Part shown: positions 1 through 41,160 of the stretch, piece by piece
Position numbering within the stretch: the stretch's first letter is position 1
Layout of the letters: each line of letters opens with the position of its first letter
From: Bacteroidales bacterium
GTDB taxonomy: Bacteria; Bacteroidota; Bacteroidia; Bacteroidales; UBA12077
Assembly (NCBI GenBank): GCA_030611105.1
Contig: JAUWQL010000016.1
Location: forward strand, 1 to 41,160
Reading direction: 5' to 3'
DNA length: 41,160 nucleotides
Position numbers and translations under genes: made by a program
The notes under the pieces: generated by a model
The model's database searches: none
Seen by the model: only the letters and a program-made list of their open reading frames with translations
What the model was told of the DNA's origin: nothing

Positions 1-191
1 TGACCATGCCTGCCGGAACGGATGATTTTGGTATTGCAATAGCAGAAACGATTTATCCGGTTTATGGAGCTGGCTTAATCATTGGAACTTCATTACTTGT
101 TTTTGTAATTACTTTGATTGTTAGTTATCTGCCAGCCCGTAAAATTTCTAAAATGAAACCTACTGACGCTATAAAAGGAAAAATACAATGA
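1..191 (+). CDS. ABC transporter permease, C-terminal end (FtsX/MacB-like), cut by the window edge
   Basis: Only the last ~60 residues are present; the gene starts upstream of the window and no true start is visible (the Met at 6 is internal). The segment has one hydrophobic helix (roughly residues 20-42 of the visible part) followed by the sequence PARKISKMKPTDAIKGK. That is the usual end of the FtsX domain in MacB/LolC-type permeases, where 'P-a-x-k-a-s-k-l-x-P-x-x-A-L' follows the last helix. Its TGA overlaps the ATG of the next permease (ATGA at 188-191), so the two are translationally coupled and probably form a heterodimer in the inner membrane. The ATPase partner would lie upstream. 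The assignment to the FtsX superfamily is firm; the substrate is unknown, although the LolA-like gene downstream points to lipoprotein or envelope traffic. Confidence 0.85.
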   Translation, partial: TMPAGTDDFGIAIAETIYPVYGAGLIIGTSLLVFVITLIVSYLPARKISKMKPTDAIKGKIQ

Positions 192-1462
192 TACGTTTTT
201 TATTTAAAGGATTATTAAGAGACCGAAGTCGCAGTTTACTGCCAATTCTGGTTGTAACTGCAGGTGTTATGCTAACCGTATTTGCATATTGTTACATAAA
301 TGGTATTTTGGGTGATATGATTGAATTTTCAGCAAAATATACTTCAGGTCATGTAAAAATAATGACTCGTGCTTATGCAGAAAATAAAGATCAGGTTCCA
401 AATGATTTAGCTTTAATTGAAGTTAACGATTTGATAACTAATCTGGAGAAAGACTACCCTACAATGGAATTTGTTCAACGAATAAGCTTCGGTGGTTTGT
501 TAGATTCTCCGGATGAAAATGGAGAAACTAAAAAGCAAGGAATAGTAGCCGGAATAGCTGTTGATTTAATATCTGAAAACACAAAAGAGATAAAGAGACT
601 TAATTTGGAAGGAGCATTAAGAAAAGGACGATTCCCTGAAAAATCGAACGAAGTATTAATAAGCGATGAATTTGCCGGAAAACTTGAAGTTGGCCCGGGT
701 GACAAGGTTACACTTATTACTTCTACTATGTATGGTGGAATGTCAATACAGAATTTTGTTGTTGCAGGAACTATTGAATTTGGGGTGCAATTTATGGATC
801 GCAGTGGAATGATAGCAGATATTTCGGGAATTCAAAATGCCATGGACATGGATGATGCATGTGGTGAACTTTTAGGTTTTTTAGAGACGCCAAATTATGA
901 TGATATGGCTGCACTGAATGTGGAGAATACTTTTAATGAAAAATACTCAAATCTAAATGATGAATTTTCGCCTGTTATGATAAGATTGAAAAATGATTCT
1001 ATTATGTCAGGTTACTTTGAATATATGGATGGAGCTGTAGGGATATTAATTACTGTATTTATATTGGCAATGTCTATTGTTTTATGGAATACAGGTTTAA
1101 TTGGCGGTTTGCGTCGTTATGGTGAAATAGGAGTTCGTTTAGCTATTGGAGAAGAAAAAGGACACATTTACCGATCAATGATATTTGAATCAATCTTTAT
1201 AGGAATAATTGGTTCATTTTTAGGAACTCTTATTGGGCTTGGTTTTTCATATTGGCTTCAGGAAGTAGGAATAGATGTTGGTGGCATAATGAAAAACTCG
1301 AAAATGATGATGCCAAGTGTTTTTAGGGCACATATTACAACTTCTGCTTACTATTTAGGATTTATTCCCGGATTGTTTTCTGTTGTATTAGGAACCATGC
1401 TTTCAGGAATTGGAATTTATAAACGTAAAACAGCACAATTGTTTAAAGAATTAGAAACTTAA
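188..1462 (+). CDS. ABC transporter permease, FtsX/LolE-like
   Basis: A 424-residue inner-membrane permease with the MacB/LolC/LolE layout. It has an N-terminal helix (about 16-40), a large periplasmic domain (about 41-275), and then three helices near 280-305, 330-355 and 385-410, with the C-terminal FtsX domain. The sequence 'GLIGGLRRYGEIGVRLAIGEEKGHIYRSMIFES' region (about 303-335) is the cytoplasmic coupling segment typical of the family (R-R-x-E-I-G-x-x-x-A-x-G). The start overlaps the stop of the preceding permease by 4 bp. The family couples ATP hydrolysis by a LolD/MacB-type ATPase to extraction of lipoproteins or other envelope cargo. A LolA-like protein gene follows at 1982, but an unrelated four-helix-bundle gene separates them. 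Family assignment is confident; exact cargo is not. Confidence 0.9.
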   Translation: MIRFLFKGLLRDRSRSLLPILVVTAGVMLTVFAYCYINGILGDMIEFSAKYTSGHVKIMTRAYAENKDQVPNDLALIEVNDLITNLEKDYPTMEFVQRISFGGLLDSPDENGETKKQGIVAGIAVDLISENTKEIKRLNLEGALRKGRFPEKSNEVLISDEFAGKLEVGPGDKVTLITSTMYGGMSIQNFVVAGTIEFGVQFMDRSGMIADISGIQNAMDMDDACGELLGFLETPNYDDMAALNVENTFNEKYSNLNDEFSPVMIRLKNDSIMSGYFEYMDGAVGILITVFILAMSIVLWNTGLIGGLRRYGEIGVRLAIGEEKGHIYRSMIFESIFIGIIGSFLGTLIGLGFSYWLQEVGIDVGGIMKNSKMMMPSVFRAHITTSAYYLGFIPGLFSVVLGTMLSGIGIYKRKTAQLFKELET

Positions 1463-1471
1463 ATAAGATAA

Positions 1472-1950
1472 AAGATAAAAGGGAAAAGATAAAAGGATAA
1501 AGTGGAAAGATAAAAGTAAAATAAATTATATTATATACATAAAACTTAATAATAATGGTTGAAAATGAATTAACTCAACGGCTTTTTAGATTTGCAGTTA
1601 GAACAATAAAATTTCTAAAAACTTTACCAGAATCTCCTGAAGTAAAAATAATTAGATACCAATTAATCAAGAGTTCTTCATCTTCAGGAGCAAATTACGA
1701 GGAAGCTCAAGCAGGTTCTTCTAAAGCTGACTTTACAAATAAAGTAAGAATTTCTTTAAGAGAAATGAGAGAATCCAATTATTGGTTAAGGTTAATTAAA
1801 GCTGTAGTTGATAAAGTTTACGATGCTGATGAACTAGAATGGTTAACAAATGAATCTGATGAATTGAAGAAAATATTAGGTGCAATTGTTCAAAAGTCAA
1901 GTATTAGGAAATAAATCCACAATGCTTGTCTTTTTACTTTTATCTTTTGT
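1472..1950. repeat. Inverted A/G-rich arms enclosing the four-helix-bundle gene
   Basis: The stretch upstream of the 1555 gene (about 1468-1520) is built of repeated 'AAAGATAAAAG' units. Its last part, GAAAGATAAAAGTAAA at 1505-1520, is matched in inverse orientation at 15 of 16 positions by 1933-1948 downstream of the gene. The ORF therefore sits in the loop of a potential long stem. Intervening sequences in bacterial 23S rRNA that encode S23/four-helix-bundle proteins have the same layout, so this may be such an element placed between protein genes. No target duplication was identified. Confidence 0.5.
1555..1914 (+). CDS. Four-helix-bundle protein (S23/TIGR02436 family)
   Basis: A 119-residue, mostly helical protein matching the four-helix-bundle family first found in 23S rRNA intervening sequences. 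The recognisable core is 'IKSSSSSGANYEEAQAGSSK' followed by 'DFTNKVRISLREMRESNYWL' (about residues 38-82). This corresponds to the family pattern S-x-S-x-x-A-N-x-x-E-A ... F-x-x-K-x-x-I-x-x-x-E-x-x-E-x-x-Y-W-L. The fold is related to Avd of diversity-generating retroelements, but no reverse transcriptase or template repeat is nearby, so that role is not supported. It lies between an FtsX permease gene and a LolA-like gene that would normally be adjacent, and it is enclosed by inverted repeats (1505-1520 and 1933-1948), which suggests it arrived as an insertion. Molecular function is unknown. Confidence 0.85.
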   Translation: MVENELTQRLFRFAVRTIKFLKTLPESPEVKIIRYQLIKSSSSSGANYEEAQAGSSKADFTNKVRISLREMRESNYWLRLIKAVVDKVYDADELEWLTNESDELKKILGAIVQKSSIRK

Positions 1951-1981
1951 CTTTGTAAATAGAACTTTAAAAAATATTACA

Positions 1982-2713
1982 ATGAAAAAACTAATTATAA
2001 TATTGTTATTAACCCCAGCATTTCTGTGGGCTCAGGAACCAACAGGTAAAGAAATCCTGGAAAGGATAGATAAAAATATGGCATCTAAAAGTACTATATC
2101 AACTTCGAAAATGATAATTCATGGAGCCAGACAAACCCGAACTATTGAAGCTAAATCATGGGGAATGGGTAATGAAAAATCATTTACCGAATACCTTGCT
2201 CCGGTTCGCGAAAAAGGTACAAAAATGTTAAAGCTGGAAGATGAACTTTGGATATATTCTCCATCATCCGACCGAATTATTAAAATTTCCGGGCATATGC
2301 TCAAACAATCATTAATGGGTTCAGATCTTTCCTACGAAGATATGATGGATAATGTTGAATTGCTTGAGGATTATGATGCAGGGGTAATTGGTTCTGAACT
2401 TATAGATGAAAGAGATTGCTGGATAGTAGAATTACAAGCAAAAACAGCTGAAGTAAATTATCAAATTCGTAAAATTTGGGTTGATAAAGTTCGCTATATT
2501 CCTTTAAAAGAGGAATTGTATGCTAAAAGTGGTAAGCTATTGAAAAAAACAGAATTGTCGAATATAACCAGAATCGGGAATCGTTGGTATCCAAAGAAAA
2601 TTGTTTTTAAAGATATGCTTAAGAAGGGTGATGGTACTGAATTTATTATTGATGAAATAGAATTTGATAAAGAAATTGATGCGTATATTTTTACAAAAGC
2701 TTCATTGAAATAG
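1982..2713 (+). CDS. Outer membrane lipoprotein-sorting protein, LolA-like
   Basis: A 243-residue exported protein. I start it at the ATG at 1982 because this gives a clean Sec signal peptide (MKKLIIILLLTPAFLWAQ, cleavage after about residue 17). The reading frame stays open upstream to 1880, but that extension runs through the inverted-repeat arm of the four-helix-bundle element. The mature part fits the LolA-like family seen beside RND and MacB-type exporters: 'GKEILERIDKNM' at the N-terminus, then a beta-rich half-barrel with 'EKGTKMLKLEDELWIYSPSS' (about residues 78-97) and 'MGSDLSYEDM' (about 110-119). It probably acts in the periplasm as a lipid or lipoprotein carrier for the upstream FtsX permeases. 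The intervening insertion may have uncoupled its expression. Confidence 0.85.
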   Translation: MKKLIIILLLTPAFLWAQEPTGKEILERIDKNMASKSTISTSKMIIHGARQTRTIEAKSWGMGNEKSFTEYLAPVREKGTKMLKLEDELWIYSPSSDRIIKISGHMLKQSLMGSDLSYEDMMDNVELLEDYDAGVIGSELIDERDCWIVELQAKTAEVNYQIRKIWVDKVRYIPLKEELYAKSGKLLKKTELSNITRIGNRWYPKKIVFKDMLKKGDGTEFIIDEIEFDKEIDAYIFTKASLK

Positions 2714-2717
2714 ATTA

Positions 2718-2886
2718 ACTAGTGTGGTAATTATTAAATTGTGTCACTAATATTTTATGATGTTTTTTTCTTTATGCAAGGCAAAATTTGCAAGCATAGC
2801 ATTAGCTACGGTTAATAATTTTAACGCAGCAGAAAGGAAAAAAGGACGTGAAATAAGTAATGGAGTTTAGTAATTGCCACACTAGT
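2718..2886. mobile_element. MITE-like element with 21-bp terminal inverted repeats
   Basis: The 21 bp at 2718-2738 (ACTAGTGTGGTAATTATTAAA) and at 2866-2886 are inverted copies agreeing at 19 of 21 positions. They bound a 169-bp piece with no ORF. If the core is taken as CTAG...CTAG (2719-2885), it is flanked by TAA on both sides, compatible with a 3-bp target duplication, although such a short match could be chance. The right end overlaps the last codons and the TAG stop of the minus-strand gene at 2882-3670. It lies between two convergent genes, so a role as a bidirectional terminator stem is an alternative. Confidence 0.5.
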
Positions 2887-3670
2887 AACCAGAGTTTCTA
2901 CCTTTATGTTCTCTAAGCATTTTAAAACGGGTAAAACCCATTTCGTAATATTTGTCAATATCAAAATCGATAAGCCCATGCAATTTGCGGTGTTTAACTT
3001 TATGCATGCACCATTTTCGTCGAATAAAGAATGAGTAATAGTAATATACGAGTCTTATAATTATGTTTGTACTTCCCAGTATTTTATTTCTTTTGGATAT
3101 ATAATCGTAGCATATTCTGTTAGGGCATGTTAATGCACAACCTGCATTACCAAATAAAGTTATTCTTTCTTTTTGCTCAATACTTTTTAATAACTCAATA
3201 TTATAATTTACATTCATTGGAAGCACAATCGTATCGTATAATTCAAAGGCATTGTTGATTTTATCAAGCGAATCTATTTCCTTTAAAAGACTTGCTTCAA
3301 TCTTATATAAAGGGAAATCTTTTTTTACCCATTTAGCAAAATCATCATTTGTAATTATAAGAGAGTTTCCTCTTTTATGGTATTTCTCAAGTAAAGGTTT
3401 GTATTTTTGATATTCCTTTTGTGAAACATAATGGTTTGTAAAAGGAATTCTTATACCAATATTATTTTCCTGCAAAAATGTATAATCCTTATCAGAAATT
3501 TGCCTGCTTAAAAAAGGTCGGCCACTGTATAAGGATGTACGTTCAACAAAACCAAAAATACTATCTATCTTATTTAAAGGAATATTTGGGAAATATTTAT
3601 TAAAATAGTCTTTTACAGGTTGTCTGTGTTTTTTTCCCCGTGCAGAAATGGTATATGCTGTATTGTCCAT
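2882..3670 (-). CDS. Uncharacterised protein with a four-cysteine cluster, possibly peptidase U32/UbiV-like
   Basis: A 262-residue soluble protein without signal peptide or membrane segments. The part around residues 145-190 ('IVLPMNVNYNIELLKSI...GNAGCALTCPNRICYD') resembles U32/UbiU-UbiV-type TIM-barrel proteins. In those, 'N-x-D-x-x-L-L-x-x-I...N-E-G-C-x-x-x-C-P-x-R' precedes Fe-S ligands. Cys178, Cys182, Cys187 and Cys221 could therefore bind a 4Fe-4S cluster. This is a remote resemblance judged by eye, and the collagenase-type U32 signature is absent. The gene is 47 bp downstream of the radical SAM gene on the same strand, so the two may be co-transcribed. Its stop codon lies inside the right terminal repeat of the element at 2718-2886, so the C-terminus may have been altered by that insertion. 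Confidence 0.6.
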   Translation of the reverse strand: MDNTAYTISARGKKHRQPVKDYFNKYFPNIPLNKIDSIFGFVERTSLYSGRPFLSRQISDKDYTFLQENNIGIRIPFTNHYVSQKEYQKYKPLLEKYHKRGNSLIITNDDFAKWVKKDFPLYKIEASLLKEIDSLDKINNAFELYDTIVLPMNVNYNIELLKSIEQKERITLFGNAGCALTCPNRICYDYISKRNKILGSTNIIIRLVYYYYSFFIRRKWCMHKVKHRKLHGLIDFDIDKYYEMGFTRFKMLREHKGRNSGY

Positions 3671-3717
3671 TGTTATTCAAATCTGTTTCTACAAATATTG
3701 GAATAATATTTAAGATT

Positions 3718-4653
3718 TTATTTTTTTAATTGATAAAATATTCCTCGTTCCTGTCGGTATGTTTCGATTTTGTTTTCAGAGTCAAGTACATCGAGATATT
3801 TATTAATTTCGTTTACGTGAAGACCTAATATTTTTTCAAGATCTTCCAAAGTACATGGACGGCGCGAAATTGTTTCCATAATAGCATTCTCGGTATCTTT
3901 CCGAAACGATTTATTGTCTTTTCTGATTGCAGACGAAGCAATTATTTCAACATTATTCATGCTCCATAAATCAATAATATTCTGTAATTCAATTCTACTG
4001 GCAGCTCTGATTTTATCAATAACACCTGGCCGGTCGAGTGTATTTAACTGAACTTTTTCTGGTTTGATTTTTAAAATAGCTTCTTTTAAAAGTTTAAGAT
4101 TTTCTAAATCATCATTAAATCCTGGTAAAATCATTATTTCCAGCCAGATTGTACCTTTAAACTCTTTACTGAAATCAGTTAATCCCTGAATGTAATCGTC
4201 GATATTCAAATTTTTAGATGGACGATCGATTTTTTTGAAAGCACTACTTGTTGCAGCATCAAGTGATGGTAAAATAAGATCGGCCTGTAATAATTCTTGT
4301 CTTACTTCAGCATTACTTAATAAACTACCATTTGTTAGTACGGCCACAGGTATTTCGGAATAATTAGTTTTTAAATAATCTATTACCTTGCCAATATGAA
4401 TATTTAATGTAGGTTCCCCTGCACCTGAAAAAGTAATATAATCAGGATTGTCATTGTTTTTAAAAAAGTCTTTTAGTTCACTGATTATTTCATTAAACGA
4501 AACATATTCTTTTCTTTCTGTTGTTAGATTATTTGTTGCACCACATTCGCAATAAATGCAGTTCAGGGAACAAACTTTATGAGGTACTAAATCAACTCCT
4601 AATGACATACCAAGTCTTCGTGATGGAACAGGGCCAAATAAATGCTTATACAT
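3718..4653 (-). CDS. Radical SAM protein (COG0731-like) with C-terminal winged helix
   Basis: A 311-residue cytoplasmic radical SAM enzyme. The 4Fe-4S/SAM motif is CSLNCIYC, with ligands Cys28, Cys32 and Cys35. It follows the family-specific opening 'FGPVPSRRLGMSLGVDLVP' (residues 6-24). 'ITFSGAGEPTLN' (about 98-109) is the SAM-binding GGE-like strand. The remainder is a partial TIM barrel. The last ~55 residues ('RRPCTLEDLEKILGL...YRQERGIFY') look like a small winged helix. The family is annotated as wyosine-synthetase-related or simply 'radical SAM protein' in many anaerobes; the true substrate is unknown. On the minus strand a TAATTTTG box lies just upstream (4679-4686), matching the Bacteroidota TAnnTTTG promoter element, although no clear -33 box was found. 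Confidence 0.88.
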   Translation of the reverse strand: MYKHLFGPVPSRRLGMSLGVDLVPHKVCSLNCIYCECGATNNLTTERKEYVSFNEIISELKDFFKNNDNPDYITFSGAGEPTLNIHIGKVIDYLKTNYSEIPVAVLTNGSLLSNAEVRQELLQADLILPSLDAATSSAFKKIDRPSKNLNIDDYIQGLTDFSKEFKGTIWLEIMILPGFNDDLENLKLLKEAILKIKPEKVQLNTLDRPGVIDKIRAASRIELQNIIDLWSMNNVEIIASSAIRKDNKSFRKDTENAIMETISRRPCTLEDLEKILGLHVNEINKYLDVLDSENKIETYRQERGIFYQLKK

Positions 4654-4757
4654 TTTAAATATTAATTATTATTTTTAGCAAAATTAATCAAACAGAATAA
4701 TTTTAACATTAAATTTAAAAATATAATTCAGGAAGTTATTTTTTAAATCAAATTAAG

Positions 4758-5147
4758 ATGATGTCCGATATGAGTAATGATAATTCATATAAAGAAATTG
4801 CACTGAGTGTATTTGAGGCAATGAATACAAGTAACTTTTCTGAGTTTGAGAAAAATGCTGCCGACGATTTAAACTTTGATTTTCCGGGAGCCGATAGAGT
4901 AGAAGGTGTTAAGCGGGTAATTCTTTTTTTTAAAATATTACTTAGAAAATACAACAAGCTGACTTTCACATTTTCTGATGTTATTGTTGAAAATAAAAAA
5001 GCATGCGTTGTATGGACAAACAAGGGTGAAGAGAAAGATGGAAAGCCATATAAAAATAGTGGAATAACTTTATTTCATTTTACTGATGATAAGGTATCTT
5101 TTATTAGTGATTATTTTAAAGACACTTCTTTTATAAACTCCAAATAG
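4758..5147 (+). CDS. SnoaL-like / NTF2-fold protein
   Basis: A 129-residue soluble protein with the SnoaL-like pattern: an N-terminal helix ('YKEIALSVFEAMNTSNFSEF'), a strand with 'DLNFDFPGADRVEGVKRV', a second helix, and three long strands ending in 'ITLFHFTDDKVSFISDYFK' (about 101-119). NTF2-fold proteins of this type bind or convert small hydrophobic ligands, but no catalytic Asp/His pair could be assigned. Three in-frame Met codons (1, 2 and 5) are possible starts; the first is used here. It is followed after 6 bp by a flavodoxin-fold reductase, so the two are probably one transcript and may act on the same small molecule. Confidence 0.75.
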   Translation: MMSDMSNDNSYKEIALSVFEAMNTSNFSEFEKNAADDLNFDFPGADRVEGVKRVILFFKILLRKYNKLTFTFSDVIVENKKACVVWTNKGEEKDGKPYKNSGITLFHFTDDKVSFISDYFKDTSFINSK

Positions 5148-5153
5148 ATTCAA

Positions 5154-5813
5154 ATGAAAAAAGTATTGGTGTTAGACGGGAGTACCAGAAAACTGGGAAA
5201 TACATCTGTTTTGTTACAACACTTTATTGATGGTGCAAAAAATAATTCAGTAAATATTGAGCAAGTTCAGGCAAAGGATATTGAAATTAAGTATTGTAAC
5301 GGATGCCTACGTTGTAATTTAATTAAACGTTGTTCTATAAGAGATGATGATTGGGGAGATTTAAGTCAAAAAATCGACGAAGCAGATGTTTTGGTTTTTG
5401 CATCACCAATATATTTTCATTATGTAACGGCTCCATTAAAAAATATTATAGACAGGTTTAGGTCATTTGTTCATGTCCAAATCACAGAAACCGGTTTAAT
5501 TCATACTCCTTTTAAGGAATGGAATAAAGATTTTGTATTATTACTCTCAATGGGGTCTTCTGATGATTCTGATGCCAGGCCGGTAATTGATTTGTTTGAA
5601 TACATGAAAGAGGTATTAGGTGATAAAAACAGGTTGCATGTTATTAAAGCAACTCGTTTGGCTGTAATAAAACAAGTGCAAAAGACAGAAGAAGAACTAA
5701 AGGAATTATATCCAAAACTGAAATTGGATAAAAGCCTGGCAGAGGCCGATTTCATAAAAAATCAGGAAATATTGAAAGAATGTTTTGATTTAGGAAAAGC
5801 ACTTGCAAAATAA
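5154..5813 (+). CDS. NAD(P)H-dependent flavin oxidoreductase, flavodoxin fold
   Basis: A 219-residue member of the FMN_red/flavodoxin-like fold. The N-terminal strand and phosphate-binding loop read 'VLVLDGSTRKLGNTSVLLQH' (residues 4-23), matching the usual G-S-x-R-x-x-G-N-T/S loop that holds FMN. 'CNGCLRCN' (about 49-56) is the C-x-x-C-x-x-C segment common in iron-sulfur-flavoprotein-like members. 'DVLVFASPIYFHYVTAPLKN' (about 80-99) is the typical second FMN contact. It would reduce quinones or other electron acceptors with NAD(P)H in the cytoplasm. It sits 6 bp behind the SnoaL-like gene, consistent with one operon. The three cysteines could bind a cluster, but this is not certain. Confidence 0.85.
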   Translation: MKKVLVLDGSTRKLGNTSVLLQHFIDGAKNNSVNIEQVQAKDIEIKYCNGCLRCNLIKRCSIRDDDWGDLSQKIDEADVLVFASPIYFHYVTAPLKNIIDRFRSFVHVQITETGLIHTPFKEWNKDFVLLLSMGSSDDSDARPVIDLFEYMKEVLGDKNRLHVIKATRLAVIKQVQKTEEELKELYPKLKLDKSLAEADFIKNQEILKECFDLGKALAK

Positions 5814-5817
5814 GAAG

Positions 5818-6633
5818 TTAGAATATTTTATTTTTTAATTTTTCCATATTTTTATTGAATACTTCAGAATGGTAGTTGAAATTAAATTCTGGATTTTCTA
5901 TAATTGCTCCATCCGTGTAATCAAAATAACCTTTAATAAATTGTTTTGGAAAGATGTAAATTTCATCCCCATTTTCATCAGTGTACGGAGGAGTTTCAAT
6001 TAAAATTTGTTCAACTGCTGTATTTTTTGCTTTATGTTTATTTAATTCGTCAGAATAGTGATTGTAAGTATCTTTTGAAATACAAATTACAATAACATAA
6101 TGCCCGTATTGTTTATGTTCATGATGCCTGTGTACAAGATATAATTCATCATTATAAATATATTCAGCAGTTTTGTAAAAGGAGTTAACAAATTTAAATC
6201 CTTCTTTAAGTATTGTATTTGCAACCTTTTCTGATGCTGTATAATGTAAAAAGAGTTTTTGATTTTCGTCATTCTCAAAAAGAAAATCCCTGATTTTTTT
6301 ATCAAGTAATTTATCTTTGGTTACAGCTCCTGAATATTCAGGATTCTTTAAGTTTTCCAGAAATTGTATAATATCATTTTTGTTTAATTTGCTTTCGGGT
6401 TTATCAATTTTATCATAAAAAGATTTTAGAAGATTATTTTTTTTTGCAAGCTGTAACTGTATATAAATAATATAAATAAACAGGATGGAAATTAAAATAA
6501 ACTCCCCTGAGATACTAAAACTAAAATCCGGAATAAAACTGATTATATTCATTATTATAAAAATTACAATGAATAAAGATATTGAAAACAAAGGATTAAA
6601 TGAAGAATTAGATGTTAATTTTTTTCGACACAT
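5818..6633 (-). CDS. Unknown membrane-anchored protein with a cytoplasmic HYT-motif domain
   Basis: A 271-residue protein. I place the start at the ATG at 6633; five more codons upstream are open from a TTG at 6648, but ATG is preferred. Two hydrophobic helices follow (about residues 13-32 and 41-60). After them comes a soluble domain of ~200 residues. Its most conserved-looking stretch is 'LFLHYTASEKVANTILKEGF' (about 128-147), followed by a His/Tyr-rich strand 'LVHRHHEHKQYGHYVIVICI'. A strand with H-Y-T/S, a helix ending in 'IL-x-E-G-F' and then repeated strands is reminiscent of ADP-ribosyltransferase-like folds, but I could not identify a full catalytic triad. I do not recognise the family. 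It faces the flavin reductase gene convergently, with only 4 bp between the stops. Confidence 0.65.
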   Translation of the reverse strand: MCRKKLTSNSSFNPLFSISLFIVIFIIMNIISFIPDFSFSISGEFILISILFIYIIYIQLQLAKKNNLLKSFYDKIDKPESKLNKNDIIQFLENLKNPEYSGAVTKDKLLDKKIRDFLFENDENQKLFLHYTASEKVANTILKEGFKFVNSFYKTAEYIYNDELYLVHRHHEHKQYGHYVIVICISKDTYNHYSDELNKHKAKNTAVEQILIETPPYTDENGDEIYIFPKQFIKGYFDYTDGAIIENPEFNFNYHSEVFNKNMEKLKNKIF

Positions 6634-6740
6634 CAATAATTGTATCAAAACTTATTCTCTTTTCTTTTTAAAATAATCTGGAAACCCAGGTTTGCCTAAA
6701 TTTATTTAAGTAAAATTATAATTGTAAATATATAAAAATA

Positions 6741-6766
6741 AACGCCTTAAATAATTTCAAGGCGTT
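6741..6766 (-). terminator. Rho-independent terminator of nhaA
   Basis: Inverted repeat AACGCCTT (6741-6748) and AAGGCGTT (6759-6766) with a 10-nt loop. On the minus strand the hairpin is followed by a T-rich tract (complement of 6725-6740). It lies 31 bp past the nhaA stop codon. Confidence 0.75.
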
Positions 6767-6796
6767 AGAATGTTTAGATATTCTTTTAATTAAATA

Positions 6797-8149
6797 CTAT
6801 TCTTTCTGAAGTATAAATTTCAAATAAACATATCCTAATATTGCTGCTATGAGCGATCCCATTAAAATTCCAAGTTTAGCTTGATTTTCTGCAAGACCTC
6901 TTAAAATGCCAATGTTTTCGTAGGCTAAATTACTTATAAATAAAGACATAGTAAATCCAATACCTCCTAACATTCCTGCCCCCAATATATGTTTCCATTT
7001 TATTTTATCAGGTAAAGCAGATAAGCCCAACTTAACAGTCAAGTAAGAGAATAAAAATATACCTATTATTTTACCGAAAATTAAACTTCCACTAATACCT
7101 AGAGTTAATGTATTTAAAGAATCAAGTCCTGCACCTTTTAGTACAACTCCTGCATTAGCAAAAGCAAATAATGGCATTACAATGTAGGTTACAAATCCAT
7201 GCAAATCATGTTCTAATTGCTGTAAAGGACTTTGTATTTTAAAAATCTGCGATTGCATATTATCTATTGAAGCAAGTTGTATATGCTGTAGAGCAACATC
7301 GTCTGTGCAGGGATTATTTTCAAAATCGTTAAGATTCCGTTTCATCCTAAATAAAAAATCTCCACAGTCAATTTTACGTGCAGAAGGTATTGAAAATGCA
7401 ATTAAAACTCCGGCAATAGTTGGATGTATCCCCGATTTTAGGAATAAAAACCAAATTATCCAGCCAATAATCATATAAAAAGGAATATATCTGATTCTTA
7501 ATTTATTTAATAAAAACAGAACAGCAAGCAGACCAAGAGCAATGAATAATAAGCTCCAATGTATTTCTGCACTGTAAAATACTGCAATTACTATAATGGC
7601 TCCAATATCATCAACTATTGCAAATGCAACCAAAAAGACTTTTAGGGCTAATGGAACACGCTTACCTAATAAACTCAGAATACCAAGTGAAAAGGCAATG
7701 TCGGTTGCCATAGGAATACCCCAACCTTCCTTTCCTAAACCATCTCCAACAAATAATAGAAATAGACTTGCAGGAACAAGCATTCCACCCACTGCAGCAA
7801 TAATTGGTAAAGCAGCTTTTTTTGGTGACGAAAGTTCTCCAACAAGTAATTCTCTTTTAATTTCTAATCCTACAAGGAAGAAGAAAATTGCCATTAACCC
7901 GTCATTTATCCATAGAATAATTGGTTTTGTTAAGTTAAAATGTTCAGATCCTAATGTGAAATTTTCTTTCCATAAAGATTCATATGAACTAGCCCATCCA
8001 GAGTTAGCAACGATTAGTGCTAAAATTGTTGCTGAAATTAATAATATACCTCCTGCTGATTCTATTTGTAAGAATCGTTTAAATGGTTGTCTTAGTCTAT
8101 CAAATGGATCTTTAATTTTATCATTCAGATAATCATAACGGTGAGTCAT
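6797..8149 (-). CDS. nhaA: Na+/H+ antiporter NhaA
   Basis: A 450-residue inner-membrane antiporter that expels Na+ (or Li+) in exchange for protons. Family hallmarks are 'LWINDGLMAIFFFLVGLEIKRE' starting near residue 79, 'MATDIAFSLG' with Asp150 (equivalent of E. coli Asp133), and 'FAIVDDIGAI' with Asp180-Asp181, the ion-binding pair equivalent to Asp163-Asp164. The protein is longer than E. coli NhaA (388 aa). Most of the surplus is a hydrophilic insert at about residues 255-315, which is common in Bacteroidota homologues. The 5' leader contains an 11-bp inverted repeat and a MITE-like element lies further upstream. A terminator follows at 6741-6766, so it is probably monocistronic. Confidence 0.96.
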   Translation of the reverse strand: MTHRYDYLNDKIKDPFDRLRQPFKRFLQIESAGGILLISATILALIVANSGWASSYESLWKENFTLGSEHFNLTKPIILWINDGLMAIFFFLVGLEIKRELLVGELSSPKKAALPIIAAVGGMLVPASLFLLFVGDGLGKEGWGIPMATDIAFSLGILSLLGKRVPLALKVFLVAFAIVDDIGAIIVIAVFYSAEIHWSLLFIALGLLAVLFLLNKLRIRYIPFYMIIGWIIWFLFLKSGIHPTIAGVLIAFSIPSARKIDCGDFLFRMKRNLNDFENNPCTDDVALQHIQLASIDNMQSQIFKIQSPLQQLEHDLHGFVTYIVMPLFAFANAGVVLKGAGLDSLNTLTLGISGSLIFGKIIGIFLFSYLTVKLGLSALPDKIKWKHILGAGMLGGIGFTMSLFISNLAYENIGILRGLAENQAKLGILMGSLIAAILGYVYLKFILQKE

Positions 8150-8163
8150 GCAATTGAGCTTTT

Positions 8164-8211
8164 ATGTTATTAAACTTTTTAAATTATGAAGTATTATTTC
8201 TTTAATAACAT
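8164..8211 (-). promoter_or_regulatory. Inverted repeat in the nhaA leader
   Basis: ATGTTATTAAA at 8164-8174 is perfectly inverted at 8201-8211 (11 bp, 26-nt spacer), just upstream of the nhaA start. It could be an operator or a leader hairpin. I recognise no known nhaA RNA motif in it. Confidence 0.3.
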
Positions 8212-8290
8212 GTCAATACGGTTAATTTGCATTTTTGTTCTAAATAGATGAAAAATAAATAATGATATATATCACCTAAATTGAATTAAT

Positions 8291-8553
8291 AACCTGAGTT
8301 CAGCATAAGATTCAATTTACAGAAAGCAAATAGAGTGTGAGATTTTAAGAATAAATCTTGCAGTAATAACGGGTTATTTCAAAAGGTTTCTTTTTTAAAG
8401 ATTACGCTATATTTACTTTCCCCTTGGGCATCATGGGATTTCTCATATACTTCCTCATATTTTTTTGAATTATCCCGATAGTTCTTCAAAAATATGACTT
8501 GCCTATGAAAAAAACCATGAAGCTGTAAAAGAATCTTATGCCGAACTCAGGTT
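8291..8553. mobile_element. MITE-like element, copy 1 (23-bp terminal inverted repeats, AACCTGAGTTC family)
   Basis: AACCTGAGTTCAGCATAAGA begins the left end (8291-8313) and is inverted at the right end (8531-8553) with 22 of 23 positions matching. The interior has no plausible gene. TTAATA occurs on both sides (8286-8291 and 8552-8557), a possible target duplication. The right end runs into the murU-like gene and supplies its last codons and stop. This element accounts for most of the gene-free stretch 8150-8535. A diverged second copy is at 14023-14250. Confidence 0.6.
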
Positions 8554-9264
8554 AATATATTTTTCTGCAACATCTAGCTTTTCAGAACTACCAATATCAA
8601 ACCAATAACCTTTATCATGTTGATAGGCTAATATTAGATTGCTTTTTGAAAGTTCAAGATAGTTTTGAACAATTGAAAATTTCCCGTTTTGCTTAATATT
8701 TTTAAAAATGGCTGGACTAATAATATGAATTCCACTAAAAGCCAATTTTTTAATATTATCAGAAGGTTTTGAGATTATTTTTTCTGAAGTCTTTGTATTT
8801 TCCCAACCCGATAATTCTTGTTTGTCATTAAAAATGAAATACCTGCTTGATGTCCTTTTTCTAACAGCTAATGTAGCAAGTGCTTTATTTTGATTATGAA
8901 AATCAAACATTCCTTTTAAATCAATGTTGCTAATTACATCAACATTATGCACAATGAAAGCTTCATTGCTATTAAAAAACCAGGAAGCCTTTTTTAAACC
9001 GCCACCTGTACCCAATAATTCATTTGTTTCATCGGAGATTTCAATTCGAATTCCAAAATTGTTGTTGGAGTTTAAAAAATCAATGATTTGATCGGCAAGA
9101 TAATGAACGTTTACAATAATTTCTTTTACACCAATACTTATCAGGTTTTTAATAACTAATTCAATCATAGGTGTTCCGTTAACCGGAACCAATGCTTTAG
9201 GTGTATTATCAGTTAAAGGTTTTAATCTTGTGCCTTTCCCTGCCGCAAAAATCATTGCTTTCAT
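8536..9264 (-). CDS. murU: Sugar nucleotidyltransferase, MurU-like (MurNAc-1-P uridylyltransferase candidate)
   Basis: A 242-residue cytoplasmic NTP_transferase. The nucleotide-binding signature is 'MIFAAGKGTRLKPLTDNTPK' (residues 4-23). 'GTGGGLKKASWFF' (about 91-103) is the base/sugar loop, 'IVHNVDVI' (about 109-116) supplies the metal-binding Asp in the usual 'N-x-D' form, and 'WFDIGSSEKL' near the C-terminus is the second metal site. Size and pattern fit MurU and short glucose/mannose-1-P transferases. The MurU assignment rests on context: it is the last gene of an overlapping operon with an AmgK-like kinase, the known partner that makes MurNAc-1-P. It could instead make another NDP-sugar. 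The final residues (NLSSA) and the stop are encoded by the terminal repeat of the element at 8291-8553, so the original C-terminus may have been replaced. Confidence 0.8.
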   Translation of the reverse strand: MKAMIFAAGKGTRLKPLTDNTPKALVPVNGTPMIELVIKNLISIGVKEIIVNVHYLADQIIDFLNSNNNFGIRIEISDETNELLGTGGGLKKASWFFNSNEAFIVHNVDVISNIDLKGMFDFHNQNKALATLAVRKRTSSRYFIFNDKQELSGWENTKTSEKIISKPSDNIKKLAFSGIHIISPAIFKNIKQNGKFSIVQNYLELSKSNLILAYQHDKGYWFDIGSSEKLDVAEKYINLSSA

Positions 9265-9677
9265 GAGCGTTCCATTTTTAAAATATCTTGCTCAATATGA
9301 TTGACTGTAATATTAATATCAAAATCCTTTTTAAGGTGTTGTGAAAGATTTCCGGCACAATATACCGAACGATGTTGTCCGCCTGTGCAGCCAAAGCTGA
9401 CCATCAAATGTGTGAATTCACGTTTAATATATTTTTTTACGGATTGATCAACAATTGCAAAAATATGGTTTAAGAATTCTGACATTTCCGGTTCATTTTC
9501 AAAAAACTGAATAACTTCTTTATCCTGTCCCGTAAGATTCTTGTATTTTTCATATCTTCCAGGATTATGAATTGATCTGCAGTCAAAAATGAATCCTCCG
9601 CCATTTCCTGAATTATCTACAGGCAGCATACGTTTATATGAAAAACTATTTATTGTAACTGTTAATTTATTATTCAT
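9261..9677 (-). CDS. Free-standing RapZ C-terminal domain protein
   Basis: A 138-residue protein that corresponds only to the C-terminal half of RapZ. The diagnostic stretch 'VSFGCTGGQHRSVYCAGNLS' (about 98-117) matches the 'G-C-T-G-G-x-H-R-S-V-Y' core. 'FIFDCRSIHNPGRYEKYKNL' (about 29-48) matches the 'F-D-x-R-x-x-x-N-P' segment. The N-terminal P-loop ATPase domain of enterobacterial RapZ is absent. In E. coli the C-terminal domain binds glucosamine-6-phosphate and the small RNA GlmZ, linking amino-sugar level to GlmS synthesis. Here the gene overlaps its neighbours by 4 bp on both sides, sitting between the AmgK-like kinase and the MurU-like transferase. A role as an amino-sugar sensor for that salvage pathway is my inference; RNA binding is untested. 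Confidence 0.88.
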   Translation of the reverse strand: MNNKLTVTINSFSYKRMLPVDNSGNGGGFIFDCRSIHNPGRYEKYKNLTGQDKEVIQFFENEPEMSEFLNHIFAIVDQSVKKYIKREFTHLMVSFGCTGGQHRSVYCAGNLSQHLKKDFDINITVNHIEQDILKMERS

Positions 9678-10687
9678 CTATTTATAATTTGAGTAATAAT
9701 TTGTTTTAATTCAGGCATCTTATCAAGTATGTCAATCTTATCTTTTAAATAAACTAAATTACTGATTGCTAAAGGAATGCTTTCAATAAAGTGATCTTTC
9801 TTTTCGATTAATCCACGTAAACCATAAGCTCCTAATGTTTGCAAAACCCTTATTAATGCAAATGCAAAATAATATTCAATAAATTCATCTTTATTTATTG
9901 GGGCAAATTGCTTAGCAACTTGAATATAATGATCTAGCAATTGATTTTTGATATGTTCAGGAATTTCGGCTTTTGCCTGAAATAAAAGAGATGCTAAATC
10001 ATATTGTAATGGTCCTTTTCGTCCACCCTGGTAATCGATAAACCAGGGTTGATTGTTTACTAATAAGATATTTCTTGCCTGAAAATCACGAAACATGAAA
10101 TAATTATTATCCACAGTTAACAGGTACTTAGTGAAAAAATCAAAATCTGAATTTATTTTTTCTTGATTATAACTTAATTTCAAAGCATCTGCATAATTTG
10201 TTTTGAAATAATTCAAGTCAAATTTTATAGCATTCTTATCGAATTCAGAATAGGGGTAACATTTTGAAAAGTCAAAATTACTGCCGGCAATAATTTGTAT
10301 TCGTATTAATTCCTGAATTACTTTTTTATAGATTTCTAAAGCTTTAACAGGAAATTTATTTCCTGTTTTGTTAGCAATTAACCATGAAAGAAGTTGATTA
10401 TCTCCCAAATCCTGAATCAAATAAATATTTTCATCTGGTTTTTCACAATATATTGCAGGAACATTTATTCCTGATTCCAGAAACTGATTTGTAAAATCAA
10501 TGAAAGCAATATTTTCTTTGTAATTATCATTGTAAACTCCAATTGCAGTAGTATCCTTTTTCTGTATGCGGTAATAAATACGCTTGGATCCTGAGTGAGG
10601 AAGCTTTTGAATACTTTCAGGGTTTGAGCCACACCAGTCTTTAAATAATGAACTTAATTTGTTTTCTATGTTGGCGATTTGATTCAT
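9674..10687 (-). CDS. amgK: APH-family sugar kinase, AmgK-like (anomeric MurNAc/GlcNAc kinase candidate)
   Basis: A 337-residue cytoplasmic kinase of the aminoglycoside phosphotransferase superfamily. 'HSGSKRIYYRIQ' (about 31-42) is the N-lobe glycine-rich region. 'FMFRDFQARNILL' (about 198-210) is the Brenner-type catalytic loop, with the H-x-D-x-x-x-x-N motif appearing as R-D-F-Q-A-R-N. 'WFIDYQGGRKGPLQYDLASL' (about 215-234) supplies the metal-binding Asp. The 'F-R-D-F-Q-A-R-N' and 'I-D-Y-Q-G' variants are characteristic of AmgK rather than antibiotic-resistance enzymes. AmgK phosphorylates C1 of MurNAc or GlcNAc, and MurU then makes the UDP-sugar, bypassing GlcN-6-P. It is the first gene of the three-gene overlapping operon, which fits that pathway. 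The substrate is inferred. Confidence 0.82.
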   Translation of the reverse strand: MNQIANIENKLSSLFKDWCGSNPESIQKLPHSGSKRIYYRIQKKDTTAIGVYNDNYKENIAFIDFTNQFLESGINVPAIYCEKPDENIYLIQDLGDNQLLSWLIANKTGNKFPVKALEIYKKVIQELIRIQIIAGSNFDFSKCYPYSEFDKNAIKFDLNYFKTNYADALKLSYNQEKINSDFDFFTKYLLTVDNNYFMFRDFQARNILLVNNQPWFIDYQGGRKGPLQYDLASLLFQAKAEIPEHIKNQLLDHYIQVAKQFAPINKDEFIEYYFAFALIRVLQTLGAYGLRGLIEKKDHFIESIPLAISNLVYLKDKIDILDKMPELKQIITQIINR

Positions 10688-10836
10688 TTATCCGAAAAAG
10701 TAAACTAAAACTACAATTTTTGATAAAGATAATAAGTTGATATATTTATTGTTTAATATTTGTTTAAAATTAATTTTGTTGTTATCCAATATAATTAATA
10801 AATTTAGAAACAAGTTTAATAAGTAAATTAGATAAT

Positions 10837-11292
10837 ATGAGAATAGAATTATATAGCTCCGAATATTTAAATATTGTTGAGTTAAATACAACAGGTGATA
10901 ATGAAAATTATATAAAAGGAGATTCTGAATCTAAATATTTAGAAAGTGAGGTATTTAACCTGTTTGCAAATTGTTTTGAAAATGCAAATAAGCTTTACGA
11001 ATTTTTTGGAGCTACGAAATATAATGCGCGAAAAATTGTTCCTTTACGAAATGAGTTGATCAATAAATTAGAGACTTTGCAGAACATTAAAAGTCTCGAA
11101 GATTTTCAAAATTATTTAGATCAGGTTTTTCTGGGACAAGAATTTATTGACGAACTCAGAGTGGAGGATAATAAATGGACAGAGAAATGGGAATTTTATC
11201 TGGATAAACTTATTCTGGTTAATAAGGGAATTATCGAAATGACTGATAAATGTATTGAAGAACAACAAGTTCTGTGGGTTATAGGTTACTAA
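10837..11292 (+). CDS. Hypothetical helical protein
   Basis: A 151-residue acidic, soluble protein without signal peptide, membrane helix or metal motif. From about residue 35 it is predicted by eye to be nearly all helical ('VFNLFANCFENANKLYEFFG', 'LINKLETLQNIKSLEDFQNY'). I do not recognise the family. The ATG is preceded by an A/T-rich leader without Shine-Dalgarno, as usual for this phylum. It is divergently oriented from the amgK-like operon (149 bp between starts) and no terminator follows directly. Codon use looks like that of its neighbours. Confidence 0.65.
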   Translation: MRIELYSSEYLNIVELNTTGDNENYIKGDSESKYLESEVFNLFANCFENANKLYEFFGATKYNARKIVPLRNELINKLETLQNIKSLEDFQNYLDQVFLGQEFIDELRVEDNKWTEKWEFYLDKLILVNKGIIEMTDKCIEEQQVLWVIGY

Positions 11293-11433
11293 ATTGAATA
11301 TATTGTGTAAAATAGAAAACTATTATTTTTTGGTTTAACAGGCTTTAGAAATTATTTATTTTATAAAAGTGTTAAAAAACACAATAAAATAAATTTTTTA
11401 CTGTTTTAATATTATGAATAGCAAATTATGTTA

Positions 11434-11441
11434 TATATTTG
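11434..11441 (+). promoter_or_regulatory. TAnnTTTG-type promoter box upstream of the candidate small RNA
   Basis: TATATTTG exactly matches the Bacteroidota -7 consensus TAnnTTTG. The -33 TTG-type box is not clear. Transcription would begin at about 11446-11450, roughly 85-90 nt before the strong terminator ending at 11535, with no coding sequence between. Confidence 0.45.
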
Positions 11442-11446
11442 CTATG

Positions 11447-11535
11447 AATAAATAAGGCTATTATTCTACTTCATTATAATAGCAAGGTTAATAAATTAGA
11501 GTGTTAGCATCCCGGGGGGCCGGGATGTTTTTTTT
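11447..11535 (+). ncRNA. Candidate small RNA with two hairpins
   Basis: A transcript from the TATATTTG box to the T-tract would contain a first hairpin GCTATTAT/ATAATAGC (11457-11464 and 11476-11483, 11-nt loop). A single-stranded A/T-rich linker follows, then the GC-rich terminator hairpin. The only ATG is followed after two codons by TAA, so it does not encode a protein. The nearest upstream gene ends at 11292, ~215 bp from the terminator, and the next gene starts at 11805. This isolated promoter-terminator unit is therefore best explained as an independent small RNA. A readthrough terminator of the 10837 gene is the main alternative. Confidence 0.45.
11508..11535 (+). terminator. Strong rho-independent terminator
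   Basis: CATCCCGG (11508-11515), loop GGGG, CCGGGATG (11520-11527), then eight T (11528-11535). This is unusually GC-rich for this sequence. Confidence 0.88.
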
Positions 11536-11591
11536 ATCCATTTTTTAAGTTATCCCAATTCTTCTTCAAAATGTTGTCCCGATTAAATCGG

Positions 11592-11697
11592 GATGGTGTC
11601 TTGAAATTTAGAATGGTTAATGCCGTTATTATTTATTTTCGCAAATATGGTATTTTGAATAATAAACGGTATTAAACCATTTACAAAAATCACCATC
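11592..11697. repeat. Long imperfect inverted repeat
   Basis: GATGGTG (11592-11598) pairs with CACCATC (11691-11697). The inner arms AATGGTTAATGCCGTTATTA (from 11612) and 11658-11682 pair with a few bulges, giving a ~106-bp imperfect palindrome. A short perfect palindrome TCCCGATTAAATCGGGA (11577-11593) abuts it. Together with the candidate small RNA it accounts for the gene-free stretch 11293-11804. It could be a degenerate mobile element or a leader structure of the peptidase gene. Confidence 0.45.
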
Positions 11698-11804
11698 TAA
11701 AAAAATGTTGTTATATTATAATCTGTTTTATAAGATTTTATACTTATTAACTGATTTATTATCTTTAAAAACATTTTTAAACTTTTAACCATAAAATAAA
11801 TCAC

Positions 11805-13913
11805 ATGAAGAAACTTACACTATTGTTAATTGTAACCAGTACGGTAATTTTTAGTTGTACTGACCAAGGAGGAAAAACGAGTGCTGAGAATCCTTTCTTA
11901 GCTGAGTTTGATACTCCTTTTCAGGTACCTCCTTTCGATATAATTGATACTACACATTATATTCCGGCATTTAAGGCTGGTATTACGCAAGAAAAAGCAG
12001 AAATAGATGCGATAATTAATAATCAGGAAGAACCAAATTTTAAAAATACTATTATCCCTTTCGATCAATCGGGAGAGATTTTACGTAGAGCACGAGTATT
12101 TTACAGTTTAAATTCTGCTAATACGAATCCAACACTACAGAAAATTGCACGTGAATTAACTCCACTTATGTCGGCTCACCGAAATGAGATTGGATTAAAT
12201 CAAGATTTATTTAAAAGAATAAAAGCAGTTTATGATAAACGGGGAAGCTTGGGATTAGATCAGGAACAAATGAGAGTGGTTGAAAAATATTATCGTGATT
12301 TTGAAAGAAATGGTGCTGCACTCCCCGAAGAACAAAGAGAAGAACTAAAGAAGATAAATGAACAACTATCGATGCTTTCATTAAAGTTTGGAGAGAACTT
12401 ATTAGCGGAAAATAACGATTATAAATTAATTATTGAAAACGAAGAAGACCTTATTGGCTTACCTAAAGGAGTTGTTTTTGCTGCAAATGAAAAGGCTAAA
12501 CAAGATGAAATGGAAGGTAAATGGGTATTTACTCTACAAAAACCTAGTTGGATTCCTTTTCTCACCTATTCGCAAAAAAGAGAACTTCGAGAAAAAATTT
12601 ATAAAGCATATTACCATAGGGGTGATAACGACAATAAAAATGATAGTAAAGAGATAATTGCAGAAGTTGTTACCTTACGTGACCAGCGTGCGAAATTACT
12701 TGGATATGAAAATTACGCTGAATATGTAATTGATAATAATATGGCAAAAACCCCGGAAAATGTTTATGATTTTTTACATAAAGTTTGGGAACCAGCATTA
12801 GAAGTTTCGAAAAAAGAACGTGATGAAATACAAAAAATAATTGATGCTGAAGGTGGAAACTTTAAACTCCAATCATGGGATTGGTGGTATTATACCGAGA
12901 AATTACGGAAACAAAAATATGATTTAGACAAAGAGGAGTTAAAACAATATTTCTCATTAGATAATGTGCGTGAAGGAATATTTCATGTTGCTAATAAACT
13001 TTATGGATTAACATTCGAAGAAAGATTGGATATTCCTGTTTATCATGAGGAAGTAAAAGTATATGAAGTAAAAGAAGCTGACGGATCTCACTTATCAATT
13101 CTTTATATTGACAGCTATCCACGTCCTGGAAAAAGGGGAGGAGCTTGGTGTGGTGCTATGAGAAGTGGTGCGTACGAAGATGGTGAAAAGATTTATCCCG
13201 TAGTATATATTGTTACTAATTTTACGCGTCCGATAGGAGATATGCCGGCATTATTAAGTTGGGATGAAACAACAACTTTTTTCCATGAATTTGGTCATGC
13301 ATTGCATAATTTCTTTGCTGATGGTCATTACAGAAGAACTTCTCGTGACGTTCCAAGAGATTATGTTGAATTACCTGCTCAAGTAATGGAGAACTGGGCA
13401 GGTGAAGCCGAGGTATTAAAAGCTTATGCTAAACATTACGAAACAGGAGAAGTTATTCCTGACGAGTTAATTGAAAAGATTCAAAAGAGCGGACACTTTA
13501 ACCAGGGATTTGCAACCGTTGAGTATGTAGCAGCCTCATTACTTGATTTAGAATGGCATACTATTGAAAATACTGAAAACATAGATGTTAATGCTTTTGA
13601 AAAGGCGGCTATGGATGAAATCGGATTAATTGATGAAATTATTCCAAGATATCGAAGCACTTATTTTTCGCATATTTTTAGTGGTGGATATTCTGCAGGA
13701 TACTACGTTTATTTATGGGCTGAGGTGCTAGACTCTGATGCATTCAATGCATTTAAGGAAAGCGGAGATTTATATAACCAGGAATTAGCAGCAAAATTCA
13801 GAAAACATGTTTTGGCTGAAAATGGAATGGGTGAAGGAATGGAACAATATTTAAAATTTCGCGGTAAGGAACCAACAATTGATGCATTACTGGAGAAACG
13901 AGGATTAAAATAA
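11805..13913 (+). CDS. dcp: M3-family metallopeptidase, Dcp-like peptidyl-dipeptidase lipoprotein
   Basis: A 702-residue zinc peptidase. The N-terminus carries a lipoprotein signal peptide with lipobox VIFSC (Cys18), so it is anchored to the outer membrane or faces the periplasm, unlike cytoplasmic E. coli Dcp. The zinc motif is HEFGH, with His494, Glu495 and His498. The third ligand Glu522 lies in 'YVELPAQVMENW', the spacing expected for M3 thimet-type enzymes. The N-terminal 'NPFLAEFDTPFQVPPFD' region and the overall length fit the Dcp branch, which removes C-terminal dipeptides from short peptides. It likely degrades peptides for nutrition. A hairpin terminator follows at 13933-13960. Confidence 0.93.
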   Translation: MKKLTLLLIVTSTVIFSCTDQGGKTSAENPFLAEFDTPFQVPPFDIIDTTHYIPAFKAGITQEKAEIDAIINNQEEPNFKNTIIPFDQSGEILRRARVFYSLNSANTNPTLQKIARELTPLMSAHRNEIGLNQDLFKRIKAVYDKRGSLGLDQEQMRVVEKYYRDFERNGAALPEEQREELKKINEQLSMLSLKFGENLLAENNDYKLIIENEEDLIGLPKGVVFAANEKAKQDEMEGKWVFTLQKPSWIPFLTYSQKRELREKIYKAYYHRGDNDNKNDSKEIIAEVVTLRDQRAKLLGYENYAEYVIDNNMAKTPENVYDFLHKVWEPALEVSKKERDEIQKIIDAEGGNFKLQSWDWWYYTEKLRKQKYDLDKEELKQYFSLDNVREGIFHVANKLYGLTFEERLDIPVYHEEVKVYEVKEADGSHLSILYIDSYPRPGKRGGAWCGAMRSGAYEDGEKIYPVVYIVTNFTRPIGDMPALLSWDETTTFFHEFGHALHNFFADGHYRRTSRDVPRDYVELPAQVMENWAGEAEVLKAYAKHYETGEVIPDELIEKIQKSGHFNQGFATVEYVAASLLDLEWHTIENTENIDVNAFEKAAMDEIGLIDEIIPRYRSTYFSHIFSGGYSAGYYVYLWAEVLDSDAFNAFKESGDLYNQELAAKFRKHVLAENGMGEGMEQYLKFRGKEPTIDALLEKRGLK

Positions 13914-13932
13914 TAATCTTTTAATATTAAAT

Positions 13933-13960
13933 AAAAGTGCAGCCAATTGGTTGCACTTTT
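13933..13960 (+). terminator. Terminator after the M3 peptidase gene (possibly bidirectional)
   Basis: A near-perfect palindrome: AAAAGTGCAGCCAA (13933-13946) pairs with TTGGTTGCACTTTT (13947-13960) with one G-T wobble. T-runs on the plus strand and A-runs on the other side allow termination in both directions. Confidence 0.75.
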
Positions 13961-14022
13961 TTATTTTAATTTAAAAGAGGCTGCCTTTTTCGATAGCCCC
14001 GCTCCAGTTAAATAATGCTTTT

Positions 14023-14250
14023 AACCTGAGCTCAACTTAAGATAATAATTCTATATGTCTAAAAATTATCAGTTTAGGATATTGTTTTTTTGTGGTTCTT
14101 TTGTGTCTTAGTGATTTAGTGGCAGGGAAAAGTTGAAAATTTTGCCACAAAGACACTAACCTGCTTGCCCGCAGGCAAGAACACCAAGAATCACTAACGC
14201 TTTATTCGTAAGATACTAAATTACTAAAAGTTTTATATCGAACTCAGATT
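14023..14250. mobile_element. MITE-like element, copy 2 (degenerate, AACCTGAGTTC family)
   Basis: The left end AACCTGAGCTCAACTTAAGA (from 14023) matches the left end of the element at 8291 with about three changes. The right end (about 14236-14250, TATCGAACTCAGATT) is an imperfect inverse of it. Inside is an inner inverted repeat built on GTGTCTTAGTG and GCCACAAAGACAC. It also contains a small GC-rich hairpin CTTGCC-CGCA-GGCAAG (about 14164-14179). It fills most of the gene-free stretch 13914-14275 and ends 26 bp short of the btuG stop. No ORF is credible. Confidence 0.5.
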
Positions 14251-14275
14251 TTTAATTATAGATGAACCAATAATT

Positions 14276-15367
14276 TTATTCTTTTGATCTTTTTGTGCTT
14301 GCTCCGTTAGGTCCGATACCAGCTTCATAGCTTCCTAATTCTGTTCCATCTTCATTATATCTCCATAATGTTCCATTAGCAGTAAATGTTGGAGCCTCCA
14401 ACGCAAAAATATTCCCTGTTTCAGAGTTAATATTAAATCCATAAAAATACTTATCAAGTAAAGGAGTTGTAGGAGCTGAGGTAGCGGTTATATCCATTTT
14501 GTATATACCTTGATATCCCAAACCTCCTCCATAAAATAAGTTGTTTCCGTTTATACCGGATTCTAAGCAAGTAGGATGCTGTGTTTCACTAATTGTTATG
14601 GTTTGAGCAACTTCGTTTGTTGTTGGATCTATCCGAATAAGTTTTGAAGCTGTTTCTGATATAATTGACCAGTCAGAATAATCATATTCAATATAACCAA
14701 AACATAAAACCCAAAGATCACCATTAGCATCAACAGCAAAATCTCTTGGACTGTCGCCATCTAATGTAATGGATTTTATTACTTCATCAGTTGAAGGATC
14801 AATTACACTGATTGTATTGTCATTTGTAAGTCCTCCACTGTTAGCAACATAAACATAGTTGTTGTGGTAAATTAAATGCTCCGGACCTGCTCCAACCGAA
14901 ATAGTTTTTGTAACAGCTAATGCATCAAGATCAATGACTTTTACCATACCATCTTCGCCCCATTGTGTAACATATCCTTTATTTTTATTAATGCCGACAA
15001 AATAACGGGGCGAAGTAACATCAGTAATTACGCCATATTCAATAAAATCATCACTTTGAACAATTTCTATTTTATTTGATACATTAATTACCATGTACGC
15101 TTTATCATTATGTACTGTAAGTGATTGAACTACATCACCCAAAGATCTGTTATTTATTGACCTAAAGATCTCGTTTGTTAATGTGTCACCGTTATATGCG
15201 TAAAAACTTACAGAGCCATTACCTGCACCATAAGTACCTTCATTAGTTATAAATACACCATCAGAAAATATTCCTGAAACCGAATCATCGTCATCATCAC
15301 AAGATGTAACAAAAATTGCTAATGACAGAAATAAAAATAACCATTGTTTTAAATTTGTTTTTTTCAT
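14276..15367 (-). CDS. btuG: BtuG-like surface corrinoid-binding beta-propeller lipoprotein (DUF5074/YncE-like)
   Basis: A 363-residue lipoprotein. The signal peptide ends in the lipobox FVTSC (Cys23), immediately followed by five Asp, an acidic lipoprotein export signal that in Bacteroidota directs proteins to the cell surface. The mature part is a seven-bladed YncE-like propeller with repeats such as 'VKVIDLDALAVTKTISVGAG' and 'ISVIDPSTDEVIKSITLDGD'. BtuG of Bacteroides thetaiotaomicron has this architecture, binds cobalamin extremely tightly and sits on top of BtuB. Here the gene follows the TonB receptor gene by 16 bp and both lie downstream of a cobalamin riboswitch, which strongly supports the assignment. 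Some other propeller lipoproteins share the fold, so binding should be regarded as inferred. Confidence 0.85.
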   Translation of the reverse strand: MKKTNLKQWLFLFLSLAIFVTSCDDDDDSVSGIFSDGVFITNEGTYGAGNGSVSFYAYNGDTLTNEIFRSINNRSLGDVVQSLTVHNDKAYMVINVSNKIEIVQSDDFIEYGVITDVTSPRYFVGINKNKGYVTQWGEDGMVKVIDLDALAVTKTISVGAGPEHLIYHNNYVYVANSGGLTNDNTISVIDPSTDEVIKSITLDGDSPRDFAVDANGDLWVLCFGYIEYDYSDWSIISETASKLIRIDPTTNEVAQTITISETQHPTCLESGINGNNLFYGGGLGYQGIYKMDITATSAPTTPLLDKYFYGFNINSETGNIFALEAPTFTANGTLWRYNEDGTELGSYEAGIGPNGASTKRSKE

Positions 15368-15383
15368 TTTTTTTAAATTTAGA

Positions 15384-17312
15384 TTAATTTAAATATTTGT
15401 TAAAATTATACGATAAGCTTATTGAATAATATCTCAGTGGCATGGCATAAAATGCCATAACCTCATATGTTTCGTTCCAAATATTATTGATTTTAAAGTT
15501 GATATTTAGATCAGAAGCTTTTAGTTTAAAAACTCCGCCTACGGCTAAATCAGCTACCTGGTATGGATCAACTGAACCTGAATTATCTTTTGTAATGTAT
15601 CTTCGACCTACATAACTGTAAATATATCTGGCATTTAACCATTTGTATGATGCTTTAAGTCCTATATTGCCTTTATGTTCAGGAATATACATCAGTTGTT
15701 TTCCAATACTGCTTTCTTCGGCGTTTTCAGACTTTTCATAGGTTGATTTAGTGTAGGTATATAAAAAATTTGTTGACAGCTTAAAATCTGAAACTTTATA
15801 AGTATAATTTAGACTTGTTTCAATACCTCTTGACCATAGTTTTTCCACATTCTCGGCAGACCAATAACTACTTGATGTTGGCAACCAGATTATATGATTA
15901 TTTAAATTAATATTAAATGCTGATATTTCAATATTCAAAAGGTTTTGTGAAAAAGAATGATTCAAATTTATTCCCAAATCTTCACTCCAGCCATTTTCTG
16001 ATTTTAAATCAGGATTTCCACCCGGAGCCCAATACAAATCGTTAAGAGCAGGGAGATTGTAATTTCTGGATATATTGGTATTCAGATTAATAAATTTATT
16101 TATATGATAACGTGAACTTATTGAAAAAGTAAAAGGTGTAAATTCGTTATCAACGAGTTCCTCCCGAATACTTAGTATTGCAGCAAAAGTTTCTGGATTA
16201 TTAAAATATTTAAGAGAAGAGTAAATTGCTGTTCTGTTTCTGAATTGATTAGTACCATAATTTGCAGTGTTTACTTTATCGTATGTATTGTTTATCCCAA
16301 TATTTAAAAGAAAATTATTTTTTATAGAGATTTTATTTTCAATTTCACCAATCAATGAATTATTTTTCATTTTGGAAACTAAATCAATTAAAGAATCTTT
16401 ATAGACTAATGATTCATAATTGTAATAAAATCTCGTGTACCAGGATGATATTTCCCCGTTTCTATTCCATGCTGCCGAAAAGCGTAAAAGTTCGGAATTT
16501 TCATTTGCAGCACTAATGCTGCTGGTCATCATTGCAGGAATTTCGCGATAATGATCCTGAGCCCATATATTAGTTGTTAAACTCTGATTGCTGTTAATTT
16601 TAATTAAATTAGACTGTAGAATACCATATTGTTTAGAGGCGGAGTTTTCCTGTTTTACTTTAGGCTTTCCAAATTGTTGGGTATTAATAAATTCAAAATC
16701 GTTTTTGCCGGAGTTGTGATAAACGCGTGTGGATGATGCAAATTTTTTGTTACTATAGTTAAATTTTAATCCCTCAAAAAAGGTCTTAAAACTTCCAAAA
16801 TTTTGATTATAACCTAATTCAATTTTATTATCTAATTTTAAGGTATTGTTTAAATGTATTATGCCTCCTACTGCTCCGCTACCAAATAATGCACCGGATC
16901 CGCCATATTGAACATCTATTTCGTCAATTAAGAATGAAGGTAATGTGTTCATATCAACGCCGCCGTTCATAGAACTTTGAAGATTAAATCCATTCCATAA
17001 AACTACCGTATGTTTTGAACTCATTCCACGCAAAGAAACACTGCTAAGTCCTGTTAAACCGTATGATTTTACGGATACTGTTGTTAACTCGGAGAGTAAG
17101 TCTGAAAGACTGGAAGTATTATAATGAATTATATCCGAAGAATTTATTTTTTGAATTTTTGAACCCGTTGTAAAATTTACTAATCGGTTTGCTGTAATTT
17201 CTATTTCATCTAAAGCAATTGTATCTGATGGTATATCAATAGGTAAATCTGTTGCATAAATACAATTTCCCCAGAGGAGTAATATAAATGGTATGTTTTT
17301 CAAAAATTTCAT
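15384..17312 (-). CDS. btuB: TonB-dependent cobalamin receptor BtuB
   Basis: A 642-residue outer-membrane receptor. A signal peptide (about 1-20) is followed by a short N-terminal segment and the plug domain (about 35-155). The plug has the usual 'LSDLLSELTTVSVKSYG' and 'VSLRGMSSKHTVVLWNGFNL' patterns and ends at 'GGSGALFGSGAVGGIIHLNN'. The remaining ~480 residues are alternating amphipathic strands of a 22-strand barrel, ending in 'YYSISLSYNF'. The length is close to that of E. coli BtuB (614). It imports cobalamins or other corrinoids with TonB energy. The cobalamin riboswitch 127 bp upstream and the BtuG-like lipoprotein downstream identify the substrate. No carboxypeptidase-like N-terminal extension of the SusC type is present. 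Confidence 0.92.
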   Translation of the reverse strand: MKFLKNIPFILLLWGNCIYATDLPIDIPSDTIALDEIEITANRLVNFTTGSKIQKINSSDIIHYNTSSLSDLLSELTTVSVKSYGLTGLSSVSLRGMSSKHTVVLWNGFNLQSSMNGGVDMNTLPSFLIDEIDVQYGGSGALFGSGAVGGIIHLNNTLKLDNKIELGYNQNFGSFKTFFEGLKFNYSNKKFASSTRVYHNSGKNDFEFINTQQFGKPKVKQENSASKQYGILQSNLIKINSNQSLTTNIWAQDHYREIPAMMTSSISAANENSELLRFSAAWNRNGEISSWYTRFYYNYESLVYKDSLIDLVSKMKNNSLIGEIENKISIKNNFLLNIGINNTYDKVNTANYGTNQFRNRTAIYSSLKYFNNPETFAAILSIREELVDNEFTPFTFSISSRYHINKFINLNTNISRNYNLPALNDLYWAPGGNPDLKSENGWSEDLGINLNHSFSQNLLNIEISAFNINLNNHIIWLPTSSSYWSAENVEKLWSRGIETSLNYTYKVSDFKLSTNFLYTYTKSTYEKSENAEESSIGKQLMYIPEHKGNIGLKASYKWLNARYIYSYVGRRYITKDNSGSVDPYQVADLAVGGVFKLKASDLNINFKINNIWNETYEVMAFYAMPLRYYSISLSYNFNKYLN

Positions 17313-17439
17313 TAGTATAAATGAATTAAATCTGTAATTGATTTAATCATTCATAACTAACAGGATGCAAAGAGAATTTTTGTCGGTGTGGTTTTAAAAC
17401 ACCGTCGCTTTTTATCCGAAAGCTACAAATGTAATTTGT

Positions 17440-17604
17440 AAATGGCAGGTCTTCTGACTTACTCCCTTTTTGCCGGCCTTCCCGTCCGCTAGCTAGCGGA
17501 TAGTGGTCTATTCATGGACAAAAAGTTTGATATGGAGCTTACAGCAGCGGAAACTGTTCAGGATTTTCACCCGATTCCCTCTTAGCTTGTTACACTAAGA
17601 ACCA
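17440..17604 (-). promoter_or_regulatory. Cobalamin riboswitch
   Basis: Read on the minus strand, the segment has the cobalamin riboswitch landmarks in order. These are a 5' stem region (from 17603), GGGAATCGGGTGAAAATCC, AACAGTTTCCGCTGCTGTAA, a variable arm, and GTCAGAAGACCTGCC (complement of 17444-17458). It precedes btuB-btuG by ~127 nt. Binding of adenosyl- or other cobalamin is expected to shut off the operon. In the variable arm lies a perfect 16-bp palindrome TCCGCTAGCTAGCGGA (17485-17500). The rest of 17313-17810 holds the btuB leader, with a hairpin CGGTGT/ACACCG near 17384-17404, and an A/T-rich spacer in which I see nothing else. Confidence 0.93.
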
Positions 17605-17810
17605 TAAACATGATACAAATGTATGTGATAGAATTTGATTTGCAAAATAATTAGGAAAAGATTCCTAAGTAGTTTTTAACATATTGCTGTTGAAAAAAAA
17701 CGAATGCCTTTTCAATCGGGGAAAAGTCTCATTACTAAACCAATTTCGGAATAGCGTTTTTTTATATTTCTATAAAATTGTATATTTAACATATAAAAAA
17801 AGTTACTAAA

Positions 17811-18659
17811 ATGAATTCTAAAATATTAAAATTAGTAATTATACTCTTGTTTGTTTCTTTATTGTGTAAGTCTCAAGCCTTTATACAAAATGACACCATT
17901 CAAACAGGAGAGGATTTCTATCTTTATCCTACTCCCAGTGAAATATTTTATGCAATTGATAAAGAAAAATTATCATTTAATAAACAATTGCTTAATCCAG
18001 CTAATAACGAACAAAATTATGTTCTTTTAAACAAAAAATATTTGAACATAGGAGTTTATATGGCTGATTTGGCGTATAGCACTTTTTTTTCTAAAAAAGC
18101 CAAAAGTAAAGAATACTATGGGGCTATGTCAAATATGTGTGGTTGTTTATTAATTTCTGCAGATTTAAAGAAGAATCTTAGTCAGGAAATTGTGGAAAGG
18201 GTTAATAATGTTGATTCAATATATAGAGCTATAAATAAGCATTATTATGACATAATGCAGGAGCTTAACGAAAATAACAGCAATAGTGTTTTGTATATAA
18301 TAACTACCGGAGCATATATTGAATCTTTCTATATTGTGTTGAATTTAGTAAATGAATATTCTGAAAATAATATTTTATTGCAAAAAATTGCAAATGAGAA
18401 ATATGCATTATATAATCTGCACAGATTTTCGAAACGTTTTGAAGATGACCCGAATATTACAGATGTTATAAAATATCAGGAAGAAGTTTTAAAAATATTT
18501 GATTCATTTTTGGTAGAAAAAGGTACAAAACGATCATTTGAAATTTCTAAAAATGGAAAAATAAAATTTACCGGTGGGACTAAAATAATCATGAATAAGG
18601 AACAGTTTGAAAAGTTGAAAGAAACTGTTGAAAATATAAGAAATGAGATAATCAATTAA
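17811..18659 (+). CDS. Exported protein of unknown function, paralogue of the 19952-20845 lipoprotein
   Basis: A 282-residue protein with an N-terminal hydrophobic signal (about 5-23). The body is helical. It aligns by eye along its whole length with the minus-strand lipoprotein at 19952-20845. Shared blocks are 'LNIGVYMADLAYS' (versus LNIGVYFADMAYL), 'YIITTGAYIESFYIVLNLVN' (versus a TGSIVESLYLAVNSIN block), 'KRFEDDPNITDVIKYQEEVL' (versus QYKEDPDIMSTIEQLDSI), and a C-terminal 'IKFTGGTKIIMNKEQFEKLK'. I know this pattern only as an uncharacterised Bacteroidota family. The function is unknown; periplasmic or outer-membrane location is inferred from the signal. It is convergent with the minus-strand gene group 18701-23947, which contains its paralogue. 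Confidence 0.75.
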   Translation: MNSKILKLVIILLFVSLLCKSQAFIQNDTIQTGEDFYLYPTPSEIFYAIDKEKLSFNKQLLNPANNEQNYVLLNKKYLNIGVYMADLAYSTFFSKKAKSKEYYGAMSNMCGCLLISADLKKNLSQEIVERVNNVDSIYRAINKHYYDIMQELNENNSNSVLYIITTGAYIESFYIVLNLVNEYSENNILLQKIANEKYALYNLHRFSKRFEDDPNITDVIKYQEEVLKIFDSFLVEKGTKRSFEISKNGKIKFTGGTKIIMNKEQFEKLKETVENIRNEIIN

Positions 18660-18700
18660 AATTTGTTTTGATTCAAACTCATCTTCTGATTTGAAGAAAT

Positions 18701-19447
18701 TTATTCTTCTATCAAGGTAACTGAAACCATGTCGATATAATAATATGCAATTTTATTATCATCAATCGTTTTCTTTAAGGTTTTTCTTATTCCAGACGTA
18801 TTTAAGGTTAAATATTGGGTATTTATATCAGAATAAAAATTACCTATTGTAAGGTATTTCTCTCCTCCCCGGGCAATTAGAGTATCAGTAACTTCAAACC
18901 AGATATCCTTTTCAGTATTCATGAAACTTGTATCAGCTTTTATTTGGGGAGAATATTTAAGCACCTTGCTTGATCTTCTTCGATTAATTATGTCTTTAGA
19001 AATATGTACTCCTATATTATTAACCGCATAAGTTGAATAAGTAGCAATAGCATAATAAAATTTAACTTCATAACATTTTCCTTGTAATAAGGGCTCAAAT
19101 AATTCAGTTTGCAAATACTCCCTGTAATTTAATGTTTTAGTTTTTATTGAGTCTTGATGCGGTTTTTCAATTAAAATAATTCCGGCATAAGCTTGTCCGT
19201 CTTTAGCATACATATGGCCAATAAAGTTATTTGGAACATTAACCTGAAATCTTGAACAACTATTAAAATAATCGCTTGTTCCTCTTGTGGGTAAGAACCA
19301 ACCGGGGATTAATTCTTTTATTGATTTTTCTGTAGTATAATTAGGACAATTCTCATAAATCTCAAAACTAGGATTAGATACCAAATTCTGTGATTGAGCA
19401 TCGAGAAAAATAAAGAAAGAATAAATAATAATAATTACATATTTCAT
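18701..19447 (-). CDS. Secreted protein with the 'NLVSNPSFE' domain
   Basis: A 248-residue exported protein with signal peptide (about 1-19). The mature start 'QNLVSNPSFEIYENCPNYTT' is typical of a Bacteroidota extracellular domain. So are the later blocks 'IPGWFLPTRGTSDYFNSC', 'GQAYAGIILIE', 'YREYLQTELFEPLLQGKCYE' and 'FYYAIATYSTYAVNNIGVHI'. That domain is often found at the N-terminus of OmpA-like or type IX-secreted proteins. It has a jelly-roll, carbohydrate-binding-like appearance. Here it stands alone, without an OmpA or type IX C-terminal sorting domain. Its ATG directly abuts the TAA of the preceding gene (19448), so it belongs to the same transcript as the 19448-19933 gene. Function is unknown. 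Confidence 0.75.
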   Translation of the reverse strand: MKYVIIIIYSFFIFLDAQSQNLVSNPSFEIYENCPNYTTEKSIKELIPGWFLPTRGTSDYFNSCSRFQVNVPNNFIGHMYAKDGQAYAGIILIEKPHQDSIKTKTLNYREYLQTELFEPLLQGKCYEVKFYYAIATYSTYAVNNIGVHISKDIINRRRSSKVLKYSPQIKADTSFMNTEKDIWFEVTDTLIARGGEKYLTIGNFYSDINTQYLTLNTSGIRKTLKKTIDDNKIAYYYIDMVSVTLIEE

Positions 19448-19933
19448 TTAAAATCCCAACTGAGGTGCTTTCCTCCAAATAATCTGGATTCCGGCACAAA
19501 TCCGTAAATCTTTTGCATCGACTGGTTCTATATCTTCTGCCAGTATAGTAATTTCTATTATCAACGTAATACTTTTATCTGTAGTAAAACCAACATATTC
19601 AACGTAATCGTCTTCAGCGTTATCATAGAAAACTTTTTTGGTTTCAGCATTTATTAATCTGTAGTGAACAGGATAGTAACCATTTTCTGTACAAACAAGC
19701 AGCTTATAATCCTTTCTCCCATAGAAAATTGCCTGATAAGTGAAACGTTTATTAATTTCAAGAATAGCACTTCTGGCTTGTCCGTATTGTTTATAATCTT
19801 TTTTTATGTCTTTTGTCCAACAATTATTATGATGATGGAACCCCTTACACCTTTGAGAAAAAGCATCGGTAGAAAATAGGAATAAAAATATGCTGGTAAA
19901 TATAAGTAACTTAATGTTTTTTAAGACTTTCAT
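19448..19933 (-). CDS. Small exported protein of unknown function
   Basis: A 161-residue protein with signal peptide (about 1-26, cleavage after 'DAFSQ'). The mature N-terminus 'RCKGFHHHNNCWTK' has two Cys and three His and could bind a metal or form a disulfide. It is followed by a beta-rich domain with 'FYGRKDYKLLVCTENGYYPV' and 'HYRLINAETKKVFYDNAEDD'. I have the impression of a recurrent Bacteroidota family with this 'Y-G-x-K-D-Y-K...C-T-E' core, but no function is known to me. The gene is sandwiched between the paralogous lipoprotein (19 bp upstream) and the NPSFE-domain protein (0 bp downstream), so the three are probably co-transcribed. Confidence 0.7.
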   Translation of the reverse strand: MKVLKNIKLLIFTSIFLFLFSTDAFSQRCKGFHHHNNCWTKDIKKDYKQYGQARSAILEINKRFTYQAIFYGRKDYKLLVCTENGYYPVHYRLINAETKKVFYDNAEDDYVEYVGFTTDKSITLIIEITILAEDIEPVDAKDLRICAGIQIIWRKAPQLGF

Positions 19934-19951
19934 AATTAATCATTTATTCAA

Positions 19952-20845
19952 CTAATTTTCAACAATTGATTTTCTTAATTCAATAATCTTAGATTTTACA
20001 GATTCAAAATCATCCATATCATAAACAATTTCGCCTCCTCCTTTAAAAACCAGATGATTTTGTTCATCTTTCTGAACACTTATATCAGAACCTCCTTTTT
20101 TACATTTATCCATAAAATATTTAATCGAATCAAGCTGCTCAATAGTTGACATAATATCAGGATCTTCTTTATATTGAGATAAAAAATCATAAAGATTATC
20201 TATTATAATATTTTGCTCAAGAATCTTTTCGTTAATCACATTTGAATCTTCATAATTGATACTATTAACAGCCAGATAAAGCGATTCAACAATAGACCCT
20301 GTATATATCAGTACTAAAATTTTATTTCTCTTTGTATATTCCAATTCATCTTTAATATCGTAAACTGATTCTTTTATAAGGGTAAAAAGGGTATCTTTAT
20401 TATTGATATTATTTTCAATGCTGAAAATTAAATCCGGGTTTTGAGAACTGTTCAATTCCAAATTTTTACTCAATTCAAGAATGGTTTTTAAGTATTCTAC
20501 AGCCATAATATTTTTCTCCATCAATATTAAATAAGCCATGTCTGCAAAATAAACTCCTATATTAAGTGCAATGGTTTTTGATTCAAAAAGCTGATTAGCT
20601 GAGCTTAATGAGTGTACTAAATTTGGTTTAAGTACATATTCATCAATAAAAATCTCATTAAATATTTCATCAGGGTCCGGTACCGAATAAACCATTTCTG
20701 AAATTGAATCAGAAATTAGTTCATAATCGTCAGGTACTTTATCCTGCTCTTTTTTATTATCGCGAGTACACATCGAAAATATCAAAACTGCCAGTAGCAG
20801 CATTATAATTTTATAAAATTGTTGTGCTGAATTTCTATTTTCCAT
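19952..20845 (-). CDS. Lipoprotein of unknown function, paralogue of the 17811-18659 protein
   Basis: A 297-residue lipoprotein. The signal peptide ends at the lipobox IFSMC (Cys26), followed by a charged linker. The body is helical and shares the 'LNIGVYFADMAYL', 'TGSIVESLYLAVNSIN', 'QYKEDPDIMSTIEQLDSI' and 'LVFKGGGEIVYDMDDFESVK' blocks with the plus-strand protein at 17811. The two are clearly homologous although strongly diverged. It lies 75 bp downstream of the large ABC transporter on the same strand, so it may be an accessory lipoprotein of that transporter. No enzyme motif is visible. Confidence 0.78.
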   Translation of the reverse strand: MENRNSAQQFYKIIMLLLAVLIFSMCTRDNKKEQDKVPDDYELISDSISEMVYSVPDPDEIFNEIFIDEYVLKPNLVHSLSSANQLFESKTIALNIGVYFADMAYLILMEKNIMAVEYLKTILELSKNLELNSSQNPDLIFSIENNINNKDTLFTLIKESVYDIKDELEYTKRNKILVLIYTGSIVESLYLAVNSINYEDSNVINEKILEQNIIIDNLYDFLSQYKEDPDIMSTIEQLDSIKYFMDKCKKGGSDISVQKDEQNHLVFKGGGEIVYDMDDFESVKSKIIELRKSIVEN

Positions 20846-20920
20846 CAGATTTATTTTTAAATAATACTGCCTTATTTATTGAGTAAAATTATCATAAAAG
20901 TTTGTTATTATAATTTTATA

Positions 20921-23900
20921 TCAGCTTTTTGATTTAGATAATATGATAAATTTTAGTTTACCCCCGATTTTTAAAAATATATTTTGAATTAATGCAATAT
21001 ACAAAATCAAATTCATCAACCAAATAATCATTAAATTAAAAATATAAGTGTTTATATAATACTTTGAAATAATTTTTTCAGGAGCAAAATAATGAGTTCT
21101 TCCGTTTTTCTTTATTGGTTTTGTATATATTGGCGAATTTGTTCTAATCAGAGTATTGTTTACTTTAGTTAAAACATTATCTTCATACTTTTCTGATAAA
21201 TATTGTCTTAATTTCTTGTTGTAGAAGACTTGTTTCATGATTAGATAGTCTGCTCCAATTTCCTGAATCTTCTTATCTCTGTTATTTAACAAATGATTAT
21301 AATTTCGTTGACATTCGTCTTTTATAATCCAAAGAGCTTTTTTTGATGCTTTAATATCCTTCAAAAAAGAATCAGATTCTATTTGTATTTTTAAAGGTGG
21401 GTTTTCTTTAAATTTATCATAAGCATTTATTGTATTTTGGTATAACTGTAATAGCTGTGTAACAGAACTGTCATTTCTGGTTTTGTAGGCTACTTCTATT
21501 TCTTCTAAAATATCTTCCAGCTCAGGGATTAAAAAAACTATTAAATATTTATTTTCGCTAATATTCCTATCCAAATCAAAAAAACTTTTTGCCAGTTTAT
21601 TGTTTTTAAACTGGTTAACAGTCAGGCCTTCAAAAGCCCATCTTGTTACCATTATATCTGCTATAACCGGTGTTGCTATATGGGCATTATATCCTTTATT
21701 AATTTTATGATATTCAATAATCATACCTCCTAACAAAATTTGAGGAATTACAATTAACGGAATCGATATATAAATTGCAATGGCTGATTTTAGAGAAGAA
21801 GATAAATTTAAACCTAACAAATTACCAAAACAAAAAACACTAAAAAGAATGAACCAGAAATCAGAGAAAACATCTTTTATTTCTAATATTTTATTTCCTA
21901 CAAGAATAAAAAAACATGCTTGTAAAGCTGAAATAGATATTAAGTATACTACTTTGGAATTGATATATGCAAATCTGCTTAGGCCGAGAAATTTTTCACG
22001 TATCAATTGTATTTTATCTCCAATAATTTCTTCGGCACTAACGGTAAGTCCCAAAAATAAAGCAACAATAACACTCATAAAAATATAAGCCGGAATGTTA
22101 TCGTTCAGGTAATAAATATATTTGTCCGGATTATCAAATGTACCCGATATAAATTTTGAAAAATAGCTTAGTATTAAAGCTAGTAAAGGAGCTTCTGTAA
22201 TTATTAACAGCACATATTGAAGATTTCTCCACTTTGAATAAATATTTCTTTTTAAATATGTTTGGAATTGATTCCACCTGGTTACGCTTTTTGTATAACT
22301 ACCAAGACGATTGAAAGTTTCATTTTCTTTGGACGTTTTTGGAATTGAGTTTAATAATTTGCCTTTGTAAAACAGATGCCATTCTTCCGGTTTAACGACT
22401 CTTTCAATTTCGTTTTGCGCATTAACTCTTGTCTCTTCAATTAGTTCAAAGATTTGACCTGCATCAACATACCCACAAGTCGGGCATTTGGTTGATAAAG
22501 GATTTATTAATTGTTTGTTTGTTTTAAAATATGAAATTGCATCGGCAGGATTACCAAAATAAATTGGTACGCCACCTTCATCGAGTATCAGAATTTGATC
22601 TAACATTGTAAAAATTTCCGATGATGGCTGATGCAATGTTGTAATAACCAGTTTGCCCTGATAACTCTGTTCTTTTAATAATCTGATAATATTTAAGGAT
22701 TCGGTATAAGATAATCCTGAAGTGGGTTCATCTAAAATTAAAATCTGCGGATCACGTAATAATTCCAATGCTACATTCATTCGTTTTCTCTGTCCGCCGC
22801 TTATGTTTCTGTTTAATACAGAACCAATTAATCTGTTTTTGATTGGGAATATCCCGATTTCTTCAAGCAGATTATTGATTTTTAGTTGTCTTTCTGTTTC
22901 AGATAAACCTGTGGTGCTAAGTTCTGAATAGAATTTAATATTTTCATTTACAGTGAGATTTTCAATAAAATAATCATCTTGTGGTACAAAACCAAAGATC
23001 TTATTTAATGCTTCATTTTTAAATACGTTTTCATTATTAATTAATACTTGTCCTGCTTGAGGTTCAATTAATCCGGAAATTATCTTCAATAAAGTAGTTT
23101 TTCCTGTTCCACTGGCTCCCAAAATGCCTATTAAGTTACCTCCTTGCGAATGAATATCAATATTTTTTATGCCCTGGTCTGAATTTTTATATCTAAAAAA
23201 AATATTATTAACCTGAAGGTTAATAGGCTCAAATCCTTCTTTACGAGTAATTTGGAAGCTAATATCTGAATAATTGATATTTTGAATTTTCGCACCATGA
23301 ATAGTTGCCCCGGCATAAAACACATAAATTTCATTTTCTGAAATTGGTTCCCCGTTTAATAATAATGTATCTTTCCCATTATATTTAAAAACAAATACTT
23401 GAAGAGAATTAAAATAAAAGAAAATTATTTTACCTGATAAATGTTCTAAAATTTTTGAGTTTGGTCTATTATTTAATTCTGGATTCGCTGAAATCTCATA
23501 TATACTATTTTTATCATCTATACCATTATCCAAATTATCAAAAAATAAGTCGTAATTTTCAATTTCCCTGGTGTCGAATCCCAGAATTAAGGCAATTGTT
23601 TTTATAACATCTTTTTTATTTTGAGAAGAAACCTCCTGAAGCTTATATAATTTAAAAAGCAAAATAAACAGTCTGGTTTTCTCATTCACTGTTAACTCGA
23701 TATTTAGCTCATAGCAAATCTTTAATATTTTAACCGAAATTTTGGAATTATATTTTCTGGATGGATTTGTCCTGTTTTGTTTTAAATAAAAATCATAAAT
23801 TTTAACATATTGTTCGTCATTGTATTTAACAATATTGTGAATATATCTTGTAGTTAATTCAGAATATAATTGTTGTTCAGAATTTGTGTCGAAACTTTGA

Positions 23901-23947
23901 AGTAATGATAGAAGTTTAATAATCTTTTTTAAGACTTTGTCATTCAT
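20921..23947 (-). CDS. ABC-2 type (ABCG-like) transporter with N-terminal helical and beta extension
   Basis: A 1008-residue half-transporter. Residues 1-115 are a helical domain resembling a TerB-like bundle. About 150-235 is a beta-rich segment ('VFKYNGKDTLLLNGEPISEN') that could be FHA-like. The ATPase domain spans about 245-470, with Walker A GASGTGKTT (~278), signature SGGQRKR (~384) and Walker B LILDEPTSGL (~402). 'CPTCGYVDAGQ' (~486) is a CxxC knuckle between the ATPase and membrane parts. Membrane helices follow (about 575-600, 620-645, 665-690, 700-755, and one at 970-995), with a large extracytoplasmic loop (about 790-930) before the last helix. The order ATPase then membrane domain is that of ABCG/White transporters. 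The substrate is unknown; the downstream lipoprotein may be a partner. Confidence 0.88.
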   Translation of the reverse strand: MNDKVLKKIIKLLSLLQSFDTNSEQQLYSELTTRYIHNIVKYNDEQYVKIYDFYLKQNRTNPSRKYNSKISVKILKICYELNIELTVNEKTRLFILLFKLYKLQEVSSQNKKDVIKTIALILGFDTREIENYDLFFDNLDNGIDDKNSIYEISANPELNNRPNSKILEHLSGKIIFFYFNSLQVFVFKYNGKDTLLLNGEPISENEIYVFYAGATIHGAKIQNINYSDISFQITRKEGFEPINLQVNNIFFRYKNSDQGIKNIDIHSQGGNLIGILGASGTGKTTLLKIISGLIEPQAGQVLINNENVFKNEALNKIFGFVPQDDYFIENLTVNENIKFYSELSTTGLSETERQLKINNLLEEIGIFPIKNRLIGSVLNRNISGGQRKRMNVALELLRDPQILILDEPTSGLSYTESLNIIRLLKEQSYQGKLVITTLHQPSSEIFTMLDQILILDEGGVPIYFGNPADAISYFKTNKQLINPLSTKCPTCGYVDAGQIFELIEETRVNAQNEIERVVKPEEWHLFYKGKLLNSIPKTSKENETFNRLGSYTKSVTRWNQFQTYLKRNIYSKWRNLQYVLLIITEAPLLALILSYFSKFISGTFDNPDKYIYYLNDNIPAYIFMSVIVALFLGLTVSAEEIIGDKIQLIREKFLGLSRFAYINSKVVYLISISALQACFFILVGNKILEIKDVFSDFWFILFSVFCFGNLLGLNLSSSLKSAIAIYISIPLIVIPQILLGGMIIEYHKINKGYNAHIATPVIADIMVTRWAFEGLTVNQFKNNKLAKSFFDLDRNISENKYLIVFLIPELEDILEEIEVAYKTRNDSSVTQLLQLYQNTINAYDKFKENPPLKIQIESDSFLKDIKASKKALWIIKDECQRNYNHLLNNRDKKIQEIGADYLIMKQVFYNKKLRQYLSEKYEDNVLTKVNNTLIRTNSPIYTKPIKKNGRTHYFAPEKIISKYYINTYIFNLMIIWLMNLILYIALIQNIFLKIGGKLKFIILSKSKS

Positions 23948-24105
23948 GAAATTTAATTCAATTCAATTCAATATTTTATCTCTCAATTTATTTTTATAAA
24001 ATCTAAATTTACGAATAAATGATAAAACATCAAACAAACATGAGTCTTACTTCTTCAATTATAAACAGTACTTCGATTAATTTATTTATTTATTTATTGT
24101 ATTTT

Positions 24106-24188
24106 AGGTGCTTAGCGGATTTGTTAATAAGCTGATAATAAGCTTGCCAACTTTTGCAGTATTTTATAAAATTAGCCGCTTAGCACCT
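24106..24188. repeat. Inverted repeat upstream of the signalling island
   Basis: AGGTGCTTAGCGG (24106-24118) is inverted at 24176-24188 with one mismatch, and the right arm is followed by five T. The ~57-bp interior contains AAGCT/AGCTT pairs but no ORF. It may be a terminator-like structure, a degenerate insertion, or the left border of the signalling island. The rest of 23948-24273 is A/T-rich with nothing recognisable. Confidence 0.45.
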
Positions 24189-24273
24189 TTTTAAAAAACT
24201 CATTATTGTTTAGTTTAATCTCTAAATTTTGGTAACTTACATAATTATTGAAAAATAACTTCAAAAATATCTT

Positions 24274-25488
24274 ATGTCAAAACATATTCCAGCCATTTTA
24301 ATTGTTGATGACAACTCGTACTCAAGAGAATCAGCCGAAGCTTTATTAATGAAAGAAGGCTATAATTTAATTTTTGCCGAAAACGGTTTCGAAGCAATAG
24401 AATTAGCCAAAAAACATGAGCCGGATTTAATATTGTTAGATATTATGATGCCTCAAATGGATGGATTTGAGGTATGCCGTAAAATACGTGAAGATAAAAC
24501 AATAGCCGAAATTCCGATTATTTTAGTTACTGCCCTGGACGATAAAGACTCGAAAATAACAGGACTGGAAGCCGGTGCTGATGATTTTATTTCAAAACCA
24601 TACGACAGGCTTGAATTAAGAACACGTGTAAAGACCATAACCCGTCTTAACAGATATAGAATTTTACACGATGAACGTAACGAAAAGGAAATAATAAAAA
24701 AACAACGTGATTTTATCGCAATTCAAAAAACAGAACTTACAGATAGTATTGAATATGCAAAACGAATACAAAAAGCGGTGTATCCACAAACAAAATTTAT
24801 CAAGGATATTTTGTCCGGTTATTTCATTTTTTATAAACCCAAAAACATTGTTAGTGGCGATTTTTATTGGTTAGCAAAAAAAGATGGGATTACAATAATT
24901 GCTATTGCTGATTGTACCGGACATGGTGTTCCCGGAGCTTTTATGACCATGCTTGGGATATCATTTCTAAATGAAATAATTGGGCAGGATATTGAATTAA
25001 ATCCTGATATAATATTAGAAAAACTTCGAGCAAAAGTAGTGAAGGCCTTAAATCAACCGGGAAAAGAAGAAAAGTCATTTGACGGAATGGATATTGCATT
25101 GTGCATGATAGATACCCAAAATATGAAATTGCAGTATGCAGGAGTAAATATTCCTTTATTCCTTATTAGAGATAAAAAACTTCAAATTATAAATGCAGAT
25201 ACAATGTTAATAGGGATACAAACAGATATGTTGCTTCGATATAAAAATAATTGTCTGGATATAAAAAAGGGAGATATCCTTTATATGTCTTCCGATGGCT
25301 TTAAAGATCAGTTTGGTGGACCACAAAAGAAGAAATTCACGAGAACCCGATTCCATGACTTACTTCTGGACATTCACGAAAATGAAATGGATAAACAAAA
25401 GGAGATAATTGATAAAACATTAAATGACTGGATGCACGGTTATGAGCAAATTGATGACATACTTGTTATGGGGATAAAGATTGAATAA
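24274..25488 (+). CDS. Response regulator with SpoIIE/RsbU-type PP2C phosphatase output
   Basis: A 404-residue cytoplasmic protein. Residues 1-125 form a receiver domain: acidic pair Asp11-Asp12, phospho-acceptor Asp56 in 'LILLDIMMPQMDGFE', Thr ~84 and Lys ~107 ('FISKPYD'). A coiled linker (about 135-165) carries 'DSIEYAKRIQKAVYP', the helix that usually precedes SpoIIE domains. The PP2C-like phosphatase (about 180-404) has 'KNIVSGDFYWLAKKD' and 'IAIADCTGHGVPGAFMTMLG', with the metal-binding Asp residues of the family, and ends in 'QIDDILVMGIKI'. Such proteins dephosphorylate an anti-sigma antagonist (STAS) in partner-switching pathways. No STAS or anti-sigma kinase gene is in the window. It is the first gene of the island and 16 bp from the next ORF. 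Confidence 0.92.
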   Translation: MSKHIPAILIVDDNSYSRESAEALLMKEGYNLIFAENGFEAIELAKKHEPDLILLDIMMPQMDGFEVCRKIREDKTIAEIPIILVTALDDKDSKITGLEAGADDFISKPYDRLELRTRVKTITRLNRYRILHDERNEKEIIKKQRDFIAIQKTELTDSIEYAKRIQKAVYPQTKFIKDILSGYFIFYKPKNIVSGDFYWLAKKDGITIIAIADCTGHGVPGAFMTMLGISFLNEIIGQDIELNPDIILEKLRAKVVKALNQPGKEEKSFDGMDIALCMIDTQNMKLQYAGVNIPLFLIRDKKLQIINADTMLIGIQTDMLLRYKNNCLDIKKGDILYMSSDGFKDQFGGPQKKKFTRTRFHDLLLDIHENEMDKQKEIIDKTLNDWMHGYEQIDDILVMGIKIE

Positions 25489-25504
25489 TTAAAATTCATC
25501 AAAG

Positions 25505-25804
25505 ATGAAAAATACCGAAAAAACCAAAGAGCAGTTCCTAAAAGAAATAGAAAAATTAAACAAAAAACTTAACATGACAAACACCTTAAAACTATTTGTT
25601 AAAAATCAAACTACTTACAAAATCTCTATTTCAGTTCTTTTTGGATTAGCAGGGTTTTATACAAATTTTCACACATTAATTTTTCCTTTCGGAGAATACA
25701 CTGCTGCCATATTACTTGGATTGTTGTTTCCCATGCTGATAACATTGAGTTGGGGTTGGAAATACGGTTTACTCTCTGCTTTACTGAAATTGCCGATAAA
25801 ATAA
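25505..25804 (+). pseudogene. N-terminal fragment of a 5TM-type sensor, truncated by an out-of-frame deletion
   Basis: A 99-residue ORF. A short coil (1-23) is followed by two to three membrane helices: 'TYKISISVLFGLAGFYTNFH', then 'IFPFGEYTAAILLGLLFPML' and 'ITLSWGWKYGLLSAL'. This looks like the beginning of a multi-helix sensor domain. It then ends abruptly with LKLPIK and a TAA at 25802. The following bases, read in the +2 frame, encode the end of a HAMP domain (TEIADKISKGDIE). The junction at about 25780 therefore joins a membrane-domain start to the middle of another sensor, out of frame. I read 25505-26466 as a deletion product of one or two sensor genes. Whether the fragment is translated stably is unknown. 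Confidence 0.55.
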
Positions 25805-26466
25805 GCAAAGGTGATATTGAACAAAAGATTGATATAAATTCAAAGGATGAAGTCGGGCAGTTGGCAAAATCATTCAGTATGATGCTTACAAACCTTAGTC
25901 AGGCTATTTATGATCGCGACCAGAGTATTGACAGCTTCAGACAGGTAGAAAAAGCACTTCTGTTAGAGCGCAATAACTTCAGGAATATTTTAGAATCAAT
26001 GGAAGATGGCATTTATATCGTTAACCAACAATATGATATCCAATATGTGAATCCGGTGCTTAAAAAAGATTTCGGTATATATGCTGACAGAAAGTGTTAT
26101 GAATATTTCCATGATCGAACAAAAGTTTGTCCCTGGTGCAAGAGCAACGATGTTTTTAAGGGAAAAACCGTGCGTTGGGAATGGTATTCATTCAAGAACC
26201 AGAAGACGTACGACTTGATTGATACCCCGTTGAAGAATTCTGACGGCAGCATTTCAAAGCTTGAAATGTTCCGCGACATCACCGAATACAAGCAGGCAGA
26301 AGAAGAACTTACAAAATATCGCAAACATCTCGAAGAACTGGTTAAAGAACGTACAAAAGAACTCGAAGAAAAAAACAAAGAATTGGAACGCTTTAATAAA
26401 TTATTTGTAGGGCGGGAATTTAGAATAAAAGAACTCAAGGATAAGATTAAAAAGTTGGAGAAATAG
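25750..26466 (+). pseudogene. HAMP-PAS protein remnant with the shared coiled-coil/FVGREF tail
   Basis: The 238-residue frame opens with an ATG inside the upstream ORF, and its first ~12 residues (MGLEIRFTLCFT) are out-of-frame translation of the membrane segment. True homology begins at 'EIADKISKGDIEQKIDINSK', a HAMP second helix (about 13-50). A PAS domain follows (about 78-178) with 'GIYIVNQQYDIQYVNPVLKK', a Cys pair 'CPWCKS' (~127) and the PAC end 'EMFRDITEYKQAEEEL'. The end is the coil 'HLEELVKERTKELEEKNKEL' and the tail 'LFVGREFRIKELKDKIKKLE' (218-237). There is no histidine kinase domain. No normal membrane anchor remains, because the upstream part was deleted. It could be expressed as a soluble PAS protein if internal initiation occurs. 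Confidence 0.55.
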
Positions 26467-26499
26467 AATAAATAATTTAAAATCAATAAATTAAGAAAA

Positions 26500-26519
26500 C
26501 ACCACAATTTATTGTGGTG
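26500..26519. other. Perfect hairpin between the PAS remnant and the TPR gene
   Basis: CACCACAA (26500-26507), loop TTTA, TTGTGGTG (26512-26519). No T-run follows on the plus strand. On the minus strand T-rich sequence follows, so it is not a standard terminator for this operon. It might be a processing or stability element. Confidence 0.4.
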
Positions 26520-26573
26520 ATAAGAAAACAACAACAAATAACTAACCGCTTCAGCAGTTTAAAAACATAAAAA

Positions 26574-28013
26574 ATGAAGAAATTTACACTCGTTCTACTA
26601 TTATTTTTTAATCTAAACTTTTTATTCGCTAATGATGTGAAAATTGATAGCCTTAAAATCAGATTAGAAAATGTAACCGGTAAAGAGAAGATAGATATTT
26701 TGAACGAATTAGCAGGGTACTATTGGGAATTGTCACCCAATGATAGAATTGCATTTGCTGAGCAGATGATTGATTTATCTGAAAAAATTCATGATCAAAA
26801 ATCCATAGCTGATGCTTATAATCATCTTGGTGTTGCCTACAATAATTTGGGCGATAGTCAAAAATCTATGGATTATTTCCTGAAAGCTCTAAATATCATG
26901 GAAGAGATAAATGACAAAAACGGAATAGCCAACTCTTATCTTAATATTGGACAGGCAAATTTCTATTTGGACAATTTTGATAAAGCGCTGGAATATTTTC
27001 AAAAAAATCTAAACTTGAGATATCAAATTGGTGATAAAATATATGTCTCCAAAGCATTGAATACAATCGGGAATGTAATGAGTAAAACAGCAAAATATGA
27101 TAAAGCATTAGAATACTATTCCAGGGCTTTGGAAATCAGCAATGAAATCAATGACAAAATGGGTATTTCCCAATTATATAATAATATCGGTAATGTATAT
27201 CTGGCAACCGGAGAACAGGAGAAAGTTTTGAAATACAGGTTCAAATCATTGCAAATTGTTCGTGAATTGAACAATAAATGGGAAACAGCCCTTACAACTT
27301 ATAATATTGCAGAATATTATTTACTAAACAAAGAACCTGATAAAGCTTATCCGTATATTCTTGAATCTAAAGATTTAGCAGAAGAATTAGATAATAAAGG
27401 GCTGTTTAATGATAATATTTTCTTTTTGTCATTATATTACGAATTAAAAGGAGATTATCAAAAGTCACTAAAATACCAGAAAGACTATGCAAAAATAACG
27501 AAAGAGCAGTTCTCAGAAGAACTAAGCGAAAATATAGCTGAAATGCAAATAAAGTTTGAAACCGAGAAAAAGGAAAAAGAAAATGAGATTTATAAGCTAC
27601 AAATCGAAAAAAATAAATTACAAAAAACCCGTTTGTATTTTGGATTGATTATTTTCTTAATTTTATTAGGTTTTTTGTATTATCGTTATTTGTTAAAAAG
27701 TAAAATCAATAAACTATTAATGATTGATATAGAAGAGCGAAAGAAAATTGAAAGTCAGTTGGAATCTAGAGTAAAAAAAAGAACCATGGAACTTTATGAA
27801 AATAACAGGGAACTTCAAAAAGAAATCACAGAGCGCAAAAAAGCAGAAGAAGAACTTAAAAAACATCGCGAACACTTAGAAGAACTCGTTAAGGAACGAA
27901 CAAAAGAACTCGAAGATAAAAACGAAGAACTTGAACGATTGAATAAGCTCTTTGTAGGTAGAGAGTTCAGAATTAATGAACTTAGGAATGAAATAAAGGA
28001 ACTAAAAAAATGA
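26574..28013 (+). CDS. Membrane-anchored TPR protein with cytoplasmic coiled coil and FVGREF tail
   Basis: A 479-residue protein. A signal peptide (1-19) leads into a periplasmic domain of about six tetratricopeptide repeats (about 75-330), with copies such as 'AYNHLGVAYNNLGDSQKSMD' and 'ALNTIGNVMSKTAKYDKALE'. One membrane helix lies at about 354-372. The cytoplasmic part (375-479) is coiled coil with 'EITERKKAEEELKKHREHLE' and ends in the tail 'LFVGREFRINELRNEIKELK' (459-478). In Bacteroidota this TPR-TM layout normally continues into a histidine kinase or a LuxR-type HTH domain; here neither is present. Its TGA overlaps the ATG of the sigma-54-like/GIY-YIG gene (28010-28013), so the two are translationally coupled. 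I infer that the tail replaces the kinase as output interface. Confidence 0.88.
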   Translation: MKKFTLVLLLFFNLNFLFANDVKIDSLKIRLENVTGKEKIDILNELAGYYWELSPNDRIAFAEQMIDLSEKIHDQKSIADAYNHLGVAYNNLGDSQKSMDYFLKALNIMEEINDKNGIANSYLNIGQANFYLDNFDKALEYFQKNLNLRYQIGDKIYVSKALNTIGNVMSKTAKYDKALEYYSRALEISNEINDKMGISQLYNNIGNVYLATGEQEKVLKYRFKSLQIVRELNNKWETALTTYNIAEYYLLNKEPDKAYPYILESKDLAEELDNKGLFNDNIFFLSLYYELKGDYQKSLKYQKDYAKITKEQFSEELSENIAEMQIKFETEKKEKENEIYKLQIEKNKLQKTRLYFGLIIFLILLGFLYYRYLLKSKINKLLMIDIEERKKIESQLESRVKKRTMELYENNRELQKEITERKKAEEELKKHREHLEELVKERTKELEDKNEELERLNKLFVGREFRINELRNEIKELKK

Positions 28014-29212
28014 TGAAAAAAGAACATCAGAACGAACTTGTTGGCAAAATAATTCTGGCGAATATTCTTGAATGTCAAATGCCAAAATTTCTAAAGTACA
28101 TTCAGGCGGTGGAAAAACAGCCCATTTATAAAAAACTAATTCATATAGGAGTTGTAGTTCGGAAACCATTTTCGGCTGGTAATTTTAAATCTGCTGATAA
28201 CGTGATTGCTAAAATTATAAAAGATACAAACCCTGATTTTTCTATTCAATATGCCAGAGAGGAGTTTTCAGTGGAGTATTTAGTTAACAGCGAAAAAATA
28301 TTAAAAGTGGCAAAACTACCGGAAGAGCAAAAGAGAAATATTAGCAATCTGGTACATAAATTAAGGCGTATAAGTACCAGGAACCGGACAATGCATGAAG
28401 TACTGAAAGGAATAATAGAGTATCAGCGTGATTACTTTGAATCGGATAATGAAAATGAAATGGACTTTAAATTAAAGCCTATGCAATTGAAAATACTGGC
28501 AAAGCACATCTCTGATAACGGTTTTTCAATAGACGAGAGCAGAATATCACGTATTTATAGAGATATATCTATTATTAACCATATAGAAAAAACAATAACT
28601 TTAAAAGATTTTTTTTCAACAAAGAGAGATATTGTGAAAAAACACATAAAAGCTATTACCAACAAGGAAAAAGAGGAAGTTCGTAATGATTTGATTAAAG
28701 AGCCATATACTGATGAAGAGTTGCAACGTAAGTTAAAAGAAGAATACAACTTAACGGTTTCAAGAAGGGAAATAGGGTACTGTAGATATGATATGGGAAT
28801 ACTGCCATATTCCAAAAGGATAAATGGCTATGGATATCCTCCTTTATCAGTGAATTTTTCCGCTATTTATCCTTTTACGGCTTCATCGGTGAAAAAAAAC
28901 GCGCCTGTGCAACCGGGAGTATATGAACTTCGTCTTGACAGAAAAGCGATAGATTATCCCAGTGGGTATCATCAGGCATTTTATATCGGCAGTGCCAAAA
29001 ATCTGAGAAAAAGGTTGATTGACCACATCGGTTCAAATGGTAAAAATGGAGGTATAAAGGAATACATAAAAAAAGAAAAGTGTGTTTTCAGGTACGTTCA
29101 GCTTACAAAACAATGGGGAATGGAAGAGAGAAATCTTTATAAGCTCTTTATTAAAGCTTTTGGTGATTCTCCTGTATGTAACTCTGTTAGTCCCAAAACC
29201 AGTGGAGGATAA
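28010..29212 (+). CDS. Sigma-54 (RpoN)-like protein fused to a GIY-YIG nuclease domain
   Basis: A 400-residue cytoplasmic protein of unusual architecture. Residues ~120-265 align by eye with the C-terminal half of sigma-54. 'RNRTMHEVLKGIIEYQRDYF' (124-143) corresponds to R-x-x-T-L-x-x-x-x-x-x-I-x-x-x-Q-R-x-F-F. 'FSIDESRISRIYRD' (172-185) corresponds to the L-H-E-S-T-I-S-R helix, and 'ITLKDFFSTK' (196-205) to the F-E-L-K-x-F-F-S segment. 'YTDEELQRKLKEEYNLTVSR' (233-252) leads into the RpoN box, which here reads SRREIGYCRYDMGI instead of ARRTVAKYREALGI. The Gln-rich activator-contact region I and most of the core-binding part are missing. Residues ~302-395 are a GIY-YIG domain: GVY (303-305), YIG (325-327), catalytic-type Arg in 'NLRKRL' (331-336), Glu372 or Glu373, and 'SPVCN' before the end. 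It overlaps the TPR gene by 4 bp. I know of no described protein with this combination. Confidence 0.82.
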   Translation: MMKKEHQNELVGKIILANILECQMPKFLKYIQAVEKQPIYKKLIHIGVVVRKPFSAGNFKSADNVIAKIIKDTNPDFSIQYAREEFSVEYLVNSEKILKVAKLPEEQKRNISNLVHKLRRISTRNRTMHEVLKGIIEYQRDYFESDNENEMDFKLKPMQLKILAKHISDNGFSIDESRISRIYRDISIINHIEKTITLKDFFSTKRDIVKKHIKAITNKEKEEVRNDLIKEPYTDEELQRKLKEEYNLTVSRREIGYCRYDMGILPYSKRINGYGYPPLSVNFSAIYPFTASSVKKNAPVQPGVYELRLDRKAIDYPSGYHQAFYIGSAKNLRKRLIDHIGSNGKNGGIKEYIKKEKCVFRYVQLTKQWGMEERNLYKLFIKAFGDSPVCNSVSPKTSGG

Positions 29213-29240
29213 AAATTTAATAACTATAAACCGGCAACTT

Positions 29241-29247
29241 AAGGAGG
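29241..29247 (+). promoter_or_regulatory. Strong Shine-Dalgarno sequence
   Basis: AAGGAGG seven bases before the ATG at 29255. Perfect Shine-Dalgarno sequences are rare in Bacteroidota, so this may mark foreign origin or unusually strong translation of the PAS gene. Confidence 0.75.
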
Positions 29248-29254
29248 TCTGATT

Positions 29255-30547
29255 ATGATAAAATTAAAAACTAAAAACAACAGATTACTTATATTACTTT
29301 TAACGATAATCGTATGCCTTGCACTTGCCTTTAATATTGGCTTTATCAGGGAAAAGGAAGTAGTCTATACGCATTTTTTCTATATTCCTGTTATTTTGGC
29401 TGGTATGTGGTATTACAGGAAGGCTGTATATATTGCCCTCTTTCTTGGTATGGTTCATATTTTTGTAAGCTATATATCGGTTCATAATCTTACCATAAAT
29501 AACCTGGGAAGGTTAACCATTCTTCTTGTGGTAGCATATGTCATCGGGCTTATTAGCCAGAAGCGGGCTGAGGGAGAAACGAAATTAAGGAAAGAAAAAA
29601 AAATTTCAGAAAAAATTGTGGCTACCGTCACTGATTCTTTGCTTGTCATTGATAAAAATATGAAAATAAAGAGTGCTAATCTCACTTTTTACAAAACATT
29701 TAAAATTGATTCAGAAAAAATAATAGGTACTTGCATAACCGGTTTTCTCGGTGATGAGGACGGAAGGCTTGGAACTGAACTAACAGCCCTTTTTGAAACA
29801 GACGGCATATTAGAGAATTTTGAACTGAACTATCAATCGGAAAAAACAGGGGAACGTGTGTTCAATATTATTGCAAGAGGAATAATAGTTGCAGAAGAAG
29901 AAGAAGAAGAAGAAGAACAACTGGTTGTGCTGCAAGACATCACCGAACGTAAGAAGGCAGAAGAGTCTCTTATTGCATCAAAAGACTACACAGAATCTAT
30001 CATACAGAACTTTTTGGATACCCTTATTGTGGTTGACGAGGAAGCAACAATACAGACCGTGAACCCTGCGACCTGTCATCTGTTAGGTTATACAGAAAAG
30101 GAACTTATTGGACAACCGGTAAGTATTATTTTTGCAGAAGAAGAAGAAGAAGAAGTCATTCTACTATTTCAATTTTTCCGTAATGCCAAAAAGGTAAAGG
30201 ACATTAGTAAGATAAATACTATCCGAAATCGTGAACTCACATACAGAACCAAGGATGGCAAACTTATACCTATGTCTTTCAATGCAAGTGTACTAACCGA
30301 TGAAAAAGGTAATGTTACCAATGTTGTGGCTGGTGCCAAAGATATTACAGATTTAAAGCATGCGGAGGAAGAATTAAGAAAACATCGTGACCACCTCGAA
30401 GAACTCGTAAAAGAACGCACTAACGAACTTAATGATAATATCAAAGAACTCGAAAGATTAAATAAACTCTTTGTAGGCCGCGAATTCCGAATAAAAGAAC
30501 TTAGAGATGAAATTAACGAACTAAAAAATAAAAACAGTGATAGTTAA
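29255..30547 (+). CDS. Membrane PAS-PAS protein ending in the FVGREF tail, no kinase domain
   Basis: A 430-residue protein. Four membrane helices (about 10-28, 37-53, 57-76 and 85-101) form a sensor resembling the short 4TM 'HFFYIPVILAG' domains. PAS1 (about 118-231) ends in 'LQDITERKKAEE' and PAS2 (about 246-365) ends in 'GAKDITDLKHAEEEL'. The coil 'HLEELVKERTNELNDNIKEL' and the tail 'LFVGREFRIKELRDEINELK' (405-424) complete it; there is no HisKA/HATPase. Two pure GAA runs encode Glu8 (213-220) and Glu6 (295-300) inside the two PAS domains. It has a perfect Shine-Dalgarno sequence and lies 42 bp behind the sigma-54-like/GIY-YIG gene, so it is likely part of the same unit. Confidence 0.87.
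   Translation: MIKLKTKNNRLLILLLTIIVCLALAFNIGFIREKEVVYTHFFYIPVILAGMWYYRKAVYIALFLGMVHIFVSYISVHNLTINNLGRLTILLVVAYVIGLISQKRAEGETKLRKEKKISEKIVATVTDSLLVIDKNMKIKSANLTFYKTFKIDSEKIIGTCITGFLGDEDGRLGTELTALFETDGILENFELNYQSEKTGERVFNIIARGIIVAEEEEEEEEQLVVLQDITERKKAEESLIASKDYTESIIQNFLDTLIVVDEEATIQTVNPATCHLLGYTEKELIGQPVSIIFAEEEEEEVILLFQFFRNAKKVKDISKINTIRNRELTYRTKDGKLIPMSFNASVLTDEKGNVTNVVAGAKDITDLKHAEEELRKHRDHLEELVKERTNELNDNIKELERLNKLFVGREFRIKELRDEINELKNKNSDS
29894..29917 (+). repeat. GAA trinucleotide repeat (8 units) in the PAS1 coding region
   Basis: Eight uninterrupted GAA codons encode Glu8. Slippage here would change length without shifting the frame unless the change is not a multiple of three. Confidence 0.9.
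30137..30154 (+). repeat. GAA trinucleotide repeat (6 units) in the PAS2 coding region
   Basis: Six uninterrupted GAA codons encode Glu6, at the equivalent place of the second PAS domain. Like the first repeat, it is preceded by GCA. Confidence 0.88.
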
Positions 30548-30570
30548 TCAGTAATTTCAAAAAAATAGTT

Positions 30571-30771
30571 ATGAGCACTTTACAAGATAAAAGTAAAAAC
30601 GAACTAATTGAAGAAATCGAAAGTCTTAAAAAAGATGTTAGAGATCTTGAAAAAAACAAAGAATTGGAACAAATAAATGATCTGTTTGTTGGTCGAGAAT
30701 TCCGGATTAAAGAATTAAAAGATAAAGTGAAAGAACTGGAAAAAGGAAAAAATGAGAAAGGGAAAAACTGA
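30571..30771 (+). CDS. Free-standing coiled-coil/FVGREF tail protein
   Basis: A 66-residue protein consisting of little more than the tail shared by its neighbours. An N-terminal coil 'KNELIEEIESLKKDVRDLEK' (9-28) leads into 'LFVGREFRIKELKDKVKELE' (38-57), followed by a Lys/Asn-rich end. It has no sensor, membrane or enzyme domain. It lies 23 bp downstream of the membrane PAS gene and 62 bp upstream of the histidine kinase gene, in frame with its own ATG. It could be a remnant of a larger PAS protein. But the tail is well conserved and the frame intact, which argues for a functional small partner that forms mixed coiled coils with the tail-bearing sensors. Function is unknown. Confidence 0.65.
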   Translation: MSTLQDKSKNELIEEIESLKKDVRDLEKNKELEQINDLFVGREFRIKELKDKVKELEKGKNEKGKN

Positions 30772-30833
30772 GAGAATGAGGAAAGGGAGTATTTATGTTA
30801 TAAATGGTGAATATTCATTAAATCAATAGTAAA

Positions 30834-33014
30834 ATGAGCGAATCTTCTATTATAATCGGGTTGTTGCAGAATGTGGCTATGCTACTTGCATTTAGTATGT
30901 TATATGATTATTGGTGGGCTGATGATGAAAAATTCAAGAATTTATTTGTTAAAATTCTTGTAGGTGTTATTTTAGGAGGAATTGGGGTTGTTCTTATGCT
31001 TACTCCATGGACTCTTTATACGGGACTCGTTTTTGATACCCGCTCGATTATGCTCTCGGTTTCAGGTTTGTTTTTTGGTTCAATTCCTACAATAATTGCA
31101 ATGTTGGTAACCGGAACCTATCGTTTTATTATGGGAGGTGATGGTATGTTGATGGGTATCGCGGTAATTCTTTCATCCGGAACCATTGGTATTTTATGGC
31201 GAAAACTAAGGCCTTCACGGGAGAAAAAAAATAATCTGGCTGAATTGTTTGCAATGGGCTTACTGGTGCATATTATAATGCTAATATGTACCGTATTTTT
31301 ACCTGCCGAAAAGGCATGGCAAACATTTAAAACCATTGCTTTACCGGTAATTATTATTTATCCTTTGGGAACAATGTTACTCGGATTTTTAATGCTAAGC
31401 AGGACAAAACATTGGTTTACACGAAAAGCATTGAAGGAAAGCGAAAAGCGTTTCCGTAGTTATGTAGATTCTGCTCCTTTTGGGGTATTTGTAGCTGATA
31501 ACAAAGGAAATTACACCGATGTTAATACTGCCGCTGCATTAATAACCGGATATTCTAAAACCGAATTACTCTCGATGAACCTGATTGAGCTTATTCCGTC
31601 TGATGGACGGGATGCAGCTGGTAAACATTTCCAAAAAGTTGTAAAAACCGGACAATCTTCCGGTGAATTATCTTTTATAAAGAAAAATGGCTCCTTGTGT
31701 TACTGGTTGGTAGATGCTGTAAAGCTTTCTGATAACCGCTTTCTTGGTTTTGTTACTGATATTACCGATCGCAAGCAGTTCGAAGAAAAACTACTGAAAT
31801 TATCCAGAACCGTTGAGATTTCGCCATTTGCAATTGTTATTGCCGATTTGGAAGGAAAAATCGAATATGTTAATAAAGAACTTCTTATTACCGGCGGTTT
31901 TGAAGATGACAGCAAAATAATTGGTCAACCTATATTTATGTTTAGCAATGAAGAAGGAATAAAACGTTTGCAGCAAGAAATTATTCCTGCATTATTATCG
32001 GGCAAGCAATGGAGAGGTGAAGTTATGGTAAAAAGAAAAGACGGTTCAATTTTTCCGGCTGAAATGAATTGCTCTGTTATTCTGGATGAAAATGGAAAAC
32101 CAAAAAATCTTTTATCATATTATAGCAATATTACTGAACGTAAACAGGCAGAACAAGAACTTGCCAAATACCGCAAAAATCTCGAAAATGTAGTTCAGGA
32201 AAGAACAAAGGAACTCGAAATAAAAAATACTAAAGTAACTGAATCCCAGCAAGCATTGGCTTTTTTATTGGAAGATATGAATGAGTCGAGTGAAAAATTA
32301 CGAATATCAAATGAACAACTCGAATTGGCAAACAAGGAAATGGAAGCCTTTTCATATTCAGTATCTCACGACCTTCGGGCCCCGCTGCGCGCCATCGATG
32401 GATTCACCCGTATTTTAATGGATGATTATGTTACAAATTTTGATGCCGAGGGAAAACGTATTGGGTCGATTATCCAGCTTAATGCCCGGAAAATGGGTCA
32501 GCTCATTGATGACCTGCTCGCCTTTTCACGTGTGGGACGCACATCCTTAAGCTCTTCCGAAATTGACATGAAAAATATGGTAAACGCAGTATATCACGAA
32601 ACTACAACATCGGAAGATCGGAAACGTGTTAAGTTTACCATAGGCGATTTGACCAAAGTAGAAGGCGATACTAATATGATGCGTCATGTGTGGATGAATC
32701 TCATTTCCAATGCGATCAAGTTTTCGGCTCATCGTAAGCAAGTCCTTATTTCGGTTTCTTGCCAGATAGAAGAAAATAAATTAACTTATTGTATAAAAGA
32801 TAACGGTGCAGGATTTAATATGAAATATAAGGATAAACTTTTCGGAGTATTCCAACGTTTGCATAGCGAAAAAGAATTTGAAGGCACCGGTGTAGGCCTG
32901 GCTTTGGTACAGCGTATCATTAACCGCCATGGCGGTGAAGTATGGGCTAATGGCGAAGTAGATAAAGGTGCTACATTTTATTTTTCATTACCTAAAAAGA
33001 AGTTGAAAAGTTGA
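30834..33014 (+). CDS. Sensor histidine kinase: LytS-like 5TM, two PAS domains, HisKA, HATPase
   Basis: A 726-residue inner-membrane kinase. Residues 1-195 are a 5TM-LYT-type domain with 'GLLQNVAMLLAFSMLYDYW' and 'GLFFGSIPTIIAMLVTGTYR'. PAS1 (about 205-318) and PAS2 (about 322-440) end in 'DITDRKQFEEK' and 'NITERKQAEQEL'. After a coil, HisKA carries 'SYSVSHDLRAPLRAIDGFTR' with the phosphorylated His512. The HATPase domain (about 610-722) has 'HVWMNLISNAIKFSAHRKQ' (N box), 'KDNGAGFNM' and 'EGTGVGLALVQRI'. The bacteriophytochrome-like 'S-x-S-H-D-L-R-A-P' HisKA is commonly paired with small Rcp1-type receivers. One lies at 34062, separated from it only by the KilA-N gene. This is one of only two proteins in the island with a kinase core. 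Confidence 0.94.
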   Translation: MSESSIIIGLLQNVAMLLAFSMLYDYWWADDEKFKNLFVKILVGVILGGIGVVLMLTPWTLYTGLVFDTRSIMLSVSGLFFGSIPTIIAMLVTGTYRFIMGGDGMLMGIAVILSSGTIGILWRKLRPSREKKNNLAELFAMGLLVHIIMLICTVFLPAEKAWQTFKTIALPVIIIYPLGTMLLGFLMLSRTKHWFTRKALKESEKRFRSYVDSAPFGVFVADNKGNYTDVNTAAALITGYSKTELLSMNLIELIPSDGRDAAGKHFQKVVKTGQSSGELSFIKKNGSLCYWLVDAVKLSDNRFLGFVTDITDRKQFEEKLLKLSRTVEISPFAIVIADLEGKIEYVNKELLITGGFEDDSKIIGQPIFMFSNEEGIKRLQQEIIPALLSGKQWRGEVMVKRKDGSIFPAEMNCSVILDENGKPKNLLSYYSNITERKQAEQELAKYRKNLENVVQERTKELEIKNTKVTESQQALAFLLEDMNESSEKLRISNEQLELANKEMEAFSYSVSHDLRAPLRAIDGFTRILMDDYVTNFDAEGKRIGSIIQLNARKMGQLIDDLLAFSRVGRTSLSSSEIDMKNMVNAVYHETTTSEDRKRVKFTIGDLTKVEGDTNMMRHVWMNLISNAIKFSAHRKQVLISVSCQIEENKLTYCIKDNGAGFNMKYKDKLFGVFQRLHSEKEFEGTGVGLALVQRIINRHGGEVWANGEVDKGATFYFSLPKKKLKS

Positions 33015-34013
33015 AAATTAAAAATGAATCGGTAAATTTGTTTTTGTGGCAAAAAAATAAATCATGACTAAAACAAAATTAAATGTAAATGATATTGAAA
33101 TAGTTCTTTACAAGCAAAATGAGGAAGAATATATTTCAATTACAGATATGGCAAGATTCCGAGATTCTGCAAGAACAAACTATATAATTCAGAACTGGAT
33201 GAGAACACGAAGTACTATTGAATTTATAGGACTTTGGGAACAATTGCATAATCCAAATTTTAAAAGCATCGAATTCGATGCCTTTAGAAATGAATCAGGG
33301 TCAAATAGCTTCACATTAACATCAAAAAAATGGATTGAATCCACAGATGCAATTGGAATAATCTCAAAATCTGGCAGATATGGAGGGACATACGCTCACA
33401 AAGATATTGCTTTTGAATTTGCCTCTTGGTTAAGTCCAACGTTTAAACTCTACTTAATAACAGAATATCAGAGGTTAAAAGAAGTTGAAACAAATCAATA
33501 CAATTTAGAGTGGAACGTAAAGCGAATTTTGAGTAAAACCAATTATTTGATTCACACCGATGCTGTAAAAAATTACATTTTGCCTGAAATAAATTATGAA
33601 AAGGGTATGGAATGGATTACTTATGCAGAAGAAGCAGATTTGTTAAATGTGGCTCTTTTTAACTGTACAGCAAAAGACTGGAGAGAAGCAAATCCTGAGT
33701 TGGCAGAAAAAATAATGAATATTAGGGATATTGCAAGTATAAATGAACTTGCGATTCTTTCTAACCTTGAGACTATAAATGCTGTGATGATAAAGGAGAA
33801 AATTGAAAAGAAGGACAGATTTTTAAAACTAAGAGAAATAGCAAAATATCAGCAAACAGTTTTAAATGAAAAAGACTTTATGAAATCTCTAAAGAAACTA
33901 AATGAGCGAGTATATATTAACGAAAAGAAAAAACTTGATTAAAAATAACGAAACGCAAACATGGCTTCAAATTTAAGCGGAATTGCATTGCGTTTTGAAA
34001 ATTGAAAGTGAAT
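33011..34013. repeat. Imperfect 19-bp direct repeats flanking the KilA-N gene
   Basis: TTGAAAATTAAAAATGAAT (33011-33029) recurs as TTGAAAATTGAAAGTGAAT (33995-34013), 17 of 19 matching. The pair brackets the KilA-N gene exactly between a kinase and its probable receiver. It is A/T-rich, so chance similarity is possible. Confidence 0.4.
33064..33942 (+). CDS. KilA-N domain-containing protein
   Basis: A 292-residue cytoplasmic protein with an N-terminal KilA-N (APSES-related) DNA-binding domain, about residues 15-135. Recognisable blocks are 'YISITDMARFRD', 'IIQNWMRTRSTIEFIGLWEQ', 'GIISKSGRYGGTYAHKDIAF' and 'EFASWLSPTFKLYLITEYQR'. The C-terminal half is helical, with an ORF6N-associated 'NVALFNCTAKDWREANPELA' type segment. 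KilA-N proteins are spread by phages and mobile elements. In Bacteroidota this compact form often stands alone in variable loci. Its position between the histidine kinase and the Rcp1-like receiver, with near-identical flanking repeats, suggests it was inserted. The biological role is unknown, although DNA binding is likely. Confidence 0.9.
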   Translation: MTKTKLNVNDIEIVLYKQNEEEYISITDMARFRDSARTNYIIQNWMRTRSTIEFIGLWEQLHNPNFKSIEFDAFRNESGSNSFTLTSKKWIESTDAIGIISKSGRYGGTYAHKDIAFEFASWLSPTFKLYLITEYQRLKEVETNQYNLEWNVKRILSKTNYLIHTDAVKNYILPEINYEKGMEWITYAEEADLLNVALFNCTAKDWREANPELAEKIMNIRDIASINELAILSNLETINAVMIKEKIEKKDRFLKLREIAKYQQTVLNEKDFMKSLKKLNERVYINEKKKLD

Positions 34014-34046
34014 TTGTTAGTTGAGAATTAATAATGACTTTAAAAA

Positions 34047-34053
34047 AAGGAGG
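34047..34053 (+). promoter_or_regulatory. Strong Shine-Dalgarno sequence
   Basis: AAGGAGG eight bases before the ATG at 34062; the second perfect ribosome binding site in this island. Confidence 0.75.
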
Positions 34054-34061
34054 ACATAAAA

Positions 34062-34499
34062 ATGGAATGTGAATTTGAAATCGTTATTGTAGAAGACAAT
34101 CCAAATGATGCAGAATTAATGGTTCGCTCTTTGAAAGATAATCGGCTGGCTAACAGCCTGATTGTACTTGAAGATGGTGAGCAGGCACTGGATTTTATTT
34201 TTGGCCGGGGACAATATTCAGAAAGAGATTTAAACAAATTGCCAAAAGTGATTTTCCTGGATCTTAAACTGCCCAAAGTAGATGGATTGGAGGTACTAAA
34301 ACAAGTAAAATCGAATAAACAAACCAGTAAAATACCGGTCATTATTGTTACTTCTTCAAAAGAAGACCCTGATATTGCCGCTGCATACAAATTAGGCGCC
34401 AATAGCTATGTGGTAAAACCGGTTAATTTTAATAATTTTGTGGAAACTATAAATCAGCTAGGATCATATTGGTTAGTGATAAACGAAAAACCAAGATAG
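34062..34499 (+). CDS. Rcp1-like single-domain response regulator
   Basis: A 145-residue stand-alone receiver. The acidic pocket is in 'IVIVEDNPNDAELMVRSLKD' (7-26). The phospho-acceptor is Asp67 in 'KVIFLDLKLPKVDGLEVLKQ', with Thr ~97 ('PVIIVTSSKED') and Lys119 ('SYVVKPVNF'). The length, the insert 'ALDFIFGRGQYSERDLNKLP' and 'N-P-N-D-A-E-L' place it with Rcp1-type regulators. These accept phosphate from phytochrome-like kinases with an 'S-H-D-L-R-A-P' HisKA, like the kinase at 30834. It has no output domain, so it acts by protein contact or as a phosphate shuttle. Confidence 0.94.
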   Translation: MECEFEIVIVEDNPNDAELMVRSLKDNRLANSLIVLEDGEQALDFIFGRGQYSERDLNKLPKVIFLDLKLPKVDGLEVLKQVKSNKQTSKIPVIIVTSSKEDPDIAAAYKLGANSYVVKPVNFNNFVETINQLGSYWLVINEKPR

Positions 34500-34561
34500 A
34501 TACTTTTTATCAATAGTAAAATGATTAATTTTGAAATAGAGCCTCGTAATGGGCGAAATAT

Positions 34562-34699
34562 TATTACCTTATATCCGCAAGTCACGGTGTGAGTTGTTGA
34601 TTTATAGTGTTTCGTAGACTTGGAGCAAGTGTTGTGGCAAAAAGACTCACGCCGTGACTATCAGATATTTGCGAAAAATATCTGCGGATTTTAGGTATT
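34562..34699. other. Three-way-junction inverted-repeat element
   Basis: The outer arm TATTACCTTATATCCGCA (34562-34579) pairs with TGCGGATTTTAGGTATTA (about 34683-34700), 15 of 18. Inside, AGTCACGGTGTGAGT (34580-34594) pairs with ACTCACGCCGTGACT (34645-34659) with one G-T. AGATATTT and AAATATCT (34663-34682) form a third hairpin. The stems are directly contiguous, making a compact cruciform or structured RNA. No ORF is present. It occupies most of the 279-bp gap between the receiver and the REC-PAS gene. Confidence 0.6.
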
Positions 34700-34778
34700 A
34701 ACGTATAGAAAACAGACAATTTTAAGCATGTTCAATAAATTTAGTCAGTCAGTAGTGATATTATAAATAAATTGCATT

Positions 34779-37607
34779 ATGAAAAATAAATTGCGTGTAT
34801 TAATTGTAGAAGACCTTCCTTCAGATACCGAGCTGGCAGAACGAGAACTAAGAACAGTTATAAAAAACTTTACGGTTCAGGTGGTTGATACAAAAGAAGA
34901 CTTTGAAAAGGCTCTGGAAACATTCAAACCCGATCTTATTATTTCTGATTATCAAATGCCTGTTTTCGATGGTTTATCCGCTTTAAAGATCAAACAGAAA
35001 AAATCACCATTTACTCCTTTTGTTCTTTTAACCGGCTCCACTAATGAAGATACAGCCGTTGAATGTATAAAAGCCGGTGCTGATGATTATGTAATTAAAG
35101 AACATATTAAACGATTAGGCCCGGCAGCTCTTAAAGCGATAGAAAAGAAAAGAGATGAACTGAAACGCAAGCAGATAGAGGAAGCCCTGCAGAGGAGCGA
35201 AGAACTAAATAGATCTATTACAGAATCAGCTGCTGATGCAATAATTTCTATCAACTCTGATGGAATTATTTTGTCGTGGAATAATGCTGCAGGAAAAATA
35301 TTCGGGTATTCTTCATCCGAAATGATAAATAAGAATCTTTCAGAAATAATACCCCCCCGATACAAAGACGGTCACAATTCCGGTATAAAACGACTGAAAA
35401 TTGGAGGCAAAATAATAATAATAGGACAAACAATTGAATTAACTGCTTTTCGGAAAAATGGAGATGAATTCCCTATTGAACTTTCTTTATCAAGCTGGGA
35501 GACAAATAATCAAAAATATTTCACGGGTATTATTCGCGATATCACCGAGCGCAAAAAAGCAGAAGAAGAACTTATAAAACTTTCTACAGCAGTACAACAA
35601 AGTCCTTCCGTAATTACCATTACAGATTTGAATGGAAATTTGGAATACGTAAATCCAAAATTTACATATCTAACAGGATATACCAGTGAAGAAGCTATAG
35701 GTAAAAATCCAAGAATTCTAAAATCCGGAGTGCAAACTGATGAATTTTATAAAGAGCTGTGGAATACTATATCTTCCGGTAAAGAGTGGCATGGAGAGTT
35801 TCATAATAAGAAAAAGAATGGTGAATTATTTTGGGAAGCTGCTTCTATTTCACCAATTTTTAATAAGCAAGGCAAGAAAGTCAATTATTTAAAAGTTTCT
35901 GAAGATATCACAGAGCGTAAGCAGGCGGAGGAAGCTCTACAGGAAAGCGAGAAGCAGTTACAAACCTTGATTAATGCCATGCCGGACTTTGTTTGCTTTA
36001 AAGATGGAGACGGACACTGGCTCAAGGTTAATGATGCAGGCATCCGTATTTTTCAGCTCGAGAGCATAGACTATCGTGGGAAGAAAGATTCCGAATTAGC
36101 AAAACTTAATAGTAAGTTTCAAGATTCATTCCTTACCTGCGAAGAAAGCGATGCAAGAGCCTGGAAGGAGGGTAATCTTATTCAGGGAGAAGAGACGTTT
36201 CCTGATCCCGATGGTTCAGTACGGGTTTTCGATGTTGCCAAAGTGCCTGTTATTAACCCGGATGGTGAGCGGAAAGGCCTTGTTGTTTTGGGACATGATA
36301 TTACAGAGCGCAAGAAGGCAGAAGAAAAAAATGCACGTTTCAGCCGCATTTTCGAAGACTCTCTAAATGAAATATATTTGTTCAATGCAGATACTTTGAC
36401 ATATATTCAGGTGAATAATGCCGCTCAACATAATCTGGGTTATACGATGGAAGAATTAAAAAAACTAACACCATTGGATATTAATCCTGAACTTACGAGC
36501 GAATCGTTTGCAAAATTGATAGCTCCCTTACGCAAAGGTGAAAAGGGAAAAATTGTTTTTGAGACTGTTCACAAACGTAAAAATCAATCACTTTATAATG
36601 TGGAAGTACATATGCAACTTCTGATATATGATCAAAAATTAATATTCACCGCGATTATTCTGGACATCACAGAACGTAAACAGGCGGAAGAAGCATTGCT
36701 GAGGAGCGAAGAACGAATGAGAACAATGTTTGAGGAAGCACCTCTGGGTATTGCTTTAATTGACTCTCTAACGGGACATATCTATGAAGTTAATCAACGA
36801 TTTGCCCAAATTGCAGGCCGGAGCAAAAAGGAAATGGCCCCGATTGACTGGATGAGCATCACGCATCCTGATGATGTGCAGGAAGATATGGATAATATGG
36901 CTCTATTGAATGCCGGGAAGATAACAGGGTTCAATATGAATAAGCGATATATTCTACCGGATGGTTCAATTGTTTGGATTAATATGACCATTGCACCTAT
37001 AAAGGTTAAGGATAAAACTCACCCTCGACATTTATGTATGATAGAAGATATCACTGAGCGTAAGCAGATGGAAGTAACACTGCAGGAAAGTGAAAAAAGG
37101 TTTAAGAATCTGTTTAATGATTTGGGTGATGCTATATTTGTTACAAAAATTGGCGGGGCAAACAAAGGCCGGATATTAGAAGCTAATCCCGCAGCCACAA
37201 AACAATCTGGCTATACAAGAAACGAGCTGTTGAAGATGAATATTATTAGAGATATTTCTATTCCCGGATCAGAGAAGATGAATACGGATGAGTGGGAGGA
37301 AAAGCTGCAAAATGGAGAAACAGTTACAACATGTGAAATGAAAAGGAAAAAGGATGGTACAGAATTCTGGACTGAAGTAATAGTAACACCTATAGAGTTT
37401 AAAGGAGAAAAAGCAAGTTTATCAATTAACCACGACATAACTGAGCGTAAGCAGGCGGAAGAAGAAATAAAAAAGAAAATTATTGAACTTGAAATTTTCA
37501 ATGATGCTAGTGTGGACAGAGAAATTATGATTAATGAATTGCGGAAAGAAGTAAATGAAATGCTTAAAAAAATGGGTGAAAAGGCAAAGTATAAAATTAT
37601 TACCTAA
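34779..37607 (+). CDS. Receiver plus six PAS domains, no output domain, divergent tail
   Basis: A 942-residue cytoplasmic protein. A receiver domain (1-125) has its phospho-acceptor Asp57 in 'LIISDYQMPVFDGLSALKIK' and Lys ~106. It is followed by six PAS/PAC units, each closing with a D-I-T-E-R-K motif at about residues 253, 375, 505, 628, 756 and 885. The last 45 residues are coil plus 'LEIFNDASVDREIMINELRK' and 'EVNEMLKKMGEKAKYKI'. These correspond to the 'A-V-x-R-E-L-R-M-I-E-L-K-x-E-V-N-x-L' tail seen at the end of many PAS proteins, a diverged form of the FVGREF tail in its neighbours. There is no HisKA, HATPase, GGDEF or HTH. Such a protein may integrate several ligands and pass the state to a partner kinase, perhaps the hybrid kinase encoded 80 bp downstream. 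Confidence 0.9.
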   Translation: MKNKLRVLIVEDLPSDTELAERELRTVIKNFTVQVVDTKEDFEKALETFKPDLIISDYQMPVFDGLSALKIKQKKSPFTPFVLLTGSTNEDTAVECIKAGADDYVIKEHIKRLGPAALKAIEKKRDELKRKQIEEALQRSEELNRSITESAADAIISINSDGIILSWNNAAGKIFGYSSSEMINKNLSEIIPPRYKDGHNSGIKRLKIGGKIIIIGQTIELTAFRKNGDEFPIELSLSSWETNNQKYFTGIIRDITERKKAEEELIKLSTAVQQSPSVITITDLNGNLEYVNPKFTYLTGYTSEEAIGKNPRILKSGVQTDEFYKELWNTISSGKEWHGEFHNKKKNGELFWEAASISPIFNKQGKKVNYLKVSEDITERKQAEEALQESEKQLQTLINAMPDFVCFKDGDGHWLKVNDAGIRIFQLESIDYRGKKDSELAKLNSKFQDSFLTCEESDARAWKEGNLIQGEETFPDPDGSVRVFDVAKVPVINPDGERKGLVVLGHDITERKKAEEKNARFSRIFEDSLNEIYLFNADTLTYIQVNNAAQHNLGYTMEELKKLTPLDINPELTSESFAKLIAPLRKGEKGKIVFETVHKRKNQSLYNVEVHMQLLIYDQKLIFTAIILDITERKQAEEALLRSEERMRTMFEEAPLGIALIDSLTGHIYEVNQRFAQIAGRSKKEMAPIDWMSITHPDDVQEDMDNMALLNAGKITGFNMNKRYILPDGSIVWINMTIAPIKVKDKTHPRHLCMIEDITERKQMEVTLQESEKRFKNLFNDLGDAIFVTKIGGANKGRILEANPAATKQSGYTRNELLKMNIIRDISIPGSEKMNTDEWEEKLQNGETVTTCEMKRKKDGTEFWTEVIVTPIEFKGEKASLSINHDITERKQAEEEIKKKIIELEIFNDASVDREIMINELRKEVNEMLKKMGEKAKYKIIT

Positions 37608-37687
37608 ACAAATAAGGAAACATAGAATATTCATAATGAAAATCTCGAAATATTGATAACTAAATTTGAATTTAATTTTTTATGTAG

Positions 37688-40399
37688 ATGCAAAAGAAAA
37701 AATATATATTAATTGTTGATGATAGCAACGCTAACCTTTTAATGATGTGCGATATGTTGGAGCTTGAAGGATATAATACTTTCTCGGCCAATAGTGGCAA
37801 GCTCGCACTTGCTTTTCTTGAAGATAATATTCCGGATTTAATTCTTTTAGATATTATGATGCCTGAAATGAGCGGTTTCGAGGTATGTGAAAAAATTAAA
37901 CAAAATAAAAAGTTAAGTGAAATACCTCTCATGTTTCTTACAGCCGTAATTGAAATAGGAAACAAATTAAAAGGTTTTGAACTTGGTGCTGTAGATTTTA
38001 TTTCTAAACCATTTCAAAGAGAAGAGTTGTTGGCACGAATAAATACACATCTTTCCTTACAGGAAAATAAAGAAAAGTTAATAAAGGCAAATAAAAAATT
38101 ACTTATAGCAAATGAAAGCACATTAGAAAACGAAAAAAAGTATAGAAGCTTGTTTAATAGTTTGGTTAATGGTTTTGCTTTTCATGAAATTGTATTAGAT
38201 GAAAATAATGTGCCAATAGATTACATCTTTATTGAAATTAATGATGTTTATGAAGAGATAATAGGGTTAAAAAGAGAAGAAATAATTGGAAAAAAGATTA
38301 CTGAAATTTCACCTGACATTGTAAACGATATAATCAAATGGATCGAAATTTATGGTCAAGTAGCCTTAACCGGGAAAACTCGTAAATTTGAAAGTTTTCT
38401 TGAATCGACAAACAAGTGGTATTCAGTTATAGTTTACAGCGCTCAGAAAAATTACTTCGCTGCTATTTTTGAAGATATAACTGATCGTAAGAATGTAGAA
38501 AAAGAAATTATTGATAAAACTGAAGAACTGAGAAAACAATTTGAAAAAAGCGAAAAACAGAGAATTGCCAACTTAATAGTTTTAAATGATCTTAATATAG
38601 CAACTAAAGATTTAAAGGCAGAAATTACTGAACGCAAACGTGCAGAGCAAATCCAAAAGGTATTATACAATATTTCCAATGCAGTAATTATAACTGATAA
38701 TTTTGAAGAATTGGCTAAACGGATACAAGAATATCTCGGAACAATAATCGATACAACAAATTTTTATATTGCTCTTTATAATAATAAAACCGATACAATT
38801 TCGCTACCATTTTTTTCTGATAAAAAGGATAAGTATACTTCTGTTCCGGCGGGTAAGACATTAACCAAGTATGTAATTGATACAAAAAAGTCGCTTCTGG
38901 CAAATATCGATCTTAAAAAAAGACTTGTTAAGGAAGGTAAACTGGAACATAAAGGAAGCTTATCAAAAATATGGCTTGGAGTACCACTTAAAATTGAAGG
39001 AAAAGTCATAGGGGTACTTGCCGTTCAAAGTTATACTGATGAATACGCGTACAATGAATCCGATATGGAAATACTCGAATTTATTTCCGGTCAGATAAGT
39101 ATTTCAATTGAACGTAAAAAAGCCGAGGAAGAACTTCAAAAGCACCACAATAATTTAGAAGAATTAGTGGAAAAAAGAACGGCAGAGTTAAGTTTTGCTA
39201 ATGCCGAACTGGCAAAAGCAGCCGGGATGAAAGATGAATTTCTTGCTAATATGAGTCATGAGCTCAGAACCCCGCTAAACGCGGTACTTGGCCTTTCTGA
39301 AGCATTACAAGAAGAAATTTACGGAAAACTTAATAAGAAACAAACAGAAAAAATACAACACATTGAAGAAAGCGGCAGGCATTTACTCGATTTAATTAAT
39401 GAAATACTTGATCTGGCAAAAATAGAAGCAGGAAAAATTGTACTGGAATATAGAGAAATCTCTATTGAAGAATTAATGCAATCGAGCCTAAGATTTATAA
39501 AACAAACTGCTTTTAATAAAAAAATTAAAGTATCGACAAATACTTCAAGTACAATTGAAACATTCCGGGCAGATGAAAAACGCATGAAACAAATTCTTGT
39601 GAATTTATTAAGTAATGCTGTAAAATTTACTCCGGATGGAGGGCAAATTGGTTTAGAAGTTAATGTAAACAAAGAAAACCAAACCATTAGTTTTATAGTT
39701 TGGGACACAGGTATTGGTATATCACAGGAAAACATTGACAAGTTGTTCCAGCCTTTTGTTCAAATAGACAGCACACTTTCACGACAATACGAAGGAACCG
39801 GACTTGGTTTGGCACTGGTAAATAAATTAACAAATCTGCACAATGGTTCAATAACAGTTGGAAGCCAAGAAGGGAAAGGTAGTCGGTTCATTGTTACAAT
39901 ACCAATTATGGAGTATGATAAAAAAGATGAATCAGAACTCAAAGACTCAAAAATTGATGAGTTAAATGCTGAATCCGATGTTTTAATAGTGAAAAAAGAT
40001 GACCGTAAAAAGCGTGAAGGTCAGCGACTTATTCTTCTTGCCGAAGACAACGAATATAATATAATAACCATTAAAGATTATCTGGAAGCCAAGCAATTTA
40101 AGGTACTTGTAGCCCGAAACGGGAAAGAGGCTGTAGCTATGGTAAATGAAATAAAGCCTGAATTAATTTTAATGGATATACAAATGCCTGTAATGAATGG
40201 ATTGGAAGCAACAAAAGAAATAAGGGCAAATAGTAATTCCAAAATTTCAGGTATTCCTATTATTGCTTTAACATCATTAGCAATGCCCGGCGATCGTGAA
40301 AAATGCATTAATGCAGGAGCTAATAAATACATGAAAAAACCGGTTGGTTTAAAGAATTTGGTTAAAACTATAAATGACTTATTGGAAAAGAAAGCTTAA
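37688..40399 (+). CDS. Hybrid histidine kinase: REC-PAS-GAF-HisKA-HATPase-REC
   Basis: A 903-residue cytoplasmic hybrid kinase with no membrane helix. The order is: receiver 1 (1-125) with Asp55 in 'LILLDIMMPEMSGFE'; PAS (about 150-268); coil with 'EITERKRAEQIQ'; GAF (about 315-475) containing 'SKIWLGVPLKIEGKVIGVLA'; and HisKA with 'EFLANMSHELRTPLNAVLGL' (His524). HATPase (about 620-735) follows, with 'QILVNLLSNAVKFTPDGGQI', 'WDTGIGIS' and 'YEGTGLGLALVNKL'. Receiver 2 (about 775-900) has Asp830 in 'ILMDIQMPVMNG'. This arrangement supports a phosphorelay with input from an upstream receiver. It is the last gene of the island and all its catalytic residues look intact. Confidence 0.95.
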   Translation: MQKKKYILIVDDSNANLLMMCDMLELEGYNTFSANSGKLALAFLEDNIPDLILLDIMMPEMSGFEVCEKIKQNKKLSEIPLMFLTAVIEIGNKLKGFELGAVDFISKPFQREELLARINTHLSLQENKEKLIKANKKLLIANESTLENEKKYRSLFNSLVNGFAFHEIVLDENNVPIDYIFIEINDVYEEIIGLKREEIIGKKITEISPDIVNDIIKWIEIYGQVALTGKTRKFESFLESTNKWYSVIVYSAQKNYFAAIFEDITDRKNVEKEIIDKTEELRKQFEKSEKQRIANLIVLNDLNIATKDLKAEITERKRAEQIQKVLYNISNAVIITDNFEELAKRIQEYLGTIIDTTNFYIALYNNKTDTISLPFFSDKKDKYTSVPAGKTLTKYVIDTKKSLLANIDLKKRLVKEGKLEHKGSLSKIWLGVPLKIEGKVIGVLAVQSYTDEYAYNESDMEILEFISGQISISIERKKAEEELQKHHNNLEELVEKRTAELSFANAELAKAAGMKDEFLANMSHELRTPLNAVLGLSEALQEEIYGKLNKKQTEKIQHIEESGRHLLDLINEILDLAKIEAGKIVLEYREISIEELMQSSLRFIKQTAFNKKIKVSTNTSSTIETFRADEKRMKQILVNLLSNAVKFTPDGGQIGLEVNVNKENQTISFIVWDTGIGISQENIDKLFQPFVQIDSTLSRQYEGTGLGLALVNKLTNLHNGSITVGSQEGKGSRFIVTIPIMEYDKKDESELKDSKIDELNAESDVLIVKKDDRKKREGQRLILLAEDNEYNIITIKDYLEAKQFKVLVARNGKEAVAMVNEIKPELILMDIQMPVMNGLEATKEIRANSNSKISGIPIIALTSLAMPGDREKCINAGANKYMKKPVGLKNLVKTINDLLEKKA

Positions 40400-40410
40400 T
40401 GTATAACTAA

Positions 40411-40460
40411 CAGCGCAGTCGCTCGCCTGACTGCCGTTAGGCAGGCTTTTAGCAAGTGAC
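40411..40460 (+). repeat. REP sequence, left copy
   Basis: CAGTCGCTCGCCTGACTGCC starts at 40415 and continues into GTTAGGCAGGCTTTTAGCAA. The GCCTGAC/GTTAGGC stem can alternate with a CTGCC/GGCAG stem. A near-identical copy in the same orientation is at 41066-41110, on the other side of the transposase gene. Confidence 0.75.
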
Positions 40461-40489
40461 AATTATTTTAACAAGAACATTAATACAAT

Positions 40490-41020
40490 ATGTCAGAAAA
40501 ACGAAAAGCAAATACAGACTCTGCGTATTATCTTACATTCACAGTTGTAGGATGGATAGATATTTTCACAAGAAGCAAATATTGTGATATTGTATTGAAA
40601 AGTTTGGAGTATTGTAGAAAAGAAAAAGGATTAGAGATTTTTGCTTTTGTAATAATGCCAAGCCATATTCATCTTATAGCTCGACATAATGAAGAAAAGC
40701 TTAACGAAATAATTAGGGATTTTAAAAGTTTTACTGCAAAAGCAATTATACGAACAATACAAGAAGAGCCTGGTGAAAGCAGAAAAGAATGGTTATTACA
40801 TATGTTTAAGTATTTTGCTAAATACAAAAATCAGAATAAAAAATATCAATTTTGGCAAAAGACAAATCATCCAACAGAACTGTTCACAAATGACGTAATT
40901 GATCAAAAAATAAATTATTTGCATAACAATCCAGCTGTTGCAGGTATTGTTTCTAATGTTGAATCATATGTTTATAGTAGTGCAAATATGTTTTGTGATT
41001 TTGAGGTAAATGAGATGTGA
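40490..41020 (+). CDS. REP-associated tyrosine transposase (RAYT, Y1/IS200-like)
   Basis: A 176-residue single-domain HUH transposase. 'SAYYLTFTVVGWIDIFTRSK' (11-30) is the usual start. The HUH metal motif is His59-Ile-His61 in 'VIMPSHIHLIARH'. The catalytic tyrosine is Tyr143 in 'KINYLHNNPAVAGIV', followed by the conserved end 'ESYVYSSANMF'. RAYTs move or maintain REP palindromes rather than carry full terminal repeats. This one is bracketed by two REP copies (40411-40460 and 41066-41110) plus a small hairpin (41031-41046), the typical arrangement. The gene looks intact. Confidence 0.95.
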   Translation: MSEKRKANTDSAYYLTFTVVGWIDIFTRSKYCDIVLKSLEYCRKEKGLEIFAFVIMPSHIHLIARHNEEKLNEIIRDFKSFTAKAIIRTIQEEPGESRKEWLLHMFKYFAKYKNQNKKYQFWQKTNHPTELFTNDVIDQKINYLHNNPAVAGIVSNVESYVYSSANMFCDFEVNEM

Positions 41021-41030
41021 ATATTCATCA

Positions 41031-41046
41031 CTCGGCAGGAGCCGAG
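41031..41046. repeat. Short hairpin after the RAYT gene
   Basis: CTCGGC-AGGA-GCCGAG, a perfect 6-bp stem located between the transposase stop and the right REP copy. Confidence 0.6.
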
Positions 41047-41065
41047 CGATTGCAGTGCCACTTAG

Positions 41066-41110
41066 CACAGTCGTTCGCCTGACTGCCGTCAGGCAGGCTT
41101 TTAGCGAGGG
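41066..41110 (+). repeat. REP sequence, right copy
   Basis: CAGTCGTTCGCCTGACTGCC (from 41068) followed by GTCAGGCAGGCTTTTAGCGA. It differs from the left copy at only a few positions and restores a perfect GCCTGAC/GTCAGGC stem. Confidence 0.78.
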
Positions 41111-41128
41111 AAACTTAATATATTTATA

Positions 41129-41160
41129 ATGCAAAAAACAAATCTAAAACAAAGAAAGGG
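41129..41160 (+). CDS. Possible start of a further gene, cut by the window edge
   Basis: An ATG at 41129 opens a frame of ten codons (MQKTNLKQRK) to the window end, 19 bp after the REP copy. Nothing more can be said. Confidence 0.25.
   Translation, partial: MQKTNLKQRK

Follow-up and report, generated by a model that had tools for sequence, protein, structure and literature searches.

A probable GIY-YIG nuclease with a sigma-54-like half and its candidate target site beside GAA repeats in a PAS sensor gene

In diversity-generating retroelements, the gene for the enzyme is a neighbour of the target gene, which carries a dedicated cis element. Enzymes of the GIY-YIG superfamily share a catalytic motif of Tyr, Tyr, Arg, Glu and Asn. 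The sigma factor RpoN has about 480-510 aa, and the sigma-54 target consensus is quoted in a passage of PMC9977809 as TGGCAC-N5-TTGC. GIY-YIG homing endonucleases such as I-TevI and the Seg proteins join a nuclease to a separate DNA-reading part, are patchily spread and are encoded by genes with no evident promoter of their own, inserted near or in host genes (sections of PMC2988022). Homing members typically carry NUMOD domains according to part of PMC1564403, and the words "sigma" and "RpoN" do not occur in the main text of that GIY-YIG survey. A mobile nuclease gene can also split a host frame, as mobE does with nrdA of Aeh1 (sections of PMC2988022).

The window, that is, the whole stretch of 41,160 nucleotides that was analysed (Bacteroidales bacterium, assembly GCA_030611105.1, contig JAUWQL010000016.1), contains a gene that resembles both RpoN and the GIY-YIG nucleases, and its features are as follows.

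26574..28013, + strand: upstream TPR gene with a coiled-coil-like end; its stop overlaps the nuclease start
28010..29212, + strand: sigma-54-DBD / GIY-YIG nuclease gene, 400 aa, ATG start
28355..28819, + strand: Sigma54_DBD, residues 116-270 (Pfam; sigma-54 chains in Foldseek)
28760..28789, + strand: RpoN-box position SRREIGYCRY, residues 251-260
28913..29182, + strand: GIY-YIG domain, residues 302-391, with catalytic residues (Pfam 323-369, conserved residues, UvrC domain match)
29255..30547, + strand: partner gene, 430 aa, with PAS matches and both GAA tracts
29878..29893, + strand: embedded -24/-12-like site 1, AGGAATAATAGTTGCA, 8/11 consensus positions
29894..29917, + strand: (GAA)8 tract 1, encoding EEEEEEEE
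30121..30136, + strand: embedded -24/-12-like site 2, AAGTATTATTTTTGCA, 7/11 consensus positions
30137..30154, + strand: (GAA)6 tract 2, encoding EEEEEE

A sequence-only reading had proposed that the ORF at 28010-29212 fuses a sigma-54-like half to a GIY-YIG domain, and the fusion is real, since profiles and an AlphaFold model match both parts. The half placed at residues ~120-265 matched Sigma54_DBD with E=2.7e-14 (53.7 bits, cut-off 22.8), and the RpoN box expected there is present, with R253 in 42/43 and R259 in 43/43 aligned homologs. The NCBIfam profile rpoN_sigma matched residues 69-270 (6.9e-16) with 58.3 bits, far under its equivalog cut-off of 277, and the nuclease is therefore not an ordinary RpoN; a core-binding-domain family is absent among its Pfam hits, and an RpoN-sized match lies elsewhere in the same genome (contig C185, E=1.1e-53). 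These results agree with the proposal that the protein probably cannot act as a normal sigma-54. The accompanying claim that Region I is missing has to be softened: it may not be wholly absent, as the family profile shows, over its opening ~45 residues, a weak resemblance to the N-termini of three short RpoN-like proteins (11.7, 6.5 and 2.8 bits), the best-scoring of which has 68 residues after this match without counterpart in the nuclease family. Compared with RpoN, the nuclease lacks a middle stretch, is shorter and carries a nuclease domain.

The GIY-YIG half, read earlier as residues ~302-395, matched Pfam just under the cut-off (E=2.3e-4, 21.9 bits against 22.6). An AlphaFold2 model built from an alignment of 38 sequences (pLDDT 90.3, pTM 0.81) was compared with the PDB by Foldseek, where nine chains with E<=0.001 were all sigma-54 (best 3.0e-7) and the next match was the UvrC GIY-YIG domain 1yd6 (E=0.013, prob 1.00, TMt 0.68), so that the model supports both halves; a single-sequence PDB search was weak (best sigma-54 chain E=0.11). 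Y305, E306, Y325, G327, R335, E373 and N391 are invariant in 43/43 aligned homologs and G303 is kept in 42/43, in an alignment that includes one 159-aa fragment and leaves out duplicates (L002, L003, L026, L027, L056) and hits <160 bits. Fold and catalytic residues place the protein in the GIY-YIG superfamily, and it is probably a DNA-cutting enzyme. The same fusion was recovered from Bacteroidota to Pseudomonadota and, once, from a Methanophagales (archaeal) draft genome. Relatives in public plasmid records are annotated merely as "GIY-YIG nuclease family protein", and no description of the fusion was found in the literature searched. The ATG of the gene overlaps the stop of the TPR gene (ATGA), which makes translational coupling possible.

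In our view, the most informative feature of the locus is the GAA tracts of the adjacent PAS gene, whose product has a hydrophobic N-terminus as judged by eye. Each pure (GAA)n tract is directly preceded by a -24/-12-like element with the exact sigma-54 spacing, which resembles the quoted RpoN consensus and differs from an RpoN promoter in lying within a coding sequence beside a repeat. This supports the idea, raised from the letters alone, of a regulator or nuclease with a -24/-12-like target, such an element being present in the sensor gene next door and in the vicinity of homologs. GCN(GAR)6 occurs twice in the genome, both times in the gene next to the nuclease. Among 59 genomes from the same genus up to the same order, the window's own included, pure GCN(GAA)6 is found only in the two with a two-domain homolog (G000 and G036), and mixed GAA/GAG runs in four others. 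Among 62 TTGCR(GAA)>=4 sites, 60 have the second G of the -24 element at spacer 5, the runner-up spacer reaching 39, and 38 have GG there, with <=7 at any other spacer from 0 to 15. The codon before Ala is NTT in 63/68 (expected 20.2), and in 22 ORFs with GC3 >0.6 it is CTT in 22/22, with T at -16 in 21 (expected 2.7); this count covered sites that follow Ala and contain no N, in ORFs of at least 450 nt, each upstream sequence being taken once. This bias in codon use speaks for selection at the level of the DNA. Positions -15,-14 are looser, with GG in merely 43/68 and AG in 18, and one locus (L135) lacks the -24 G.

Linkage between site and nuclease was examined in 83 loci selected by (GAA)6 and a downstream GAYATNACNRA pattern, a scan that admits only loci with pure (GAA)6 whose ending is PAS-like. 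TTGCR precedes the tract in 59 loci, with the nuclease in the stretch for 39, elsewhere in the genome for 12 and not found for 8, whose genomes are drafts. TTGAA, a class introduced after exceptions were seen, precedes it in 4 (3 in the stretch, 0 elsewhere, 1 not found, its genome being a draft). The 18 loci without motif had 1 nuclease in the stretch, 1 elsewhere and 16 not found, and the 2 masked or edge loci had one of each of the first two. The nuclease is thus found with 51/59 strict TTGCR sites vs 7/24 of all others. Several of the genome-level cases come from a genome that also contributes another counted locus (G061, G068), and the nuclease matches in G061, G069, G085 and G087 are incomplete or split in two. 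The genome search covered 32/39 loci without nuclease in the stretch (29 genomes; excluded were L074, L075, L115, L132, L137, L139 and L143), and the loci come mostly from draft MAGs, many related or sharing one genome; L004 and L114 are one locus, hence class A has 22 rows and 21 loci. Starting from the protein, near-kin nucleases had a tract in 7/7, whereas an intact, distant Arcobacter homolog had none; the 3.6-kb contig of the archaeal nuclease is tract-less and that genome's two sites lie on another contig. On viral contigs with a near-identical pattern, 27/28 stretches had neither motif nor nuclease and 1/28 had both.

The GAA tract can also exist alone, because ten PAS-like loci carry it without the motif (L064, L065, L080, L094, L099, L100, L104, L110, L112, L115) and the nine that were genome-searched, all except L115, gave no nuclease at E<=1e-40. 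An all-against-all comparison of neighbour ORFs at nine motif-less loci (Omnitrophota, Scalindua, Yanofskybacteria, euryarchaeal) showed no recognisable shared nuclease; what the loci had in common were the tract proteins, ORFs resembling response regulators and one weak pair of ATPase-like ORFs, labelled by eye. In all 18 aligned relatives of the partner gene that lack a tract (36-47% identity), the loop is short and the site is missing.

Repeat number varies among near-identical copies, as in phase-variable loci, with 8, 13 and 14 GAA units among copies with 0-1 substitutions over 7-8 kb. L077 and L093 share 6,918 bp with 0 substitutions and one GAA unit of difference, and L023 and L093 differ over 8 kb by one substitution, one 4-bp indel and five units. 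As the repeat is a triplet, a change of length keeps the reading frame; long runs of pure GAA slip spontaneously, and length variation is therefore no proof of nuclease action. In one locus (L109), one tract context passes into another exactly at the tract; this could reflect recombination or a chimeric assembly, and no conclusion is drawn from it.

We favour, with a probability of roughly 55%, a two-part mobile system made of a site-specific GIY-YIG endonuclease with a sigma-54 reading head and a cis element in the partner PAS gene. Besides linkage, spacing, codon choice and variable repeat number, this reading draws on the patchy spread across phyla and on the nuclease gene found within a PAS-like frame in one lineage, both described below. 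The sigma-54 half would bind the embedded site and position the nuclease for a nick or cut at the repeat or close to it. Subsequent repair could change the repeat number, making the glutamate loop of the sensor longer or shorter, and could let tract-bearing segments recombine or be co-converted, which may also aid the spread of the unit. Nuclease, site and repeat together suggest a so far undescribed means by which sensor genes are targeted and reshaped.

A selfish, free-standing homing endonuclease, which we place at somewhat less than even odds, would cut nuclease-less PAS alleles at the embedded site and be copied into them along with neighbouring DNA; the GAA tract would be either its cut site or a scar protecting its own allele. 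This would fit the patchy spread (2/395, 1/299, 13/150 and 5/149 genomes, centre genomes included) and a tree, built without proteins of 280 aa or less, that intermixes Bacteroidota, Chloroflexota, Nitrospirota and one archaeon. It would also fit the truncated copy L262 and the copies read in two frames (L117, L119, L133, L141). In one lineage the gene sits inside a PAS-like frame, the upstream PAS half being visible in 11/13 class A loci read, and several loci show ATGA-type overlaps, which recalls mobE after nrdA in T4-like phages (part of PMC2988022), although mobE is HNH rather than GIY-YIG and its host is a phage ribonucleotide reductase rather than a sensor. Searches with the nuclease gave no match in phage records and no PADLOC family at E<=0.01, and one weak PHROGs family of unassigned function (0.015); a close-relative scan of genome contigs with a single nuclease protein found nothing. 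Unlike I-TevI and Seg, the nuclease has its GIY-YIG domain at the C-terminus behind a sigma-54 head and is associated with a GAA repeat. Against homing, the site is not interrupted as in intron and intein types, since motif and tract stand intact at least 64 bp off, beside the gene, and look conserved at DNA level in resident units. Free-standing homing types may be protected otherwise than by site interruption. Naive targets seem scarce, because tract-less relatives lack the site, and uninterrupted tract-bearing relatives (L086, L098, L072) persist in genomes that also hold nuclease matches.

Programmed repeat editing, which we likewise place below even odds, would have the sigma-54-guided nuclease repeatedly nick the GAA repeat, tune the charged loop and recombine sensor modules there, a sensor diversification without reverse transcriptase in bacteria and archaea. 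Here too, as in diversity-generating retroelements, an enzyme gene lies near a target gene with a dedicated cis element; the difference is that the change is in repeat number, and a Pfam scan of eight window proteins shows no reverse transcriptase.

It is improbable that the protein is mainly a transcriptional regulator, whose sigma-54 half binds the partner-gene site, or blocks RpoN there, and so controls the sensor operon, the nuclease domain being secondary. The sigma-54-like site and spacing would suit it, as would the signalling genes that surround the nuclease gene in the window and on three plasmids, but the catalytic residues are conserved in 43 homologs and the site is intragenic, lying about 64 bp to 3.3 kb past the nuclease gene, or before it in the second tracts of L119 and L141. 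Moreover, 5/16 nuclease-bearing genomes checked, all drafts (G084, G104, G099, G108, G1099, one of them the Methanophagales archaeon), have no other Sigma54_DBD match, and independence from sigma-54 transcription is therefore supported, not proven. A motif serving the cell's own RpoN was set aside on the same count, and where RpoN-box residues paired with site variants, the pattern seemed to be largely a clade signal. Very unlikely is a protein-level explanation, in which motif and tract are a favoured [FLVI]-Ala-Glu loop of PAS domains and the nuclease hitch-hikes among sensor genes, as the ten motif-less loci would allow, since codon choice, linkage and one DNA motif in differing peptide contexts (GIIVA, RIFFA, GKIFA, SIIFA) speak against it.

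In the two-part mobile system that we favour, a domain that reads promoters appears to have become the targeting head of a nuclease, with a promoter-like address written in the codons of signalling genes. If true, this would be a new DNA-targeting module and an enzyme dedicated to a bacterial microsatellite, and it would offer a route by which sensor genes could be split and varied and could pass from one phylum or domain to another.

The ORF at 28010-29212 encodes 400 aa on the forward strand, which the sequence-only reading interpreted as the C-terminal half of sigma-54 (RpoN) fused to a GIY-YIG nuclease domain with its catalytic residues in place, and our results support both halves. Of the two Pfam domains expected, Sigma54_DBD was found over residues 116-270 (E = 2.7e-14), but the GIY-YIG match (E = 2.3e-4, 21.9 bits) fell below the cut-off of 22.6. 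An AlphaFold2 model built on a 38-sequence alignment (pLDDT 90.3, pTM 0.81) matched nine chains at E<=0.001 in Foldseek, all sigma-54, followed by the GIY-YIG domain of UvrC (0.013), in line with the fold proposed for each part. Among 43 aligned homologs, one of them a fragment, Y305, E306, Y325, G327, R335, E373 and N391 never vary and G303 is kept in 42; the RpoN-box arginines R259 and R253 are retained in 43/43 and 42/43. Residues 69-270 also align with the end of NCBIfam rpoN_sigma, scoring 58.3 bits where the equivalog cut-off is 277, and an RpoN-sized match is present on another contig of the window's genome. Short RpoN-like proteins of about 360-370 aa at three other loci (L140, 2727-3842; L296, 2840-3913; L297, 1678-2763) match the sigma-54 part of the family and not the GIY-YIG part; one divergently adjoins a nuclease, and they are possible relatives of the nuclease's ancestor.

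Features around the nuclease gene in the window:
29255-30547, + strand: partner PAS gene, directly after the nuclease gene, holding two pure GAA runs
29894-29917, + strand: (GAA)8 tract inside the partner PAS gene
30137-30154, + strand: (GAA)6 tract inside the partner PAS gene
26272-26462, 27819-28009 and 30338-30528: copies of a coiled-coil-like tail
33064-33942: KilA-N gene, matching PADLOC candidate defence family PDC-S22 (1.5e-122)

The two partner-gene runs are the only GCN(GAR)6 occurrences in the 3.77 Mb searched of the window's genome. Among 59 genomes, related at levels from genus to order, such a run is found in 6 and its pure form, GCN(GAA)6, only in the window's genome and in G036, which carries the only other two-domain homolog of the set; in both, the tract adjoins the nuclease. 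Three genes around the nuclease end in copies of the coiled-coil-like tail (..NKLFVGREFRIKELRDEIKELKK), which share 74-77% DNA identity, and a further 96-nt copy lies outside the long ORFs at 30649-30744. A HAMP/PAS protein at 25505-26466 appears to be split over two overlapping frames (25505-25804 and 25750-26466), probably by a frameshift or sequencing error, and the ORF at 40490-41020 resembles, by eye, a REP-associated (Y1-type) transposase.

Directly before the tract, positions -16 to -1 read approximately (T/A)(G/A)G-N-A-T-N5-TTGC(A/G). The sigma-54 consensus is TGGCAC-N5-TTGC, as quoted in PMC9977809, and 45 of the 50 sites from stretches that hold the nuclease agree with it at 7 to 9 of 11 positions when scored at a fixed place, without optimising placement. 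Of the five exceptions, inspected by eye, four (L103, L081 and two in L068) carry TTGAA, as though TTGCA had fused with the tract; in the remaining one, the first tract of L108, TTGCA stands one codon further upstream. With TTGCR(GAA)>=4 as sole anchor, the -24 element has its second G at spacer 5 in 60 of 62 sites; GG occurred there in 38/62 versus at most 7 at any other spacer from 0 to 15; the -24 half is the weaker one (GG in 43/68 sites, AG in 18/68). The DNA motif stays constant across differing peptides (GIIVA, GIRLA, GKIFA, RIFFA, SIIFA). Ala is preceded by an NTT codon at 63 of 68 sites, with 20.2 expected from usage in the same genes, and in 22 ORFs with GC3 > 0.6 Leu is always CTT (22/22) and T occupies -16 in 21, against 2.7 expected. 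TTGCR(GAA)4 occurs 0 to 4 times per genome, at least once in 47 of 55 genomes checked and never in the reversed control; since the loci are related, these motif, spacing, codon and per-genome counts are less than independent.

Scanning genome_contigs for (GAA)6 with GAYATNACNRA 12-42 bases downstream, which favours PAS-domain ends, returned 83 stretches, a set selected on pure repeats plus a PAS-like ending. TTGCR directly precedes the tract in 59, with the nuclease in the stretch in 39, elsewhere in the genome in 12 (some matches partial, some in genomes already counted) and in neither in 8. TTGAA, a class defined post hoc after exceptions were seen, accounts for 4 (nuclease in the stretch in 3, none in 1). 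The 18 stretches with no motif include one with the nuclease in the stretch, one with it in the genome and 16 in which it was not found (genome searched for nine), and both masked or edge cases carry it. By strict count, the nuclease accompanies 51/59 TTGCR loci versus 7/24 others. Of 28 stretches from a near-identical scan of viral contigs, one has both motif and nuclease and the other 27 have neither.

Conversely, all seven intact homologs found by protein (L004 in G036, L023 on a Diaphorobacter plasmid, L024, L242 in G196, L259 in G895, and L260 and L261 in G925), in records or genomes chosen without regard to the tract and with enough downstream DNA, have the motif and a pure (GAA)6-8; counting the distant intact Arcobacter homolog, which has no tract, the figure is 7/8. 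A truncated copy in G826 has no tract, a G906 copy stops at the contig edge, and the 3.6-kb contig that carries the archaeal nuclease has no tract, the two sites of that Methanophagales genome being on another contig. For nine motif loci, searches of the draft genomes did not recover the nuclease. At ten PAS-like loci, nine of them searched at genome level, a GAA run occurs with neither motif nor a nuclease found, and therefore the glutamate loop can arise alone. Seven of these ten (L064, L080, L094, L099, L104, L110, L112) represent a different PAS-like subtype whose pure GAA tracts sit at a comparable position, mostly ..LRVPKKIA.. in Omnitrophota and Yanofskybacteria, with a divergent form in Scalindua.

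The tract changes faster than any other part of the copies compared. Between L077 and L093, which come from two MAGs sharing a naming series, 6,918 bp align with no difference save one GAA unit (14 versus 13). What separates the Diaphorobacter plasmid copy from L093 across 8 kb is a single substitution, an indel of 4 bp and a length difference of five GAA units (8 versus 13). Among Gallionella-type copies that share 95-100% identity within the query stretch, tract length ranges from 6 to 10 units. Slippage alone could account for these differences. On the Diaphorobacter plasmid, which is conjugative and has a Tn3-family transposase nearby, 69-bp repeats about 94% alike, as inferred from alignments with L077, flank the nuclease and EAL-gene unit (L023, 6793-6861 and 11971-12039). 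At L109 (230-285) the upstream context of one tract type (type 2) joins the downstream context of another (type 1) exactly at the tract of a hybrid PAS, reflecting either recombination or an assembly chimera.

Two gene layouts were observed. Class B comprises the window, the Betaproteobacteria examined and others; here the partner gene is uninterrupted and follows the nuclease. Two betaproteobacterial partner proteins that were scanned are protoglobin-PAS-GGDEF-EAL, and 18/18 aligned tract-less relatives of the betaproteobacterial partner gene have a short loop (e.g. LAQMGEEHVV) and no site. In class A (22 rows, 21 loci) the nuclease stop lies about 64-100 bp before the tract. Of 13 class A loci read, two begin too close to the end of their contig. 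In the other 11, the upstream ORF terminates in shared sequence that resembles the opening half of a PAS domain, and the closing PAS-like half begins just after the nuclease, with ATGA-type overlaps in several loci. Uninterrupted frames joining both halves exist (L098 and L086 in G068, L072 in G061) in genomes that also hold split copies (L103 and L119, respectively), and the PAS identity of the split domain is based on a match in Pfam of modest strength (PAS_7, 1.2e-7, L098 residues 370-487). Class A forms almost one group in the tree, which includes L242 in spite of its class B layout.

A search for the same fusion and its gene neighbours, as the sequence-only reading had suggested, recovered relatives on plasmids, in genomes and in one Methanophagales MAG. 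Three plasmid relatives found by tblastn of plasmid records (Diaphorobacter, Sulfuricystis, Arcobacter) are all annotated 'GIY-YIG nuclease family protein', each near EAL, chemotaxis or two-component genes. The Arcobacter member (L025, 7428-8495) is very divergent, has no GAA tract within the 16 kb examined and may read another site. Distribution across the whole genomes searched is patchy: at E<=1e-40, centre genome counted, the nuclease is in 1/299 genomes of the family of G086, 13/150 of the family of G092 and 5/149 of the phylum of G109. In the window's phylum 73/395 genomes match at 1e-20, with whole-profile matches only in the window's genome and G196, the other matches listed being mainly to the sigma-54 part in RpoN-sized frames; G036, of the same order as the window's genome, is a further member (contig L114, a Bacteroidetes MAG). 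The intact-looking Methanophagales member, 53.5% identical to the window protein, is flanked by nucleotidyltransferase/HEPN-like and AbrB/PIN-like genes (ORFs judged by eye), and no Sigma54_DBD match besides the nuclease was found in its MAG. In the tree the window protein clusters with this archaeon, two Chloroflexota and one Nitrospirota (support 100/99). Single cases may reflect binning errors in the draft genomes.

In the full-text literature, subscription papers and preprints aside, we found no description of a GIY-YIG/sigma-54 fusion or of PAS-linked GAA or other trinucleotide repeats, and an earlier description elsewhere is possible; excerpts of a GIY-YIG superfamily survey (PMC1564403) and of two further papers (PMC2988022, PMC4641369) were among the sources. 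A classic homing endonuclease would account for the mobility and the split genes, but not for a site that remains intact, and is seemingly under selection, close to the enzyme gene. Plain transcriptional regulation would explain the presence of the site, but leaves the conserved catalytic residues unexplained. Hitch-hiking among sensor genes does not explain the codon choice. The data show the domains, conserved site, linkage, repeat variation, split genes and spread; the most likely mechanism is a sigma-54-headed nuclease that would act at the embedded site and repeat. Counting against it are the ten tract loci with neither motif nor a nuclease found, the nine motif loci for which no nuclease was recovered, the selection of the scan, and the weaker -24 half. 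In this model the sigma-54 half would bind the embedded site as RpoN binds promoters and thereby bring the GIY-YIG domain onto the adjacent downstream repeat. Nicking or cutting at the repeat would then be repaired with an altered repeat number or, alternatively, by recombination with another tract-bearing copy. As a result of that repair, the unit of nuclease and partner gene would both vary and spread.
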